Origin: Saccharothrix carnea
Lineage (GTDB): Bacteria; Actinomycetota; Actinomycetes; Mycobacteriales; Pseudonocardiaceae
Direction of reading: 5' to 3'
DNA: 64,000 nucleotides
Assembly: GCF_003014735.1 (NCBI RefSeq)
Contig: NZ_PYAX01000003.1
Span: 372,001 to 436,000, forward strand
A program made the position numbers and the translations under genes. A model generated the notes under the pieces. The model had not been told where the DNA came from and searched no databases. It worked only from the letters and a program-made list of their open reading frames with translations. This document shows positions 1 to 64,000 of the stretch, piece by piece (the stretch's first letter is position 1; the number at the start of each line of letters is the position of its first letter).

Positions 1-2
1 AG

Positions 3-1343
3 CTCGCGCTGATCGGCGAGCTGTCCCAGACCTACGCGCGTGACACGGCCGACATCACCGACCGGCAGAACGTGCAGTACCACTGGATCCGCATCGAGGA
101 CGTCCCGACGATCTGGCGGAAGCTGGAGGACGCGGGCCTGACCACGATGGAGGCCTGCGGCGACAGCCCGCGCGTGGTGCTCGGCTCGCCGGTGGCGGGC
201 ATCGCCGAGGACGAGGTGGTCGACGGCACGCCCGCGATCGACGAGATCCTGCGCCGCTACATCGGTGACCCGCGCTTCTCGAACCTGCCACGCAAGTTCA
301 AGACGGCGATCTCGGGCCTGCCGGACGTGGCGCACGAGATCCACGACGTGGCGTTCGTCGGCGTGGACCACCCCGAGCACGGTCCCGGCTTCGACCTGTG
401 GGTCGGCGGCGGCCTCTCCACCAACCCGATGATCGGCAAGCGGTTGGGCGCCTGGGTGCCGTCCGAGGAGGTGCCGGACGTGTGGGAGGGCGTGATCAGC
501 GTCTTCCGCGACTACGGCTACCGCCGGCTGCGCCACCGCGCCCGGATCAAGTTCCTGGTCGCCGACTGGGGCGCCGAGAAGTTCCGCGAGGTGCTGGAGA
601 ACGAGTACCTCAACCGCAAGCTCATCGACGGCCCCGCGCCCGAGGTGCCCGCGATCCCCCGTGACCACATCGGCGTGCACAAGCAGAAGGACGGCCTGTT
701 CTACGTCGGCGCGGCCCCGATCGCGGGCCGGGTGTCCGGCTCCACGCTGGTCGAGGTGGCCAAGGTGGTCGAGCGGGCCGGGTCGAGCCGGGTGCGGTTG
801 ACGCCCCAGCAGAAGCTCGTGGTGCTCGACGTGCCCGAGGCCGAGGTGAAGAACCTGCAGGCCGACCTGGCGAAGCTGGGCCTGCAGACCGAGCCGTCGC
901 CGTGGCGGCGTGGCGTGATGGCGTGCACCGGCATCGAGTTCTGCAAGCTCGCGATCGTCGAGACCAAGGCACGGGCGGTGGACCTGGTGTCCGCGCTGGA
1001 GACCCGGCTGGCCGACGTCGTGGCGGGCGTCACGGAGCCGATCTCGGTGCACATCAACGGCTGCCCGAACTCGTGCGCCCGCATCCAGACCGCCGACATC
1101 GGCCTCAAGGGCATGATCGTCACCGACGCCGACGGCAAGCAGGTCGAGGGCTTCCAGGTGCACCTGGGCGGCGGGCTCGGCCTGGACGCCGGGTTCGGCC
1201 GCAAGCTGCGCGGCCACAAGGTCACCGCCGCCGAGCTGTCGGACTACGTCGAGCGCGTGGTGCGCAACTTCGTGGCCAAGCGCGAGAACGACGAGCGGTT
1301 CGCGCAGTGGGTCGCCCGCGCGGACGAGGGTGACTTGAAATGA
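3..1343 (+). CDS. sir: Ferredoxin-dependent sulfite reductase (siroheme/4Fe-4S), 5' end outside window
   Basis: This is the C-terminal 446 residues of an assimilatory sulfite reductase, which reduces sulfite to sulfide with six electrons from ferredoxin. The frame is open to the first base of the window, so the start lies upstream. The siroheme-4Fe-4S ligand cysteines are visible as C-x5-C (visible residues 308 and 314, in ACTGIEFC) and C-x3-C (354 and 358, in GCPNSC). The family is about 560 residues long, so roughly the first 115 are missing. The stop overlaps the next start by ATGA, and APS reductase and sulfurylase genes follow, which favours sulfite over nitrite as the substrate. Confidence 0.93.
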   Translation, partial: LALIGELSQTYARDTADITDRQNVQYHWIRIEDVPTIWRKLEDAGLTTMEACGDSPRVVLGSPVAGIAEDEVVDGTPAIDEILRRYIGDPRFSNLPRKFKTAISGLPDVAHEIHDVAFVGVDHPEHGPGFDLWVGGGLSTNPMIGKRLGAWVPSEEVPDVWEGVISVFRDYGYRRLRHRARIKFLVADWGAEKFREVLENEYLNRKLIDGPAPEVPAIPRDHIGVHKQKDGLFYVGAAPIAGRVSGSTLVEVAKVVERAGSSRVRLTPQQKLVVLDVPEAEVKNLQADLAKLGLQTEPSPWRRGVMACTGIEFCKLAIVETKARAVDLVSALETRLADVVAGVTEPISVHINGCPNSCARIQTADIGLKGMIVTDADGKQVEGFQVHLGGGLGLDAGFGRKLRGHKVTAAELSDYVERVVRNFVAKRENDERFAQWVARADEGDLK

Positions 1344-1498
1344 GCGAGCGCGCTACGCCGTTCTACTGCCCGTACTGCGGCGATGAGGACCTCCGTCCGC
1401 AGGAGGAGCCCGGCTACTCGTGGCTGTGCGCCTCCTGCCGCCGCGTGTTCACCGTCAAGTTCGTGGGTCTCAACCTTCCTCAGGAGGTGCAGCGATGA
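1340..1498 (+). CDS. 52-residue double-CxxC zinc-ribbon protein in the cys operon
   Basis: This short gene encodes 52 residues with two knuckles, CPYC near residues 10-13 and CASC near residues 30-33, as in a zinc ribbon. It is joined by ATGA overlaps to the sulfite reductase upstream and cysH downstream, so it must be translated with them. I recall a comparable small protein between sir and cysH in Streptomyces, which supports a real conserved gene. Its function is unknown. A metal or iron-sulfur handling role, or a partner of CysH or Sir, is only inferred from position. The tail codons contain the AGGAGG that serves as the cysH ribosome binding site. Confidence 0.8.
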   Translation: MSERATPFYCPYCGDEDLRPQEEPGYSWLCASCRRVFTVKFVGLNLPQEVQR

Positions 1499-2196
1499 CC
1501 GCCCCCACCAGGGTCGAGGAACTGAAGGTGATCGCGGAAGCCGCTTCGGTCGAACTGGCGGATGCCAGTGCCGAAGAGGCGCTCGCGTGGACCGCCCGCA
1601 CGTTCGGCGAGAGCTGGATCGTCGCGTCGAACATGCAGGACGCCGTCCTGATCGACCTGGCGACCAAGGTCAAGCCGGACGTGGACGTGCTGTTCCTGGA
1701 GACCGGCTACCACTTCGCCGAGACCATCGGCACGCGGGACGCCGTCGACCTGGTCTACCCCGAGGTGCACATCGTCAACGCCGCGGCCGAGCAGTCGGTG
1801 GCCGACCAGGAGGCCGAGTTCGGCCTGCTGAACAAGACCGACCCGACCAGGTGCTGCCAGTTGCGCAAGGTCATCCCGTTGCAGCGGACGCTGAAGAACT
1901 ACGACGCGTGGGTCACGGGCGTGCGCCGCGTGGACGCGCCGACCCGGGCGAACACGCCGATCGTGCAGTGGGACGAGCGCAACGGGCTGGTGAAGGTCAA
2001 CCCGATCGCGCCGTGGTCCGACGAGCTGTTCAACACCTACATCGCCGAGCACGGGATCCTGGAGAACCCCCTGGTGCAGGCGGGTTACCCCTCCATCGGC
2101 TGCGCGCCGTGCACCGCGAAGCCGCTGCCGGGCGCCGACGCCCGCAGCGGCCGGTGGGCGGGCCTGGCCAAGACCGAATGCGGGTTGCACGGATGA
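1495..2196 (+). CDS. cysH: Phosphoadenylyl/adenylyl-sulfate reductase, APS type
   Basis: The 233-residue protein reduces activated sulfate to sulfite. It has a double cysteine C120-C121 (in RCCQLRK), a CxxC at C203/C206 (in GCAPC), and the catalytic cysteine C229 in a C-terminal ECGLH motif. The four extra cysteines are those that bind the 4Fe-4S cluster of APS reductases, so APS rather than PAPS is the likely substrate. The absence of cysC here fits. The start at 1495 is fixed by AGGAGG at 1482-1487 and an ATGA overlap with the small gene before it. The stop overlaps the cysD start, again by ATGA. Confidence 0.94.
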   Translation: MTAPTRVEELKVIAEAASVELADASAEEALAWTARTFGESWIVASNMQDAVLIDLATKVKPDVDVLFLETGYHFAETIGTRDAVDLVYPEVHIVNAAAEQSVADQEAEFGLLNKTDPTRCCQLRKVIPLQRTLKNYDAWVTGVRRVDAPTRANTPIVQWDERNGLVKVNPIAPWSDELFNTYIAEHGILENPLVQAGYPSIGCAPCTAKPLPGADARSGRWAGLAKTECGLHG

Positions 2197-3098
2197 CCAC
2201 CGCGACAGCTCTGGACACGTTGGGCCGCCTGGAGTCCGAGGCGATCCACATCTTCCGCGAGGTGGCGGGCGAGTTCGACCGGCCGGTGATCCTGTTCTCC
2301 GGCGGCAAGGACTCGACCCTCCTGCTGCACCTGGCGGTGAAGGCGTTCTGGCCCGCGCCGGTGCCGTTCCCGCTGCTGCACGTGGACACCGGGCACAACT
2401 TCGAGGAAGTCATCGAGTTCCGCGACAAGGTCGTGGCCCAGCACGGGCTGCGGCTGGAAGTCGCCAAGGTGCAGGACTACATCGACGACGGCCGGTTGGC
2501 CGAGCGCCCGGACGGCACCCGCAACCCCTTGCAGACCGTGCCGCTGCTGGACGCGATCACCAACCACAAGTTCGACGCGGTGTTCGGCGGCGGTCGCCGC
2601 GACGAGGAGCGGGCCCGGGCCAAGGAGCGGATCTTCAGCCTGCGCAACGCGTTCGGCCAGTGGGAGCCGCGCCGGCAGCGCCCGGAGCTGTGGAACCTCT
2701 ACAACGGCCGGCACCGCCCCGGCGAGCACGTCCGCGTGTTCCCGCTGTCCAACTGGACCGAGCTGGACGTGTGGCACTACATCGCCCGCGAGGGCATCGA
2801 GCTGCCGTCGATCTACTACGCCCACCGGCGCGAGGTGTACCTGCGTGACGGGATGTGGCTGGCGGAAGGCCCGTGGGGCGGTCCGCGCGACGGTGAGGAG
2901 AAGGTCGAGAAGACCGTCCGCTACCGCACGGTCGGCGACGGGTCGTGCACCGGCGCGGTCGAGTCCGACGCCGCCGACATCTCCGCCGTCATCGCCGAGG
3001 TGGCGGCCAGCAGGCTCACCGAGCGCGGCGCGACCCGCGCGGACGACCGGCTGTCCGAGGCCGCCATGGAAGACCGCAAGCGGGAGGGCTACTTCTAG
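2193..3098 (+). CDS. cysD: Sulfate adenylyltransferase subunit 2 (ATP sulfurylase small subunit)
   Basis: The 301-residue small subunit makes APS from ATP and sulfate, in complex with the CysN GTPase. The PP-loop ATP-pyrophosphatase motif SGGKDS is at residues 36-41, followed by DTGHNF and the FGGGRRDEE region typical of CysD. The ATG overlaps the cysH stop (ATGA). The frame is open far upstream, but that extension lies inside cysH and the small gene, so it is rejected. The protein ends with the conserved KREGYF tail. cysN starts on the next base after the stop, so subunit synthesis is likely coupled. Confidence 0.95.
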   Translation: MTTATALDTLGRLESEAIHIFREVAGEFDRPVILFSGGKDSTLLLHLAVKAFWPAPVPFPLLHVDTGHNFEEVIEFRDKVVAQHGLRLEVAKVQDYIDDGRLAERPDGTRNPLQTVPLLDAITNHKFDAVFGGGRRDEERARAKERIFSLRNAFGQWEPRRQRPELWNLYNGRHRPGEHVRVFPLSNWTELDVWHYIAREGIELPSIYYAHRREVYLRDGMWLAEGPWGGPRDGEEKVEKTVRYRTVGDGSCTGAVESDAADISAVIAEVAASRLTERGATRADDRLSEAAMEDRKREGYF

Positions 3099-4442
3099 AT
3101 GAGCGACCTGTTGAGGTTGGCGACGGCGGGCAGCGTGGACGACGGCAAGTCCACGCTGGTCGGCAGGTTGCTGTACGACACCAAGTCGGTGCTGGCCGAC
3201 ACGCTGGACGCGGTGCACCGCGCCAGCGCCGACCGCGGCCTGACCACGCCGGACCTGTCGCTGCTGGTGGACGGCCTGCGGTCGGAGCGCGAGCAGGGCA
3301 TCACCATCGACGTGGCCTACCGCTACTTCGCCACGCCCAAGCGCTCGTTCGTGCTGGCCGACACCCCCGGGCACGTGCAGTACACCCGCAACACGGTGAC
3401 CGGCGCGTCCACCGCGCAGCTCGGCGTGCTGCTGGTCGACGCGCGCAAGGGCGTCATCGAGCAGACCCGGCGGCACGCGGCCGTGCTGGCGCTGCTGGGC
3501 GTGCCGCGCCTGGTGCTGGCGGTCAACAAGATCGACCTGGTGGACTTCGACGAGGTCACGTTCTCCCGCATCGCCAAGGAGTTCACCGCGCACGCCACCG
3601 CCCTCGGGTACGCCGAGGACGCCGTGGTGGAGATCCCGGTGTCCGCGCTGGCCGGTGACAACGTGGTGGAGCGCTCGACGCGGACGCCCTGGTACGACGG
3701 GCCGACGCTGCTGGAGCACCTGGAGTCGGTGCCGGTCGACGCGGACGCGCACGACGCGCCGTTCCGCTTCCCGGTGCAGTACGTGATCCGCCCGCGCACG
3801 CCGGAACACCCGGACTACCGCGGTTACGCGGGTCAGGTGGCGGCCGGCACCGTGCGGGTCGGCGACGAGATCGCCGTGCTGCCCGCCGGCCTGCGGTCAG
3901 CGGTGACGGGCATCGACACCGCGGACGGCCCGTTGCAGGAGGCCGCGGCCGGCCAGTCGGTGACCCTGCTGCTGGCGCACGACCTGGACATCTCGCGCGG
4001 CGACCTGATCGCCACCGCCGCGCAGCCGCCCACGGTGACCGACGAGTTCGAGGCGACCGTGTGCTGGCTGTCGGAGAAGGCGCTGACGCCGGGCGCCCGC
4101 GTGCTGGTCAAGCACGGCACGCGGACCGTGCAGGCGATCGTGACCGAGCTGCGCACCCGGTTCGACGAGCAGAAGCTCGCCAGCACCGAGGCGCCCGACT
4201 CCCTGTCGCTCAACGAGATCGGCCAGGTCGCGGTGCGCACCGCCGAGCCGATCCCGGTGGACGACTACACCAAGGACCGCCGCACGGGCGCGTTCCTGGT
4301 CATCGACGCCGCGGACGGCAGCACGCTGGCCGCCGGGCTCGTGGGTGCGCCGCTGCCGGAGGTGGACGGCGTGGACAGCTGTACCGAGGGCGGCGACGCC
4401 GCCCTGCCCGACACCCACGCCCTCGTGTCCCCCGGTCCCTGA
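3099..4442 (+). CDS. cysN: Sulfate adenylyltransferase subunit 1 (GTPase)
   Basis: The 447-residue elongation-factor-like GTPase drives APS formation by CysD. Visible GTPase motifs are GSVDDGKS (residues 11-18), DTPGH (from 88) and NKID (from 143), followed by EF-Tu domain II-like and III-like beta barrels. There is no APS kinase domain at the C-terminus, unlike the fused CysNC of mycobacteria, and no separate cysC is in the window. This matches a route that goes directly from APS to sulfite through CysH. The gene starts immediately after the cysD stop with no intergenic base. Confidence 0.95.
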   Translation: MSDLLRLATAGSVDDGKSTLVGRLLYDTKSVLADTLDAVHRASADRGLTTPDLSLLVDGLRSEREQGITIDVAYRYFATPKRSFVLADTPGHVQYTRNTVTGASTAQLGVLLVDARKGVIEQTRRHAAVLALLGVPRLVLAVNKIDLVDFDEVTFSRIAKEFTAHATALGYAEDAVVEIPVSALAGDNVVERSTRTPWYDGPTLLEHLESVPVDADAHDAPFRFPVQYVIRPRTPEHPDYRGYAGQVAAGTVRVGDEIAVLPAGLRSAVTGIDTADGPLQEAAAGQSVTLLLAHDLDISRGDLIATAAQPPTVTDEFEATVCWLSEKALTPGARVLVKHGTRTVQAIVTELRTRFDEQKLASTEAPDSLSLNEIGQVAVRTAEPIPVDDYTKDRRTGAFLVIDAADGSTLAAGLVGAPLPEVDGVDSCTEGGDAALPDTHALVSPGP

Positions 4443-4465
4443 GCCCAGAAAGGCCAACCGCCGCC

Positions 4466-5539
4466 GTGAGCAGCCGCATCCTCACCAAGTCCCTGGCCAT
4501 AGCCACCGCCTTCCTCGCCCTCGCCGCCTGCTCCCGGGCCGGTGGCGGCGACACCGCCGCCCCCGCCCAGGACAAGGGTGCGGCGTCGGAGATCCGACTC
4601 GGCTACTTCCCGAACGTCACCCACGCCGCCGCGCTCATCGGCGTCGACAAGGGCCTGTTCACCAAGGAACTCGGCAACACCAAGCTCACCACCCAGACGT
4701 TCAACGCGGGTCCCGAGGCGGTGAACGCGCTGCTCGGCGAATCGCTGGACGCCACGTTCATCGGCTCCGGCCCGGCCATCAACGCCTACGCCAAGTCCAA
4801 GGGCGAGGCGGTGCGGCTCATCTCCGGCGCCACGTCCGGCGGTGCCCAGCTCGTGGTCAAGCCGGAGATCAACTCGGTGGCCGACCTCAAGGGCAAGGTC
4901 ATCACCACCCCGCAGCTCGGCAACACGCAGGACGTCGCGCTGAAGAAGTGGCTGGCGGACGAGAAGCTCGCCGTCGGCACGGGCGCCGACCAGGTCAACG
5001 TCACCAACACGGAGAACTCGCAGTCGCTGGACCTGTTCAAGAAGGGCGACGTGCACGGCGCGTGGGCGCCGGAGCCGTGGTCGTCGCGGCTGGTGATCGA
5101 CGCGGGCGCGAAGGTGCTGCTGGACGAGAAGACCCTGTGGGAGGGCGGCAAGTTCCCGACCACCGTGCTGCTGGTGCGCGCCAAGTTCCTCCAGGAGCAC
5201 CCGCAGACCGTCGAGGCGCTGCTGCGCGGCCACCTCGCGGCCACGGACTTCGCGCAGAACAACAAGGTCGAGGCCAAGCAGATCGTCAACAAGGCGCTCA
5301 AGGACCTCACCGGCAAGGCGCTGGGCGAGCCGGTGCTGAACCGGGCGTTCGACAACATCGAGCTGACGGTCGACCCGCAGGCCAAGAGCTTCCCGCAGTT
5401 GGCGGAGGACGCGGTGACCGCGGGTGTGGCGAAGGAGGCCGCCGACGTGGCCGGGCTCGCCGACTTCACGTTGCTGAACAAGGTGCTCTCGGCGGCGGGC
5501 AAGCCGACCGTGGACACCGCCGGGCTGGACAAGAAGTAA
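4466..5539 (+). CDS. Lipoprotein solute-binding component, sulfonate/sulfur ABC importer
   Basis: The 357-residue protein belongs to the SsuA/TauA/NMT1-like binding proteins. A GTG start gives a lipoprotein signal with the lipobox LAAC and acceptor cysteine C22, followed by a short low-complexity linker. The mature domain begins with EIRLGYFPNVTHAAA, a hallmark of this family, and contains the typical NTENSQSLDLF and WAPEPW segments. It lies 23 bases after cysN and before an ATPase and a permease, so it should capture an oxidised sulfur source for the upstream pathway. Sulfonate, sulfate ester or taurine cannot be told apart from sequence alone. Confidence 0.88.
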   Translation: MSSRILTKSLAIATAFLALAACSRAGGGDTAAPAQDKGAASEIRLGYFPNVTHAAALIGVDKGLFTKELGNTKLTTQTFNAGPEAVNALLGESLDATFIGSGPAINAYAKSKGEAVRLISGATSGGAQLVVKPEINSVADLKGKVITTPQLGNTQDVALKKWLADEKLAVGTGADQVNVTNTENSQSLDLFKKGDVHGAWAPEPWSSRLVIDAGAKVLLDEKTLWEGGKFPTTVLLVRAKFLQEHPQTVEALLRGHLAATDFAQNNKVEAKQIVNKALKDLTGKALGEPVLNRAFDNIELTVDPQAKSFPQLAEDAVTAGVAKEAADVAGLADFTLLNKVLSAAGKPTVDTAGLDKK

Positions 5540-5560
5540 CTCGAGGAAGGCAGGCACACC

Positions 5561-6349
5561 ATGACCGCCACGCTTGAGACTCCAGCGGCCGTGTCCGATC
5601 TGGACGCCGCGGTGACCTTGTCCGGGGTGCGCAAGGTCTTCGGCCACGGCCCGGCCGGCGTCGTCGCGCTCGACGGCGTCGACCTGAAGGTCGCTCCCGG
5701 CGAGTTCGTGTGCCTGCTGGGCGCGTCCGGCTGCGGCAAGTCGACCTTGCTGAACCTGGTCGCCGGGCTGGACGCGCCCACCTCCGGCACGATCGAGCTG
5801 ACCACGTCACGGCCCGCCGTGATGTTCCAGGAGGCCGCGCTGATGCCGTGGCTGACCGCGGCGCGCAACGTGGAGCTGCCGCTGCGGCTGGCGGGCCTCA
5901 AGCGGGGCGAGCGCCGGGAGAAGGCCGGCGAGCTGCTGTCGCTGGTGCGGCTGGTCGGCGCGGGCCACAAGCGCCCGCACGAGCTGTCCGGTGGCATGCG
6001 GCAGCGCGTGGCGCTGGCACGCGCCTTGGCGTCCACGATGGGCAGCGCCGAGGAGGGCACGCCCGGGCTGCTGCTGATGGACGAGCCGTTCGCCGCGCTG
6101 GACGCCATCACCCGCGACGTGCTCCAGGCGGAGCTGGTGCGGGTGTGGCGGGAGACGTCGACGGCGATCGTGTTCGTCACCCACGACGTGCGTGAGGCGG
6201 TGCGGCTGGGTCAGCGGGTCGTGCTGCTGTCCTCGCGCCCCGGCCGCGTGGTCCGCGAGTGGTCCACGGTGGACTGCGACGAGCCCGCCGTCATCGAGGA
6301 CATCACGTCCCACCTGCGAGAGGTGATCAGCGGTCATGCCGCAGCTTGA
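5561..6349 (+). CDS. ABC transporter ATPase, SsuB/TauB type
   Basis: The 262-residue ATPase powers the importer. Walker A GASGCGKS is at residues 54-61, the signature is LSGGMRQR, and Walker B is LLLMDEPFAALD followed by the H-loop VTHD. The Q-loop reads MFQEAALMPWL, as in nitrate/sulfonate/taurine ATPases. The start has a GAGGAAGG ribosome binding site 21 bases after the binding-protein stop. The last 14 bases overlap the permease gene, so the two are translationally coupled. Confidence 0.92.
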   Translation: MTATLETPAAVSDLDAAVTLSGVRKVFGHGPAGVVALDGVDLKVAPGEFVCLLGASGCGKSTLLNLVAGLDAPTSGTIELTTSRPAVMFQEAALMPWLTAARNVELPLRLAGLKRGERREKAGELLSLVRLVGAGHKRPHELSGGMRQRVALARALASTMGSAEEGTPGLLLMDEPFAALDAITRDVLQAELVRVWRETSTAIVFVTHDVREAVRLGQRVVLLSSRPGRVVREWSTVDCDEPAVIEDITSHLREVISGHAAA

Positions 6350-7208
6350 CACTGACCTCGCCGCGGTCGGCGCCGGTCTGGACGCGCTGGACGCGCCGTC
6401 GCAGGAGCAGCGCCCGTCGCTGCGCAAGCGGTTCATCCGCACCGCGGTGCCGCCGCTGATCGCCTTCGCGCTGCTGCTGGGCGTGTGGCAGGGGCTGTGG
6501 GCGGCGGCGTTCTGGCCGGAGTACCAGCTGCCGTCGCCCGCTTCGGTGTGGGCGGCGGTGGCCGAGGCGATCGAGACCGGCCGGGCGTTCGAGGTGCTGT
6601 GGACCTCGGTCAGCCGGGCCGTGCTCGGCTTCCTCACCGCCGTGGTGATCGCCACGCCGCTCGGGTTGCTGATCGCCAAGGTGCGGGTGGTGCGGGCGGC
6701 CATCGGGTCGCTGCTGACCGGCCTGCAGTCGCTGCCCTCGGTGGCGTGGGTGCCGGCGGGCATCCTGTGGTTCGGCGCGACGCCCGCGACCATCTACTTC
6801 GTGGTGCTGATGGGCTCGGTGCCGTCGATCGCGAACGGCCTGGTGTCCGGCGTCGACCAGATCCCGCCGCTGCTGCCGCGGGTCGGTCAGGCGTTGGGCG
6901 CGGGTCGGCTCGCCGCCGCTCGGCACATCCTGCTGCCCGCCGCGCTGCCCGGGTACCTGGCGGGGTTGAAGCAGGGGTGGGCGTTCTCGTGGCGGTCGCT
7001 GATGGCGGCGGAGATCATCGCCACGTCACCGCAGCTCGGTGAGGGCTTGGGGCAATACCTGCACAACGGGGCGTCGCTGAACGACATCTCGATGGTGATC
7101 GCGGCGATCTTCCTGATCCTGCTGGTCGGCGTGGGCATCGAACTGCTGGTGTTCCGGCCGTTGGAGCGGGCGGTGTTGCGGGCTCGCGGATTGACGGGCG
7201 CGCTGTGA
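6336..7208 (+). CDS. ABC transporter permease, SsuC/TauC type
   Basis: The 290-residue integral membrane protein has about six transmembrane segments. It carries the EAA-type cytoplasmic loop of BPD_transp_1 permeases, visible as ALGAGRLAAARHILLPAALP, which docks onto the ATPase. The N-terminal 35 residues are a hydrophilic lead before the first membrane helix (about residues 36-60). It overlaps the ATPase gene by 14 bases and its stop overlaps the next start by GTGA. With the two genes before it, it completes a sulfur importer. Confidence 0.92.
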   Translation: MPQLDTDLAAVGAGLDALDAPSQEQRPSLRKRFIRTAVPPLIAFALLLGVWQGLWAAAFWPEYQLPSPASVWAAVAEAIETGRAFEVLWTSVSRAVLGFLTAVVIATPLGLLIAKVRVVRAAIGSLLTGLQSLPSVAWVPAGILWFGATPATIYFVVLMGSVPSIANGLVSGVDQIPPLLPRVGQALGAGRLAAARHILLPAALPGYLAGLKQGWAFSWRSLMAAEIIATSPQLGEGLGQYLHNGASLNDISMVIAAIFLILLVGVGIELLVFRPLERAVLRARGLTGAL

Positions 7209-7936
7209 CCGCGTTGGTGGCCGTGGCGCACGGCAGCCGTGACCCGCGGTCGGCGGCGGTGGTGCACGAGCTGCTGGACGTGGTCCGGGCTCTGGCGCCG
7301 TCGTTGGACGTTCGGGGGTCGTTCCTGGACCTTTCCGTGCCACTGCTGGGTGACGTGCTACGGGGTGCGTACGCGGACGGTCACCGTTCAGCCGTGGTGG
7401 TGCCGTTGCTGCTGGGCAAGGCTTTCCACGCGCGGGTGGACGTGCCGAGTGCCGTGGCCGATGCCCGCTTGCCCGGCCTGGACGTGACGATCGCCGACGT
7501 GCTCGGGCCCGATCCCCGGCTGGAGTCGGCGGCGTTGCGACGCCTGGCCTCGGTCGGAGTCCGTTCCCGTGACCGCACGCTGGGCGTGATCCTAGCCGGC
7601 GCGGGCTCGTCCCACGCGCCGGCCAACGCCCTGGTCTCGTCCATCGCCGCCCGCTGGGCCGCGGGGTCGGGCTGGGCCGGCGTGGAAGCCGCCTTCGCCG
7701 CCTCCGCGCAGCCCGACGTGCCCACGGCGGTCGCCCGCCTGCGTGCCCAAGGCGCCCGCCGCATCGCCGTGGCGTCGTGGTTCCTGGCCCCGGGCTTCCT
7801 CCCGGACCGCGTCACCCGCCTGGCGGGCCCGGACACGATCATCGCCCCACCCCTGGGCCCGGACCCGGAAGTCGCCGAACTGATCCTCCACCGCTACCAC
7901 TCGGCCCTGACCACCGACCTGGCCCGCACCGCCTGA
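7205..7936 (+). CDS. Sirohydrochlorin chelatase family protein (CbiX/SirB)
   Basis: The 243-residue protein has two CbiX-type half repeats. The N-terminal AHGSRDPRS motif contains the metal-binding histidine, and a second histidine region, GKAFHARVDVP, follows. The family inserts cobalt, nickel or iron into sirohydrochlorin. Beside siroheme-dependent sulfite reductase, iron insertion to give siroheme is the likeliest role. It starts with GTG overlapping the permease stop. The last codons lie inside a long inverted repeat that forms the operon terminator. Confidence 0.86.
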   Translation: MTALVAVAHGSRDPRSAAVVHELLDVVRALAPSLDVRGSFLDLSVPLLGDVLRGAYADGHRSAVVVPLLLGKAFHARVDVPSAVADARLPGLDVTIADVLGPDPRLESAALRRLASVGVRSRDRTLGVILAGAGSSHAPANALVSSIAARWAAGSGWAGVEAAFAASAQPDVPTAVARLRAQGARRIAVASWFLAPGFLPDRVTRLAGPDTIIAPPLGPDPEVAELILHRYHSALTTDLARTA

Positions 7937-7969
7937 CCTCACGTGTCACTCGGACACGTGAGGTCAGGC
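7931..7969. terminator. 17-bp-stem bidirectional terminator
   Basis: A perfect inverted repeat of 17 bp (7931-7947 with 7953-7969, loop ACTCG) lies between two convergent genes. Both stop codons fall within its arms, at 7936 for the chelatase and 7964 for the MarR gene. There is no T-tract, which is usual for GC-rich actinobacterial terminators. Confidence 0.85.
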
Positions 7970-8419
7970 CTCCGTCTCCAAGGCGTGGACGAGGCGTTCC
8001 ATCACCCTGAGCGTCGTGCGCAGGTCGTCCAGGTCGACCTGGGCCGAGATGCGGTTGGTGAAGGCGTGTTGCGCCTCGGCCAGGCGGGAGACGGCCTCGT
8101 AGCCCGCGGGGGTCGGGTGGAGCAGTTTGGCGCGTTTGTGGGCCGGGTTGGGCAGGTACTCGGCCAGGCCCTTCTCCACCAGCAGGTCGGCGATGCGCTG
8201 CACGCTCTGCCTGGTCAGGCTCATCTCCCGGGCGATGCCGGACACCGGCAGGGGTTGCCGCAGGACGGCGCCGAGCACCTGCCACCACGCGGCGGTCAGG
8301 CCGACCGGCTTGGTCATCACCTCGGCCGCTTCCAGGAAGCCGCCGTAGAGGCGGAACGTGCGCATGATGACCTCGGTCAGCACGTCCCCCGCCTCCGTGC
8401 GCGGTTCGACCTCGCTCAC
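7964..8419 (-). CDS. MarR-family transcriptional regulator
   Basis: The 151-residue winged-helix protein has the MarR core: WWQVLGAVL, then GIAREMSLTRQSVQRIADLLVEKGL (recognition helix about residues 65-85), then a wing with PNPAHKRAKLLHPT. The GTG start at 8419 overlaps the stop of the PfpI-type gene upstream by GTGA. A longer frame to 8482 lies inside that gene and is rejected. Two perfect TGACAG-N4-CTGTCA repeats in front of the two-gene operon are the obvious autoregulatory operators. The ligand is not evident. Confidence 0.88.
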   Translation of the reverse strand: MSEVEPRTEAGDVLTEVIMRTFRLYGGFLEAAEVMTKPVGLTAAWWQVLGAVLRQPLPVSGIAREMSLTRQSVQRIADLLVEKGLAEYLPNPAHKRAKLLHPTPAGYEAVSRLAEAQHAFTNRISAQVDLDDLRTTLRVMERLVHALETEA

Positions 8420-9039
8420 GAGACCGCGGCGACGAGCTTGCCGAACCACGCCGGGTCGCCCGTCCGGTACAGCCCGTACCACGCCTCCAGCACGGCCGGC
8501 TCGTACAGGTCCAGCTCCACGAAGATTTCCCGCGCGAACTCCAGTGCCGACGCCGCACCGGCCGTGATGAGGCCATCCGCCCGAACCGCGCGTTCACCGC
8601 TGAAGAGTTCCGCACCCGTGTACCCGGGCACCGCCGCCAGCTGCTCCACCGCATTGCCACCGTGCTCACGCGAGTTCAACAAGCCCTCGGCGGCCAGGCC
8701 GATCGTCGCACCGCAGATCGCCGCCACCGGCACACCCGCCTCCAACCACCGCCGCGCCGCCGTCGCGAACACCGCGTTGTCGCCGCTCTCCCACGTGTCC
8801 GCGCCGGGCAGGATCAGCATCGCGCTGTCCGCCGGGTCGACGTCGGCCAACACCAGGTCCGGCGTGATCCGCAGGCCGCCGATGGACGTCACCGGGTCGA
8901 GCGTCGCGCCGACGGTGCGCACCTGGTAGAGACCGGGCACCTTCTGGAACTGCGGCGTGTTGATCTGCGCCGTCGCGTACCCGAACTCCCAGTCGGCCAG
9001 CGTGTCGTAGAGAGCGAGGTGGACCGTCTTCGTCATCAT
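8416..9039 (-). CDS. DJ-1/PfpI-family protein (type 1 glutamine amidotransferase-like)
   Basis: The 207-residue protein has the DJ-1/PfpI fold. The nucleophile-elbow cysteine is in AAICGAT (about residue 112), preceded by LILPGADTW. The N-terminus HLALYDTLADWEFGYA matches YdeA-type members that sit beside stress-type regulators. Possible activities include glyoxalase III, protease or chaperone, and none can be picked from sequence. It is first in an operon with the MarR gene. The first of two operator palindromes starts at its start codon. Confidence 0.82.
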   Translation of the reverse strand: MMTKTVHLALYDTLADWEFGYATAQINTPQFQKVPGLYQVRTVGATLDPVTSIGGLRITPDLVLADVDPADSAMLILPGADTWESGDNAVFATAARRWLEAGVPVAAICGATIGLAAEGLLNSREHGGNAVEQLAAVPGYTGAELFSGERAVRADGLITAGAASALEFAREIFVELDLYEPAVLEAWYGLYRTGDPAWFGKLVAAVS

Positions 9040-9073
9040 GACAGTATCCTGTCATTTTGACAGCACACTGTCA
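9039..9073. promoter_or_regulatory. Two tandem palindromic operators, probably for the adjacent MarR
   Basis: TGACAGTATCCTGTCA (9039-9054) and TGACAGCACACTGTCA (9058-9073) are two perfect TGACAG-N4-CTGTCA inverted repeats with centres 19 bp apart. They fill the divergent promoter region between the PfpI-MarR operon and the enoyl-CoA hydratase gene, so one regulator could repress both directions. Confidence 0.8.
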
Positions 9074-9101
9074 ATGTGTACGGGATCGTAGAGTGCCGTC
9101 C

Positions 9102-9878
9102 ATGGCAGACGAGCTGGTCCACTACGAGGTGCGGCGTGGCATCGCGACGATCACGCTGGACTCCCCCCACAACCGCAACGCCCTGTCCGCACAGCTGCGC
9201 GCCGAGCTGACCGGTCACCTCAAGGCCGCGACGGCCGACGACGCCGTGCGCGTGATCGTGCTGAGCCACACCGGACCGGTGTTCTGCTCGGGCATGGACC
9301 TCAAGGAGGCGGGCGGCGCGAGTGCCGACAAGCAGGGGGTCAACGAGTTCCCGGCGATCCTCCAGCAGCTGTGGACCAGCCCGAAGCCCGTGGTCGCCCG
9401 GCTGGCGGGCCCCGCACGCGCGGGCGGCGTCGGCATCGTGGCCGCGTGCGACATCGCCGTCGCGGTGGACACGGCCACGTTCGCGTTCAGCGAGGTCCGC
9501 ATCGGCGTCGTGCCGGCCGTCATCTCGGTGACCGTGCTACCCCGCCTGCTCCCGCGCGCCGCGCACGAGCTGTTCCTGACCGGCGAGACGTTCACCGCGC
9601 CCAAGGCCGTCGCCATCGGCCTGATCAACTCCGCCGTGCCCGCCGACGACCTCGACGCCGAGGTCACCCGCTACACCGACATGCTCGCGCTGGGCGCTCC
9701 GAACGCCCTGGCCGCCACCAAGCGGATGCTCCAGGAGCCGAGGTCGAACGACCTGGACGCGGTGTTCGCCGACATGCTGGCCCTCTCCGCACGCCACTTC
9801 GGCGGCCCCGAAGGCCAGGAGGGCATCGCCGCGTTCGTCGGCAAGCGCAAGCCGTCGTGGGTGCCTGCAGAGGACTAG
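9102..9878 (+). CDS. Enoyl-CoA hydratase/isomerase family protein
   Basis: The 258-residue crotonase-fold protein has the oxyanion-hole segment GPVFCSGMDLKEAG and the second one, GPARAGGVGIVAACDIAVA. In the usual acid/base positions, EVRIGVVPAVIS carries one glutamate. Substrate cannot be assigned. I chose ATG 9102 because the frame that opens at 9057 would run through the operator. GTG 9093 is an alternative. It is divergent from the PfpI-MarR operon and may share its regulation. A hairpin follows the stop. Confidence 0.85.
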   Translation: MADELVHYEVRRGIATITLDSPHNRNALSAQLRAELTGHLKAATADDAVRVIVLSHTGPVFCSGMDLKEAGGASADKQGVNEFPAILQQLWTSPKPVVARLAGPARAGGVGIVAACDIAVAVDTATFAFSEVRIGVVPAVISVTVLPRLLPRAAHELFLTGETFTAPKAVAIGLINSAVPADDLDAEVTRYTDMLALGAPNALAATKRMLQEPRSNDLDAVFADMLALSARHFGGPEGQEGIAAFVGKRKPSWVPAED

Positions 9879-9888
9879 AAAACGGCGC

Positions 9889-9915
9889 GGCGGGGACGAC
9901 CGAGTCGTTCCCGCC
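9889..9915. terminator. Bidirectional hairpin terminator
   Basis: A 12-bp stem (9889-9900 with 9904-9915, one G-T pair, loop CGA) lies between the convergent enoyl-CoA hydratase and DUF397 genes. An AAAA run at 9879-9882 gives a short U-tract for leftward transcripts. Confidence 0.7.
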
Positions 9916-9921
9916 CTGCCA

Positions 9922-10140
9922 TCACCGCTGGTCGAAACCCCCGGACACCGCTTCCCCCATGAACGCCCGGAAGGCCCGCGCCGGGAAGACCAGCGCCGGC
10001 CCGGTAGGCGCCTTGCTGTCCCGCACCGCCATCCCCGTGTCCAGGCAAGCCATCTCGACGCACTGAGCACCACCGGCATTCGAACGGCTACTCCTGCGCC
10101 ACCGAGCATCCGTCAGGGCGGAGGCCGTGCTCCACATCAT
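9922..10140 (-). CDS. DUF397 domain protein
   Basis: The 72-residue protein matches the actinobacterial DUF397 family throughout. The W-x-RSSRSN-x-G motif appears as WRRSSRSNAGG, then CVEMA, then VRDSKAP, and the end is the aromatic FPARAFRAF segment. Its start follows directly on the stop of the HTH gene (10141), so the pair is one translational unit. In Streptomyces such pairs (the whiJ and abaA types) act in development. The DUF397 protein is thought to modulate the partner HTH protein, and this role is inferred here from the family. Confidence 0.9.
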   Translation of the reverse strand: MMWSTASALTDARWRRSSRSNAGGAQCVEMACLDTGMAVRDSKAPTGPALVFPARAFRAFMGEAVSGGFDQR

Positions 10141-10986
10141 CTACTCCCCGGTGTCGATGAGATCGGCGATCCTTCGGTCAAGTATCGCCTTCGACTCTTC
10201 ACCAGAAGCTGCGAGACTCCAAGCTTGTTCGAACGCGAACACGTACGGCGCAGACGCCTTGATGTAGTCGGAGCGGGTCAACGTCTCAACGTAGGCCAGC
10301 GTCTTCGAGTCGACCTCCAGCAGCGTGTACGGACAGACGAGCGCCGGGACGATCCCGCTCGTCGTGGACCTCGCCAGTACGCGGAAGTCGATGTTCGGCA
10401 TCTCCGCTACTTCACGAAGGTGTTCGAGCTGTCGGCGAAGCACGTCCGGCCCACCGTTCGCACGGTCGAAGGCGTCTTCGCCGAGAACGATCCGGACTTC
10501 CGGGCCGTCTGCCCGGATGACTCGCGCACCGCGCTCGGCCCGCTCCTGCGCGTAGCCCGGTAGGTCGGCCGCGACGATGACCGGCGAGAGCGACAGCGCC
10601 GTGTACGCGAACTCGGCAGTCTGCAGCAAGCCAGGGATCTCGTTGTACACCATGGCGATCTTGGTGGCGCGCCGTTCCAGCGACACGTATTGACGCGAAG
10701 AGCTGAGGGTCTTCGCAGGCTTGGCGCGGCGGCGGGCGATCGTGGCGAGCGAGCGCATTTCCTCGGCCTGGGCGGAGGTGACTTGGTATCGCGCGATCAT
10801 CCAGTCGACGTCTTGCGGTCGAGGAGCGATGGAGCCGGTCTCGATCTTCGACAGCTTGCCGAGGTAGCCGCCCACGGCTCTGTCCGCTTCACCGAACTCG
10901 ACCCGCGCGGCTTCCCTGAGCTGCCGCGCCAACTCGCCGAACTGGAGCCGTGCGATCACAGGGTCGAAGTCGTCGTCACCAACCAT
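10141..10986 (-). CDS. Helix-turn-helix regulator with DUF5753 domain
   Basis: The 281-residue protein has an N-terminal XRE-type HTH (residues about 10-70, with GYLGKLSKIETGSIAPRPQDV) and a C-terminal DUF5753 region with YNEIPGLLQTAEFA and EDAFDR. I chose ATG 10986. The frame is open to 11070, but upstream codons overlap a divergent small gene. The protein is paired with the DUF397 gene immediately downstream. In this family the DUF5753 half is thought to sense a ligand or the partner protein. The start overlaps the divergent 57-residue gene by two bases. Confidence 0.9.
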   Translation of the reverse strand: MVGDDDFDPVIARLQFGELARQLREAARVEFGEADRAVGGYLGKLSKIETGSIAPRPQDVDWMIARYQVTSAQAEEMRSLATIARRRAKPAKTLSSSRQYVSLERRATKIAMVYNEIPGLLQTAEFAYTALSLSPVIVAADLPGYAQERAERGARVIRADGPEVRIVLGEDAFDRANGGPDVLRRQLEHLREVAEMPNIDFRVLARSTTSGIVPALVCPYTLLEVDSKTLAYVETLTRSDYIKASAPYVFAFEQAWSLAASGEESKAILDRRIADLIDTGE

Positions 10987-11158
10987 GCGCCGGAGTGTGC
11001 CCGGGTCGCACATCAACGGTGACGGCGAGTTCGAGCTGAACTTCGACGGTGTGGTGGACCTGGCCCTCACTCCGGACGCCGCCGAGAAGGTCCACGCGAT
11101 GCTCGGGGAGGCGCTGCCGAAGCTGCGCGAGCTCGCCGAGGCGGATCAGTCGGTGTAG
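10985..11158 (+). CDS. Small acidic hypothetical protein, 57 residues
   Basis: A short rightward reading frame encodes an acidic protein with a beta-rich start (GDGEFELNFDGVVDLAL) and a helix (TPDAAEKVHAML). Third positions are almost all G or C. The ATG overlaps the divergent HTH start by two bases, so the true start may be the GTG at 10997. Its 3' end overlaps the convergent barstar gene by 13 bases. I do not recognise a family. Position suggests it belongs with the HTH/DUF397 pair. Confidence 0.5.
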   Translation: MRRSVPGSHINGDGEFELNFDGVVDLALTPDAAEKVHAMLGEALPKLRELAEADQSV

Positions 11159-11415
11159 ACGACGGTCAGGACGCGGTCGCCCAGGTCGGCGGATCGGGCG
11201 GCCGCGTCGGACAGGACGGCTTCCACGTCGGCGTTGCCACCCTCCCACTCCAGCACGTGCTCGCCCTCGGGCAGCCAGGACAGGTCGGTCAGGCAGTCGT
11301 ACAGCGCGTCCAGGTTGTGGCCGAACCAGTCGGGGAAGCTCAGCGCCTCGGCGATGGCCCCGATGGCGTCCTTCTTCGAGCGCGCTCCGCGCCGCACCAC
11401 GTGTCGGTAGGTCAT
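11146..11415 (-). CDS. Barstar-family ribonuclease inhibitor
   Basis: The 89-residue protein resembles barstar. It has a helical segment KKDAIGAIAEALSFPDW and the signature FGHNLDALYDCLTDLSW that contacts the barnase active site in the classical complex, and it ends in a beta strand. It starts with ATG overlapping the stop of the RNase gene by ATGA. Barstar-type proteins plug the active site of microbial guanyl RNases, so this is the likely cytoplasmic immunity protein for its neighbour. Barstar homologues can also work on other targets. Confidence 0.9.
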   Translation of the reverse strand: MTYRHVVRRGARSKKDAIGAIAEALSFPDWFGHNLDALYDCLTDLSWLPEGEHVLEWEGGNADVEAVLSDAAARSADLGDRVLTVVYTD

Positions 11416-11846
11416 TTGCTCACGTCCACGACGACGAACGACTCGTAGTGGTCGGCCGTGTAGTACACCTCGTCGGACGACCCGGTGACCAGGCGGCGCG
11501 CGCCGCGGTCGTCGCTGCCTGGCGTGGGCACGGTGTACTCCCGGTAATAGTCGGACGGCTTGGCGGGCAGCAGCCGCTCGCGGTTCTGGAACGTCACGCC
11601 GTCGTTGCGCGGGTACGGGAACGGCCCGTCCCGCTCGATCAGCTCCCACGTTTCCTTGACCTGCTCGGGCAGGCTCGACAGCGACTTCACCGGCAACCCG
11701 GAGTCCGCGCCCGGCACGCCCGAAGCCGATGCCGCAGGCGGCGCGGGGTCCGACGACGTGCCGGTCAGGTCCTTGGCGAAGTAGCCGACCACGACCAGTG
11801 CGATCAGGCCGAGCAGTGCGACGGAGAGCCGCCGGGCGGGAGTCAC
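11412..11846 (-). CDS. Exported guanyl-specific ribonuclease, RNase Sa/barnase family
   Basis: The 144-residue protein has a membrane or signal segment (residues 6-22), an Ala/Pro/Ser linker, then an RNase Sa-like domain. The domain has GPFPYPRNDG, TFQNRE, YYREYTVPTPG, RGARRLVTG and ADHYESF in the right order. By comparison with RNase Sa the catalytic residues are E103, R118 and H133, all present, so an active RNA-cutting enzyme is expected. There is no cleavage motif I trust, so it may stay membrane-anchored or be released. It starts with GTG. The barstar gene overlaps its stop. Confidence 0.9.
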   Translation of the reverse strand: MTPARRLSVALLGLIALVVVGYFAKDLTGTSSDPAPPAASASGVPGADSGLPVKSLSSLPEQVKETWELIERDGPFPYPRNDGVTFQNRERLLPAKPSDYYREYTVPTPGSDDRGARRLVTGSSDEVYYTADHYESFVVVDVSK

Positions 11847-11857
11847 GGTCCCAGAGC

Positions 11858-12094
11858 CTACGAAGGCTCGTCCGCCCCCACCTTCCGGGGCTGCGCGTCG
11901 TCACCGGGCGGTGGGATCTTGGGCACCGGGTTGAACCTGGTCGAGGCGTTGTCCACGACCCGGTCGATCAGCCGCGCCAACCCGAGCGACAACGGCAGCA
12001 GCACGCACATGAGCAGCGCGAACTGGAACGGGAACGGCAGCTGCGCCAGCCACAGCTCAACCGAGTCCCACCACTGCTCGAACGCGTCGACCAC
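11858..12094 (-). CDS. Small single-pass membrane protein
   Basis: About 78 residues from a GTG start. There is an amphipathic aromatic start (EQWWDSVELWLAQLPFPF), one hydrophobic segment (about residues 22-40) and a charged proline-rich tail. I recognise no family. It lies 11 bases upstream of the RNase gene on the same strand, so it may share that transcript, and it could be a membrane partner of the exported RNase. An alternative start further upstream reaches 12133. Confidence 0.55.
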   Translation of the reverse strand: MVDAFEQWWDSVELWLAQLPFPFQFALLMCVLLPLSLGLARLIDRVVDNASTRFNPVPKIPPPGDDAQPRKVGADEPS

Positions 12095-12162
12095 GTCACC
12101 GAGCCTAGCGCCGTGACGCGCTTCACCGCACACGGATCACTACCAGTCGGTAAGTTGCCCGC

Positions 12163-13131
12163 ATGTTCGCCGTCTACGCAGCCGAGCCGAGCCCGCAAGA
12201 CCCGATCGCCGCCCTGCGCGTGGGCGAACGACCGGAGCCCGAAGCCCCGGAGGGCTGGGTGAAGGTCGCCGTGAAAGCGGCGAGCCTGAACATGCACGAC
12301 CTGTGGACGCTGCGCGGCGTCGGCATCAAGCCCGAGCAGTTCCCGATGATCCTCGGCTGCGACGGCGCGGGCGTGCTGGAGGACGGCACGGAGGTCGTGC
12401 TGCACTCGGTGATCGGCGACCCGGACTGGTCCGGTGACGAGACCCTGGACCCGCGCCGCACCCTGCTCACCGAGAAGCACCAGGGCACGTTCGCGGACTT
12501 CGTCGTCGTCCCGAAGCGCAACGCGCTGCCGAAGCCCGCGGGGCTGAGCTTCGCCGAGGCGGCGTGCATGGGCACGGCGTGGCTGACCGCGTACCGGATG
12601 CTGTTCGTGAACTCGGGTCTGCGGCCGGGTCAGACGATGCTGGTGCAGGGCGCGTCCGGCGGTGTGTCGACGGCGTTGGTGCAGCTGGGCCGTGCGGCGG
12701 GGTTCCGGGTGTGGGTGACCGGCCGCACGGAGGAGAAGCGGGCGTTGGCCGAGAGCCTGGGCGCGCACCAGGCGTTCGAGTCGGGCGCACGGCTGCCGGA
12801 ACGGGTGGACGCGGTGTTCGAGACCGTCGGCAAGGCCACCTGGTCGCACTCGATGAAGGCGCTCAAGCCGGGCGGGACCCTGGTGATCTCCGGGGCGACC
12901 AGCGGTGACGCGTCGGCGGCCGAGCTGCCCCGGCTGTTCTTCCTCCAGCTGCGGGTGGTCGGCTCGACCATGGGCACGCGCGAGGAGCTGGCCGACCTGC
13001 TCTCGTTCTGCGACCTGACCGGCCTGCGCCCGCAGATCGGCGCGGAACTGCCGTTCGAGCGGGCCGAGGAGGGCTTGCGCGCGATGCTCGACGGCGAGAC
13101 CGCGGGCAAGATCGTCTTCACGCGAGGCTGA
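12163..13131 (+). CDS. Zinc-binding-type alcohol dehydrogenase/quinone oxidoreductase family protein
   Basis: The 322-residue MDR-superfamily oxidoreductase has a GroES-like N-terminal half (LNMHDLWTLRGVG, LGCDGAGVLEDG) and a Rossmann half with the NAD(P)-binding GASGGVSTALVQLG. The zinc ligands of classical alcohol dehydrogenases are not seen, so it is likely a zinc-free, NADPH-dependent quinone or enone reductase. It starts with ATG, about 70 bases from the divergent small membrane protein gene. Substrate unknown. Confidence 0.85.
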   Translation: MFAVYAAEPSPQDPIAALRVGERPEPEAPEGWVKVAVKAASLNMHDLWTLRGVGIKPEQFPMILGCDGAGVLEDGTEVVLHSVIGDPDWSGDETLDPRRTLLTEKHQGTFADFVVVPKRNALPKPAGLSFAEAACMGTAWLTAYRMLFVNSGLRPGQTMLVQGASGGVSTALVQLGRAAGFRVWVTGRTEEKRALAESLGAHQAFESGARLPERVDAVFETVGKATWSHSMKALKPGGTLVISGATSGDASAAELPRLFFLQLRVVGSTMGTREELADLLSFCDLTGLRPQIGAELPFERAEEGLRAMLDGETAGKIVFTRG

Positions 13132-13253
13132 ACTTCGTCAATCCGTACGTCCGCACAAAAACCACTCCCTCGAATGGTGCAGTCGAACAAACCCGGTGCC
13201 ACTCGACCGGCGTACGGTTCGCCGCACACCAATCCACCGAGGGAGCTGGACGA

Positions 13254-14687
13254 ATGACGGTGCAGGACGGATTCGGCCGGGGCAGCGGCGTGTTCCGCCG
13301 CAAGCCGATCGAGCAGATCAGTGACGAGAAGACGGCGCTGACCCGGACCCTGGGGCTGTGGCAGCTCACCGCGATCGGCATCGGCGGCATCATCGGCGCG
13401 GGCATCTTCTCGCTGGCCGGCGCCGTGGCCAACAAGACCGCGGGCCCGGCCGTGCTGATCTCGTTCCTCGTGGCGGGCATCGCCAGCGCCGCCGCCGCGT
13501 TCTCCTACGCGGAGTTCGCGGGCCTGATCCCCAAGGCGGGCTCGGCCTACACCTACGGCTACGCCGTGCTCGGCGAGATCGTCGGCTGGTTCATCGGCTG
13601 GGACCTGCTGCTGGAGTACACCGCGATCGTGGCCGTGGTGGCGATCGGCATCAGCGGCTACTTCAACGAGCTGCTGGACCTGCTGGGCATCGACCTGCCG
13701 GTGTGGATGCTCGGCGCGCCCGGCACGGAAGGCGCGGACGTCGCGGCGGGCAGCTACAAGGTCAACCTGTTCGCCGTGCTGCTGTGCCTGCTGATCGCGT
13801 TCGTGCTCAACACGGGCATGAAGAACGCGGCCCGCTTCGAGACGACCCTGGTGTACCTGAAGGTCGCCGTGGTGCTGCTGGTGATCGTGGTCGGCGCGTT
13901 CCACATCAACACCGGCAACTACGACCCGTTCTTCCCGTTCGGCCTCTCCGGCGCGCTCACCGGTGCGGCCACGGTGTTCTTCGCGGTGTTCGGCTACGAC
14001 GCGATGAGCACGGCAGCCGAGGAGTCCAAGGACTCCCAGAAGCACATGCCGAAGGCGATCATCTACTCGCTGGCCATCTCGATGGTGCTGTACGTGCTCG
14101 CGTGCCTGGTGCTCACGGGCATGGTCAACTACAAGGACGTGGACTCGGAAAGCGCGTTCGCCTCCGCGTTCTCCGACATCGGCCTGCCGGCGCTGGGCAT
14201 CATCATCTCGGTCGGCGCGGTGCTGGGCATCACGACGGTGCTGTTCACGTTCCTCATGGGCGCGGCGCGGGTCGGCTACTCGATGTCGCGTGACGGCCTG
14301 CTGCCCAAGTGGTTCGCCAAGACGCACCCGGTCAAGCACGTCCCGACGCGCACCACGTGGGTGCTCGGCATCGCGTCCGCCGTCATCGCGGGCTTCCTGC
14401 CCATCGCCGAGGCGGCCGAGCTGACCAACATCGGCATCCTGCTGGCGTTCGTGGTGGTCTGCATCGCCGTGATCGTGCTGCGGTACAAGCAGCCGAACCT
14501 GCCGCGCACGTTCAAGACGCCGGGCATGCCGGTCGTGCCGATCATCGGCGTGGTGTTCTCGCTGTGGCTGATCACGTTCCTGGCGCCGGAGACCTGGCTG
14601 CGCTTCGGCGTCTGGTTCCTCATCGGGCTGGTCGTGTACTTCGCCTACAGCAAGCGGAAGTCGCTGCTCAACTCACGCCAGGACTGA
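13254..14687 (+). CDS. Amino acid permease, APC superfamily
   Basis: The 477-residue transporter has about twelve membrane segments. The first helix carries the APC signature GIGGIIGAGIFSLAG (about residues 42-56) used for substrate backbone binding. Domain order and C-terminal helices resemble cationic amino acid transporters of the YfnA type, but the substrate is uncertain. A good GAGGGAG ribosome binding site precedes the ATG. Its last 15 bases overlap the convergent DUF885 gene. Confidence 0.9.
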   Translation: MTVQDGFGRGSGVFRRKPIEQISDEKTALTRTLGLWQLTAIGIGGIIGAGIFSLAGAVANKTAGPAVLISFLVAGIASAAAAFSYAEFAGLIPKAGSAYTYGYAVLGEIVGWFIGWDLLLEYTAIVAVVAIGISGYFNELLDLLGIDLPVWMLGAPGTEGADVAAGSYKVNLFAVLLCLLIAFVLNTGMKNAARFETTLVYLKVAVVLLVIVVGAFHINTGNYDPFFPFGLSGALTGAATVFFAVFGYDAMSTAAEESKDSQKHMPKAIIYSLAISMVLYVLACLVLTGMVNYKDVDSESAFASAFSDIGLPALGIIISVGAVLGITTVLFTFLMGAARVGYSMSRDGLLPKWFAKTHPVKHVPTRTTWVLGIASAVIAGFLPIAEAAELTNIGILLAFVVVCIAVIVLRYKQPNLPRTFKTPGMPVVPIIGVVFSLWLITFLAPETWLRFGVWFLIGLVVYFAYSKRKSLLNSRQD

Positions 14688-16301
14688 GTCGCACCACTCG
14701 TCGACCACGTCGGCGAGCACGGCCATCGGCAGCGGCCCGCCGCGCAGCACGAGGTCGTGGAACGCCTTGATGTCGAAGCGGTCGCCCAGCCTCCGCTCCG
14801 CCTCACCGCGCAGGCGCTGGATCTCCAGCCGCCCCACCATGTAGGACAGCGCCTGCGCGGGGTTCTCGATGTACCGGTCGACCTCGGAGAAGATGTCCAC
14901 GTCCGGCATGACGGCGTTGGCGCGCAGGTAGTCCACGGCCTGTTGGCGCGTCCAGCGCAACGCGTGCAGGCCGGTGTCGACCACCAGGCGGGCGGCGCGC
15001 AGCGAGTCGCCCGCCAGCATCCCCAGCCGGGCCACGTCGTCGCTGTAGAGACCCATCTCGTCGGCCAGCCGCTCGGCGTAGAGCGCCCAGCCCTCCAGGT
15101 ACGCCTCGACGGAGGCGAACCGGCGCAGCAACGGCAGGTCCGGGATCTGCTGGGCGAGCGCGAGCTGCAAGTGGTGGCCCGGCACGCCCTCGTGGAACGC
15201 GGTGGACTCGGCGCTGAACCGCGCGCGCTGCTCGGCCCGGTAGGTGTTGACGAAGTAGGTGCCCGGCCGGGAGCCGTCCATCGCCGGGTCCACGTAGTAG
15301 GCCAGCGGCGCGTTCGGCGCGTCCGCCGCCGGCACCGCCTCGACCACGCACCTGGCTCGTGGCACCGAGCCGAACCAGTCGCCCGCGACCTCCTCGGCAC
15401 GGCCGATGGTCGTCGCCGCCAACGTCACCATGTCCTCGGCGTCTCGCCAGAGCAGCTCCGGGTCGGCGAGCAGGCGGGCACGCACGCCGGCGGCCGGGGT
15501 CGGGCCGAACACCCGGCTGCCGATCTCCTCGTACTCCCGGTCCAGCCCCTCGATCAGGTTCAGCCCGATCCGGTGCAGCTCCTCGGGCGTGTGGCCGGTC
15601 GTGGTGTACATGCGGACCAGGTCCGCGTAGATCAGGTCGCCGTCGGGCAGCCAGCACAGGCCGGGCCGGTCCTCGCCGCGGCCCCGGTCGACCACCTCGA
15701 CGCGCAGGAAGTCGCGGTAGCGGGCGATCGCGGGACGCACGGTCTCGTGCAGCAGCCGAGTGCACACCGCGGCGAACGGCGTGCCGTGCAACGGGCTGCC
15801 GAGCGGGTCGGTCTCCTCGGCGAGGTGGCGGTCGATGCGGCGGATGGCGGCTTCCACCAGGTGCCTGAGCGGACGGCGGACGGAGTCGCGCTGTCTTCGG
15901 GTGAGCGCGTCCAGGTACGCGGGCAGCGCCGACAGCCGGGTCAGGTACGCCTTGCGTGCCACGTCGTCGGACGGGCGGATCAGCGGCAGCGCCACTAGCA
16001 GCAACGCCAGCGGCGCGTTGAGGCCTTCGGCGTGGGTGTGCTCGACCAGGTGCGAGTCCAGGCGGTACACCAGGCCCCACGCCTGCTGGGCGACCACCGC
16101 ACGCGTCACCGGGTCGTCGTCCCCGCCACGCGCACGCCGTGCGATGTCCTCGGCACGGGCGCGCAGATCGCGTCCGGCTTCGACGCCCGGGTCCGGCAAC
16201 AGGTTGTCCCAGCCCGGGATGCCGAGCAGCGTCGCCATGACGGGATCGGCGTCCAGGACCAGGGTCAGCATCTCGTCGGCGAGCTCGCGCGCGGTGGTCA
16301 C
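14673..16301 (-). CDS. DUF885 family protein (putative metallopeptidase)
   Basis: The 542-residue protein belongs to DUF885. A metal-binding-like HExxH-type helix is visible as FHEGVPGHHLQ at about residues 370-380, with downstream glutamate in YLEGWALYAE. Family members are suspected zinc carboxypeptidases and are usually soluble or exported, and no signal peptide is seen here. The GTG at 16301 begins the conserved region. The longer frame to 16439 is low-complexity and runs into the next gene. It is 17 bases downstream of the nitronate monooxygenase gene, so the two probably form an operon. Confidence 0.87.
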   Translation of the reverse strand: MTTARELADEMLTLVLDADPVMATLLGIPGWDNLLPDPGVEAGRDLRARAEDIARRARGGDDDPVTRAVVAQQAWGLVYRLDSHLVEHTHAEGLNAPLALLLVALPLIRPSDDVARKAYLTRLSALPAYLDALTRRQRDSVRRPLRHLVEAAIRRIDRHLAEETDPLGSPLHGTPFAAVCTRLLHETVRPAIARYRDFLRVEVVDRGRGEDRPGLCWLPDGDLIYADLVRMYTTTGHTPEELHRIGLNLIEGLDREYEEIGSRVFGPTPAAGVRARLLADPELLWRDAEDMVTLAATTIGRAEEVAGDWFGSVPRARCVVEAVPAADAPNAPLAYYVDPAMDGSRPGTYFVNTYRAEQRARFSAESTAFHEGVPGHHLQLALAQQIPDLPLLRRFASVEAYLEGWALYAERLADEMGLYSDDVARLGMLAGDSLRAARLVVDTGLHALRWTRQQAVDYLRANAVMPDVDIFSEVDRYIENPAQALSYMVGRLEIQRLRGEAERRLGDRFDIKAFHDLVLRGGPLPMAVLADVVDEWCDSVLA

Positions 16302-16318
16302 GCCGCCATTCTGTGGTG

Positions 16319-17356
16319 CTACACCGGGGAAATGCGCGTGATCGCGACGGAAAGGGCTTGGCGTGCCTCGGCCGCCAACCGGGCCACCACTTCGGCCGCC
16401 GGGGCCGGTCGGACCAGCGCGTAGGTCTGCCCGGCCCACAACGACATCAGCTCCGGGTCGCCGGTCGCGCGCACCGGCCGGGTCAGGTGGTGCACCTCCG
16501 GGTACGCGGCGGGCGCCTGCTCCTGGTTGTCCACCAGGAACCTGTTCACCAGGCCACGTGCCGGACGTCCGCTGAACGCCCTGGTCAACGCCGTGCGGCG
16601 GGTGCCTTCGGCGAGCGCTTGGCGGTGGGCGGCGGACGTGCCCGCCTCCGGCGTGGACAGGAACGCGGTGCCCAGCTGCGCCGCGACCGCGCCCGCCGTG
16701 ATGACCGCGGCCACGTCCGCGCCGTGGACCAGGCCTCCGGTCGCGATCAGCGGCAGGTCGACCTTGGCGCGCACCAGCCGCAACGCGGCCAGCACGCCGA
16801 ACAGCTCGCCGCCGCCGGGCGAGACGCCGTCGTCGGCGAACGTGCCCCGGTGCCCGCCCGCGTCACTGCCCTGCACGCACAGCGCGTCGGCGCCGACCTG
16901 CGCCGCCTGCGCGGCTTCCTGCGGTGTCGTGACGGTGACGACGACCGTGGAGCCGGCCGCGTGCAGCCGGTGCACGTCCTCCGGGTTCGGTAGGCCGAAC
17001 GTGAACGAGACCACCGGAACGCGCAACGCCATCACGAGTTCGAGCTTGGCGGCGTAGGAGTCGTCGTCCCACCGCGGTTCACCGGGCTCGGTCGGCGACT
17101 GCGCCTTGACCCGGTCGAGGTAGCCGGACAGGTCGGTGGTGGAGCGGGGACCGGGGACGAACAGGTTCACGCCGAACGGCCGGTCGGTCAGCGCGGTGGT
17201 GGCGGTGATCTGCTCGGCGACGGCTTCGACGGACAGGTAGCCGGCGGCCAGGAACCCGAGCCCACCCGCCCGTCCGACCTCGGCCACGAGCGCGGGTGTG
17301 GACGCCCCACCGGCCATCGGCGCGGCGATGACGGGCACTTCGAGTCTGTCCAACAT
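16319..17356 (-). CDS. Nitronate monooxygenase (2-nitropropane dioxygenase-like)
   Basis: The 345-residue FMN-binding TIM barrel opens with VPVIAAPMAGGASTPALVAEV and contains the GSDAGGHRG loop and the ATGGLVHGADVAAVITAGA phosphate-binding segment, both typical of class I nitronate monooxygenases. The family oxidises alkyl nitronates such as propionate 3-nitronate. Related folds act as enoyl reductases, so the assignment is to family level. Transcribed with the DUF885 gene downstream. Confidence 0.88.
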   Translation of the reverse strand: MLDRLEVPVIAAPMAGGASTPALVAEVGRAGGLGFLAAGYLSVEAVAEQITATTALTDRPFGVNLFVPGPRSTTDLSGYLDRVKAQSPTEPGEPRWDDDSYAAKLELVMALRVPVVSFTFGLPNPEDVHRLHAAGSTVVVTVTTPQEAAQAAQVGADALCVQGSDAGGHRGTFADDGVSPGGGELFGVLAALRLVRAKVDLPLIATGGLVHGADVAAVITAGAVAAQLGTAFLSTPEAGTSAAHRQALAEGTRRTALTRAFSGRPARGLVNRFLVDNQEQAPAAYPEVHHLTRPVRATGDPELMSLWAGQTYALVRPAPAAEVVARLAAEARQALSVAITRISPV

Positions 17357-17472
17357 GGCGCGACCCTAACCCGCGCTTCCGCTGCGGTCACGTATTTGCA
17401 GGTCCACGGCGTCCATGGGCAAAACGGGCGCGTTGCGAGCGGTCCGGCACGCGGCGGGTCGGGTAGCGCCGG

Positions 17473-17508
17473 CGCCGTCCCTCCCGTGGCGCGACGGGAG
17501 GGACGGCG
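17473..17508. terminator. 15-bp-stem terminator downstream of the chitinase gene
   Basis: A perfect inverted repeat (17473-17487 with 17494-17508, loop GGCGCG) lies ten bases after the chitinase stop at 17518, in the leftward direction. No T-tract. Confidence 0.75.
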
Positions 17509-17517
17509 TCCGCCGCG

Positions 17518-19011
17518 CTACGGCAGCGTGTCCAGGTGCGGTGCCACCGTGTTGGCGAACTGCCAGTTGTTGGAGGCGTCCCAGTTGATCGACCACGTCA
17601 TCGCGCCGCGGATGCCCGGCCAGGTCTGGGAGGGCTTGAACGATCCGCAGTTCGTGCCCTTGGCCAGGCAGTCGAGCGCCCGGTTGACGTTGGCGGGCGA
17701 CTGGTAGCCACCGCCCGCGCCGGACGGCGAGGCGGGCAGGCCGAGGCCGACCTGGTCGGGGCGCAGGCCGTTCTGCAGCTGGATGCAGGCCAGCGCGACC
17801 AGGAAGTCCACCGTGCCCTGCGAGTAGACCTTCTGGTCGCAGCCGAGCATCGAACCGGAGTTGTAGTACTGCATGTTGACCACGGTGAGGATGTCCTTCA
17901 CGGCCAACGCCAGCTTGAAGTACTCCGCGCCGGTGGACTGCATGTCGATGGTCTGCGGCGCCATCGCGATGACCTTGCCGCCGCCCGCGTGGATGGCGCG
18001 CAGGGCCTGCGCCATGTAGGTGGCGTTGACGCCGTTCTCCAGGTCGATGTCCACGCCGTCGAACCCGTAGTTCGCGATCAGGGACTTGACGCTGTTGGCG
18101 AAGTTCGTCGCGGCGGTCGAGTTGCCGACGCTGATCGTGCCCTTCTCGCCGCCGACCGAGATGATCACCTTCTGGCCGCGGTTCTGCAGGGTGCGCACGT
18201 CGGCCTTGAACTGGGCGTCGGTGTAGCCGCCGAGCTTGCTCGACAACGTCGGGTCGAGGTTGAAGGCGACCGCGCCCGGCGTGGTGGTGGCGTCGGCGAA
18301 CGCGACGGCCACGATGTCGTAGGTGGTGGGCACATCGGCGAGCTTGAGCAGGCGCGAGCCGTTGTCGAAGTTGTGCCAGTAGCCCGTGAGCGCGTGCTTG
18401 GGCAACGTCGGGTTCGGGTTGCCGGTCGTCGTCGTGGTCGTCGTGGTCGTCGTGGTGGTGGTGGTCGTTGTCGTGGTGGTGGAGGTGCTCGTGCTGGTGG
18501 TCGTGCTCGTCGGCGGGGTGCCGGGGCCGTCGAGGCTCACGTCGTCGGCGTAGAAGGTCGGTTGGCCGTACCAGCCGTGCACGTAGATCGTGACGCTGCT
18601 GGTCGCGCCGGTGGTGAAGTCGATCGAGAGCTGGCTGAAGCCCGTCGAGCCGGGCGTCCACGTGCTCTTGTCGCCGCTGCCGGTGCCCGTCACGCCGAGG
18701 TACACGTAGCTGCCCTGCACCCACGCCGACAGCTTGTAGGCGGTGTTGGCCCGCACGGAGATGGTCTGCGAGCAGCGGGCGTTGTCCTGGCCCGCCGGGG
18801 AGCCCGCCATGGCGTGCGTGCCGGTGCGCTTGGTCGTGGTCACCGCCGTCGCCGCGGCGCTGCACGTCCACCCGCCCGTACCGCCCTCGAAACCGGGGTT
18901 GGCGACCAGGTTGGCGGCCGACGCGCTGCCCACCACCACCAGGGTCAGGCCCGCGATGGCCAGCACACCCGCCAGCACCGCGCCCAGTGCGCGTCTCGTC
19001 CTCGAAAGCAC
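17518..19011 (-). CDS. Secreted GH18 chitinase with N-terminal carbohydrate-binding module
   Basis: The 497-residue protein has a signal peptide (about residues 1-33, ending in SASA), a CBM-like beta-sandwich (about 34-165), a linker with 19 consecutive threonines, and a GH18 barrel. The GH18 catalytic motif FDGVDIDLE places the acid at E325, and SVGGEKG is the conserved barrel strand. It should hydrolyse chitin outside the cell. The GTG start at 19011 follows GGAGG at a good distance. A DasR-like operator lies in the promoter, so induction by N-acetylglucosamine derivatives is expected. Confidence 0.93.
   Translation of the reverse strand: MLSRTRRALGAVLAGVLAIAGLTLVVVGSASAANLVANPGFEGGTGGWTCSAAATAVTTTKRTGTHAMAGSPAGQDNARCSQTISVRANTAYKLSAWVQGSYVYLGVTGTGSGDKSTWTPGSTGFSQLSIDFTTGATSSVTIYVHGWYGQPTFYADDVSLDGPGTPPTSTTTSTSTSTTTTTTTTTTTTTTTTTTTGNPNPTLPKHALTGYWHNFDNGSRLLKLADVPTTYDIVAVAFADATTTPGAVAFNLDPTLSSKLGGYTDAQFKADVRTLQNRGQKVIISVGGEKGTISVGNSTAATNFANSVKSLIANYGFDGVDIDLENGVNATYMAQALRAIHAGGGKVIAMAPQTIDMQSTGAEYFKLALAVKDILTVVNMQYYNSGSMLGCDQKVYSQGTVDFLVALACIQLQNGLRPDQVGLGLPASPSGAGGGYQSPANVNRALDCLAKGTNCGSFKPSQTWPGIRGAMTWSINWDASNNWQFANTVAPHLDTLP
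18424..18513 (-). repeat. Threonine-codon repeat encoding the chitinase linker
   Basis: Nineteen consecutive threonine codons (18424-18480) and further Ser/Thr codons encode the linker between the binding module and the catalytic domain. ACC and ACG alternate with a single ACA, giving an imperfect triplet repeat that could vary in length in frame. Confidence 0.85.
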
Positions 19012-19073
19012 GTCCACCTCCACGTTCTCGTCGGCGGCCAAAGCCCAGCACAGGTGACGTGGGCCACTCGAAA

Positions 19074-19101
19074 AATGGACTAGACCACTGGGACTTGTCA
19101 A
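19074..19101 (-). promoter_or_regulatory. DasR-like operator overlapping the chitinase promoter
   Basis: AATGGACTAGACCACT (19074-19089) differs at two positions from the known DasR element ACTGGTCTAGACCACT. On the leftward strand a -35-like TTGACA lies at 19101-19096. The operator falls between it and a weak -10 (CATTTT or CCATTT, around 19073-19078), so bound repressor would block the chitinase promoter. Confidence 0.7.
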
Positions 19102-19105
19102 GGGT

Positions 19106-19546
19106 GTGAACAATGATCCGATGACGTTCACCGTTGATGACGCGATCCGGATCGCGCGGGCGGCCCACGACGGGCAGGTCGACAAGTCCGGGCAGCCCTA
19201 CATCGGCCACCCGCTGCGGGTGATGGGCCGGGTGTCCGGCGAGCACGCGCGCATGGCGGCCGTGCTGCACGACGTCGTCGAGGACACTTCCGTCACCGCC
19301 GACGACCTGCTCGCCGCCGGGTGCCCGCCGGAGGTGGTGTCGACCGTGCTGGCGTTGAGCCACCGTGACGGTGAGACGCAGGAGGAGTACCTGGCGCGGG
19401 TGCTCGCCGACCCGGTCGCGGTGGAGGTCAAGCGGGCCGACATCGCGGACAACACATCACCGCCCCGACTGGCGATGCTCGACACCGCCACCCAGGACCG
19501 GCTGCGCGCGAAGTACTCGAAAGCCCTCGACATCCTCGGCCGGTGA
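19106..19546 (+). CDS. HD-domain phosphohydrolase (RelA/SpoT hydrolase-like, stand-alone)
   Basis: The 146-residue protein covers only the HD domain seen in the hydrolase half of RelA/SpoT. Conserved pieces are ARAAHDGQVDKSGQPYIGHPLRV, the metal-binding pair LHDVVEDT, and VKRADIADN. No synthetase, TGS or ACT domain is present, so it may be a small (p)ppGpp hydrolase (MESH1-like) or another nucleotide phosphohydrolase. Start choice is GTG 19106 or ATG 19121. It is divergent from the chitinase gene and its upstream region includes the DasR-like site. Confidence 0.8.
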   Translation: MNNDPMTFTVDDAIRIARAAHDGQVDKSGQPYIGHPLRVMGRVSGEHARMAAVLHDVVEDTSVTADDLLAAGCPPEVVSTVLALSHRDGETQEEYLARVLADPVAVEVKRADIADNTSPPRLAMLDTATQDRLRAKYSKALDILGR

Positions 19547-19667
19547 CGTGGTCTTCACGGGCCTGTGACAGTTGCGGTGGAGATCACGCCCGATCTGGCT
19601 CCACAAGCCTCTGACGTGCGGCATCATGGTAGGTGAACCGATACAGAGAAGACGACCGAAAGGCGAC

Positions 19668-19889
19668 ATGACCAACGCTCTGAAGACCGTTCGCACGTAC
19701 TTCGCCACCCGGCGGCAGATCCGCAAGCGTGAAGCGGACCTGAACCGCGAGCTGGCCGCCTACGACACCCCGAGCGCCCGGATGGACATGGAAGCCATCC
19801 TCGCCCGGCACTCGAGCCACGAGGCGCGTGAGATCGAAGCGATCCTCCGCCGCCACGCGCTCAGCGGGATGCTCCGCAACCACAGCTGA
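19668..19889 (+). CDS. Small charged hypothetical protein, 73 residues
   Basis: A 73-residue protein, rich in Arg and Glu and predicted helical. It has the basic segment RRQIRKREADLNREL and a repeated pattern EAILARHSSHEAREIEAILR that suggests a short coiled coil. The ATG has a clear AAAGG ribosome binding site. A strong terminator hairpin follows the stop, which supports it as a single-gene unit. I do not recognise the family. Confidence 0.72.
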   Translation: MTNALKTVRTYFATRRQIRKREADLNRELAAYDTPSARMDMEAILARHSSHEAREIEAILRRHALSGMLRNHS

Positions 19890-19906
19890 GCCGCCGCACC
19901 CCTTCG

Positions 19907-19944
19907 AGGGCCTTCAGGACAGGGGCGTCCTGAGGGCCCTTTTG
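19907..19944 (+). terminator. Intrinsic terminator
   Basis: A 14-bp stem (19907-19920 with 19927-19940, one G-T wobble, loop AGGGGC) is followed by TTTTG. It ends the small helical-protein gene and overlaps the region just before the convergent Uma2 gene stop. Confidence 0.85.
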
Positions 19945-19947
19945 TCA

Positions 19948-20517
19948 TTACTCCCCGTCTTCCCACAAGGTGCCGAGCAGCTCGGCGGGCACGATCCGCA
20001 CCGGGAACGGCAGCGTCGCGTCGAACGGCTTCTCTCCTTGCACCTCGGCCACCTGCTGGTAGCAGCCCTCGGCGTCGAGTTCGAACACGGCCAGCACGGG
20101 CTCCTGCGGGTCGATCACCCAGTAGCTGACCACGCCCATGCGCTCGTAGGCGTTCTTCTTGATCGTGAGGTCGCGAATACCGGTGCTCGGTGAGAGCACT
20201 TCCACCGCCAGCAATGGCGCGACGGGCAACAACCTGTCGGTGAAGTCGGCGTGGCGGCCGACGAGCACGTCCGGCTGCAGCTCGGTCCTCCCGCTCGGCT
20301 GCACGGCGAATGGTGCCGTCAGCACGGAAAGATCGTTCGGGCAGCTCCCGTCCAGCAGCGAGCCGAGTTTCAGGACGATCTTCTGGTGCCGGTACCCCGG
20401 TGCCGGGCTCACGTAGAGCTGCCCGTCGATGAGTTCGTAACGGCGTCCGTCATCAGGCATGCCCTCCAGGTCCTCGACCGTGTAGGAGCTGCCTTCTTGT
20501 TCGACCATGACGGTCAT
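19948..20517 (-). CDS. Uma2 family endonuclease-like protein (DUF820)
   Basis: The 189-residue protein is of the Uma2 family, a PD-(D/E)xK nuclease-like fold abundant in actinobacteria and cyanobacteria. Visible family parts are YELIDGQLYVSPAPGYRHQ, the LQPDVLVGR strand with the catalytic-type aspartate, and LAVEVLSPSTGIRDLTIKKNAYER with glutamate and lysine. The start at 20517 follows GGAGGAGGGG. The biological role of these proteins is not established, and restriction or repair is only suggested by the fold. Confidence 0.87.
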   Translation of the reverse strand: MTVMVEQEGSSYTVEDLEGMPDDGRRYELIDGQLYVSPAPGYRHQKIVLKLGSLLDGSCPNDLSVLTAPFAVQPSGRTELQPDVLVGRHADFTDRLLPVAPLLAVEVLSPSTGIRDLTIKKNAYERMGVVSYWVIDPQEPVLAVFELDAEGCYQQVAEVQGEKPFDATLPFPVRIVPAELLGTLWEDGE

Positions 20518-20634
20518 GGTCCCCTCCTCCCAGTTGGTGCGCCAACCATGGCAGGAAAAAAGGGCCTGAAAACGCCTCCACGCCGACCGGTTCACCCGAA
20601 GATGTGCCGGTCGGCGCGGATTTGGCCGGTGGTA

Positions 20635-22479
<1,845 letters not shown>

Positions 22480-22569
22480 TCAGGTTCCTCGCACACGAAG
22501 GACGGGGGATCGACCCATCTTCTCACGTCACGGGGTCGTGGCGTTCCGCGCGTACGTGACCGAGACCAT

Positions 22570-23016
22570 ATGCTGCCCGCCGTGTACGCGAACGGTGAAG
22601 ACGCCCGCCCGCTGAGGGGCGCGGTGCGCGAGGTCCACACGGCCGCGGTGGCGGCCACCCTGGAGTACTCACCCGACCTGGACGGCCTGGCCGACCCGGG
22701 CGAGGTGGTGTGGGCCTGGGTCCCCTTCGAGGAGGACCCGAGCCGCGGCAAGGACCGGCCGCTGCTGGTCGTGGGACGGCACCGGCGTGCACTGCTCGGC
22801 CTGATGCTGACCAGCAAGACCCCCGACCGGCACGAGGTCGACGACTGCCTCGACCTGGGCTCGGGCCGCTGGGACCGCGACGGCAGGCGTTCCTACCTGC
22901 GCCTGGACCGCGTGTTCGAGCTGGACGAGGCCGACATCCGCCGCGAGGGCTCGGTGCTGGAGCCGGAGCGGTTCTCGCTGGTCGTGGACGTGCTGCGGCG
23001 GCTCGGCTGGCGCTGA
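22570..23016 (+). CDS. PemK/MazF-like protein
   Basis: The 148-residue protein has a PemK-type beta barrel core: PGEVVWAWVPFEED, then GKDRPLLVVGRH, then LGLMLTSKTPD. This is the same order as the MazF/PemK catalytic strands. The N-terminal 40 residues are an extension. No antitoxin gene is adjacent, so it is either an orphan toxin-like protein or a non-toxic relative. I chose ATG 22570. It is divergent from lepA, and I recall a similar neighbour of lepA in other actinobacteria. Confidence 0.75.
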   Translation: MLPAVYANGEDARPLRGAVREVHTAAVAATLEYSPDLDGLADPGEVVWAWVPFEEDPSRGKDRPLLVVGRHRRALLGLMLTSKTPDRHEVDDCLDLGSGRWDRDGRRSYLRLDRVFELDEADIRREGSVLEPERFSLVVDVLRRLGWR

Positions 23017-23097
23017 GACCACCCCGGGGGTCATCTCCGGGCCGGTCTCCGGGCGGTCCCCGATGCGGTCGGAGCGGCCCGTCACGACGCTGGTGGC

Positions 23098-23694
23098 ATG
23101 GCGAACAACCTGATGAAGGCGTTGGACGCGGCGTTCGGGCACCCGCGCGGCAAGGTGGGCGAGCTGGGCGGCCGGGTCATGGCCGTGCTGAACGCGAAGG
23201 TGGAGGAGCACGTCACCGAGGTGGCCGCGCCGACGCCCGAGGAGGTCGTGCTGGTGCTCGGCCCCGGTCCGGGCGTGGGGCTCAAGCTGGCCGGTGAACG
23301 CGCGCTCAAGGCCATCGGCGTCGACCCGTCGCAGGTCATGCTGGACGAGGCGCGTGAGCGGTGCGCGGAGCTGATCGTGGCGGGCCGGGTGGAGCTGCGC
23401 GAGGGTGCGGCGACGCGGACCGGCCAGCCCGAGGACTCGGTGGACGTGGTGGTCTCGGTGAACAACCTCCAGCTGTGGGGCAACCGGCCGGCCGCGTTCC
23501 ACGAGCTGTTCCGGGTGCTGCGGCCTGGCGGCAGGCTGGTCGTCTCGGTGCACCGGCGGGCGCTGGACACCTCCGAGTACGACCTGATCCAGGAGGCCGA
23601 GGCGGCCGGGTTCACCGGGGTGCGCACCTCGTTGCACCAGTACGGCGGCGTGGTCGGGCCCGCGGTGCAGCTACTGGCGGGTGTCCCGGCGTAG
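23098..23694 (+). CDS. Class I SAM-dependent methyltransferase
   Basis: The 198-residue Rossmann-fold methyltransferase has motif I VLVLGPGPGVGLKLA (about residues 50-64), the acidic residue after strand 2 in IGVDPSQVM, and a motif IV-like VDVVVSVNNLQLW. It resembles small-molecule UbiE/Coq5-like enzymes, and the substrate is unknown. The gene overlaps the convergent VOC gene by 24 bases. Confidence 0.85.
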   Translation: MANNLMKALDAAFGHPRGKVGELGGRVMAVLNAKVEEHVTEVAAPTPEEVVLVLGPGPGVGLKLAGERALKAIGVDPSQVMLDEARERCAELIVAGRVELREGAATRTGQPEDSVDVVVSVNNLQLWGNRPAAFHELFRVLRPGGRLVVSVHRRALDTSEYDLIQEAEAAGFTGVRTSLHQYGGVVGPAVQLLAGVPA

Positions 23695-24039
23695 TGGGTG
23701 GTCGGCGGGGACCTCGACCAGCACGACGTGCCTGCCGTCCGGGTCGGTGATCCACAGCTCGTCCAGGCCCCACGGCTCGCGCCGGGCGGGCCGGACGACG
23801 TGGTCGGCGAGCTCTTCGGCGGCCCGCCGCAGGTCACGCACTTGCAGCCACAGCTGCGTGGCGTCCGTCGGACGTTCGGTGGAGGTGCCGGAGACCTCCA
23901 GGAAGCCCTGGCCGAGGAAGAACACCGTGCCGCCGGGGAACTCCCGGTGCACGGCCAGGCCCAGCACATCGCGGTAGAACGCCCGCGCGCGCTCCGGGTC
24001 GTGAGAGCGGACGAGGACGCGGCTGCTCAGGATCTCCAC
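23671..24039 (-). CDS. VOC-family (glyoxalase/bleomycin-resistance fold) protein
   Basis: The 122-residue single VOC domain has LSSRVLVRSHDPERARAFYRDVLGL at the start and a PDGRHVVLVEVP ending with the metal-type glutamate. The likely start is GTG 24039, just inside the GNAT gene stop region. Frames further upstream belong to the GNAT gene. Substrate unknown. It is the last gene of a leftward three-gene set with the GNAT and the winged-helix protein. Confidence 0.8.
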   Translation of the reverse strand: MEILSSRVLVRSHDPERARAFYRDVLGLAVHREFPGGTVFFLGQGFLEVSGTSTERPTDATQLWLQVRDLRRAAEELADHVVRPARREPWGLDELWITDPDGRHVVLVEVPADHPLRRDTRQ

Positions 24040-24052
24040 GGCGTCCAGGCGA

Positions 24053-24511
24053 TCACACGTCCAGCCGCAGCGCCATTCGCACGTGGTCGCCGTCGCGACC
24101 CTCCTCGCGCCAGCCGTGGTCGGTGTAGAAGCGCCGCGCGCGGTGGTTCTCCGCGAACACGTCGAGCCGCGCGGTGGTGACGCCGAGGTCCCGCAGCGCA
24201 TCCATCGCCGCGTCGTGCAGCGCGTGGCCGACGCCCCTGCCCCAGCACGCCGGGTCCACCTGGAGTTGCAACAGCGAGCCATCGGGGGTGACCAGCGCGA
24301 ACCCGGCGAACACGTGGTCCAGTTCGGCGCACAGCCACACCCGGCCGGGCTTGTCGAAGGCGTGGCCGGCGGCCCGCGCGGACCGTTCCCACTCGGCGAG
24401 TTCCGCCTCGGGCACGTGGCCCTCGTAGTAGCTGCGCCTGGCCTTGACGTAGACGTCGACGAGCGGCCGGTCGTCCTCCGCCCGGGGTGGGCGCACGGTG
24501 ATCGTCCCCAT
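24053..24511 (-). CDS. GNAT-family N-acetyltransferase
   Basis: The 152-residue acetyltransferase has RPPRAEDDRPLVDVY at the start, the acetyl-CoA-binding loop in VDPACWGRGVGHALHDAAM (Q/RxxGxG/A type, about residues 88-106), and the terminal FYTDHGWREEGR. The ATG at 24511 lies four bases after the stop of the winged-helix gene, so the two are co-translated. Substrate unknown. Confidence 0.87.
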   Translation of the reverse strand: MGTITVRPPRAEDDRPLVDVYVKARRSYYEGHVPEAELAEWERSARAAGHAFDKPGRVWLCAELDHVFAGFALVTPDGSLLQLQVDPACWGRGVGHALHDAAMDALRDLGVTTARLDVFAENHRARRFYTDHGWREEGRDGDHVRMALRLDV

Positions 24512-24515
24512 GCAC

Positions 24516-25625
24516 TCAGGGACGCGGCACCGCCGGTGAGGTTGTCCGGACCTCGTGCCGCGACGCGTCCGGCGCGAGGAACGCCAGCAGCCGTCCGGCC
24601 TCCCGCTCCAGCTCGTCCGGCGCGGGCAGCCGGCGGAACGGCCGCAGTTCCAGCGTGGCGACGTCGTCGGCGCGGTGCAGCTTCCAGTCACCCGCCGTGA
24701 CGCCGTCGACCAGGAAGAACTGCGGCACGGGGCCGTGCGGGTCGTAGTTCTGCGCGCGCACGTCCTCGGTGACGACCCGGCGCCGGTCGGCGTGCGAGAG
24801 CAGCACGTTGTCGAAGTCGTAGAGGAACCGCGGCGGCGCGGGCTCGTCCGGGTCCGGACGGGGCGCCTCGGGCAGGTCGAACAGCTGCTGGCCGTCCTCG
24901 TCGCGCAGCCGCAGCAGCGGCAGCCCTTCGACCACCTCGCGCAACCGGGTGAGGCCGGACCAGGTCTGCACGTCCTTCACCGTGGCGGGGCCGAACGCGG
25001 CCAGGTAGCGCAGCACCAGGTCGTCCAGCGACGGCTTGTCCGCCACGGACGCGCCCAGCCACGTCTCCACGCTGGTGTGCGCGATCGTGCCGCTGCGTCC
25101 CCACACCCCGCGCGGCGGCACCTGCACCAACGGCACCAGGCACCGGATCGCGTAGGCCAGCGAGGCGGGCGCGCGGTCGGGCCACTGCTCGTGCAGCAGG
25201 GTGCCGAGCTCCTTGTTGGTGCGGGGCTTCTCGGCCAGCAGCACGCGCCCGGCGGCCACCACGGCGTCCACGTCCAGGCCGCGCATGTCCCGGCCGTGGG
25301 TGTAGTTGCGGAACAGGTCCCGGTCGAGCGCGGGCTGGACCGCCGGGCGCAGGGCCAGGGCGTCCTCGGCGGTGACCAGGTGGATGGTCGACCGCATCAC
25401 GGCGATGCGCACGAGCCGCCGGTCCACGAGCAGGTCCGCGGCCCGGTCCGGGGTGAAGCCGGCGATCCGCGACCACAGGCCGGTGTACCAGGTGTGCGGT
25501 GTCTGGGCCTGCAACCCGACCAGGTGCGCGACGACCTCGGGCACGGTCGCCTCGGCGCGGGCCAGCAGGAACTGGCGGGCCAGGGTGGCTCGGCCGAGGG
25601 CACGACGGCTCAGTACCGGGGTCAT
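24516..25625 (-). CDS. Winged-helix DNA-binding protein of the AlkZ/YcaQ (HTH_42) family
   Basis: The 369-residue protein starts with the family pattern RALGRATLARQFLL and contains LVGLQAQTPHTWYTGLWSRI. The QxQ signature of AlkZ/AlkX DNA glycosylases is present as QAQ. Winged-helix repeats follow, with VMRSTIHLV and AAFGPATVKDVQTW. Relatives unhook interstrand crosslinks or remove alkylated bases, so a DNA repair or self-resistance role is plausible. No biosynthetic cluster is nearby. ATG 25625 begins the conserved region. Confidence 0.83.
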   Translation of the reverse strand: MTPVLSRRALGRATLARQFLLARAEATVPEVVAHLVGLQAQTPHTWYTGLWSRIAGFTPDRAADLLVDRRLVRIAVMRSTIHLVTAEDALALRPAVQPALDRDLFRNYTHGRDMRGLDVDAVVAAGRVLLAEKPRTNKELGTLLHEQWPDRAPASLAYAIRCLVPLVQVPPRGVWGRSGTIAHTSVETWLGASVADKPSLDDLVLRYLAAFGPATVKDVQTWSGLTRLREVVEGLPLLRLRDEDGQQLFDLPEAPRPDPDEPAPPRFLYDFDNVLLSHADRRRVVTEDVRAQNYDPHGPVPQFFLVDGVTAGDWKLHRADDVATLELRPFRRLPAPDELEREAGRLLAFLAPDASRHEVRTTSPAVPRP

Positions 25626-25696
25626 GCGATCACCGTAGGGCTCATTGCGGTCAACTTCTGTCCTCGTTTCAGCGCCGGCTTGTCCGGCGGCACGGA

Positions 25697-25712
25697 AAAG
25701 TGATATCACTTT
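25697..25712. promoter_or_regulatory. 16-bp perfect palindrome, likely operator of the SPFH-RHH pair
   Basis: AAAGTGATATCACTTT is a perfect palindrome with much lower GC than its surroundings. It sits 34 bases before the SPFH start and 72 bases before the divergent AlkZ-like start. The ribbon-helix-helix protein encoded in the same operon is the natural candidate to bind it. Confidence 0.72.
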
Positions 25713-25746
25713 GCTAAGCACGAGATATGACATCGAGGGGTGGAAC

Positions 25747-26670
25747 ATGGACGCGACGACGGACGTGGCGGTGCGGATGCCGGCTCCGGTGGTCCGGGAG
25801 CGGGAGGCACGAGCGGTGTCGGGTTGGGGGGTGCTGGCCGGGGTGGTGGTCGGCGCGCTGCTGGGCGCGGCGATCGTGGTCCTCGGCACGATTCCGGGTG
25901 ACGACGGGCCGAGCGTCCCGGCGATCGTCGGCGGCGGCCTGCTGATCGCCGGGAGCAGCATCGCGAGCATCGGGTTGTTCACCGTCGCGCCGGGCGAGTC
26001 GCGGGTGCTCCAGTTCGCCGGCCGCTACACCGGCACCGTCCGCCAGGACGGCCTGCGCTGGGCGAACCCGTTCACCACGAAGGTGAAGGTGTCCACCCGG
26101 ATCCGCAACCACGAGACCGCCACGCTGAAGGTCAACGACGCGGACGGCAACCCGATCGAGATCGCCGCCGTGGTGGTGTGGCAGGTCGAGGACACCGCGC
26201 GGGCCAAGTTCGAGGTGGACGACTTCGTGCGGTTCGTCGGCATCCAGACCGAGACCGCCGTGCGGCACATCGCGACCAGCTACCCGTACGACAACCACGA
26301 CGAGACCGGGCTGTCGCTGCGGGAGAACGCGGACGAGATCACCGAGACGCTGTCGCTGGAGATCGCGGCACGGGTGCAGTCGGCCGGGGTGAAGGTGATC
26401 GAGTCCCGGCTCACGCACCTGGCCTACGCTCCGGAGATCGCGCAGGCGATGCTGCAACGCCAGCAGGCCGGTGCGGTGGTCGCGGCGCGGTCGCGGATCG
26501 TGGAGGGCGCGGTCGGCATGGTGCAGCTCGCGCTGGCCAGGCTCGCCGAGGAGGACGTGGTGGAACTGGACGAGGAGCGCAAGGCGGCGATGGTGTCGAA
26601 CCTGCTGGTCGTGCTCTGCGGCGACCGATCCACGCAGCCCGTGGTCAACGCCGGGTCGTTGTACACCTGA
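25747..26670 (+). CDS. SPFH/prohibitin-domain membrane protein
   Basis: The 307-residue protein has two hydrophobic hairpin segments (about residues 25-48 and 57-75), then an SPFH domain beginning [20 protein letters not shown]. The domain continues with [20 protein letters not shown] and [22 protein letters not shown] helical region with [20 protein letters not shown] follows. SPFH proteins form membrane-bound oligomeric scaffolds. A GAGGGG ribosome binding site precedes ATG 25747. The downstream RHH gene begins one base after the stop, so expression is tightly linked. Confidence 0.9.
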
Positions 26671-26671
26671 C

Positions 26672-26887
26672 GTGGCCGAGCGCAAGAGCGTCCTGCTGCG
26701 CCTCGACCCGGCGGTGCACGACGCGCTGACGAGGTGGGCGAACGACGAGCTGCGCAGCACGAACGCGCAGATCGAGTTCCTGCTGCGCCGCGCGCTCGCC
26801 GAAGCCGGTCGGCTGCCCACCGGGGCCGCCGACCAACCCAGGCGCGGCCGGCCGCGCAAGCAGGACAAGGAACCGGGACCGGACTAG
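26672..26887 (+). CDS. Ribbon-helix-helix (Arc-type) protein with AT-hook-like tail
   Basis: The 71-residue protein starts with the RHH strand [21 protein letters not shown], then helix 2 [18 protein letters not shown], the usual Arc/CopG dimer fold. The basic tail contains RRGRPRKQ, whose GRP core resembles an AT hook. It is translated directly after the SPFH gene with a GTG start one base past that stop. Autoregulation at the AAAGTGATATCACTTT palindrome is likely. No toxin-like gene of the usual kinds is paired with it. Confidence 0.85.
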
Positions 26888-27081
26888 GCGCGACGCGCCG
26901 CCTGCCTCGGCCGGCACTTCGGGGTGGACGTCGGCGGTGCACCACTTGCACTTGTCGGCGTCCACCGCGATGAACTCCGCGCACCGCGGGCACTCGCGGG
27001 AACCCTGATGAAGCCCAGCGCCAGTTCGAACATGTTGCCGCCCAAGGCGAAGCCCTTGAACTCCAGCCACAGTTTCTTCAC
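26887..27081 (-). pseudogene. mscL: mscL remnant with internal deletion and frameshift
   Basis: Reading leftward from a GTG at 27081, the first 25 codons encode [20 protein letters not shown] and ALGFI, the N-terminal helix of a large-conductance mechanosensitive channel. The frame then breaks. In a neighbouring frame the next bases encode a zinc ribbon (ECPRCAEF, then CKWC about 12 residues on). Actinobacterial MscL-family proteins can end in such a ribbon. The pore helices and loop between them are missing, so this is the two ends of one gene joined by a deletion. It cannot make a channel. Confidence 0.75.
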
Positions 27082-27175
27082 CCTCGGTAGATCGGTCGTC
27101 GGGACCACCTGCCTTGAGCCACACCTTCGGGTGATCGACTCGCGGAGTGACGTGACCGGTGCGACTGTTGGCGAG

Positions 27176-27955
27176 GTGAGCGAGCTGAACTCCCCGTACC
27201 CGCCGGGTACGCCCGCGTGGGTGGACATGATGACCACCGACCGCCGGGCCACCATGGACTTCTACGGCGGACTGTTCGGCTGGGACTTCGAGATCGGTGG
27301 CCCGGAGACCGGGCACTACACGATGGCGCTGGTGCGCGGGCTGCCCGTGGCGGGGTTCGGCGAGATGCCGTCGGACGTGATGTTCCCCGTGGTGTGGACG
27401 ACCTACCTGGCCACCGACGACCTGGACGAGTCGGTGGAGAAGCTGAACGCCAACGGCGGCAAGGTGCTCGTGCCGGAGTTCGACACCGGAGGTCCGGGGC
27501 GCGGCGCGATCGCGGTGGACCCGTACGGCGCGGCGTTCGGGCTGTGGGAGGCGGGCACGCACATCGGCGCGTACGTGGTGAACGAGCCCGGTTCGGTGGT
27601 GTGGAACGAGCTGGCCACCCGTGACGCGTTCGGCGCGGCGGAGTTCTACCAGCAGGTGTTCGGTGTCGGGCTCGACCCGCTGCCGGACTTCCCGTACACG
27701 CAGCTGCGGGTCGAGGGCCGTGCGGTGGCGGGCGTGTTCGGGATGGCCAACGAGATCCCCGCCGAGATCCCGCCGCACTGGATGACCTACTTCGCGGTCA
27801 CCGACGCCGACGCGGCGGCGAGGCGGGTGGCCGAGCTGGGCGGCGTCACGGTCGGCGACGTGGTCGAGTCGCGGTTCGGCCGGTTCACCACCGCCGGCGA
27901 CCCGATGGGCGCGACGTTCCGGGTCATCCAATCGCCGCCTTCCACCCCAGACTGA
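27176..27955 (+). CDS. Double-VOC-domain protein (glyoxalase-like, CFP30B type)
   Basis: The 259-residue protein has two tandem VOC modules, residues about 8-125 and 132-255. Each has an FYGGLFGW or FYQQVFGV helix-strand and a DPYGAAFGLW or DPMGATFRVI ending. This is the layout of the mycobacterial 27-kDa antigen Cfp30B family. Substrate unknown. GTG 27176 begins the conserved part, and in-frame GTGs at 27131 and 27152 are alternatives. It overlaps the convergent TauE gene by 32 bases. Confidence 0.85.
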   Translation: MSELNSPYPPGTPAWVDMMTTDRRATMDFYGGLFGWDFEIGGPETGHYTMALVRGLPVAGFGEMPSDVMFPVVWTTYLATDDLDESVEKLNANGGKVLVPEFDTGGPGRGAIAVDPYGAAFGLWEAGTHIGAYVVNEPGSVVWNELATRDAFGAAEFYQQVFGVGLDPLPDFPYTQLRVEGRAVAGVFGMANEIPAEIPPHWMTYFAVTDADAAARRVAELGGVTVGDVVESRFGRFTTAGDPMGATFRVIQSPPSTPD

Positions 27956-28727
27956 CCACGAGCGCCACCACGACGGTGAGGAACACCCGGCGCACGAACG
28001 CCGATCCGCGCCGCACCGCCAGCCGCGCGCCGAACACCGCGCCGGTCACGTTGCACAGCGCGAGCACCAATCCCAAGCCCCACAGCACTTTCCCGGCCGG
28101 GATGAAGTACAAGAGGGCACCCAGATTAGTGGCCACGTTCACCACTTTTGCCGTGGCCGAGGCGCGCAGGAACGCGAACCCCACCAAGCCCACGAGCAGG
28201 AACACCAGGAACGCGCCCGTGCCCGGCCCCGCCAGGCCGTCGTAGAAGCCGATCACCGCGCCACCCAGGGCCATCACGGCGATCTGCGCGAAACGCGTGA
28301 ACCTCGGCGTCTCCGCCACGCCCAGCTCCGGCTTGCGCCACGTGTAGAGGCCGACGCCGACCAGCGCGACGAGCACCACGCCGTTGAGCACACCGGGCGC
28401 CAACGCCCCCGCGAACGCCGCACCGCCCACCGCGCCCGCGAACGCGGCCGCCGCCATCGGCAGCGCCGACGACCAGTCGATCGCCGCCTGCCGCGAGTAG
28501 GTGCGCACCGCCGCCGCCGTGCCGACCACGGAGGCGACCTTGTTCGTGGCCAGCGCGTACAGCGGCTGGCCGCCGGGCGCGATCAGCAGCAGCGCGGGCA
28601 GTTGGATCAGTCCACCGCCGCCCACCACCGCGTCGACCGCGCCCGCGAGGGCGGCGGCCAGGCAGAGGAACAGCAGGGCGGCGAGCGAGATCTGCCCGAA
28701 GCCGGGCCAGTCGAGTGCGGTGGTCAC
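27924..28727 (-). CDS. TauE/SafE-family membrane anion exporter
   Basis: The 267-residue membrane protein (GTG start, an extension to 28763 is possible) has about eight hydrophobic segments. It carries the family repeats VDAVVGGGGLIQLPALLL and IGFYDGLAGPGTGAFLVF at equivalent places of the two halves. The family exports sulfite, sulfoacetate or similar anions. No sulfur gene is adjacent, so the substrate is open. It is divergent from the GH3 gene. Confidence 0.9.
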   Translation of the reverse strand: MTTALDWPGFGQISLAALLFLCLAAALAGAVDAVVGGGGLIQLPALLLIAPGGQPLYALATNKVASVVGTAAAVRTYSRQAAIDWSSALPMAAAAFAGAVGGAAFAGALAPGVLNGVVLVALVGVGLYTWRKPELGVAETPRFTRFAQIAVMALGGAVIGFYDGLAGPGTGAFLVFLLVGLVGFAFLRASATAKVVNVATNLGALLYFIPAGKVLWGLGLVLALCNVTGAVFGARLAVRRGSAFVRRVFLTVVVALVVSLGWKAAIG

Positions 28728-28775
28728 CCGCACATCAAACAAGACGGGCGTACTGCATTTCACCCCTTACCACGA

Positions 28776-28789
28776 TGGGAGCGCTCCCA
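28776..28789. promoter_or_regulatory. Perfect CebR-type operator
   Basis: TGGGAGCGCTCCCA is a perfect 14-bp palindrome identical to the operator known for the cellobiose-responsive LacI-family repressor CebR of Streptomyces. It is 84 bases upstream of the GH3 start and 49 bases upstream of the divergent TauE start. Confidence 0.82.
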
Positions 28790-28872
28790 GAATGCGCCGT
28801 TCGGCCCTGTTGTGGGCCGATTCACACAGGGAGGGTGATCCCGGTGTTCTCCGATCCACCTGGAGGTTCTCG

Positions 28873-31152
28873 GTGTTGAGATCCCGCAAGCGGACCGCGG
28901 TCGCCGCGCTGGTCTCGCTGGCCCTGTTGGTCACCGGCGCGCAGGCCAGCGGCGTGATGGAGCCGGCCGGACAGGACTACCAGGACGCGCGGGCCCCGGT
29001 CGACCGGCGCGTCGAGAGCCTCCTCAAGCGCATGACGCTGGAGGAGAAGGTCGGCCAGATGACCCAGATCCGGCTGGGCAAGCTGCGGGGCAACTGCGAG
29101 TGGAACCCCGGTCCGCTGCGCGAGGACTGCATGAAGGCCGTGCTGGAGGACGCCAAGGTCGGCTCCATCCTGTCCGGCGGCGGTGACGCGCCGAACCCGA
29201 ACACGCCCCGCGCGTGGGCGGAGATGACCAACACGATCCAGAAGTACGCGCTGGACCACAGCAGGCTGCGGATCCCGCTGATCTACGGCGCGGACGGCGT
29301 GCATGGCCACTCGAACGTGCTCAGCGCCACCATGTTCCCGCACCAGATCGGCCTCGGCGCGACGTGGAACCCGGAGCTGCAGGAGCAGCTGGGCGCGTCC
29401 ACCGGCCGGGCCATGCGCGCCACCGGCGTGTTCTGGAACTTCGCGCCCGTGTCCGACATCGCCCGCGACACCCGCTGGGGCCGGTACTACGAGACCTACA
29501 GCGAGGACCCGGTGCTGGCCGGCGCGCTGGCGGCGGCGAACGTGCGCGGGCAGCAGGCCGAGCCGACCGACGGCACCGCGAAGCTCACCGCGACGGCCAA
29601 GCACTTCGCGGGCTACTCCGAGCCGTTCAACGGGCACGACCGGGCACCCGCCCAGCTGCCGATCCGGTACTTGCAGGACACCGTGCTGCCCGCGTTCCAG
29701 CCGCAGTTCGACGCGGGCGTCGGCACCGTGATGATCAACTCCGGTGCGGTGAACGGCGTGCCCGCGCACGCGTCGAAGTACCTGCTGACCACGCAGTTGC
29801 GCGACCGGATGGGCTTCCGGGGCGTGGCGATCACCGACTGGGAGGACATCCGGTTCCTGGTGGACCGCTACCACGTGGCGGCGGACTACGAGGAGGCCAT
29901 CGCGATGGCCGTCAACGCGGGCGTGGACATGGCGATGGAGCCCTCGGACGCGGCCGGCTTCACCTCGGGCCTGTTGGCGGGCGTGCGCAGCGGTGCGATC
30001 CCCGGCAAGCGGATCGACCAGGCCGTGCGGCGGATCCTGAAGCTCAAGTTCGAGCTGGGGCTGTTCGAGAAGCCGTTCGTGGACGTGGAGAAGGCCGACG
30101 CGATCGTGAACGGCGCGGACCGGGCGCTGGCCCGTCAGGCGGCGGCGGAGAGCACCGTGCTGCTGCGCAACGACGGCGTGCTGCCCCTGTCGACCGGCGC
30201 GGGCAAGCTCGTGGTGACCGGTGACGCGGCCGATTCCGTGCCCCGCCAGCTCGGTGGCTGGTCGGTCGGCTGGCAGGGCGTGCCGGACTGGTCGGCGATG
30301 CCGGAGGCGGTGACGGTGCTGGAGGGCATCCGGGCCGCCGCGCCGTCGTCGAACGTGGTCAGCGCGCCCGCGCAGGCCGACGCGGTGGCGCAGGCCGGTG
30401 ACGCCGACGCGGTGGTCGTGGTGCTCGGTGAGGACCCGGGCGCGGAGGGTGAGTCGGACACCGAGGAGCCCGCGCTGACCGCCGCGCAGCAGGGCCTGGT
30501 GGACGCGGTGCGTGCGGCGGGCAAGCCGGTCGTGGTGGTGCTGCTCACCGGCCGGCCGCAGGTGCTCGGCACGGTGGCGGACGCACCGGCGCTGGTCGCG
30601 GGCTGGCTGCCCGGTTCGGAGGGCGGCAGCGCGATCGCCGACGTGCTGTTCGGCGCGGTCAACCCGAGCGGCAAGCTGCCGGTGTCGTGGCCGAAGACGG
30701 TCGGTGACCAGCCGTTCTCGTACGACCAGCCGCGTGGCGCGAACACGGTGCCCAGTTCGGGGTACGACCCGGCGTTCGCGTTCGGGCACGGCTTGTCGTA
30801 CACCACGTTCACCACGTCCGCGCCGACCGTGAAGTCGGCCGAGGTGCGGCGGGACGAGCAGGTCGAGGTGTCGGTGACCGTGGCCAACACCGGGGCGCGT
30901 GACGGCACTCTCGTCGTGCCGGTGTACGTGCACCAGCCGGTGAGCAAGGTGCTCACGCCGGAGCGACGACTGGTCGGCTTCACGCGCGTGGCGTTGAAGG
31001 CGGGCGAGCAGCGGGCGGTCGAGGTGACGTTCGACGTGCGGCGGCTGGCGGTGACGTCCGGCGACATGGACGGCTCGGGCAAGCCGGAGGTGGCCAAGGG
31101 CGACTACGAGGTCGTGGTCGGCGAGGAGAGGACTCGATTGACGGTGCGGTGA
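28873..31152 (+). CDS. Secreted GH3 beta-glucosidase
   Basis: The 759-residue protein has a signal peptide (RKRTAVAALVSLALLVTGAQA), the GH3 N-terminal barrel, an alpha/beta sandwich and a fibronectin III-like C-terminal domain. LLKRMTLEEKVGQM and YGADGVHGHSNV are typical, and the nucleophile aspartate is D322 in AITDWED. It should split cellobiose or other beta-glucosides outside the cell. GTG 28873 follows GGAGG at six bases, and TTG at 28876 is the next codon. The CebR box upstream predicts induction by cello-oligosaccharides. Confidence 0.93.
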   Translation: MLRSRKRTAVAALVSLALLVTGAQASGVMEPAGQDYQDARAPVDRRVESLLKRMTLEEKVGQMTQIRLGKLRGNCEWNPGPLREDCMKAVLEDAKVGSILSGGGDAPNPNTPRAWAEMTNTIQKYALDHSRLRIPLIYGADGVHGHSNVLSATMFPHQIGLGATWNPELQEQLGASTGRAMRATGVFWNFAPVSDIARDTRWGRYYETYSEDPVLAGALAAANVRGQQAEPTDGTAKLTATAKHFAGYSEPFNGHDRAPAQLPIRYLQDTVLPAFQPQFDAGVGTVMINSGAVNGVPAHASKYLLTTQLRDRMGFRGVAITDWEDIRFLVDRYHVAADYEEAIAMAVNAGVDMAMEPSDAAGFTSGLLAGVRSGAIPGKRIDQAVRRILKLKFELGLFEKPFVDVEKADAIVNGADRALARQAAAESTVLLRNDGVLPLSTGAGKLVVTGDAADSVPRQLGGWSVGWQGVPDWSAMPEAVTVLEGIRAAAPSSNVVSAPAQADAVAQAGDADAVVVVLGEDPGAEGESDTEEPALTAAQQGLVDAVRAAGKPVVVVLLTGRPQVLGTVADAPALVAGWLPGSEGGSAIADVLFGAVNPSGKLPVSWPKTVGDQPFSYDQPRGANTVPSSGYDPAFAFGHGLSYTTFTTSAPTVKSAEVRRDEQVEVSVTVANTGARDGTLVVPVYVHQPVSKVLTPERRLVGFTRVALKAGEQRAVEVTFDVRRLAVTSGDMDGSGKPEVAKGDYEVVVGEERTRLTVR

Positions 31153-31165
31153 GCTGCCCTGATAT
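31138..31165 (+). promoter_or_regulatory. Candidate rpsT promoter
   Basis: TTGACG (31138-31143) and TGATAT (31160-31165) are spaced 16 bp. The -35 lies within the last codons of the GH3 gene. The roughly 110-base leader that follows contains a small hairpin, CCGCCCC/GGGGCGG (31209-31227), of unknown role. Confidence 0.5.
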
Positions 31166-31281
31166 CCTTCTCGGCCGTACCCGCGCGGCATTCCGCTGTG
31201 GAGGAAAACCGCCCCTTCGTGGGGCGGAGCCGGTGACAAGCGCGGTGCGACTCTCCAGACCGAGGAAAAGGTGGCTTTCGC

Positions 31282-31542
31282 GTGGCGAACATCAAGTCCC
31301 AGATGAAGCGGATCAAGACGAACGAGAAGGCGCGCCTGCGCAACAAGGCCGTCAAGTCGTCCCTCAAGACCGCCATCCGCAAGTTCCGTGAGGCCGCCGA
31401 GGCCGGTGACAAGGAGAAGGCCACCGTGCTGGCGCGGGAGGCTTCCCGCAAGCTGGACAAGGCCGTCACCAAGGGCGTGATCCACGCCAACCAGGCCGCC
31501 AACAAGAAGTCGGCGCTGGCGCGGCGCGCCAACCAGATCTGA
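31282..31542 (+). CDS. rpsT: 30S ribosomal protein S20
   Basis: The 86-residue basic helical protein matches bacterial S20, with [20 protein letters not shown] at the start and [17 protein letters not shown] near the end. It binds 16S rRNA early in small-subunit assembly. GTG start. Its own promoter and the strong terminator after it suggest a single-gene unit. It is convergent with holA, the common actinobacterial arrangement. Confidence 0.97.
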
Positions 31543-31571
31543 TCTGGTCCTCACGCCACTGGTTCTTGCCG

Positions 31572-31609
31572 AAAGGGCCGCTCACCCCACGCGGGGTGAG
31601 CGGCCCTTT
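31572..31609. terminator. 17-bp-stem bidirectional terminator between rpsT and holA
   Basis: A perfect inverted repeat (31572-31588 with 31593-31609, loop ACGC) begins with AAA and ends with TTTCTTTC. It can therefore end rpsT rightward and holA leftward. Confidence 0.9.
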
Positions 31610-31634
31610 CTTTCGTCTCCGGCAGCCTGCATGG

Positions 31635-32618
31635 TCAGCGGCGGCCGTGGGCGGCGACGATCTTGAGCACCGCGCGTTCCAGGGCGTAGCCCGAGTCGGC
31701 TGCGACGCCCTTGACGTCGGCGTTCAGGTCGGCGACCACAGTCATCGCCGCCGCGAGCCCCCGGTCCTCCCAGCCGCGTGATTGCCCCTGGGCCTTCTTG
31801 ACCTTCCACGGCGGCATGCCGAGCTCTCCCGCCAGCTTGAACGGGTCGCCCCGACCCACCGCCGACACCCGCGCGATCGTGCGCACCGCGTCGGCCAGCG
31901 CGTCAGCGACCAGCACGTGTGGCACGCCGAGCTGGATCGCCCACCGCAACGCCTCCAGCGCACCGGCCCGGTCGCCCATCACAGCCTTCTCGGCCACCGC
32001 GAACCCGGTCACCTCGGCCCTGCCCCGGTGGTAGCGGCGGACCGCCTCGGCATCGACCTTGCCACCCGTGTCCGCGACGAGCTGCGAGGCCGCCGCCGCC
32101 AGCTCGCGCAGGTCCGACCCGACCGCCTCGATCAGCGCGGCCACCGCCTCCGGATCGGCCTTGCCACCACCCGCCGCACGGATCTCGTTGCGCACGAAAG
32201 CTTCCCGGTCCGCCGCCTTGGTCATCTTGGGGCACTCGGTGACCCGGGCACCCGCCTTGCGCAGCGCCGCGGGCAGGTCCTTGGCCACCTTGCTGCGCCC
32301 GCCGCCGCTGTGGACGACCACCAGCGTGACCCCGTCCGCCGGGGCCTTGGCGTAGCCGATGACCGCGTCGGCGATCTCCTTGCCGCACTCCTGCGCGGCC
32401 TCCAGCGCGACCACCCGCCCCTCGGCGAACAGCGACGGGCTCACCAGTTCAGCCAGCTCAGGCGGGGTGAGATCGGTCACGCGCACGCGGGTCAGGTCGG
32501 CCTGCGGATCGACTTTCCGCGCCGCCGCCAACGCACCGCGCACCGCGCGCTCGACCAGCAACTCCTCCTCGCCGACGATCAGGTGCACGGCGTCGGGCGT
32601 GTCAGCGGGCGCACTCAC
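31635..32618 (-). CDS. holA: DNA polymerase III delta subunit
   Basis: The 327-residue clamp-loader subunit opens the sliding clamp. It begins VHLIVGEEELLVERAVRGAL, like other actinobacterial HolA proteins. The family's WAIQLGVPHVLVADAL and GMPPWKVKKAQ segments lie in the C-terminal half. Length is normal. Neighbours rpsT and comEC/comEA match the classical comEA-comEC-holA-rpsT order, but here the threonine synthase gene and a hypothetical gene lie between comEC and holA. Confidence 0.93.
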   Translation of the reverse strand: MSAPADTPDAVHLIVGEEELLVERAVRGALAAARKVDPQADLTRVRVTDLTPPELAELVSPSLFAEGRVVALEAAQECGKEIADAVIGYAKAPADGVTLVVVHSGGGRSKVAKDLPAALRKAGARVTECPKMTKAADREAFVRNEIRAAGGGKADPEAVAALIEAVGSDLRELAAAASQLVADTGGKVDAEAVRRYHRGRAEVTGFAVAEKAVMGDRAGALEALRWAIQLGVPHVLVADALADAVRTIARVSAVGRGDPFKLAGELGMPPWKVKKAQGQSRGWEDRGLAAAMTVVADLNADVKGVAADSGYALERAVLKIVAAHGRR

Positions 32619-32714
32619 GGACGCGATCCTCCCACGCGCGTCGGGCGTCCGGATGGTGGACGTCTCTGGCTGAGGGTCGGGATGGTGACGTAAGTTGAGG
32701 CCACAACTGAATAC

Positions 32715-32831
32715 CGCTCATCCAGAGGGGCAGAGGGATCGGCCCGAAGAAGCCCCGGCAACCCGTCGCACAGCGTCCGCTGGCGACCACGGTGCCAATT
32801 CCGACCCGCGACGCGCGGGAAAGATGAGGAG
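32715..32831 (+). ncRNA. SAM riboswitch (S-box type) before the threonine synthase homologue
   Basis: The leader has the S-box core in order: closing helix P1 CTCATC (32717-32722) with GATGAG (32823-32828), CAGAGGG, GGCCCGAAGAAGCCCCGGCA, ACC, a GGTGCCAATTCC segment, and the terminal GGGAAAGATGAG. These match conserved positions of SAM-I-type aptamers. No terminator follows. AGGAG of the ribosome binding site (32827-32831) overlaps the 3' strand of P1, so SAM binding could hide it and block translation. Confidence 0.9.
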
Positions 32832-32841
32832 ATACCTCGCG

Positions 32842-34104
32842 ATGACTGCTGTCAGTGTGCCCTCGGCCACCACCTCCTTCGACCTCGGTCCCGCCCGCGC
32901 ACTGTCGTGTCGCGAGTGTGGCCACGAGACGCCGCTCGCCGCCGAATACGCCTGTCTCGAGTGTTTCGGGCCGCTGGAAGTGGCCTACGACTTCGGCCGG
33001 ATCCGCCGCGAGGACATCGAGGCAGGCCCCCGGTCGATCTGGCGCTACCGCGGCCTGCTCCCCGTGCCGACCACCGTCGAGTCGCACCCCAACACCAACC
33101 CCGGCGGCACCCGCCTGGTCGAGGCCGACCGCCTCGCCAAGGCACTGGGCGTGCGCAAGGTGTGGGTGAAGGACGACACCGGCAACCCCACCCACTCGTT
33201 CAAGGACCGCGTGGTCGGCGTCGCCCTCGCCGCCGCCCGCGAACTGGGCTTCAAGGTCCTGGCCTGCCCCTCCACCGGCAACCTGGCCAACGCCGTCGCC
33301 GCCGCCGCGGCCCGTGCGGGCTGGCAGTCGGTGGTGCTGGTGCCGTCCACCCTGGAGCGGGCGAAGATCCTCATGACCGCCGTCTACGGCGGCAACCTGA
33401 TCACCGTCGACGGCAACTACGACGACGTGAACCGGCTGGCGCAGGAACTGGCCGCCGAGCACGAGGACTGGGCGTTCGTCAACGTCAACGTCCGCCCCTA
33501 CTACGCCGAGGGCTCCAAGACGCTCGGGTACGAGGTCGCCGAACAGCTGGGCTGGCGACTGCCCGACCAGATCGTGGTGCCCATCGCGTCCGGCTCCCAG
33601 TTGACCAAGGTCGACAAGGCGTTTCGCGAGCTGGGCGAGCTGGACCTGGTCGAGCAGACCCCCTACCGCGTGTTCGGCGCGCAGGCCACCGGCTGCTCCC
33701 CCGTCGCGGCCGCGTTCAAGGCCGGCCACGACGTGGTCACCCCGGTCCGCCCGGACACCATCGCCCGGTCGCTGGCGATCGGCGCCCCCGCGGACGGCCC
33801 CTACGTGCTGGACGCCGTCCGCCGCACCAACGGTGCGATCGAGGACGTCACCGACGAAGAGGTTGTCGAGGGCATCCGCCTGCTGGCCCGGACCGAGGGC
33901 ATCTTCGCCGAGACAGCCGGCGGCGTCACCGTCGCCACCGCGAAGAAGCTCATCGAGACCGGCCAGCTGGACCCGGACGGCGAGACGGTGCTCCTGATCA
34001 CCGGCGACGGCCTCAAGACCCTCGACGCCCTGGGCGACCGCGTCGGCCCCCGCGCCAACGTCCCGCCGTCTGCCGAGGCCGTCCTGAAGGCCCTCCAGGA
34101 CTGA
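32842..34104 (+). CDS. thrC: Threonine synthase or paralogue (PLP fold-type II)
   Basis: The 420-residue PLP enzyme has an N-terminal double-cysteine ribbon (SCRECGHE then CLECFG). The PLP lysine is K121 in NPTHSFKDR, and the phosphate-binding region includes ACPSTGNLANA. Threonine synthase converts O-phosphohomoserine to threonine. Paralogues use related substrates, and a SAM riboswitch in front suggests a methionine-linked job. No hom or thrB is adjacent. ATG 32842 is ten bases after AGGAG, and the upstream open frame covers the riboswitch and is rejected. An 11-bp hairpin follows the stop. Confidence 0.85.
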   Translation: MTAVSVPSATTSFDLGPARALSCRECGHETPLAAEYACLECFGPLEVAYDFGRIRREDIEAGPRSIWRYRGLLPVPTTVESHPNTNPGGTRLVEADRLAKALGVRKVWVKDDTGNPTHSFKDRVVGVALAAARELGFKVLACPSTGNLANAVAAAAARAGWQSVVLVPSTLERAKILMTAVYGGNLITVDGNYDDVNRLAQELAAEHEDWAFVNVNVRPYYAEGSKTLGYEVAEQLGWRLPDQIVVPIASGSQLTKVDKAFRELGELDLVEQTPYRVFGAQATGCSPVAAAFKAGHDVVTPVRPDTIARSLAIGAPADGPYVLDAVRRTNGAIEDVTDEEVVEGIRLLARTEGIFAETAGGVTVATAKKLIETGQLDPDGETVLLITGDGLKTLDALGDRVGPRANVPPSAEAVLKALQD

Positions 34105-34115
34105 TCCCGGCGACC

Positions 34116-34148
34116 TCCGGGCGGCCACCGCGGTGCCGGCCGCCCGGA
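34116..34148. terminator. 11-bp-stem hairpin after the threonine synthase gene
   Basis: A perfect inverted repeat (34116-34126 with 34138-34148) follows the stop at 34104 by 12 bases. The 11-base loop is itself partly palindromic. No T-run. It also lies just beyond the end of the leftward comEC frame at 34163. Confidence 0.65.
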
Positions 34149-34162
34149 TGTCACGGCCCGGG

Positions 34163-37048
34163 TCAGCCCGGCGGCGGGATGCCCGTCGACGGGTTCGGCG
34201 GTCTGCCCGGCGCCGGCCGGCGTGATCGCGGTACCGCGGCCAGGTCGGGCGCCACCACGACCGTCTCAGTCCTCCTGGTTCTCATAGCGAGATCCGGGAC
34301 GAACGCAGCCAGCCGGTCCGGGGGAACGCGGACAGCTCCGGCAGGACGTGCGGCCCGACCGGTTCGGTGACCACCCGCCAGGCGGTGAGCATCTGCGGCC
34401 AGGGACGTTCCGCCTTCTCCTGGTTGTAGCGCTCGGCGTGCCACTCCTCCGGCGCCATGGTGAGGTCGGCGTCGAACAGGGCGTCGGCGACCAGGCGGTA
34501 GGCGGTGTCCGCCGAGGGCACCTGCGCCAGGCGGATCACGCCGACCGCCGTCGCCCTGGCGACGATGCCGCGTTCGCCGCCGGGCAGGTCCTCGCAGACG
34601 TAATAGGTGAAGGCGGGACGCAGTTCGTCCCGTGGCCACGGCTCGGCGGTGTAGCCCGGCTGCCACAGCGCCCACGCCACGGCCCGGTTGCCGCCTCGCG
34701 GCGACCAGCCGGAGTGCAACCGGATCCAGACGTCGTTCCTCATCGTTCTCCCCTTGTCCGTTGTCGGCATGGCTGCCGCCCCTGCGGGCGACCCGCGGCC
34801 CGTCCGGGCCAGCCAGGACGGCGGTGTCGCCGTCCCGGTCCGTGCGCAGCACCAGCGCGCCTCGGCTCGTCAACGCGTCGACCAGCACCCCGCTGGGGTG
34901 GCCGTAGCGGTTGCCCGCACCGACGCTCACCAGCGCGATCCGCGGCCGGACCGCCGCGAGGAACGCCGGTGACGAGTACCGCGACCCGTGGTGCGGCACC
35001 TTGAGCACGTCGGCCCGCAGGTCCACGTGCCCGCCGAGCAGGTCCGCCTGCCCGGCCAGCTCGATGTCGCCGGTCAACAGCACCCGCCCGGCCGCGGTGG
35101 TGGCCCGCAGCACCAGCGACGCGTCGTTGACCGCCGTGTTCGTCTCACCCACCGGGTCCGCACGCGGGCCCAGCACGTCGAGGTCCAGTCCCGGCCAGCT
35201 CAGCCGCTGCCCGGCGCCCAGCTCGACCACGCGGACCCCGGCCTCCCGCGCTCGTTCCACCACCTCCTCCCACGCCCACTCCGGCTGCCGCGACGGCCCC
35301 ACCGCCACCGCACCGACACCTCGCTCGGCCATCACCGCGGCCAGCCCGCCGACGTGGTCGGCGTGCAGGTGGCTGAGCACCAGCAGCGGTATCCGCCGCA
35401 CCCCCAGCCGGCGCAGGCACGACAGCACCGGCACCGGGTCCGGCCCCGTGTCGACCAGCACCGCCCGGTCGCGCTCGGCGGTGGCGAGGACGACGGCGTC
35501 CCCTTGCCCGACGTCACAGGCCACGACCGACCAGCCGGGCACCGGCCAGCCCGGCGAGACGACGTTGAGCGGCACGATCACCACCACCGCGCCGACCACG
35601 ACCGCCACGGCCAACGCCCGCACCCGGCGGAGCCTGGTGATCGCGTAGCCGAGCACCAGCACCCCGGCCAGCGACACCCCGCCGACCCAGCCGCCGGGCC
35701 ACGCGACCGCCGCTCCCGGCACGGCCGCCGCGTGCCTGCCGACGGTGATCAACCAGCTCGCCGCCGGACCGGCCACCTCGACGACCAGCCGGGCCGCCGG
35801 CTCGTGCGCCGGTGCCAACAGGGTGGCCAGCACCCCGAGCACCGTCGCCGGGGCCACGACCGGAGCGACCAGCAGGTTCGCCAGCACCGCGACCAGGCTG
35901 ACCTGGCCGGAGAGCCCGGCGACCAGCGGCGCGGTCGCCAGGTTCGCGGCCACCGGCACCGCCAGCGCCTCGGCGAAGCCCACCGGGACGCCCCGGTCTT
36001 TCATGGCGGCGGCCCACCTCGGCGCGAGCAGCACCAGCGCCGCCGTCGCCACCACCGACAGCCCGAACCCCGGGTCGGTGGCGAGTTCCGGGTCGGAGAG
36101 CACCAGGACCACCACTGCCGCGGCGAGCGCCGGCAACGCCGACCGCTCCCGACCCAGCACCAACGCGAGCAAGGCCACCGCACCCATCACCGCGGCCCGC
36201 AACACGCTCGGCTCCGGCCCGGCCAGCACGACGAACCCGACCAGCGCCACCATCGCCCCCGCCGCGCACCCGCGCGGACCGATCCTCAGCAGCCTCAGCA
36301 GCAACAGCACCGCGCCGCAGAGGATCGCCAGGTTCGCCCCGCTGACCGCGAGGACGTGCGCGAGCCCCGCCGTGCGGAACTCCTCCACCACCCTGGGCGG
36401 AAGGGCGGAGGTGTCACCGACGACGAGCGCGGGCAGCAACCCGGCCGGTTCGGGGTCGAGCGCCGTGCTCGCTCTTCGCAGTCCGGCCCGCAGGTCCTCG
36501 GCGACCCGCTGCCACACCGGTGCTTCCGTCACGTTCTGCGGAGGCCCACGAACCCGCAGCACCGCGACCGTCAGCTCGCCACCCCGGGGAAGGGCCAGGG
36601 TGCCGCGTGCGGTGGCCCGTTGACCGGGCAGGAGATCCCGCCACCGGGCCGCCGACGCCAACACGACGATCCGACCACCGTCATCGAGCGTCCCCCGGAC
36701 CAACACCAGGTCGACCCCGCCCGCCCGCGAACCGAAGCCACTGGTGCGCAGCCCGTGCGGCCGGTTGTCGAGTTCGAAGTGGACGGTGGCCGACGCCCCG
36801 GCCCTCGCCGCCTCCCGCAGGGGGTGGTGGACAGCCCCGTGGGCCTGAGCACCGATCCACAACGCCGCGACCGGAGCCGCGACAACCACCGCGACCGCCG
36901 CCGGCCGCCACGGGCGCAGCACCAGGCCGCCGAGCAGTGCGGCGACCAGACCGGCCGCCGGTGCCGCCCACCACGCCCAGAGCAGCCCGGCCAACGCCGT
37001 CGCCCACACCGCCAGCGCCGCCGGCACCAGGTACGCGCGGGGATTCAC
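34163..37048 (-). CDS. comEC: ComEC/Rec2 DNA-uptake channel protein, with unusual 3' read-through
   Basis: The conserved part is about 756 residues: an N-terminal OB-like region, many membrane helices, the competence signature HVLAVSGANLAILCG, then a metallo-beta-lactamase-like domain (DVGQGDAVV, SHLHADHVGG, LTGDIE, VPHHGSRYS). It should move single-stranded DNA through the membrane. GTG 37048 has GGAGG upstream. Conserved sequence ends near 34785, but no stop occurs until 34163. The frame therefore reads through another gene at 34282-34743 and would add about 200 basic, low-complexity residues. Either the real stop was lost by a frameshift or the tail is accidental. Confidence 0.85.
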   Translation of the reverse strand: MNPRAYLVPAALAVWATALAGLLWAWWAAPAAGLVAALLGGLVLRPWRPAAVAVVVAAPVAALWIGAQAHGAVHHPLREAARAGASATVHFELDNRPHGLRTSGFGSRAGGVDLVLVRGTLDDGGRIVVLASAARWRDLLPGQRATARGTLALPRGGELTVAVLRVRGPPQNVTEAPVWQRVAEDLRAGLRRASTALDPEPAGLLPALVVGDTSALPPRVVEEFRTAGLAHVLAVSGANLAILCGAVLLLLRLLRIGPRGCAAGAMVALVGFVVLAGPEPSVLRAAVMGAVALLALVLGRERSALPALAAAVVVLVLSDPELATDPGFGLSVVATAALVLLAPRWAAAMKDRGVPVGFAEALAVPVAANLATAPLVAGLSGQVSLVAVLANLLVAPVVAPATVLGVLATLLAPAHEPAARLVVEVAGPAASWLITVGRHAAAVPGAAVAWPGGWVGGVSLAGVLVLGYAITRLRRVRALAVAVVVGAVVVIVPLNVVSPGWPVPGWSVVACDVGQGDAVVLATAERDRAVLVDTGPDPVPVLSCLRRLGVRRIPLLVLSHLHADHVGGLAAVMAERGVGAVAVGPSRQPEWAWEEVVERAREAGVRVVELGAGQRLSWPGLDLDVLGPRADPVGETNTAVNDASLVLRATTAAGRVLLTGDIELAGQADLLGGHVDLRADVLKVPHHGSRYSSPAFLAAVRPRIALVSVGAGNRYGHPSGVLVDALTSRGALVLRTDRDGDTAVLAGPDGPRVARRGGSHADNGQGENDEERRLDPVALRLVAARRQPGRGVGAVAAGLHRRAVATGRTASRLHLLRLRGPARRRTRHRRQGDGGRRDPPGAGALGGHRLPPGRRRPVRRRPHHGAGGVARRALQPGEGGTSLAADAHRLAGGHRTGRAARPAGAVRVPPDRLAAFVPDLAMRTRRTETVVVAPDLAAVPRSRRPAPGRPPNPSTGIPPPG
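34282..34743 (-). CDS. Hypothetical protein inside the comEC read-through
   Basis: A 153-residue protein with normal composition (RNDVWIRLHSGWSPRGGNRA, PAFTYYVCEDLPGGERG, EEWHAERYNQEKAERPWPQM). The good GGGGAGA ribosome binding site before ATG 34743 argues that this frame, not comEC, is the translated one here. I do not recognise the family. It directly follows the conserved end of comEC on the same strand, so the two were probably adjacent genes with a short overlap. Confidence 0.75.
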   Translation of the reverse strand: MRNDVWIRLHSGWSPRGGNRAVAWALWQPGYTAEPWPRDELRPAFTYYVCEDLPGGERGIVARATAVGVIRLAQVPSADTAYRLVADALFDADLTMAPEEWHAERYNQEKAERPWPQMLTAWRVVTEPVGPHVLPELSAFPRTGWLRSSRISL

Positions 37049-37591
37049 GACTCGACCTCCAGACGTAACCACCGAGAACGGCGACAACAACCGAGCGGAC
37101 TGCGGACCATCAGGGACAGCAGCTGCCAAGCCAGCGGCTCGAACACCCCAGGCCCCCCGGCACCGCCGGGACCGGGTCCGCACAGGGGACCGGTGTGCGA
37201 CGACTTGGGTCCCCAGAGGTCGGACGTGCTGCCTACTGCCAGGGGCAGGCCGGTGCGGGCGGACTTCGGCCTCCTGGTCGGGGCGGTGCGCAGATCGGGC
37301 TCATGAGCTCACCCAGCGGAACCTGGACAGGGTGGTGAGGCGGGTGCGGGCGGTGTGGATGGCGCGGCGGACCTTGGTCGGGAGGTGGGATGTGCGGTGG
37401 CGGGAGTCGGCGTGACAGCTGTTGGCCTGGTTGAGGTTCGATGCGGTTCGTTGGGTGGGAATGGTTGGCAGGTAAGGGGTTGGCGTGACGTGATCCGCTG
37501 GGGAGCCGGTCGGGTTGGGCGGGGTTTGTGGGCCGGCGGGGGTTGGGCTGCCGTCGATGGGGTGCATGAGGTCTCCGGGTGGGGTGGGTGC
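37049..37591. other. Gap between comEC and comEA, no gene I can defend
   Basis: These 543 bases are less GC-rich than the flanks, and the top strand is rich in G and T. A leftward frame of 88 codons at 37301-37567 is dominated by Pro, Thr and Arg and has no family resemblance. It starts 25 bases after comEA and could be a small gene, but composition alone could open it. I see no convincing terminator or promoter. Confidence 0.5.
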
Positions 37592-38317
37592 TCAGAGGCG
37601 GACCAGGTCGCGGAGTTTGGCCAGCTTGGCGTCGCCGATGCCCTCTATCTCGCCCAACTGGTTCAGGGAGGTGAAGGGGCCGCGCTTCTGCCTTCGGTCG
37701 ATGATTCGTTGGGCGGTCACCGGGCCGACGCCGGGCAAGGTGTCCAGTTGGTCCTTGGTCGCGGTGTTGAGGTTCAGTGGTCCGGTGGTCGCTTCGGCCG
37801 GTTGGGGTGCGGGGATGCCGACGGCTATCTGCTCGCCGTCGGTCACCTTGCGGGCGAGGTTGAGTGGGGTCAGGTCGGCGCCCGGGTTCGCTCCGCCCGC
37901 TGCTCGCAGGGCATCGGCCACCCTGGCGCCGTTGGGGACGGTCACCAGGCCTGGGGTGGGTACCTGGCCCACGACGTTGACGACCAGCTGGTCCTCGGCG
38001 CGGGTGACGGCCGCGGCCTCGGCTACCGGGAGGTCTGGTGGGGTTTCCGGCTCGGGCCGCTGCCACCACAGGGCCAAGGCGACCGCCAGCGCCACGCCGG
38101 CCATGACGCCTGCCAGCAGGAATCTGCGGCGGTGGGGAAGGGCTTGCTCGGGCAGCCAGCGGCGCAGCAGGCGGCCGAGGGAATTGGGTGGGGCGGCGTC
38201 ACCGGCCGATGAGACGAAGACGAGCGTCTCGGCGTCCGCTGCGCGATGCCTGCCCCGTTCCTGGGAGACCAGGGCCTTGAGGCGGGCAGTGGTGGTTTCC
38301 GGGTTTCTGTCGAACAT
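37592..38317 (-). CDS. comEA: ComEA-type DNA receptor (SLBB plus helix-hairpin-helix)
   Basis: The 241-residue protein has a cytoplasmic basic N-terminus, one membrane helix (RRRFLLAGVMAGVALAVALAL, about residues 58-78), an SLBB domain (VVNVVGQVPTPGLVTVPNGA) and a C-terminal double helix-hairpin-helix (LNLNTATKDQLDTLPGVGPV, then GIGDAKLAKLRDLV). It binds double-stranded DNA outside the membrane and hands it to ComEC, which lies downstream on the same strand. ATG 38317. Confidence 0.92.
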   Translation of the reverse strand: MFDRNPETTTARLKALVSQERGRHRAADAETLVFVSSAGDAAPPNSLGRLLRRWLPEQALPHRRRFLLAGVMAGVALAVALALWWQRPEPETPPDLPVAEAAAVTRAEDQLVVNVVGQVPTPGLVTVPNGARVADALRAAGGANPGADLTPLNLARKVTDGEQIAVGIPAPQPAEATTGPLNLNTATKDQLDTLPGVGPVTAQRIIDRRQKRGPFTSLNQLGEIEGIGDAKLAKLRDLVRL

Positions 38318-38369
38318 GCGGTCGACGTTAGGCCGGATGGCGCAGGGGGTGGGGCGGCAGTTCGGGATC

Positions 38370-38397
38370 TGTGGACAACTCGCTGAATGCTGGATAA
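38370..38397. promoter_or_regulatory. DnaA-box-like pair upstream of comEA
   Basis: TGTGGACAA (38370-38378) is the complement of the perfect DnaA box TTGTCCACA. GCTGGATAA (38389-38397) is the complement of TTATCCAGC, seven of nine matches to TTATCCACA. They share orientation, 19 bp apart, in the short space between comEA and the DegV gene. Confidence 0.4.
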
Positions 38398-38403
38398 CTG
38401 GGG

Positions 38404-39246
38404 CTAGGACACCCCTCCGGGCAGCACCACCACGCCCAGCACACCGGGGCCCGTGTGCGCGCCGATCACCGCTCCGACCTCGGAAATCAGGCAGCCGGTC
38501 GAGCCGGGGACGCGTTCGTCGAGCAACGTCGCCAGTTCCGCCGCGCGTTCCGGCGCGGCCAAGTGGTGGACAGCCAGGCCCACCGGTCCGGAACCCGCCG
38601 CCGACGCGGCCAGGTCGACCAGGCGGCCGATCGCCCGGCCCATCGTGCGCACCTTCTCCAGCGGCACGATCCGACCGTCGTCCACGTGCAACAACGGCTT
38701 CACCGCCAGCGCGGTGCCCACCAGCGCGGCGGCGGCGCCGATCCGCCCGCCTCTCCGCAGGTGGTCGAGCGTCTCCACGCAGAAGAACATCCTGACCCGG
38801 GCGGCGGCGGCCACCGCGGCTTCCTCCGCGCACACCGGGTCACCACCGGCAGCGCAGGCGGCCAGCACGGCGAACCCCAGGCCCATGCCCGTGGCCCGCG
38901 AGTCGACCACCCGGATCCGGGTCGGATCGACCTCCTCCGCGGCCAGCCGCGCGGCCTCCCACGTGCCCGAGAGATCACGGGACAGGTGCACGGACACGAT
39001 CCCCTCAGCGCCGTCCGCCAGCACGGACCGGTACACCTCGGCCAGTTCACCCGGCGTCGGCCGGGACGTGGTCACCCGGCGGTGCTCGCCCAACGCCGCG
39101 GCCAGCTCCGCCGGACCGAAGTCCACCCCGTCCAACCTGCTGCGACCGTCCACGGCCACGTGCAGCGGCACGACCCGGACGCCATTGCGCTCGGCGAACC
39201 CCTCGGGCAGGTACGCCGTGGAGTCGGTGACGATCGTGGTGGACAC
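38404..39246 (-). CDS. DegV-family fatty-acid-binding protein
   Basis: The 280-residue protein begins TIVTDSTAYLPEGFAER, the DegV signature, and has SRPTPGELAEVYRSVLADG and VSVHLSRDLSGTW. Family members bind acyl chains, and in Firmicutes (FakB) they present fatty acids to a kinase. No FakA partner is in the window, so the role in this organism is unknown. It ends 11 bases downstream of the SGNH gene's start side neighbour set and is transcribed leftward with comEA. Confidence 0.9.
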   Translation of the reverse strand: MSTTIVTDSTAYLPEGFAERNGVRVVPLHVAVDGRSRLDGVDFGPAELAAALGEHRRVTTSRPTPGELAEVYRSVLADGAEGIVSVHLSRDLSGTWEAARLAAEEVDPTRIRVVDSRATGMGLGFAVLAACAAGGDPVCAEEAAVAAAARVRMFFCVETLDHLRRGGRIGAAAALVGTALAVKPLLHVDDGRIVPLEKVRTMGRAIGRLVDLAASAAGSGPVGLAVHHLAAPERAAELATLLDERVPGSTGCLISEVGAVIGAHTGPGVLGVVVLPGGVS

Positions 39247-39257
39247 GAGTGCCGAGA

Positions 39258-39989
39258 CTACGGCTCCGCCACACCCGAGTGGCCGACCGCCACGGACCTG
39301 ATCAGTTCCGCCATCGCCCGCCCGACCAGCTCGTGCCCTTCCCAGCCCCAGTGCAGGCCGTCCGGGTTGCCGCGCCGTGACCGAACGTGCTCGCCCACGA
39401 CAGGCGGCACGTCAAGCAGCGGCACGTCCACCTCTGCCGCCCACGAGCGCATAGCGCGCTCCGCCGCCGCACGCCCACTGTGCACGCCCGCGTAAGCAGC
39501 CGAGCAGTGCACCGAAGGCGTCATGCCGACCACCCTGACCCCCGGCGCGAGAGCACGCACAGCACACACCGAATCGTCCAGGTAACGCACGGTCAACCTC
39601 GGCGGCAGCGCCACCGGATACCCGCAGAACGCCCGCGAGAGCACCGGCTGCAACGTCCGGTACCCGGCCCGCGCCCGCCGCCGCAACCCGTCCGGCCGCA
39701 GGTAGCGCAGCCCTTGCCGCAGGTAGGTCGGCAACGGCGACGGCAGCGTGTCCATGTGCCCCACGGCCAGCACCAACACGTCCGTGCGCGGCAGCAACGA
39801 CCACACCCGCGGGTCCCCGGTCAACGACCACCAGGCGTCCCGGGCCGTCCAGCCGAACCCCGCCGCCAGCTCCGCGTGCCCACCCAGCGCGGACGCGGCG
39901 ACGTTCGGCCACAACCGGGGATGATCGGCGGGCAACGGCCCCTGCGGACCGTGGAACGAGAGCGAATCGCCGACGACGAGCAGTCTCAC
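39258..39989 (-). CDS. SGNH/GDSL-type hydrolase-like protein
   Basis: The 243-residue protein starts VRLLVVGDSLSFHG, whose GDS serine is the SGNH nucleophile. It ends with DGLHWGWEGHELVG, which carries the Asp-x-x-His pair (DGLH). It is likely an esterase or acyl hydrolase acting on an unknown ester. The GTG at 39989 overlaps the stop of the phosphatase gene by GTGA. The frame further upstream lies inside that gene. Confidence 0.82.
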   Translation of the reverse strand: MRLLVVGDSLSFHGPQGPLPADHPRLWPNVAASALGGHAELAAGFGWTARDAWWSLTGDPRVWSLLPRTDVLVLAVGHMDTLPSPLPTYLRQGLRYLRPDGLRRRARAGYRTLQPVLSRAFCGYPVALPPRLTVRYLDDSVCAVRALAPGVRVVGMTPSVHCSAAYAGVHSGRAAAERAMRSWAAEVDVPLLDVPPVVGEHVRSRRGNPDGLHWGWEGHELVGRAMAELIRSVAVGHSGVAEP

Positions 39990-40600
39990 CGGGTGATTCC
40001 GGCGTTGTACGACGACAGCCTCCACCTGCCGTCGCCGTGCGGCCGGCGGGTGAACACCGTCCAGTGGCAGTTGCCGATGCCGCCGAGCAGCGCCCAGCGG
40101 TCGACCGGCAGGTCCAGCAACCGTCCGGTCAACGCGCTGATCAGGCCGCCGTGCGCGCACAGCATGACCGTGTCGGAGAACTCCGCGTCCACCTCGTTCA
40201 CGACGGCGAGCGCGCGCTCGGCGACCTCCACGCGCGTCTCACCGTCCGGCGGGGCCAAGGTGCCGTCGACCCGCCAGAGGTCCAGCGCGCCCGGCCACTC
40301 CACCTCGATCTCGGTCGAGGTCAGCCCCTGCCACTTGCCCAGGTGCGTCTCGCGCAGCCGTTCGTCGATGCGCAGCCCGACACCGGTCGCGTCGGTGAAC
40401 ACCGTCGCGGTGTCCCGGGCGCGGTGCAGGTCGGAGGCGACCACCAGCTCGGGCGCGAACCCGGCGAGCACCGGCACCGCGAACCGCGCCTGGTTCCACC
40501 CGGTCTCGGTCAGGTTCGAGTCCAGGTGGCCCTGCATGCGGCCGGTCGCGTTGTAGTCGGTCTCACCGTGCCGCCACAGCACGAGCCGGTTCAGGGTCAT
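39986..40600 (-). CDS. Histidine phosphatase (phosphoglycerate mutase-like)
   Basis: The 204-residue protein has the phosphohistidine motif LWRHGETDYN near residue 9, the second arginine in ASDLHRARDTA, and the second histidine in LCAHGGLISA. In actinobacteria this gene sits after rsfS and nadD, as here, and relatives include glucosyl-3-phosphoglycerate phosphatase (GpgP) of mycobacteria. The exact substrate is not shown by sequence. The ATG overlaps the rsfS stop by ATGA. Confidence 0.88.
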   Translation of the reverse strand: MTLNRLVLWRHGETDYNATGRMQGHLDSNLTETGWNQARFAVPVLAGFAPELVVASDLHRARDTATVFTDATGVGLRIDERLRETHLGKWQGLTSTEIEVEWPGALDLWRVDGTLAPPDGETRVEVAERALAVVNEVDAEFSDTVMLCAHGGLISALTGRLLDLPVDRWALLGGIGNCHWTVFTRRPHGDGRWRLSSYNAGITR

Positions 40601-40995
40601 GCCTCGGCGACCTCGTCGGCCGGGGGCCCGGCGTCGAACTCGATGCGCGGGCAGTCCTTCCACAGCCGCTCCAGGCCGTAGAAGGTGCGCTCCTCGACGT
40701 GCTGGACGTGCACGACCACGTCCACGAAGTCCAGCAGTACCCAACGACCCTCGCGCGCGCCTTCACGGCGGACCGGCTTGCGCCCGGCCTCGCGCAACTT
40801 CTCCTCAACGTTGTCCACGATCGCGCCGACCTGCCGCTCGTTCGGAGCGGAGGCGATCACGAAGCAGTCCGTGATCACCAGTTGGTCGGACACGTCGAGC
40901 ACGATCACGTCGTGCGCTTTCTTGTCGGCTGCCGCGTTAGCGGCGACCAGCGCCAACCGTCGTGCCTCGTCGGTGGCTGCCACGTCACTCCTCAT
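40597..40995 (-). CDS. rsfS: Ribosome silencing factor RsfS
   Basis: The 132-residue protein (DUF143) binds ribosomal protein L14 and blocks subunit joining when nutrients are low. Family features are KKAHDVIVLDVSDQLVITDCFVIAS, NVEEKLREAG and the WVLLDFVDVVVHVQ core. Start choice among ATG 40995, GTG 40983 and an upstream 41031 is uncertain. The stop overlaps the phosphatase start. It follows nadD, the usual order. Confidence 0.93.
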   Translation of the reverse strand: MRSDVAATDEARRLALVAANAAADKKAHDVIVLDVSDQLVITDCFVIASAPNERQVGAIVDNVEEKLREAGRKPVRREGAREGRWVLLDFVDVVVHVQHVEERTFYGLERLWKDCPRIEFDAGPPADEVAEA

Positions 40996-41052
40996 CACAC
41001 CGGCGGACGCCGTTACGCCCGCACGAGTCAATGAGGGTACCGGCGTCCGGGC

Positions 41053-41646
41053 TCAGTCCGGCATCGAGTAAAGCCGGCGCTTGCTGATGTACTGAACGAC
41101 ACCATCCGGCACGAGGTACCAGACGGGCAGTCCGGACGCCGTCCGAGCTCGCACGGCGGTCGACGAAATGGCCATCGCGGGCACCTCCACCAGCGATACC
41201 GCTCCTGGTGGCAGGTGTGTGTCGACCAATTCATAACCCGGTCGGGTGACCCCGATGAAGTGGGCGAGACCGAACACGTCATCGGCCCGCCGCCACGACA
41301 GGATCTGCTCCAACGCGTCCGCGCCCGTGATGAAGAACAGGTCGGCGTCGGGGTACTTGACCTTGAGGTCGGTGAGGGTGTCGACGGTGTACGTCGGCCC
41401 AGGCCGGTCGATGTCGACCCGGCTGACCGAGAACCGCGGGTTGGACGCGGTGGCGATGACCGTCATCAGGTAGCGGTCCTCGGCGGCGCTGACCGCGCGC
41501 TCGCTCTTCTGCCAGGGCTGACCGGTCGGCACGAAGACGACTTCGTCGAGGTCGAAGCGGGCCTGGACCTCACTGGCCGCGACCAGGTGGCCGTGGTGCA
41601 CGGGGTCGAAGGTGCCACCCATGACGCCGATCCGCCGGTTCGACAT
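41053..41646 (-). CDS. nadD: Nicotinate-nucleotide adenylyltransferase
   Basis: The 197-residue NAD-biosynthesis enzyme adenylates nicotinate mononucleotide. The nucleotidyltransferase motif [12 protein letters not shown] is at about residues 9-20, and the C-terminal ISSTAVR motif binds ATP. The start at 41646 (MSNRRIG) is preferred over 41676 because it matches the family N-terminus. It heads the leftward set nadD-rsfS-phosphatase-SGNH. A gene-free, hairpin-rich gap of about 360 bases lies upstream. Confidence 0.95.
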
Positions 41647-41719
41647 GGCACATGAGCCTAGTCCCGCGACCGGCAACCTTCACCGCGTCTTCCGACACTC
41701 AGCAGGGCGCCTCGCGGCA

Positions 41720-41935
41720 CCGGCCCCACGCCCACAGCCAACCAGGATGAGGACGTGGGGCCGGCACCGCGATCCACCCGTCTGACCGCCGGAACACGGG
41801 GCGAAGGCTGCCGGTCGCGGCACTGGTTCGGGTCGTGCGCGGGCGGCCGGTCGCTCCCCGAAAGGCCGCCCGCGCACTGGTCCCCCGGTCGCGGCCCGGG
41901 GGAGTGGGCCGCATCCGCGGATCGCGCGGCCCATC
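41720..41935. other. Four consecutive hairpins in the gene-free gap before nadD
   Basis: The 362-base gap 41647-42008 holds no defensible gene but has four inverted repeats. They are 11 bp (41720-41730/41754-41764), 14 bp (41835-41848/41864-41877), 8 bp (41881-41888/41896-41903) and 8 bp (41905-41912/41926-41933, with an inner palindrome ATCCGCGGAT). The 14-bp stem resembles a terminator for the leftward ferredoxin transcript. Together they could be a structured leader of nadD or a small RNA. Confidence 0.55.
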
Positions 41936-42008
41936 CCCGAATGAGAGCCGCACGAAGGAGGAACGCGCACGTCACGCGGCTATGACGCGGTTCGCCGAAC
42001 TTTTTGGC

Positions 42009-42230
42009 TTACACCTGCGGCGCCAGCACCGAGCCGTCCGCCGATCGCACCAGGATCGCCTCCATCGGGCACGACTCCGCCGCGTCGACCACCGCGTCGT
42101 CCGGCTCGACCTCCGACTTGACCGGCGTGGACGTGCTGCCGTCCAGCCGGAAGTGACCCGGCGCGATCGATGTGCACATGCCCGTGCCGAGGCACGCGGC
42201 CCGGTCGACCTCGATCGTCCACTCGCTCAT
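42009..42230 (-). CDS. 3Fe-4S-type ferredoxin, probable P450 electron donor
   Basis: The 73-residue ferredoxin has C13-x5-C19 in ACLGTGMC and the last ligand C54 in SCPMEA, three cysteines in the pattern of the [3Fe-4S] ferredoxins that serve bacterial P450s. It lies 112 bases downstream of the P450 gene on the same strand, which supports that partnership. No ferredoxin reductase is adjacent. Confidence 0.9.
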   Translation of the reverse strand: MSEWTIEVDRAACLGTGMCTSIAPGHFRLDGSTSTPVKSEVEPDDAVVDAAESCPMEAILVRSADGSVLAPQV

Positions 42231-42342
42231 CGGTCTACCACCTCACCGGAAGTCGTTTCGGGTCTCGTGACAGTCTGCCCGCGCGAGCCGGCCGAACTCG
42301 ACCTCCGAACCGCACTGAGCAACCTCGAAGAGCCGATCCGGG

Positions 42343-43527
42343 TCACCAGCTCACCGGCAGCGCCTGCGGACCCCGGATCAGCCGGCCCTTCTTGAACGTC
42401 ACGTCGCCGTCCAGCCGGAGCAGCGGGAACCGCTTGAGCAGCGTGCCGATCGCGACTTGCAGCTCCATCCTGGCCAGGGGCGCGCCGATGCAGTGGTGCG
42501 CGCCGTGGCCGAACATGATGTGCGGGTTGTGCGCGCGGTGGAAGTCCACCTCGTGCGGGTTCTCGAACACCGACGGGTCGCGGTTCGCCGTGATGTTGTT
42601 GACGAACACCGCCTCCCCCGGCTTGATCGTCACGCCGGACAGCTCGACCTCGGCGGTCGCGATGCGGGGGAAGCCCGCGGAACCGCCCAGCGCGGTGAAC
42701 CTCAGCAGCTCCTCGATCGCGGCGGGCACCAGCGACGGGTCCGCCCGGAGCTCGGCGAGCCGGTCCGGCATGCGCAGCAGCTGGAAGACGAAGTTGCCGA
42801 TCTGGTTCGCGGTGGTCTCATGGCCCGCGACCAGCAGCGTCACCCCGAACGAGACCAGTTCCTCCTCGCTGAGCCGGTCGTCGTTGTCGCGCGCGGCGAT
42901 CAGCACCGAGAGCATGTCGTCGGTGGGTTGGGCGCGCTTGCGCTCGACCAGCTCGCCGATGTAGGCGCGCAGCGCCTGGTTGGCCGCCATGATCTCTTCG
43001 TGGGTGAACGCGGTGATCGCCACCGCCGCCTCCGACCAAGCCCGGAACTGGCCCCGGTCCTCGAACGGCACGCCCAGCAGCTCACAGATGATCGTGATGG
43101 GCAGCGGCATGGCCAGCGCCTCGACCAGGTCGACGGGCGGCCCTTGCTCCTCCATGGCGTCGAGCAGGCCGTCCACGATCTCCTGGGCGCGGTCGCGCAG
43201 CTGCTCGGTGCGCCGCGAGGTGAACCCCTTGGCGACCAGCTTGCGCAGCCGCGTGTGGTCCGGCGGGTCCATGCTCAGGATGTTGGTCTCGGTCGGCATC
43301 GTGGGCAGGGTGCGGGGCACGTCGGCGCCGGGCTCCATCACCGCCGCGCGGCTGAACCGCGGGTCCGCCAGGACGGTCTTCACGTCCTCGTAGCGGGTGG
43401 CCAGCCACCCCTCGCCGCCGTAGGGCAGCCGCACCCTGGCCACCGGCTCGTCCCGTTGCAGCTCGAAGTACGTGGGGTTGATCTGCAGGTGGTCGAGCTC
43501 GGCGAACGGATAGGACCTGGTCTCCAT
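42343..43527 (-). CDS. Cytochrome P450
   Basis: The 394-residue soluble P450 has the I-helix oxygen-binding AGHETT, the K-helix EELLR, and the haem loop FGHGAHHCIGAPLAR with thiolate C346. Overall it resembles the CYP105/CYP107-type actinobacterial enzymes that hydroxylate secondary metabolites or xenobiotics. A ferredoxin gene follows and a TetR gene precedes it. A TetR-type palindrome lies 12 bases before its start, so substrate-like molecules may induce it. Confidence 0.93.
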   Translation of the reverse strand: METRSYPFAELDHLQINPTYFELQRDEPVARVRLPYGGEGWLATRYEDVKTVLADPRFSRAAVMEPGADVPRTLPTMPTETNILSMDPPDHTRLRKLVAKGFTSRRTEQLRDRAQEIVDGLLDAMEEQGPPVDLVEALAMPLPITIICELLGVPFEDRGQFRAWSEAAVAITAFTHEEIMAANQALRAYIGELVERKRAQPTDDMLSVLIAARDNDDRLSEEELVSFGVTLLVAGHETTANQIGNFVFQLLRMPDRLAELRADPSLVPAAIEELLRFTALGGSAGFPRIATAEVELSGVTIKPGEAVFVNNITANRDPSVFENPHEVDFHRAHNPHIMFGHGAHHCIGAPLARMELQVAIGTLLKRFPLLRLDGDVTFKKGRLIRGPQALPVSW

Positions 43528-43538
43528 CGTCTACCCCC

Positions 43539-43558
43539 ATGTAAGCATTCGCTTACAT
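43539..43558. promoter_or_regulatory. TetR-type operator in front of the P450 gene
   Basis: ATGTAAGCATTCGCTTACAT is an inverted repeat of 8 bp arms around ATTC, AT-rich against its surroundings. It lies between the P450 start (43527) and the TetR stop (43587). The size and symmetry fit a TetR dimer site. Confidence 0.75.
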
Positions 43559-43586
43559 CCGACAGTAGGCAGATCGCTACGGACCG

Positions 43587-44147
43587 TCAACCGAGTCGCG
43601 TGTGCTCCAGCAGGACGGACGCTGCCTGCGTCACCAGAGCCGTGACGGTGGTGGCGTCGGCGTCCGCGAGGGGCTGTTTGCCGAACACGCCGCGCAGCAC
43701 GCCGATCCCCACGACCCACGCCAGGACGAGGTCCGCGCGCAGCTCCGCGTCCTCCGCGTCCGTAAGGGACGACAGAGCGCGCGCGTACTCCTCCCCCATC
43801 TGCCGCCGCACGACCTCCGCCGCCGAGTCGTGGTGCGAAGACCGCAGCACCGCGTACAACGGGTGGTCCTCGGGTCTCGGCCTCTCCTCCATGATCCGCA
43901 GCAGCACGTTGCGGAGCAGGTGCTCGGCGGGCGAGTCCTCCAGCAGCTCACGGCTCTGCGTGGCCAGGACGGTCGCGAACAGGGCGTCCTTGCTGCCGTA
44001 GTAGCGGAACAGCAAGGCCTGGTTCACGCCCGCGAGGCCCGCGATGTCACGCACCGTGGTGCGGTCGAACCCGCGCTCGCCGAACAGCTTCGTGGCGGCG
44101 TCCAGCAACGCCGCCTTGGTCGCGGCGGCGTCCCGGGGCCTGCTCAC
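43587..44147 (-). CDS. TetR-family transcriptional regulator
   Basis: The 186-residue protein has the TetR N-terminal [23 protein letters not shown], then [26 protein letters not shown] (about residues 10-55). The C-terminal ligand domain is variable. The GTG at 44147 overlaps the proA stop by GTGA, so it is translated with proA, unusual for a local repressor. It lies 60 bases upstream of the P450 gene and the likely operator between them. Confidence 0.9.
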
Positions 44148-45409
44148 GACGTCGGCCGGACGTGCCCCTCGCCCCAGACCACCCACTTGGACGAGGTCAG
44201 CTCGGTCAACCCCATCGGGCCGCGGGCGTGCAGCTTCTGGGTGGAGATGCCGATCTCCGCGCCCATGCCGAACTCCCCGCCGTCGGTGAACGCGGTGGAG
44301 GCGTTGACCATGACCGCCGCCGCGTCGACGCGTGCGGTGAACCGGCGGGCCGCGTTGAGGTCGCTGGTCACGATGGCCTCGGTGTGGCCGGAGCCGTGCT
44401 CGGCGATGTGCGCGATGGCCTCGTCGATCGAGCCGACCACGCGGGCCGCGATGTCCAGCGACAGGTACTCGGTGCCCCAGTCGTCGTCGGTGGCGGCCTG
44501 CACCCTGGGGTCGCGGGCGAACCGCTCGTCACCGTGGATGGTGACGTCCTGCGCGTTCAGGGCGTCGGTGATGCGGGGCACGAACTCGTCCGCGATCGCG
44601 GCGTGCACCAGCAGGGACTCGGCCGCGTTGCACACGCTCGTGCGGCGGGTCTTGGAGTTGAGCACGATGCGCTGCGCCATGTCGAGGTCGGCGCTCGCGT
44701 CCACGTACACGTGCACGTTGCCCACGCCGGTCTCGATGGTCGGCACGGTGGCCTGCTGCACGACGGCGTTGATCAGCCCCGCGCCGCCGCGCGGGATGAC
44801 CAGGTCGACCAGGCCGCGCGCGGTGATCAGGTGGGTGACCGAGGCGCGGTCGTGGCACGGGAGCAGCTGCACGGCGTCGGCGGGCAGGCCCGCGGTCTCC
44901 AGCGCGTCGCGCAGGATCACGACCAGCGCGGCGTTCGAGTGCTCGGCGGTGGACGAGCCGCGCAGCAGGGCCGCGTTGCCGGACTTCAGCGCCAGGCCGG
45001 CCGCGTCCACGGTGACGTTCGGGCGGGCTTCGTAGACCATGCCGACCACGCCCATCGGGACGCGGACCTGCTTGAGCTCCAGGCCGTTGGGCAGGATCGA
45101 GCCGCGCAGCACCTCGCCGATCGGGTCGGCCAGGCCGGCGACCGTCTCCAGGCCCTGGGCCACGCCTTCAATGCGCGCGTCGGTGAGCGTGAGGCGGTCC
45201 AGCAGGCCCTGGGTGAGGCCGGCGGCGCGGCCCGCTTCGAGGTCCTTGGCGTTGGCCTCCAGCACCTCGGCGGCGCGGGTGCGCAGCGCGGCGGCCATCT
45301 CGTGCAGTGCGGCGTCCTTGCTCTCACGGGTGGCGAGGACGAGCTCGTTGGCGGCGACACGGGCGCGCCGGGCCGCGGCGTGCACCTGTTCGCGCAGGTC
45401 ATCAGTCAC
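44144..45409 (-). CDS. proA: Gamma-glutamyl phosphate reductase
   Basis: The 421-residue aldehyde-dehydrogenase-fold enzyme makes glutamate semialdehyde in proline synthesis. The catalytic cysteine lies in [11 protein letters not shown] (about residue 258), and [20 protein letters not shown] is the cofactor region. GTG 45409 starts the conserved [13 protein letters not shown]. In this genome it is separated from its partner proB by about 4.5 kb of opposite-strand genes. Confidence 0.95.
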
Positions 45410-45604
45410 GTCGTCCAGCCTACGGTCACCCGGCCGCGGCTGTCGCCGAGGTTCTCGCGGATCGGACGCCCGTCCACGATCGAGTGAAGCCGGCGCGGAA
45501 CGGTCGCACAGGTGTCCGTCTTGTCGGGGGTGTCTGCCACTGTGTGGGCCATGAGGTCGCGTCCCCGGCGACCGAATCGTCCGAGCGAGCGAGGACCACC
45601 AACG

Positions 45605-47683
45605 ATGGACGAAGGCGCACTCCGCGAACTGGCCGAGGAACGGCTGAGGGCATTGGCGGGCCCTCAGGCGGTCCTTCGTGACGACCAGTGGACGGCGATC
45701 CACGCGCTGGTGTCCGAGCGGCGGCGGGCGCTGGTGGTGCAGCGCACGGGGTGGGGCAAGTCCGCCGTCTACTTCATCGCCACGGCGTTGCTGCGGTCCC
45801 TAAGCGAGGGGCCGACGGTGATCGTGTCGCCGTTGCTGGCGCTGATGCGCAACCAGGTCGACGCCGCCGCGCGGGCGGGGGTGCACGCGGCGACGATCAA
45901 CTCGGCCAACACCGACCAGTGGCAGGAGGTGCAGGACCGGGTGGCGTCCGGTGACGTGGACGTGCTGCTGGTGTCGCCGGAGCGGCTGAACAACCCGGAC
46001 TTCCGGGACACGGTGCTGCCGTCGTTGACCGCGTCGGCCGGGCTGCTGGTGGTGGACGAGGCGCACTGCATCTCCGACTGGGGCCACGACTTCCGGCCGG
46101 ACTACCGGCGGCTGCGGACGTTGCTGACCGAACTGCCCGCCGGGGTGCCGGTGCTCGCCACCACGGCCACGGCCAACGACCGGGTGGTGCGTGACGTGGC
46201 CGAGCAACTGGGGCTGGGCGCGGGCACGGACACGCTGGTGCTGCGCGGGCCGTTGGACCGGGAGAGCCTGCGGTTGTCGGCCGTGCGGCTGCCGACCGCC
46301 GAGGCCAGGCTGGGGTGGCTGGCCGAGCGGCTGGAGCAGCTGCCCGGCTCCGGGATCATCTACACGCTCACCGTGGCCTCGGCGGACGACGTGGCGGCGT
46401 TCCTGCGCGAGCGCGGGTACGAGGTGGCGGCGTACTCGGGGCGCACCGACCCGGCCGAGCGCCAGCGGGCCGAGGAAGACCTGTTGGCCAACCGGGTCAA
46501 GGCGCTGGTGGCGACCTCGGCGCTGGGCATGGGGTTCGACAAGCCCGACCTGGGGTTCGTGGTGCACCTCGGCGCGCCGCCCTCCCCCATCGCCTACTAC
46601 CAGCAGATCGGCCGCGCGGGTCGTGGCGTGGAGCGGGCCGAGGTGCTGTTGCTGCCCGGGCCCGAGGACAAGGACATCTGGGCGTACTTCGCGTCGTTGG
46701 CGTTCCCCCCGGAACACGTGGTGCGGCAGGTGCTCGACGTGCTGCCGGCGGACCGGGCGATGTCGACGGCGGCGCTGGAGCCGATGGTGGAGCTGTCGCG
46801 CACCCGGCTCGAAGTGGTGCTGAAGGTGCTCGACGTGGACGGCGCCGTGCGGCGGGTGCGCGGCGGGTGGGTGTCGACGGGGCAGTCGTGGTCCTACGAC
46901 ACCGAGCGGTACGAGCGGATTGAGGCGGCGCGGCAGGTGGAGCGGCAGGCGGTGCTGGACTACCTGGCCACCGACGGCTGCCGGATGGAGTTCCTGCTGC
47001 GGCAGTTGGACGACCCGCACGCGGCGCCGTGCGGGCGGTGCGACAACTGCACGGGGCAGCGCCCGTCTGCGGAGGTGTCGGACGCGGCGGCGTCGGCGGC
47101 GCGGGAACGGCTGCTGCGGCCCGGCGTCGAGGTGGAGCCGCGCAAGATGTGGCCGACCGGGATGGCGGCGGTCGGGGTGTCGTTGTCCGGGAAGATCCCG
47201 CCGGGCGAGGTCGCGGCGACGGGGCGGGCGCTGGGGCGGTTGACCGACATCGGCTGGGGCAACCGGTTGCGGTCGCTGTTCGCGGCGGAGGACCAGGAGA
47301 TCCCCGAGGACGTGTTCGCCGCGTGCGTGAAGGTGCTGTCCGCGTGGGGGTGGGCGGACCGGCCGGTGGGCGTGGTGACGGTCGGGTCGCGGAGCAGGCC
47401 CGCGCTGGTGGGCAGCTTCGGGCAGCGGATCGCCGGGGTGGGCCGGTTGCCGCTGCTGGGGCAGGTGTGGTTGGGCCCGGCGACGCGGCGGGCCAACAGC
47501 GCGCAGCGGTTGGCGGGGCTGGTGCGGGAGACCGACGTGCCGGACCTGTCCGGTGTGGACGGTCCGGTGCTGCTGGTGGACGACCAGGTCGACACCGGGT
47601 GGACGATGACGGTCGCCGCACGGCTGCTGAGGCGGGCGGGTGCGTCGGCGGTGCTGCCGTTCGCGTTGGCGGTGACGGCGTGA
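45605..47683 (+). CDS. recQ: RecQ-family DNA helicase with C-terminal phosphoribosyltransferase-like segment
   Basis: The 692-residue helicase has motif [12 protein letters not shown], the DEAH box in [19 protein letters not shown], and the RecQ zinc-binding cysteines ([10 protein letters not shown], then CGRCDNC). After about residue 560 it departs from classical RecQ. No HRDC is seen. Instead [20 protein letters not shown] at about residue 655 resembles the PRPP-binding loop of phosphoribosyltransferases. ATG 45605 begins the conserved N-terminus. It may unwind replication intermediates, and the tail's role is unknown. Confidence 0.88.
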
Positions 47684-47705
47684 CGAGAGGGGTGGGAGCG
47701 ACGGG

Positions 47706-48251
47706 GTGAGACTGACGACGGAACGGTTGCTGCTGCGGCCTTTCACCGCGGCCGACGCACCGGCGTTCGCCGAGTACCGGTCGGATCCGGAGGTGGCCCG
47801 GTACCAGGGTTGGGAGGCACCGTTCTCCTTGGCGCAGGCCGAGGAGTTCGTGCGGGACGTCGCCGCGGCCGATCCGACCGCACCGGGCTGGTACCAGTTC
47901 GCGGTCGAGGCGGACGGGGTGCTCGTCGGGGACGTCGGGGTGGGGCTGCACGAGAACCGGATGCAGGCCGACATCGGGTACACGCTGGCGACCGCCCACC
48001 AGGGGCGCGGGTACGCGACGGAAGCCGTGCGGCGGGTGCTGGCGTACTTGTTCGAGGTGCGTGGCCTGCACCGGTTGTCCGCCGAGTGCGACGCCCGCAA
48101 CATCCGGTCGGCGAGGCTGCTGACCAGGCTCGGGTTCCGGCAGGAGGGGCACCGGGTGTCGAGCACGTGGCTGAAAGGAGAGTGGACGGACGACCTGCTG
48201 TTCGGGCTGCTGGCCGTCGAGTGGCGCGCGGCGGGGGACTCGCGGCGCTGA
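47706..48251 (+). CDS. GNAT-family acetyltransferase, RimJ/RimL-like
   Basis: The 181-residue protein has RLTTERLLLRPFTAADAPAF at the N-terminus, the acetyl-CoA loop in TAHQGRGYATEAVRRVLAYL, and CDARNIRSARLLTRLGF, a pattern of the RimJ/RimL group. These modify protein N-termini, amino sugars or antibiotics. GTG 47706 follows recQ by 22 bases on the same strand. Confidence 0.88.
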   Translation: MRLTTERLLLRPFTAADAPAFAEYRSDPEVARYQGWEAPFSLAQAEEFVRDVAAADPTAPGWYQFAVEADGVLVGDVGVGLHENRMQADIGYTLATAHQGRGYATEAVRRVLAYLFEVRGLHRLSAECDARNIRSARLLTRLGFRQEGHRVSSTWLKGEWTDDLLFGLLAVEWRAAGDSRR

Positions 48252-48344
48252 GCACGACAAAGGCGGACGACTCGTAGGGCCGAGCACGACGGGGTTCGGT
48301 GAAGGATCTACCGGCTTCGGCTGCTTTGTGGTTGTGTCCAACCC

Positions 48345-49622
48345 ATGGCTGCTCTGGAGACGGAGACCGAGACCAAGCACCGCCTGCCCATCCGCAAGCT
48401 CGTCGCGGCGAGCATCGGGAACGCCATCGAGTGGTACGACTGGACCATCTACGCGACGTTCTCGATCTACTTCGCCACCCAAGTCTTTCCCAAGGACAAC
48501 CCGCGGCTCGCGCTGATCAACACGCTCGCGGCGTACGCGATCGCGTTCTTCTTCCGGCCGTTGGGCGGGTACCTGCTCGGGCGGTTCGCCGACCTGCGCG
48601 GGCGGCGGACGGCGATGCTGCTGACCATCATCCTGATGGCGGGCGGTTCGGTGGCCATCGGCCTGCTGCCGACCTATGCCCAGGTCGGATGGCTGGCGCC
48701 GGTCCTGCTGCTGCTGGCCCGCATCGCGCAGGGACTGTCGCTGGGTGGTGAGGTCTCCAACGCCTCGGCGTACCTGGCGGAGATCGCGCCGCCGCACCGG
48801 AGGGGGCGGTACTCGGCGTTCTTCTACATCTCCACCGGCGCCGCGGTGCTGGCCGCGTCGCTGCTCGGGTACGTGCTGGCCCAGACGCTCGACAAGGCGG
48901 AGTTGGCGTCGTACGGCTGGCGCATCCCGTTCCTGGTGGGTGGTGTGCTGGGGCTGGTGGGCCTGTGGCTGCGGCGCAGCCTGGAGGAGACCGAGCAGTT
49001 CGAGCACAACAAGGTCAAGGCGCAGCAGCTCAAGCGACCGCTGCTGACGACCCTGCGCGAGCACCCCAAGGCGGTCGGGCGGCTCGTGGGCTTCACCATG
49101 CTGTCGACGCTGTGCTACTACACGTTCTTCAGCGCGCTGACGCCGTTCGCGGTGACCAAGCGCGGCGCGGACGACGGGGACGTGTTCCTCGCCCTGTCGA
49201 TCGCGACCTGCCTGTTCATCATCCTGCAGTACCCGATGGGCGCGCTGTCGGACCGGTTCGGCCGCAAGCCGCAGCTGCTGGCGTGGTCGGCCGCGACGGC
49301 GGTGCTGGTGGTGCCGCTGTCCACGCTGATCGGGCCGGGTGTGGGCAACCTGCTTCTGGTGTTCTGCGTCGGGCTCGGGCTCTACACGGCCATGACGTCG
49401 ATCGCGCCCGCCGTGATGAGCGAGCTGTTCCCGACCGAGCTGCGGGCCCTGGGCATCGGCTCCTGGTACAACCTGACCGTGGCGCTGTTCGGCGGCACGG
49501 CGCCGCTGGTGATCCAGTGGTTGCCGGGCAGCACGTTCTTCTTCTACGTCGCGGCGGGCGCCGCCATCGCGTTCGTCGTGATCCTCACGATGCCCGAGAC
49601 GAAGGGCCAGACCCTCCGGTAG
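48345..49622 (+). CDS. MFS transporter, metabolite:H+ symporter (MHS) family
   Basis: The 425-residue protein has about twelve membrane helices and the MHS-specific N-terminus ASIGNAIEWYDWTIYATFSI. The first MFS loop motif is GRFADLRGRRTAML and the second-half counterpart is GALSDRFGRKPQLL. The MHS family takes up carboxylates such as 2-oxoglutarate, shikimate, citrate or proline betaine. The substrate here is open. ATG 48345. It is convergent with a MarR remnant. Confidence 0.9.
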   Translation: MAALETETETKHRLPIRKLVAASIGNAIEWYDWTIYATFSIYFATQVFPKDNPRLALINTLAAYAIAFFFRPLGGYLLGRFADLRGRRTAMLLTIILMAGGSVAIGLLPTYAQVGWLAPVLLLLARIAQGLSLGGEVSNASAYLAEIAPPHRRGRYSAFFYISTGAAVLAASLLGYVLAQTLDKAELASYGWRIPFLVGGVLGLVGLWLRRSLEETEQFEHNKVKAQQLKRPLLTTLREHPKAVGRLVGFTMLSTLCYYTFFSALTPFAVTKRGADDGDVFLALSIATCLFIILQYPMGALSDRFGRKPQLLAWSAATAVLVVPLSTLIGPGVGNLLLVFCVGLGLYTAMTSIAPAVMSELFPTELRALGIGSWYNLTVALFGGTAPLVIQWLPGSTFFFYVAAGAAIAFVVILTMPETKGQTLR

Positions 49623-49626
49623 CGGC

Positions 49627-49972
49627 TCACGAACCGGCGGTCAGCCGCGCCGCCGGTTCGCCGCCCAGGTCGTGCAGGTCGGACAGCAGCATGGTGCACC
49701 GAGCGGGTGACAGCGCGGACAGGAAGTCGTCCTCCAGGCGCCGGACGGCGGCGCGGGCGGCGCGCAAGCGCTTGCGGCGGTCGGCGGTCGGCGGTCGGCG
49801 GTCGGCGGTCGGCTCGATGATCCGCGCCCGCCGGTCGTCGTCCGGGTCGGGCCGCCGGGAGACCAGCCCTGCCGCCTCCAGGCCGTCGATGATGCCGACG
49901 ATCTTGGTCTTGTCCACGTCGCCCGCCCTGGCCGGCGCCAACCAACGGCGGCTGCGCAACCGGGCCTGAAGC
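49627..49972 (-). pseudogene. 5'-truncated MarR-family regulator with repeat expansion
   Basis: Leftward, the frame encodes DVDKTKIVGIIDGLEAAGLV and the wing SRRPDPDDDRRARIIEPT, then a helical C-terminus ending at 49627. This is the second half of a MarR protein. The N-terminal 50-60 residues, including the first HTH helices, are absent, and the frame runs straight into the end of proB. A 7-bp repeat tract lies in the wing-to-helix linker. The remnant likely once regulated the MHS transporter. Confidence 0.7.
49776..49810 (+). repeat. Five perfect copies of the 7-bp unit GGCGGTC
   Basis: Five head-to-tail GGCGGTC units followed by a partial GGC lie inside the MarR remnant. Three units (21 bases) add seven residues in frame, and removing them restores the usual family spacing. 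Gain or loss of one unit would shift the frame. Confidence 0.92.
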
Positions 49973-51103
49973 TCAGGCGCGCAACGGCACGAGGTCGTCG
50001 GCGTGCACGACCTCCCGTCGCTGCTCGGCCGGGAGGTCACCGGTCTTGCGGCCGATCAGCGAGGGCAGCTCGGCGGCGTCGAAACCGACCACGCCGCGGG
50101 CCACCACGTGACCGGACAGGTCGACCAGCTCGACCACGTCACCGGCCTCGAACGCGCCCTCGACCCCGGTGATGCCCGCCGCCAGCAGCGAACGCCGGCG
50201 GCCGACCACCGCGGCCACCGCACCGTCGTCCAGCACGAGCTTGCCGGTCGCGTCGGCCGCGTGCCCCAGCCAGAAGCGGCGCGCGGACAGCCTCGGGCCG
50301 GTCACCGCGAACGCCGTGCCGACGTCCGCCGTGCTCAACGCCCGCGCCGCGTCCGCCGCACCCGCCAGCAGCACGGGGATGCCCGCCGACGCCGCCAACC
50401 GGGCCGCCGCGAGCTTCGACGCCATGCCACCGGTGCCCAGTCCCGACGCGCCGACCGAACCAGCCCGCACACCGTCCACATCGGACGCACCGGCCACCTC
50501 GGTGACGCGCTGGGCACCCGGCAGGCGCGGATCACCGTCGTAGAGGGCGTCGACGTCGGAGAGCAGGAACAACGCGTCCGCGCCGACCAGGTGCGCCACC
50601 AGCGCGGCCAACCGGTCGTTGTCGCCGAACCGGATCTCCTCGGTGGCCACCGTGTCGTTCTCGTTCACCACCGGCACCGCGCCGAGCGCCAGCAGCCGGG
50701 AGAACGTGCGCTGCGCGTTGCGGTAGTGCGACCGCCGCACGACGTCGTCCGCGGTCAGCAGCACCTGCCCGACCGTCAGCGAGAACCGCCCGAACGAGTT
50801 CGCGTACGCGTGCGCCAACGCCAACTGCCCGACGCTCGCCGCCGCCTGCTGCGTGGCCAGGTCACGGGGCCGCCGGGACACGCCCAGCGGCGCCAGACCG
50901 GCCGCGATCGCACCCGACGACACCAGCACCACCTGGCTGCCCGACGCGCACCGCGCCGCGACCGCGTCGACCAACGCATCCAGCCGAGAGCGGTCCAGCC
51001 CGCCCGCGGCGGTGGTCAACGACGACGACCCGACCTTCACCACGACCCGGGACGCCGCGGCCACAGCCTGCCTGGCCGGCGACGCCGCCACCGAACCGAT
51101 CAC
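49973..51103 (-). CDS. proB: Glutamate 5-kinase
   Basis: The 376-residue enzyme phosphorylates glutamate in the first step of proline synthesis. The amino acid kinase core has [41 protein letters not shown] and [17 protein letters not shown]-terminal PUA domain ([20 protein letters not shown], then [11 protein letters not shown]) completes it. GTG 51103 overlaps the obgE stop. The order rplU-rpmA-obgE-proB is conserved in actinobacteria. Confidence 0.95.
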
Positions 51104-52572
51104 TCGTCGTCGTCCTCTTCGAACTCGTCGGCGCCGTTCTCGTCGTAGACGCCGGGCAGGCGGCGGGCCTTCTTCGCCGCCAACCGCTCGGACGCGCCGA
51201 CCCGGTTGCTCGCCTCCAACCGCGCGTCCGTGCCGCGACCGCTCATGGTCATCGCGATGCCCGAAGGCGTCGTCGGCTCCCAGTCGAACACCAGGTTGCC
51301 GATGGTGACCTGGCAGCCCGGCTCGGCACCCTTCTTGACCAGCGCTTCTTCCACGCCCAGGCGCGCGAGCCGGTCGGCCAGGTAGCCGACTGCCTCGTCG
51401 TTGCTGAAGTCGGTCTGCCGGATCCACCGCTCGGGCCGCTCGCCGCGCACGATGAAGCCGCCCTCGGTCTCCGGGTCCTCCACCACGGTGAAGCCCTGGT
51501 CGTCCACGGCCCTGGGCCGCAGCACGATCCGGGTCGACTCCTGCTTCGGCCGCGACGCCCGGTACTCCTCGACCACGCGCGCCAACGCGAACGTCAGCTC
51601 GCGCAGGCCCTCGCGGCTGGCCGTGGACACCTCGAACACCGGCAGGCCGCGTGCCTCGATGTCCGGGCGCACCAGCTCGGCCAGCTCACGGGCCTCCGGG
51701 ATGTCGATCTTGTTCAGCACCACGACGCGCGGCCGTTCGGCCAGGTCGTCGGCCAGGGAGGGGGTGTACTTCGCCAGCTCCTCCTCCAGCGCGTCGATGT
51801 CCGACAGCGGGTCGCGGTCCGGCTCGTAGGTCGCGCAGTCCACGACGTGCACCAGCACCGCGCAGCGCTCGATGTGCCGCAGGAAGTCCAGGCCGAGGCC
51901 CTTGCCCTCGGACGCGCCGGGGATCAGGCCGGGCACGTCCGCCATGGTGAAGATCGTCTCGCCGCCGGTGATCACGCCCAGGTTCGGCACCAGCGTGGTG
52001 AACGGGTAGTCGGCGATCTTCGGCTTGGCCGCGGACAGCACCGAGATCAACGACGACTTGCCCGCCGAGGGGAAGCCCAGCAGGCCGACGTCGGCGACGG
52101 ACTTCAGCTCCAGCACGAGGTCGTGCTGCTCCCCCGGTTCACCCAGCAGGGCGAAGCCGGGCGCCTTGCGCGCCTTGGACGCCAGGGAGGCGTTGCCGAG
52201 CCCCCCACGGCCGCCCTGGGCCGCGATCAGGCGGGTGCCCTCGCCGACGAGGTCCGCGACGACCTCACCCTCGGGCGTCATCACGACGGTGCCATCGGGC
52301 ACGCGCAGTTCCAGGTCCGCGCCGTTCGCGCCGTCGCGGTTGCCCCCCTGGCCGCCCTTGCCGCTGCCGGCGCTGGCGTTCGGGCGGAAGTGGAAGTCCA
52401 GGAGCGTGTGCACCTGCGAGTCGACGACCAGCACGACGTCGCCGCCCTTGCCGCCGTTCCCGCCGTCCGGGCCGCCGAGCGGCTTGAACTTCTCGCGGTG
52501 CACGGACGCGACCCCGTTGCCCCCGTCACCTGCGGCGACGTGGATGACGACCCGGTCGACAAAGCGGGACAC
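51100..52572 (-). CDS. obgE: GTPase Obg
   Basis: The 490-residue GTPase acts in large-subunit assembly and stress control. It has the glycine-rich Obg fold (residues 1-158, with [14 protein letters not shown]), the G domain with GFPSAGKSS and [16 protein letters not shown], and the OCT domain (about residues 350-430). An acidic tail ends in EFEEDDDE. All parts are normal for actinobacterial Obg. It lies downstream of rpmA but is separated by a terminator hairpin. Confidence 0.97.
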
Positions 52573-52596
52573 GGGGATTCCTCTCTAGCAGAAGCA

Positions 52597-52637
52597 ACGA
52601 GGGGCGGGAGCCGGAATGCACCGGTCCCGCCCCTCGT
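52597..52637 (-). terminator. Terminator between rpmA and obgE
   Basis: A perfect 13-bp inverted repeat (52597-52609 with 52625-52637) contains an inner CCGG/CCGG pair. It follows the leftward rpmA stop by 31 bases and precedes the obgE start by 25, so obgE probably depends on read-through or its own promoter. Confidence 0.8.
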
Positions 52638-52667
52638 CTTGAGGTCGATCCGTCTCGCTCGAGCTGC

Positions 52668-52931
52668 TTAGGCAGCAGCCTCGACCGGGACGATGTTCAC
52701 GGTCTTGCGACCGCGCTTGGTACCGAACTCGACCGCACCGGGCGCCAACGCGAACAGCGTGTCGTCCTTGCCGCGGCCGACGTTGACGCCGGGGTGGAAC
52801 TTGGTGCCGCGCTGGCGGATCAGGATCTCGCCGGCCTTGACGACCTGACCGCCGAACCGCTTGACCCCGAGGTACTGGGGGTTCGAGTCACGGCCGTTGC
52901 GGGAGCTGGATGCGCCCTTCTTGTGTGCCAT
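52668..52931 (-). CDS. rpmA: 50S ribosomal protein L27
   Basis: The 87-residue protein begins [21 protein letters not shown], the standard L27 N-terminus that reaches towards the peptidyl-transferase centre. [19 protein letters not shown] follows. No cleavable Firmicute-type N-terminal extension is present. It is 14 bases downstream of rplU. Confidence 0.98.
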
Positions 52932-52945
52932 GGCTAGTCAGATCC

Positions 52946-53260
52946 TCACTTACCGGTGATGCCGGTGACCTCGACGCGGGTCAGCTTCTGGCGGTGACCC
53001 TGGCGCTTGTGGTAGCCGGTCTTGTTCTTGAACTTGTGGATGCGGATCTTGGGGCCCTTGGTCTGCTCGACGACCTTGCCGGTCACCGAGAACTTCGCCA
53101 GGGCGTCCGCCGCGGAGGTGACGTCATCGCCGTCCACAACGAGGAGCGGCGCCGCGAAGGTGATCTCGGTGTCCGGCTCGCCTTCGAGCTTCTCGACCTC
53201 GATGACGTCGCCGACAGCCACCTTGTACTGCTTGCCGCCGGTCTTGACGATCGCGTACAT
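52946..53260 (-). CDS. rplU: 50S ribosomal protein L21
   Basis: The 104-residue protein begins [20 protein letters not shown] and ends with the [13 protein letters not shown]-type basic motif (here [17 protein letters not shown]), both diagnostic of L21, which binds 23S rRNA. It is first in the rplU-rpmA operon with a candidate promoter about 120 bases upstream. Confidence 0.98.
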
Positions 53261-53376
53261 CGGGACGGAAGTCTCCTGCTACTCGACGGGACGGGATCGC
53301 GCGCGCCTCGGCTGCACTGCTGACGAGCACGCTGGGCTTCACGCGACAGGGCCCACCGGACGGCGGGCCGCGTATC

Positions 53377-53406
53377 AGGTTACGTGGCGGTGGACGGCGT
53401 GGTCAA
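53377..53406 (-). promoter_or_regulatory. Candidate rplU promoter
   Basis: On the leftward strand TTGACC (53406-53401) and TAACCT (53382-53377) are spaced 18 bp, a good housekeeping-sigma match. The implied leader is about 110 bases. Ribosomal-protein leaders can carry autoregulatory structure, but I cannot assign one here. Confidence 0.6.
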
Positions 53407-53465
53407 ACCGGGGTCCGTGAACCAAGTTCTTGCTGGTCACAGCGTCACGTCCGAACCGGGCCGAA

Positions 53466-53510
53466 CGCGCCGAACCGCTGCCGGGCCAGGCCGGGCAGCG
53501 GTTCGGCGCG
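53466..53510 (-). terminator. 17-bp-stem terminator after the RNase E/G gene
   Basis: A perfect inverted repeat (53466-53482 with 53494-53510) lies 12 bases beyond the leftward stop at 53522. No T-run. Confidence 0.85.
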
Positions 53511-53521
53511 TGGTGCGTCGG

Positions 53522-56476
53522 TCAGCTCTCCTTGACCCCGTCCAGCGGCGGGCCGGCGGGCCGGGAGGCGGCACGACGGGCCGCGCGGCGACGCGTGGTC
53601 ACCGCGGGCGTGCCCGGCTCGACGTGGCCGTTGACCGGCTGCTCGGCGACCTGGACCGGGGCGCTCGTCCGGGTGACGGGCGGTACCTCGACCGGGGCTA
53701 CCGCGACGGGCGGGGTGACGGGCTCGGGCACCATGGCGGGCTTGGTCACCCGCCGGCGGGTCCGCCCCGTCTTGACCGGCTCGGCGACGGGCGCCGACGG
53801 GGCCTCGACGGGCTGCTCGGCCGCGACGGGGTCCGCGGGCGCCTGAGCGGCCTGCTCGGCGACCAACGGCTCAGGAGCCGACTGCTCGACCTCGGGCTCC
53901 TGCGGCGCGGACTGCTCCGGCGCCGGCTGTTCGACCACTGGCGACTCGGATACCGGCGGCTCGACCACGGACTGCTCCGGCGCGAGCTGCTCGGTGGACT
54001 CCACCGACTGCGCGGGCTCCTCGTCACCGTGCTTGATCACGGCACCGGCTTCCCGACGAGCGCGGCGGCGTTGGCGGCGGTCCCGCTTCGGGGTCTCCGG
54101 CGCGGCCTCCTCCTCCACCACGGCGGCCAAGGGCTCGTCCGACGTCGGCTGCTCGGCGACCGCCTCGGGCTCCTCGGTCGGCTCCACGGTCTGCTCGGCC
54201 ACCGGCTCCGGGACGTCCGCGTGCTTGGCGCGGCGCGACTTGCGGCCACCGCCCTGCTGCTGCTGTTGCTGCTGCTGGGGCTGGCCACCACCGTTGCCGT
54301 TGCCGTGCGCGTGCATCTCGGTCGTCACGACCAGGCCACGCCCGCGGCAGTGCTCGCACGTCGTCGAGAACGCCTCCAGCAGGCCCGTGCCGACGCGCTT
54401 GCGCGTCATCTGCACCAGGCCCAGCGACGTCACCTCGGCCACCTGGTGGCGGGTGCGGTCACGGCCCAGGCACTCGGTCAGCCGGCGCAGCACCAGGTCG
54501 CGGTTCGACTCCAGCACCATGTCGATGAAGTCGATCACGATGATGCCGCCGATGTCGCGCAACCTGAGCTGGCGGACGATCTCCTCGGCCGCCTCCAGGT
54601 TGTTCCGGGTCACCGTCTCCTCGAGGTTTCCACCCGATCCGGTGAACTTGCCGGTGTTGACGTCGATGACCGTCATCGCCTCGGTGCGGTCGATGACCAG
54701 GTAGCCGCCGGACGGCAGCCAGACCTTGCGGTCCAGCGCCTTGAGCAGCTGCTCGTCGATGCGGTACTCGGTGAACGCGTCGGTGTTGAGCACGTGCTTG
54801 CGCAGCCGTTCCTGGAGGTCGGGCGCGACGTGCCGGACGTAGCCGTCGATGGTCTCCCACGCGTCCGCGCCCTGGACGACGAGCGCGGCGAAGTCCTCGG
54901 TGAACAGGTCGCGCACGACCTTCACCAGCAGGTCCGGCTCTTCGTACAGCAGCTGCGGAGCCTGGGCCTTGGGCGTGTCGGCCTTGTCCTTGATGACCTG
55001 CCACTGCGCCTGCAGGCGGGTCACGTCGCGGGCCAGCTCCTCCTCGGCGATGCCCTCCGAGGCGGTGCGGATGATGACGCCCGCGTCCTCGGGGACGACG
55101 CGCTTGAGGATGTCCTTGAGGCGCTTGCGCTCGTTGTCGGGCAGCTTGCGGCTGATGCCGGTGGCGCCGCCGCCGGGCACGTACACCAGGAAGCGACCGG
55201 GCAGGCTGATCTGCGTGGTCAGCCGGGCGCCCTTGTGGCCGACCGGGTCCTTGGTGACCTGCACCAGCACGCTGTCACCGGTCGACAGGGCCTGCTCGAT
55301 CTTGCGGGCCTTGCCCTCCAGGCCGGCCGCGTCCCAGTCGACCTCGCCCGCGTACAGCACCGCGTTGCGGCCGCGGCCGATGTCGATGAACGCCGCCTCC
55401 ATCGAGGGCAGCACGTTCTGCACCCGACCGAGGTAGACGTTGCCGACCAGCGAACCGCTGCCCGACGAGGTCACGAAGTGCTCCACCAGGACGCCGTCCT
55501 CCAGCACGCCGATCTGCGTGCGTTCGCCGCGCTCGCGCACCACCATCGTGCGCTCCACGGCCTCGCGGCGGGCCAGGAACTCGGCCTCGGACAGCACCGG
55601 GGCGCGGCGGCGACCGGCCTCGCGGCCGTCACGGCGGCGCTGGCGCTTGGCCTCCAGCCGGGTGGACCCGCGGACGCTGCGCACCTCGCTCTGCGCGGCC
55701 TCGGAGTCGGCCTTGTCGTCACGGGCGTCGCGGGCGGGCTCGCGGACGTGGACGACCGTGTTCGGCGGGTCGTCCTCGCTCGGCGCGGCGGCCTCTTCCT
55801 CGGCGCCGGTCTTGCGGCGACGGCGACGGCGGCGGCGACGGCTGCCCGCGCCCTCGTCGTCGGCCGACGCCTCGTCCGGGCTCTCGGCCTCGGCTTCGGC
55901 GGCTTCGGCCTGCTCCTCGCCCTGCTCGTCGTCGCCGTTGTCCTCGACGCCCTTGCCGCGACCGCGGCCACGCCGACCACGACGACGGCGGCGGCGGCCT
56001 TCGCCCTCGTCACCGGCGTCGTCGGCGGCTGCGTGCTCGTCGGTGTCGTCCTCGGTGTCGTCGAGGTCGTCGTCCCGGCCCACCGGGACTTCCTTGACCG
56101 CCGGGGGCTTGGCCACCGGGGTCGGCGGCAGGAACACCGCGGACGGCGGCGCGAACAGCGGCACCAGCGGCGCGACCTCGCGGGCCACCGCCACCGGTTC
56201 CTCGGTCTGCTCGTCCACCTCGCCGGTGACGATGTCGTCCCAGCCCAAGAGGCTCTCGGCCACCTTGAGCGCGAGATCGCGGCTCACGCTCGACTGAACG
56301 CCCTTGACCGGCTCACCGAGGTCGGCGAGGGCGGCCACCACGTCCTTGCTGCTCGCGCCGAGCAGCTTGGCCAGCGCGTGCACCCGCAGCTTGGCGGGCA
56401 GATCCGCCAGATCCGGGTGTGCGGATGTGGCGTTACCCCCGCCGGCGGCGCCGGCAGGCTTTTCCGTGTTCGACAA
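53522..56476 (-). CDS. rne: Ribonuclease E/G
   Basis: The 984-residue endoribonuclease is built of an N-terminal IF2-like helical piece (LPAKLRVHALAKLLG), long acidic and basic low-complexity stretches, an S1 domain (VGNVYLGRVQNVLPSMEAAF, about residues 395-415), the catalytic DNase I-like core (TVIDVNTGKFTG and VIDFIDM) and the zinc-link CEHCRGRG. A C-terminal Glu/Gln/Pro-rich tail completes it. It processes rRNA, tRNA and mRNA. The best start is TTG 56476, six bases after GGAGGAG. In-frame codons up to 56611 do not match the family. Confidence 0.94.
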   Translation of the reverse strand: MSNTEKPAGAAGGGNATSAHPDLADLPAKLRVHALAKLLGASSKDVVAALADLGEPVKGVQSSVSRDLALKVAESLLGWDDIVTGEVDEQTEEPVAVAREVAPLVPLFAPPSAVFLPPTPVAKPPAVKEVPVGRDDDLDDTEDDTDEHAAADDAGDEGEGRRRRRRGRRGRGRGKGVEDNGDDEQGEEQAEAAEAEAESPDEASADDEGAGSRRRRRRRRRKTGAEEEAAAPSEDDPPNTVVHVREPARDARDDKADSEAAQSEVRSVRGSTRLEAKRQRRRDGREAGRRRAPVLSEAEFLARREAVERTMVVRERGERTQIGVLEDGVLVEHFVTSSGSGSLVGNVYLGRVQNVLPSMEAAFIDIGRGRNAVLYAGEVDWDAAGLEGKARKIEQALSTGDSVLVQVTKDPVGHKGARLTTQISLPGRFLVYVPGGGATGISRKLPDNERKRLKDILKRVVPEDAGVIIRTASEGIAEEELARDVTRLQAQWQVIKDKADTPKAQAPQLLYEEPDLLVKVVRDLFTEDFAALVVQGADAWETIDGYVRHVAPDLQERLRKHVLNTDAFTEYRIDEQLLKALDRKVWLPSGGYLVIDRTEAMTVIDVNTGKFTGSGGNLEETVTRNNLEAAEEIVRQLRLRDIGGIIVIDFIDMVLESNRDLVLRRLTECLGRDRTRHQVAEVTSLGLVQMTRKRVGTGLLEAFSTTCEHCRGRGLVVTTEMHAHGNGNGGGQPQQQQQQQQGGGRKSRRAKHADVPEPVAEQTVEPTEEPEAVAEQPTSDEPLAAVVEEEAAPETPKRDRRQRRRARREAGAVIKHGDEEPAQSVESTEQLAPEQSVVEPPVSESPVVEQPAPEQSAPQEPEVEQSAPEPLVAEQAAQAPADPVAAEQPVEAPSAPVAEPVKTGRTRRRVTKPAMVPEPVTPPVAVAPVEVPPVTRTSAPVQVAEQPVNGHVEPGTPAVTTRRRAARRAASRPAGPPLDGVKES

Positions 56477-56668
56477 TGCAGCTCCTCCGCCCCCGGGCGC
56501 GTCCCAACCGACGCGGCCGCGCAGGGGCCTCTCTTGTCCACTCACCGCCGCGGCTGGCGGCGGGAATCCTTGCCTCGCGCTGTGGCGCCCACCCGTTCGA
56601 GCACGCGGCACAGCAGGTCCTATAACTCTGTCGACGACGCCGTCAGCGCCGCTCCGATCACCGCCCGG

Positions 56669-57502
56669 TCAGACCTCCGCTGCCCTGTCCAGGGCAAGCG
56701 GGTCGACCAGGCCGCCTTCATCGTCCAGCCGCCCCTGCGCCATCCGGGTCGCCTTCGCGGGGACCGGCGGAACCAGGTCGGCGACGACTCGGAGCGCACT
56801 CAGCACGTCGTCGGGCCTCACGGTAGGGGTTGTCTGCCGTACGACCGTCATGAGTATCCCACACGGCTGTGACAAATCTCGTGCATCGTGTCCGGCGTCG
56901 CTCGAATGCACGCCCGCCGACGCCTCCACCTCGGCCGATACGATCGCCGGCCGCACGTCCACGATCTTCTTGCCGTCCTTGGTCAGCCTCTCGACCTGCA
57001 CGGACCCCGAAGCCATCAACGCCGTCACGGCTTCGGTCAGCTCTTCGGGCGACACGCCGGGCAGCTCGACCCGCCACGCGCTGGCCTCGATCCGCTCGGG
57101 CAGCGTGCCACCGGCCGACTGGACGACCTCCAGCACGTCGAGCCCGGGCGGCAGCACGGCGTCCAGCGCGGTCCGCAGCGCGTCCGGGTCGACCCGGTCG
57201 ACGACGGACACCTCGACGTACTCGGCCTCGCTCGCCACGCCGGTGGGCGCCGCGCCGACCCATGACACCTTCGGGTGAGGGCTGAAGCCCTGGGAATAGG
57301 CCATGGGGACGCCTGCCCGCCGCAGCGCGCGCTCGAACGTGCGCGCGATGTCACGGTGTGACGTGAACCGCAGCCGACCGCGTTTGGCGTAGCGCAGTCG
57401 AAGCTTCTGCACAGGTGCGGCCGACGGGTTGGGCTGCTGCTGGCGGCTCAGAGCTACTCCCCTTGGGTGCCGGGTGGGCCGCGACGGGGTTTCGCACCCC
57501 AA
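56669..57502 (-). CDS. TIGR03936 (DUF2344) radical-SAM-associated protein
   Basis: The 277-residue protein matches DUF2344: LRLRYAKRGRLRFTSHRDIA, then ERALRRAGVPMAYSQGFSPHP and ASEAEYVEV. It normally adjoins or fuses to the B12-binding radical SAM protein TIGR03960 upstream of rne, and the partner here is 6 kb away at the window edge. The reaction is not established. ATG 57502 is used. A CTG at 57451 after AAGGGGAG may be the real start, because residues 1-17 are not conserved-looking. Confidence 0.88.
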   Translation of the reverse strand: MGCETPSRPTRHPRGVALSRQQQPNPSAAPVQKLRLRYAKRGRLRFTSHRDIARTFERALRRAGVPMAYSQGFSPHPKVSWVGAAPTGVASEAEYVEVSVVDRVDPDALRTALDAVLPPGLDVLEVVQSAGGTLPERIEASAWRVELPGVSPEELTEAVTALMASGSVQVERLTKDGKKIVDVRPAIVSAEVEASAGVHSSDAGHDARDLSQPCGILMTVVRQTTPTVRPDDVLSALRVVADLVPPVPAKATRMAQGRLDDEGGLVDPLALDRAAEV

Positions 57503-57671
57503 CGGTCCACGCTCCTACTCCACGAGGACGGTACCTTGGACCTGTTCGGCACCGTTGCGCTTGTCTGCTCCGCCCCGGCTGGCTACGGTCCGGCAGCAGC
57601 AGTCCGATCGACGGTTCGCCCGGAAGTCGGGCAGACGGCTCCCGTCACCGGTCCAGCCCTGGAGGTCCCCC

Positions 57672-59153
57672 GTGCCTCTGCACCGCCGCGTCCAAGCGGC
57701 CGCGGTCAGCGCGGCCCTGCTCGCGACCGGCTGCTTCTCGGTGACCGCGTCAGCGGCCGAACCCGAGGTGCCGGTACCCGCGGTGGACTGCGTCCAGCCC
57801 GGTCCGACGCTGCGCTACCTGGTCGTGTTCGACCCGGGTACGAGCGCGCCGCTGGCCGAGGCGCAGATCGCCGCCGCGTGCGGCACGACCGCCCACTACT
57901 ACCCGCAGATCGCCGTGGCCGTGGCCGTGTCGCCGGATCCCCGGTTCGGGCAGCACATCGGCACGCACCGGGCGTACAGCGCCCAGGCAGACGGCCTGTC
58001 GAAGCGCAACGGCGCACCTGCCCGGCAGAAGAAGAAGGACGACGAGACGGCCGGGGCGCGCGCTTCGGCCGGCGCGGCGGACCGCACGGCCGAGCAGTGG
58101 GACATGGACCTGATCCGGGCGGCCGAGGCGCACGCGGTGAGCAAGGGCAGCCGGGACGTGGTGGTGGGCGTGCTCGACTCGGGCATCGACCCGGCGCACC
58201 CCGACCTGGTCGGCGCGCTGGACCCGGCGCTGTCGGCCGGCTGCACGACCGGCGTGGCCGACCCGTCGCCCGCCGCGTGGGCGCCGACGACGTCCGGGCA
58301 CGGCACGCACGTGGCGGGCACGATCGCGGCGGCCGACGACGGCCTCGGCACCACGGGCGTGGCGCCGGGCGTGCGGATCGCGTCGGTGAAGGTCGTGGAC
58401 GACGCCGGGTTCATCTACCCCGAGTACGCGGTGTGCGGGTTCATGTGGGCCGCCGAACGGGGCATGACCATCACCAACAACAGCTACTTCATCGACCCGT
58501 GGGTGTTCACCTGCCAGGACGAGCAGGGCCAGTCCGTGGTGTACGAGGCGGTGCGGCGGGCGGTGGAGCACGCGTCCGGGCGCGGTGTGCTGGCGGTGGC
58601 GGCGGCGGGCAACACGGCGGCCGACCTGACCAAGCCCGGCCGGGACGCGCTGAGCCCGACCAACGCCGCGCCGGAGGACGTCAAGCCGCGGCCGGTGGAC
58701 AGCACGTGCCTGGTGCTGCCCGCGCAGCTGCGCACCGTGGTGGCGGTGTCGTCGGTGGGCGCGGACAGGGTGAAGGCCGGGTACAGCTCCTACGGGCTGG
58801 GCGCGGTGGACGTGGCCGCGCCGGGCGGTGACCGCAGGCAGGCGCCGGACGACGGGCGCAGCGGGTGCGTGCTGTCGACCGTGCCCGCAGCCGGGTACGA
58901 CTACTCGTGCGGCACGTCGATGGCCGCGCCGCACGTGTCGGGCGTGGCCGCGCTGCTGGCGTCCACGCACCCCGAGGCCAGCGCGCTGGACCTGTCGAAG
59001 ATGCTCAACTCGCAGGCGGAGACGCTGCCGTGCCCGGCGGACTACGACCTCAACGGCACGGGCGCGCAGGACGCGTTCTGCACGGGCCACTCGGAGTACA
59101 ACGGCTTCTACGGGCACGGCCTGGTCGACGCGCTCGCCGCCGTGCGGGAGTAG
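57672..59153 (+). CDS. Secreted S8 family serine peptidase (subtilase)
   Basis: The 493-residue subtilisin-like protease has a signal peptide ending near ASAAEP, a degenerate inhibitor-like propeptide (LRYLVVFDPGTSAPLAEAQI), and a catalytic domain with D169 in VLDSGID, H213 in GHGTHVAGT and S416 in GTSMAAPHVSG, the full triad. GTG 57672 is six bases after GGAGG. It stops one base before the convergent LuxR-type gene. Confidence 0.92.
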   Translation: MPLHRRVQAAAVSAALLATGCFSVTASAAEPEVPVPAVDCVQPGPTLRYLVVFDPGTSAPLAEAQIAAACGTTAHYYPQIAVAVAVSPDPRFGQHIGTHRAYSAQADGLSKRNGAPARQKKKDDETAGARASAGAADRTAEQWDMDLIRAAEAHAVSKGSRDVVVGVLDSGIDPAHPDLVGALDPALSAGCTTGVADPSPAAWAPTTSGHGTHVAGTIAAADDGLGTTGVAPGVRIASVKVVDDAGFIYPEYAVCGFMWAAERGMTITNNSYFIDPWVFTCQDEQGQSVVYEAVRRAVEHASGRGVLAVAAAGNTAADLTKPGRDALSPTNAAPEDVKPRPVDSTCLVLPAQLRTVVAVSSVGADRVKAGYSSYGLGAVDVAAPGGDRRQAPDDGRSGCVLSTVPAAGYDYSCGTSMAAPHVSGVAALLASTHPEASALDLSKMLNSQAETLPCPADYDLNGTGAQDAFCTGHSEYNGFYGHGLVDALAAVRE

Positions 59154-59154
59154 G

Positions 59155-61851
59155 TCAGGCCGAGTACTGGTCCTGGTGGCGGCGCAACGCGCCCGCGAGG
59201 TCGGCGCGGCCCGCGATGCCGAGCTTGCGGTAGGCGCCGGACAGGTGCAGCTCGACCGTGCGGCGGGTGAGGAACAGGGCTTCGGCGATCTGCCGGTTGG
59301 TCAGGCCCTGCGCGGCCATGCCGGCGACCCGCGTCTCCTGCTTGGTCAACCCGTGCACCGTGCCGTGCGCGGTGGCCGGCTCGCAGGCGCGCAGCTCCTC
59401 GGCGGCGCGGCGGATCAGCGGCTTGGACTCGCAGCGGGCGCTGAGCTCGACGGCCTGCCGCAGGTGCGGGATGGCGCGTTCGGCGTGCCCGCGGCGGCGC
59501 AGCCGGGCGCCCAGTTCCAGCAACGCCTCGGCGTGCAGCAGGCGGGCGACCGATCCGGTCAGGTAGTCCACCGCCTTGAGCAACGCCCGGGTCGCGGCTT
59601 CGTCGTCGGTGGTGAGGCCGAGGGAGACCAGCGCGGTGCCCATGGCGCGCGGCGTGCCCCAGCGCTTGGCGCGGGCGAGGTCCTCGGCGGCCAGGTGGGC
59701 GGCGGCTTCCCGGTGTCCCAGCGCGAGGTGTGCCCGCACGGCGAGTGACCGCCACGGCAGGACCGCCGGACTGTCCACTGTGGACGCGGTGAGTCTTCGC
59801 CCGCACTCCAGCAGGTCCGCCAGGGCGCCGGCGTGGTCGTCGGTGGCGAGCTTGAGCTTGCCCCGCGCGAACAGCGTCACGTTGTGCTGGAACAGCTCCG
59901 GCAGCTCGTCGGCGAAGCCGTGCCGCGCCAGCAGGTCCCGCGCCTCGTCGAACCGGCCGAGGTCGACCAGCACCTCCACCAGCCGGGCCGCGCACAGGAT
60001 CGCCATGGGGCACACCGCGACCGCGCCGAGCTCGTCGAACAGCCGCAGCTGCCACTTGAGGAACGTCTTGGCGCGCACCAGGTCGCCGCGGGCGAGGAAG
60101 TCCATGCCGTGTGCCATCGACACGACCGTGCCCTTGCGCAGGTGGTAGTCGTGCGGCTCGGCCTCGCTGCCGATCATCCGGCGGAACCGCTCCGACAGGT
60201 CGGGCGCGTCGGCCAGGAAGCACGTGCTGACGGTGAACACGAACGGCTGCACGAACACGTCGACCCGTTCGCCCTCCAACGCCTCGGCGGCGTACCGGAC
60301 GGCGTCCTCAGCCGATTCGCCGCGCAACGCGTGCCCGAGCGACAGCAGCGCGGAGTGGACCTGCCGCAGCCTCGGTGAGTGCGGCACCTCCGATTCCAGC
60401 TCGTCGGTGAACATGCCGGCGCGCAACGCGAGGGCGACGTCGTTGCCCGCGCCGGCGAGGTAGGCCAGGACCCGCAGCTCCCACGACTCGTCGTGCTCCT
60501 GGGACGTGAGGCGGGACACCAGTTGCAGGCCGATGGACACGGCCAGCCGGGCTTCGGGGCCGCTGCACAGCCGCAGCAGCATGGTGACGGCCTGTCCGGC
60601 GGCCGAACGGGCGTCGTCGGCGTGGGCGAGGGCGTCGCGGAGCAGGTCCATGCCCGCGACCCGGTCGACCAGGAACGTCACGTGCACGAGTTCGAGCTGC
60701 AGGGCGAGCCGTTCGTCGGAGGACAGGCGTTCCTCCAGCGCGCGCTCCAGGTAGTCCTGTGCGGCGTCCAGCCGGTCGTCGTAGGTCGCCTTGCGGGCCG
60801 CACGGCGCAAGACCTCCACGGCCCACGGGAGCGGCACGGCGCGCGCTCCGCGCAAGTGTTCGGCGATCCGTTCATCGGGTGCGCCCGCGTCCCGCAGCAG
60901 CACGGCGGCACGCGCGTGGTCGGCGGCCCTGGTGGCGACCGGCAGATCGGCCAGCACGGCGTTGCGCACGTACGCGTGGGCGAAGCCGAGGGGGTAGTCG
61001 TCGCGGAACACGCGCAGCCGCACCAAGCCGTCGATGAGCCGCAGCGCGCGCCGCGGCTCGACGTCCGCCATCGCGGCGAGCCGGTCCACGGTCGCGTCCT
61101 CCCCCAGCACGGCCGCAGCACGCACCACCTCCGCCGCGCCGTCGTGACGGCGCAACCGCAGGCGCAGCGCGGCACCGATCTCCGCCGACCCGAGCGCGTG
61201 CACCTCGGCCGCGGTGACGCCCGGCCGCAGCTGATCGGCCAACGCCCGCAGCAGTTCGGGGTTGCCCCTGGTCACCTCACGGCAGGCCGCCGCGGGAGCG
61301 TCACCCACCAAGGCGGCCACCGCGTCCACGTCCAGGCCGGTCAGCTCGACGTGCTCGTGGTGCGCGCCGAGGAGTTCGGGCAACGTCACCTCGCCGACCG
61401 GTGCCTGGCCGGTGGTGGCGGTCAGCACCACGGCGAGCGGCTGGTCGGCGACCCGGCGCAGCGCGTAGGCCAGGCAGCGCAGGGACCAGCTGTCCGACAG
61501 CTCCACGTCGTCCACGGCCAGCAGCAGCGGCCCCTGCCCCAGCGCGTCCCGGACCACGCGGTGGAACCGGTCCAGCGACTCGGCCGGGCCGTCGTGCAGG
61601 CCCTCGGCCAGCCTGGTGATCACGCCGCCGCGCAAGTCGCTCTCCAGCCGCGCACCGATCGCGGTCACCACCGTGAAGCCGAGGGCGCGGGCGTCGTCGG
61701 CGATCGCGGTCAGCAGGGCCGACTTGCCGATCCCGATCTCGCCGGTGACCAGCAGGGTCGTGGTCCGGCCGGCGAGCGCGCCGTGCAGCAGCGCGCGGGC
61801 GGCGCGCAGTTCGCGGTCCCGACCGGGCAGTGCCGGAGTCGATGCGGTCAC
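59155..61851 (-). CDS. Large ATP-binding LuxR-family regulator (LAL type)
   Basis: The 898-residue protein has an N-terminal AAA/NACHT-like ATPase with Walker A GEIGIGKSA and Walker B PLLLAVDDVELSD. A long TPR-like helical middle follows, then a C-terminal LuxR HTH (LTKQETRVAGMAAQGLTNRQ, then RTVELHLSGAYRKLG). LAL regulators activate pathways in response to small molecules such as maltotriose in MalT. The target is unknown, and the nearby subtilase or sigma gene is possible. The start is uncertain: GTG 61851 is used, and the frame is open to 61992. Confidence 0.88.
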   Translation of the reverse strand: MTASTPALPGRDRELRAARALLHGALAGRTTTLLVTGEIGIGKSALLTAIADDARALGFTVVTAIGARLESDLRGGVITRLAEGLHDGPAESLDRFHRVVRDALGQGPLLLAVDDVELSDSWSLRCLAYALRRVADQPLAVVLTATTGQAPVGEVTLPELLGAHHEHVELTGLDVDAVAALVGDAPAAACREVTRGNPELLRALADQLRPGVTAAEVHALGSAEIGAALRLRLRRHDGAAEVVRAAAVLGEDATVDRLAAMADVEPRRALRLIDGLVRLRVFRDDYPLGFAHAYVRNAVLADLPVATRAADHARAAVLLRDAGAPDERIAEHLRGARAVPLPWAVEVLRRAARKATYDDRLDAAQDYLERALEERLSSDERLALQLELVHVTFLVDRVAGMDLLRDALAHADDARSAAGQAVTMLLRLCSGPEARLAVSIGLQLVSRLTSQEHDESWELRVLAYLAGAGNDVALALRAGMFTDELESEVPHSPRLRQVHSALLSLGHALRGESAEDAVRYAAEALEGERVDVFVQPFVFTVSTCFLADAPDLSERFRRMIGSEAEPHDYHLRKGTVVSMAHGMDFLARGDLVRAKTFLKWQLRLFDELGAVAVCPMAILCAARLVEVLVDLGRFDEARDLLARHGFADELPELFQHNVTLFARGKLKLATDDHAGALADLLECGRRLTASTVDSPAVLPWRSLAVRAHLALGHREAAAHLAAEDLARAKRWGTPRAMGTALVSLGLTTDDEAATRALLKAVDYLTGSVARLLHAEALLELGARLRRRGHAERAIPHLRQAVELSARCESKPLIRRAAEELRACEPATAHGTVHGLTKQETRVAGMAAQGLTNRQIAEALFLTRRTVELHLSGAYRKLGIAGRADLAGALRRHQDQYSA

Positions 61852-62107
61852 CGGGGAGCTCCGATCTGCTGCGGCGCAGCCGGGCGGTGGATCGGAACCA
61901 CCACGGTAGGACACCTGTCCAGCACCTTCGGTACCGAAGGATCGCGCGCGGGATCGCGGAATTTCCTTCGGCACCCACCGTAGAGACGCCACGCCGGTCT
62001 TCGGCGAGAATCGAGGTCCGACTTTCGCGAGCCGATTCGACCGGCCCGCGAAGAATAGGCCCGCGCTCGATCGCCCCTTTCTCCCGGTCGACCGGCGGAA
62101 GCCTTTC

Positions 62108-62641
62108 TCAGTGCCACTCCCGCACGGCGCGGCGGAGGATCTTCATCGCGGTGTAGACGCGCGATTTCACGGTACCCTCCGGAATGCCGAGCACCACCGC
62201 CGCCTCACGCACCGTGCGACCGCGCACATAGGTCTCGTAGATCGCGGCGCGGTGCTCCTCGCCGAGCCTGCCGATCACGTCGTTGATCACCATGATGGAC
62301 AGCCGCTGCTCGGTCCCGTCCGCGACCTCGACCGCGTCCGGGCTGGTCAGCTCTACTTCGCGGGGCCTGGCCTGCCTCGTACGCCACCCGTCGATGACGA
62401 TCCTCCTCGCCACGGTGAGCAGCCAGCCGCGCAGCATCCGCGGGTCGCGGACCAGCGTCTCGGCGTTCTGCCACGCACGGATCAAGGTCTCCTGGACCAC
62501 GTCCTCCGCCCACTGCCGGTCACGGTTGGTCAGACCGAGCACCTGGGCGTACAACACGCCTTTGAACTGCGCGTACAACGCGGTCACGAATTCTTCCCCG
62601 GACCGCGCGTCGACCACCTGGACACCGCCTGCTGAATTCAT
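62108..62641 (-). CDS. ECF-type RNA polymerase sigma factor
   Basis: The 177-residue sigma factor has region 2 (YAQFKGVLYAQVLGLTNRDR, then AEDVVQETLIRAWQN) and region 4 (RAAIYETYVRGRTVREAAVV, then GIPEGTVKSRVYTAMKILR). It resembles the SigL/SigK-like group. No anti-sigma gene with a zinc or membrane motif is adjacent. The divergent cytochrome b-ferredoxin gene and the downstream LAL regulator are its neighbours. ATG 62641. Confidence 0.92.
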   Translation of the reverse strand: MNSAGGVQVVDARSGEEFVTALYAQFKGVLYAQVLGLTNRDRQWAEDVVQETLIRAWQNAETLVRDPRMLRGWLLTVARRIVIDGWRTRQARPREVELTSPDAVEVADGTEQRLSIMVINDVIGRLGEEHRAAIYETYVRGRTVREAAVVLGIPEGTVKSRVYTAMKILRRAVREWH

Positions 62642-62744
62642 GGAGTAACCGACCTCCCGGGGTTCGCGCGCGGCGGGGCGAATGCGACCTGCCGGAAAGG
62701 TACTACACGGCGGGGCGACCATGCGCGTTACTCGGAATTCGCCG

Positions 62745-62760
62745 TGTGAGGTAGATCACA
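62745..62760. promoter_or_regulatory. Perfect CRP/GlxR-type site
   Basis: TGTGAGGTAGATCACA fits TGTGANNTANNTCACA, the cAMP-receptor-protein consensus of actinobacteria, at every defined position. It is 104 bases from the sigma-factor start and 83 bases from the cytochrome b-ferredoxin start, in their shared divergent promoter. Confidence 0.82.
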
Positions 62761-62842
62761 GGTCTTGATTGAACGTTCTGTCGAACCGTCGCGCGGCACG
62801 TTCGTAGTTCCTCTGCAGAAGGCTTTAACAGGGGGTGCGGAC

Positions 62843-63646
62843 GTGGTGCACGCGGTCTCCGAGCACGACGCCGGGGTGTGGGACGTCGCCACGCTGTCCG
62901 GGCGGCTGGCGTACGTGGCGATGTGCCTGGCCGCGTGCTGGGGCGTGCTCACCGCCACCGGCTGGGTCCGCCGGATCACCGGGCGGTCCGCGTTGCGGGT
63001 GACCCACCAGGCGCTGGCGACGTTCGCGGTGGTCATGGCCGGGTCGCACGCGGTGTCGTTCCTGTTGCTGGACAACGGTTCCCCGGCGGCCTACCAGCTC
63101 GTGGTGCCGCTCGTCGGCGGTGGCGAGGTGCGGCACGCGCTGGGCGTGGTCGGGCTGGAGCTCGTGCTCGCCGCCTCGGTGACGGCCGCGTTGCGGCGCA
63201 CCGCGTTCCACCGCGACTGGCTGCGCCTGCACCGGCTCGCGTACGTGGGCGTGTGGCTGGGCGCGATGCACGCGTGGCTGGGCGCGTCCGCGAGCGGGCA
63301 CGTGGCCGTGGTGTGGTTGGGCGGTATCACCGTGCTCATGCCCGCGGTGACGCTGACCGTGCTGCGGTTCCTGCCGCCGCCGCTGCTCGTGCGGCTGGGC
63401 CTGGTCGAGGCCGACCCGCCGGCGCGGCCCGAGCCCACCGGTGTCCGGGTGGCCGTCGACCACGACCGGTGCGGGCACTACGCGTTGTGCCAGGCGCAGG
63501 CGCCCAAGGTGTTCCGGCTGCTGGAGGACGGGCGGCTGCGCTACGCCCGCAACCCCGACGCCGACCAGGCGCCGCAGGTGCGTGCCGCGGCGCGGGTGTG
63601 CCCGATGCGCGCGATCCGGGTCGACGCGGTGCAGGCCCGCCCGTGA
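62843..63646 (+). CDS. Membrane cytochrome b-like protein fused to a ferredoxin
   Basis: The 267-residue protein has about five to six membrane helices with haem-ligand-type histidines (THQALATF, GSHAVSFLL, RLHRLAY, GAMHAWLG), as in ferric reductase-like and cytochrome b561-like domains. A 65-residue ferredoxin follows with C-x5-C in RCGHYALC and a final CP in RVCPMRAI, the [3Fe-4S] P450-ferredoxin pattern. No flavin or NAD domain is present. It may pass electrons across or at the membrane. GTG 62843 has GGGGG upstream. The stop is just before the convergent radical SAM gene. Confidence 0.82.
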   Translation: MVHAVSEHDAGVWDVATLSGRLAYVAMCLAACWGVLTATGWVRRITGRSALRVTHQALATFAVVMAGSHAVSFLLLDNGSPAAYQLVVPLVGGGEVRHALGVVGLELVLAASVTAALRRTAFHRDWLRLHRLAYVGVWLGAMHAWLGASASGHVAVVWLGGITVLMPAVTLTVLRFLPPPLLVRLGLVEADPPARPEPTGVRVAVDHDRCGHYALCQAQAPKVFRLLEDGRLRYARNPDADQAPQVRAAARVCPMRAIRVDAVQARP

Positions 63647-63650
63647 GCGG

Positions 63651-64000
63651 TCAGCCCTTGGTCAACGCCGGGTTGCGCACGGGCGAGCCCTTGCCGACCG
63701 GCGAGATCGGCAGCAGCGTCCGACCGGTGGGCCCGACCTCGATGTCGGTGCCCATGGCCGGGCACACACCGCAGTCGAAGCACGGCGTCCAGCGGCAGTC
63801 GTCCTGCTCGCGCTCGTCCAGCGCGTCCTGCCAGTCCGCCCAGAGCCACTCCTTGTCCAGGCCCGAGTCCAGGTGGTCCCAGGGCAGGACTTCCAGCTCC
63901 TCGCGCTCCCGCGTGGTGAACCAGGCCAGGTCCACGCCCAACGGGGGCAGCTCGGCCTCGGCCGCCTGCACCCAGCGGTCGTAGGAGAAGTGCTCGGACC
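63651..64000 (-). CDS. B12-binding radical SAM protein (TIGR03960), C-terminus only
   Basis: The frame is open from the window edge to a stop at 63651, so the 5' part is outside. The visible tail has HFSYDRWVQAAE, EVLPWDHLDSGLDKEWLWAD, then DCRWTPCFDCGVCPAMGTD, the cysteine-rich ending of TIGR03960 proteins. Its normal neighbour is the TIGR03936 gene, found here at 56669-57502. The function of the pair is not established, and tRNA or cofactor modification has been suggested. Confidence 0.85.
   Translation of the reverse strand, partial: SEHFSYDRWVQAAEAELPPLGVDLAWFTTREREELEVLPWDHLDSGLDKEWLWADWQDALDEREQDDCRWTPCFDCGVCPAMGTDIEVGPTGRTLLPISPVGKGSPVRNPALTKG

Follow-up and report, generated by a model that had tools for sequence, protein, structure and literature searches.

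An RqlH-type RecQ helicase with a ComF-like phosphoribosyltransferase fold and without an adjacent RqlI in Saccharothrix carnea

In the work presented here we analyzed a stretch of 64,000 nucleotides from Saccharothrix carnea (the window; coordinates refer to its forward strand unless another locus is named) and find that the open reading frame at 45605..47683 encodes an RqlH protein of 692 amino acids (rqlH, also psyrT; ATG start, no internal stop). Sequence and structural models reveal a helicase core, a zinc motif, a phosphoribosyltransferase (PRTase) fold with an intact DD-x-x-D-T-G-W-T motif, the absence of RqlI, and housekeeping genes as neighbours. We consider it somewhat probable that this protein is an orphan RqlH, i.e. 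a helicase-loaded PRTase of the ComF type that keeps its site for PRPP and whose toxicity is limited by the protein itself and not by RqlI. The function of the RqlH PRTase was left open in 2015, as was the question why most Gram-positive bacteria tolerate RqlH without RqlI (PMC4670107, which like PMC9005727 and PMC12409345 is cited throughout from a part of its text).

The N-terminal part of the protein (residues 1-355, 45605..46669) is a RecQ-type SF2 helicase core with a TGWGKS motif containing K52 and a DEAH motif containing D151. Pfam places the DEAD domain at residues 26-197, Helicase_C at 245-340 and RecQ_Zn_bind (PF16124) at 444-483, the latter with 27.8 bits above a cut-off of 25. The zinc-binding tetracysteine motif consists of C459, C476, C479 and C482 (46979..47050), and all four cysteines are invariant across the 35 rows of the alignment. 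In the full-length model (pLDDT 85.7) RecQ cores are matched up to about residue 486, with the core of Deinococcus radiodurans RecQ aligning over 392 residues (VIA-align Z 33.9, rmsd 2.8). The protein scores above the cut-off of the RecQ family model TIGR00614 (239 bits vs 219.8) and below that of the canonical RecQ equivalog TIGR01389 (283.9 bits vs 640.2; NCBIfam). Neither HRDC nor RQC gave a Pfam row at E<=1 on the 692 residues, and residues 491-692 are modelled as hood and PRTase. On these grounds it is not a canonical RecQ; two further RecQ-like frames are present elsewhere in the same genome. DpdF of the Dpd system was rejected as well, with 151.5 bits against a cut-off of 550 in NCBIfam and a best PADLOC score of 327.4. 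The PADLOC model of PsyrT, in comparison, is matched with 727.6 bits over residues 8-691 (model positions 6-684 of 689). Since this model is also matched by 35 of the 35 members of the RqlH clade of the window, and RqlI from an E. coli plasmid matches PsyrA, we treat RqlH and PsyrT as one family. The window protein is RqlH/PsyrT, and an ordinary copy of it. The name RqlH was reportedly given to the Mycobacterium smegmatis protein by Ordonez, Unciuleac and Shuman in 2012. The initial annotation had rightly recognized a RecQ helicase fused to a C-terminal PRTase, on which reading frame, Pfam domains, structural model and PDB matches agree, but had treated the fusion as new, although it was already published as RqlH (PMC4670107). 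It had furthermore placed the PRTase in the last 130 residues, in the position of HRDC. A PRTase is indeed found there and HRDC is absent; together with the hood, however, the unit spans approximately residues 491-692 (47075..47680), and as far as Pfam shows it stands for RQC and HRDC both.

The PRTase assignment rests on the structural model, on PDB matches and on profile comparison. Residues 484-692 were modelled by AlphaFold from 42 sequences with a mean pLDDT of 94.1, and the PDB matches listed by Foldseek for this model are PRTases or PRTase-fold proteins, so that the prediction requested in the initial annotation did not yield an unrelated fold. The best Foldseek rows are PyrR, HGXPRT, Helicobacter pylori ComF and APRT, all modest (E-values from 6.7e-4 up, query TM-scores 0.30-0.47), and PurR is also among the structural rows. 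VIA-align ranks H. pylori ComF highest, with 174 aligned residues at a Z-score of 12.8 and an rmsd of 7.2; ShosT and a block of ordinary PRTases follow with Z-scores of 8.5-9.9. A ComF profile matched the RqlH C-terminal profile with a probability of 97.2% over 112 columns (reversed control 0.3%), a comparison that favours ComF, as its profile was built from 10 actinobacterial ComF-like frames while the other PRTases were single sequences; single PRTases of the same genome reached at most 46.8%, matching mostly at the PRPP loop. Pribosyltran (Pfam) matches residues 654-682 with 21.7 bits, below its cut-off of 26.3, and for the C-terminal part alone NCBIfam returns weak PRPP synthetase and ComF matches, among them TIGR00201 (ComF) with 21.5 bits against a cut-off of 233.55, which most ComF-like frames of the relatives miss too. 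As judged from the model and the profiles, the C-terminus of RqlH is a PRTase fold with ComF as its nearest relative, in line with the kinship to ComF-type PRTases that had been suggested.

Like the window protein, H. pylori ComFC (PDB 7p0h) combines a PRTase with a hood, at 10% identity over the 174 aligned residues. It differs in acting in competence as a separate protein, in having a zinc finger of its own and in its PRPP loop, DDIITTGTTL (PMC9005727). ShosT (PDB 8zvd, 8zvc) shares the PRTase fold (Z 9.8, rmsd 3.6, 153 aligned residues), but is the PRTase of a toxin-antitoxin pair with a DprA-like partner, and its Z-score is tied with those of ordinary PRTases. We know of no RecQ helicase in ShosT. 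In PADLOC, the RqlI encoded at the E. coli locus L092 matches ShosA models as well.

The 13-residue segment that the initial annotation had matched to a PRPP loop comprises residues 655-667 (47567..47605) and contains the motif D659-D660-Q-V-D663-T-G-W666-T. The assignment is borne out by the conservation of the loop in 97 sequences, a set that contains near-duplicate Saccharothrix rows: D659 is present in 96, D660 in 94, Asp or Glu at 663 in 95 and W666 in all 97. The acidic pair expected of an active PRTase is thus present as D659 and D660. In the wider RqlH set, W666 is replaced by Phe in one protein (L196). PRPP may not be the ligand of RqlH, given this near-invariant tryptophan where the ComFC loop has Thr. 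The segment GSRSRP (residues 594-599, 47384..47401), with S595 in 96/97 and P599 in 94/97 sequences, is the probable PPi loop, as it is flanked by a strand and a helix in the model. The flexible-loop segment was located by alignment at residues 629-639 (11 amino acids, 47489..47521). Among 14 sequences (89 of 91 pairs kept), dN/dS was 0.088 for the helicase, 0.149 for the zinc region, 0.263 for the hood and 0.150 for the PRTase core, a pattern that points to purifying selection on a core gene.

The distribution of rqlH fits this picture. Each of the 25 genomes from the genus has the gene, with 85-97% identity among full-length hits other than itself, as do 55 of 60 genomes of the same class (by order of the phylum listing). 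When the phylum was sampled evenly, the C-terminal profile matched 103 of 396 genomes; two of these hits (G282, G226) are not RqlH on inspection, so that at most 101 of 396 are carriers. In the window, rqlH is preceded by nadD, a P450, a TetR regulator and proA, and followed by a GNAT acetyltransferase, an MFS transporter, proB, obg, rpmA and rplU (names according to our reading of domains and translations). In representative sequences the flanks of actinobacterial rqlH differ between families and consist of housekeeping genes (nadD, proA, obg, rnhB and the like), and no operon partner is constant across families among 80 actinobacterial loci. We read rqlH as a chromosomal, vertically kept core gene. 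Phage records gave 25 matches, none of which covered 80% of the query, and accordingly no phage RqlH was seen. Control of rqlH by the SOS response through a LexA box found no support: in the window only four matches occur, all with two mismatches, and 78 orthologue upstream regions contain 0 exact matches and 6 with at most one mismatch, compared to 0 and 4 in shuffled regions. Elsewhere in the window, a SAM riboswitch (RF00162, 32715-32830, forward strand, 83.9 bits) is the only Rfam hit at the gathering threshold.

No RqlI/PsyrA gene adjoins rqlH in the window. The next gene, 22 bases downstream (47706..48251, forward strand), is the GNAT acetyltransferase (PF13302, 132.5 bits), which is not RqlI; across the short gap (47683-47706) the two genes may be co-transcribed. 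The single DprA of the genome lies on another contig and shares 31% identity with E. coli RqlI across 138 residues. A two-gene RqlHI/PsyrTA system in the window was rejected for lack of an adjacent DprA-like partner. None of the 80 named actinobacterial loci has an RqlI beside rqlH, with at least 3 kb of downstream sequence available in 75. By class, it is adjacent in 0 of 40 carriers from the class of the window vs 8 of 40 from other classes (80 of the 103 phylum carriers covered). Of Gram-positive RqlH carriers, 99.6% are reported to have RqlH only (PMC4670107).

What an RqlH without its partner can do is known from E. coli RqlH-RqlI (Russell and Mulvey 2015, PMC4670107), which corresponds to PsyrTA. 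The E. coli protein shares its architecture, Walker A and DEAH motifs and the DD of the PRPP loop with the window protein; it differs in having an adjacent RqlI and a ComF-like N-x-x-G-A-F element in the flexible loop, both of which the window clade lacks. When RqlI is missing, the PRTase domain of RqlH leads to SOS induction, filamentation and slow growth of E. coli, and the exchanges D663A or DIVD663EVME, at a residue in the putative PRPP pocket, abolish all of these effects. The PRTase domain alone is non-toxic, toxicity requiring its connection to the rest of RqlH (PMC4670107). These published genetics favour a toxic, probably catalytic PRTase. The allele L150, which we took as the F11-like E. 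coli allele for mapping, has K49, D148 and D662-D663 placed as in the numbering of the paper; E. coli D663 therefore comes second in the Asp pair and is equivalent to D660 of the window protein. RqlH of M. smegmatis likewise carries its PRTase at the C-terminus of a RecQ-like helicase, and RqlI is absent from this actinobacterium (PMC4670107). It belongs to a different genus, and the likeness is one of description, not of sequence.

Taken together, an orphan RqlH that limits its own toxicity could function as follows. The helicase and zinc-binding parts would bind and move along DNA, as is known for homologues, and would deliver the PRTase to single-stranded DNA. There, PRPP (as Mg-PRPP) or a nucleotide would be held by D659-D660 and the T-G-W-T loop, and the PRTase might act on, or read, nucleobases or DNA ends during repair. 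The changed hood and flexible loop of the window clade may limit the harm, a step for which the differences in the loop are the only indication. If the changed loop does so, RqlH could serve repair without an antitoxin.

In order to relate the PRPP site to RqlI pairing, 124 RqlHs were surveyed. Two copies for which pairing is not known were set apart, and pairing was scored by a distance rule, the wider version of which was used and raised the paired copies from 28 to 32. All 32 RqlI-paired RqlHs retain the acidic pair, compared to 68 of the 90 RqlI-less ones, the other 22 having lost it. In a smaller set the numbers are 14 of 14 vs 48 of 68 (Fisher p 0.017, a test that ignores descent). The position of E. 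coli D663 is no longer Asp in 16 RqlI-less copies, as labelled by the narrower pairing rule. On the tree, at least 6 changes of the acidic-pair trait and 8 of RqlI pairing are required. In an independent-pairs test (p 1) the differing traits run the same way, but in only 0.2-0.7 of 5-6 pairs. A group consisting of orphans only comprises 70 rows (support 83), and 63 of these form a part with a support of 99. The shortened sequence L169 was outside the first alignment and L175 outside the first tree; a second tree covered 120 of the 124 rows, with a long and unsure branch for L175. Both L169 and L175 are RqlI-paired RqlHs in which the helicase and C-terminal parts do not form one full-length frame. 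The tie between RqlI pairing and an intact acidic pair is thus a lead from sequence comparison, the independent contrasts being too few to establish significance.

The initial annotation had also asked whether orthologues lose the acidic residues. Within the window clade they are kept, with DD in 22 of 24 members and Asp or Glu at 663 in 24 of 24; the losses that do occur are confined to lineages lacking RqlI, most of them distant from the window clade and the nearer ones being Nocardia and Rhodococcus. The flexible loop separates the groups in another way: N638, a second Asn like that of ComF, is found in 14 of 14 RqlI-paired proteins vs 0 of 24 in the window clade, at a position where the variability of the loop makes the alignment less sure. 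The part of PMC4670107 used here reports no major sequence differences between paired and RqlI-less RqlHs. A possible, though rather doubtful, extension is that RqlI-less lineages disarm the RqlH PRTase in two ways, several by replacing the Asp at D663/D660, whose exchange for Ala is harmless in E. coli, and the window clade by keeping the PRPP site and rebuilding the flexible loop, so that a PRTase harmful to DNA would become a safe, DNA-loaded, PRPP-binding module without need of an antitoxin.

Other readings of the PRTase domain have to be weighed against that of a self-limiting orphan RqlH. The domain could be a non-catalytic sensor of PRPP or nucleotides that adjusts helicase activity, in analogy to PurR and PyrR, which regulate with the same fold; the initial annotation had proposed such a sensor, which would couple repair to nucleotide pools. 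The intact PRPP loop, the presence of both proteins among the structural rows and the binding of PRPP and nucleotides by ComFC without a known reaction (PMC9005727) would suit such a role. Its support is limited to the fold, however, while the ATPase and helicase activities of M. smegmatis RqlH are independent of the PRTase domain (as cited in PMC4670107) and the D663-dependent phenotype in E. coli consists in damage to DNA, more in keeping with an activity than with sensing; we regard a sensor as unlikely. That the fold is a relic, serving only as a platform for binding DNA or protein, appears more unlikely still. The several RqlI-less lineages that have lost the acidic pair and kept the domain speak for it, but the window clade keeps the motif and its PRTase core is under purifying selection.

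A part in defence, as the toxin of a PsyrTA-like toxin-antitoxin or anti-phage system, is suggested by PsyrT being the best full-length model and by RqlHI pairs that elsewhere lie within type I restriction-modification and BREX loci. The missing neighbour, with the sole DprA on another contig, the universal presence in the genus and the housekeeping flanks without any island make this improbable for the window genome, and PsyrTA gave no protection in one test in native-host E. coli (PMC12409345). Hardly credible is a role in DNA uptake in the manner of a fused ComFA and ComFC: ComF is the nearest relative by structure and profile, yet the helicase is RecQ-like and not ComFA, the genome has a separate ComF-like frame (L112), and none of the seven scanned neighbours is a competence gene.

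The architecture itself is known, and the acidic-pair survey adds one modest new lead beyond the published papers. Within one phylum, naturally occurring RqlHs either have or lack the acidic pair and either have or lack RqlI, which offers a direct test, and the puzzle of orphan RqlH has become testable through named residues. If the disarmament reading is true, it would show whether the toxicity of RqlH stems from PRPP chemistry on DNA.

Outside the window clade, the loci of rqlH are diverse. A type I restriction operon of E. coli contains rqlH-rqlI between its genes for subunits S and R, on a plasmid as well as on a chromosome (L092 2646-12725; L149 4694-14773); the allele sited there is present in 53 of 5426 E. 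coli genomes, and other E. coli have the pair between gntU and yhgN. In Nostoc, RqlI is likewise found beside RqlH. A Tsukamurella RqlH (L097 4932-7040), upstream of yajC-secD-secF, has a decayed PRPP loop, VVDESGTGWA. The RqlH of an archaeal Halanaeroarchaeum plasmid (L095 4935-7016) has the loop DDTVGSRWS, with RqlI neither annotated nor found nearby. A Sinorhizobium rqlI (L094 6983-8373) is split over two frames and adjoins an intact rqlH, and one genome (G075) contains two rqlHI copies about 20 kb apart (L185, L193). On an Acinetobacter plasmid (L096 1-11974), rqlH-rqlI and a DUF262 gene are located between pglX and pglZ of BREX-1.
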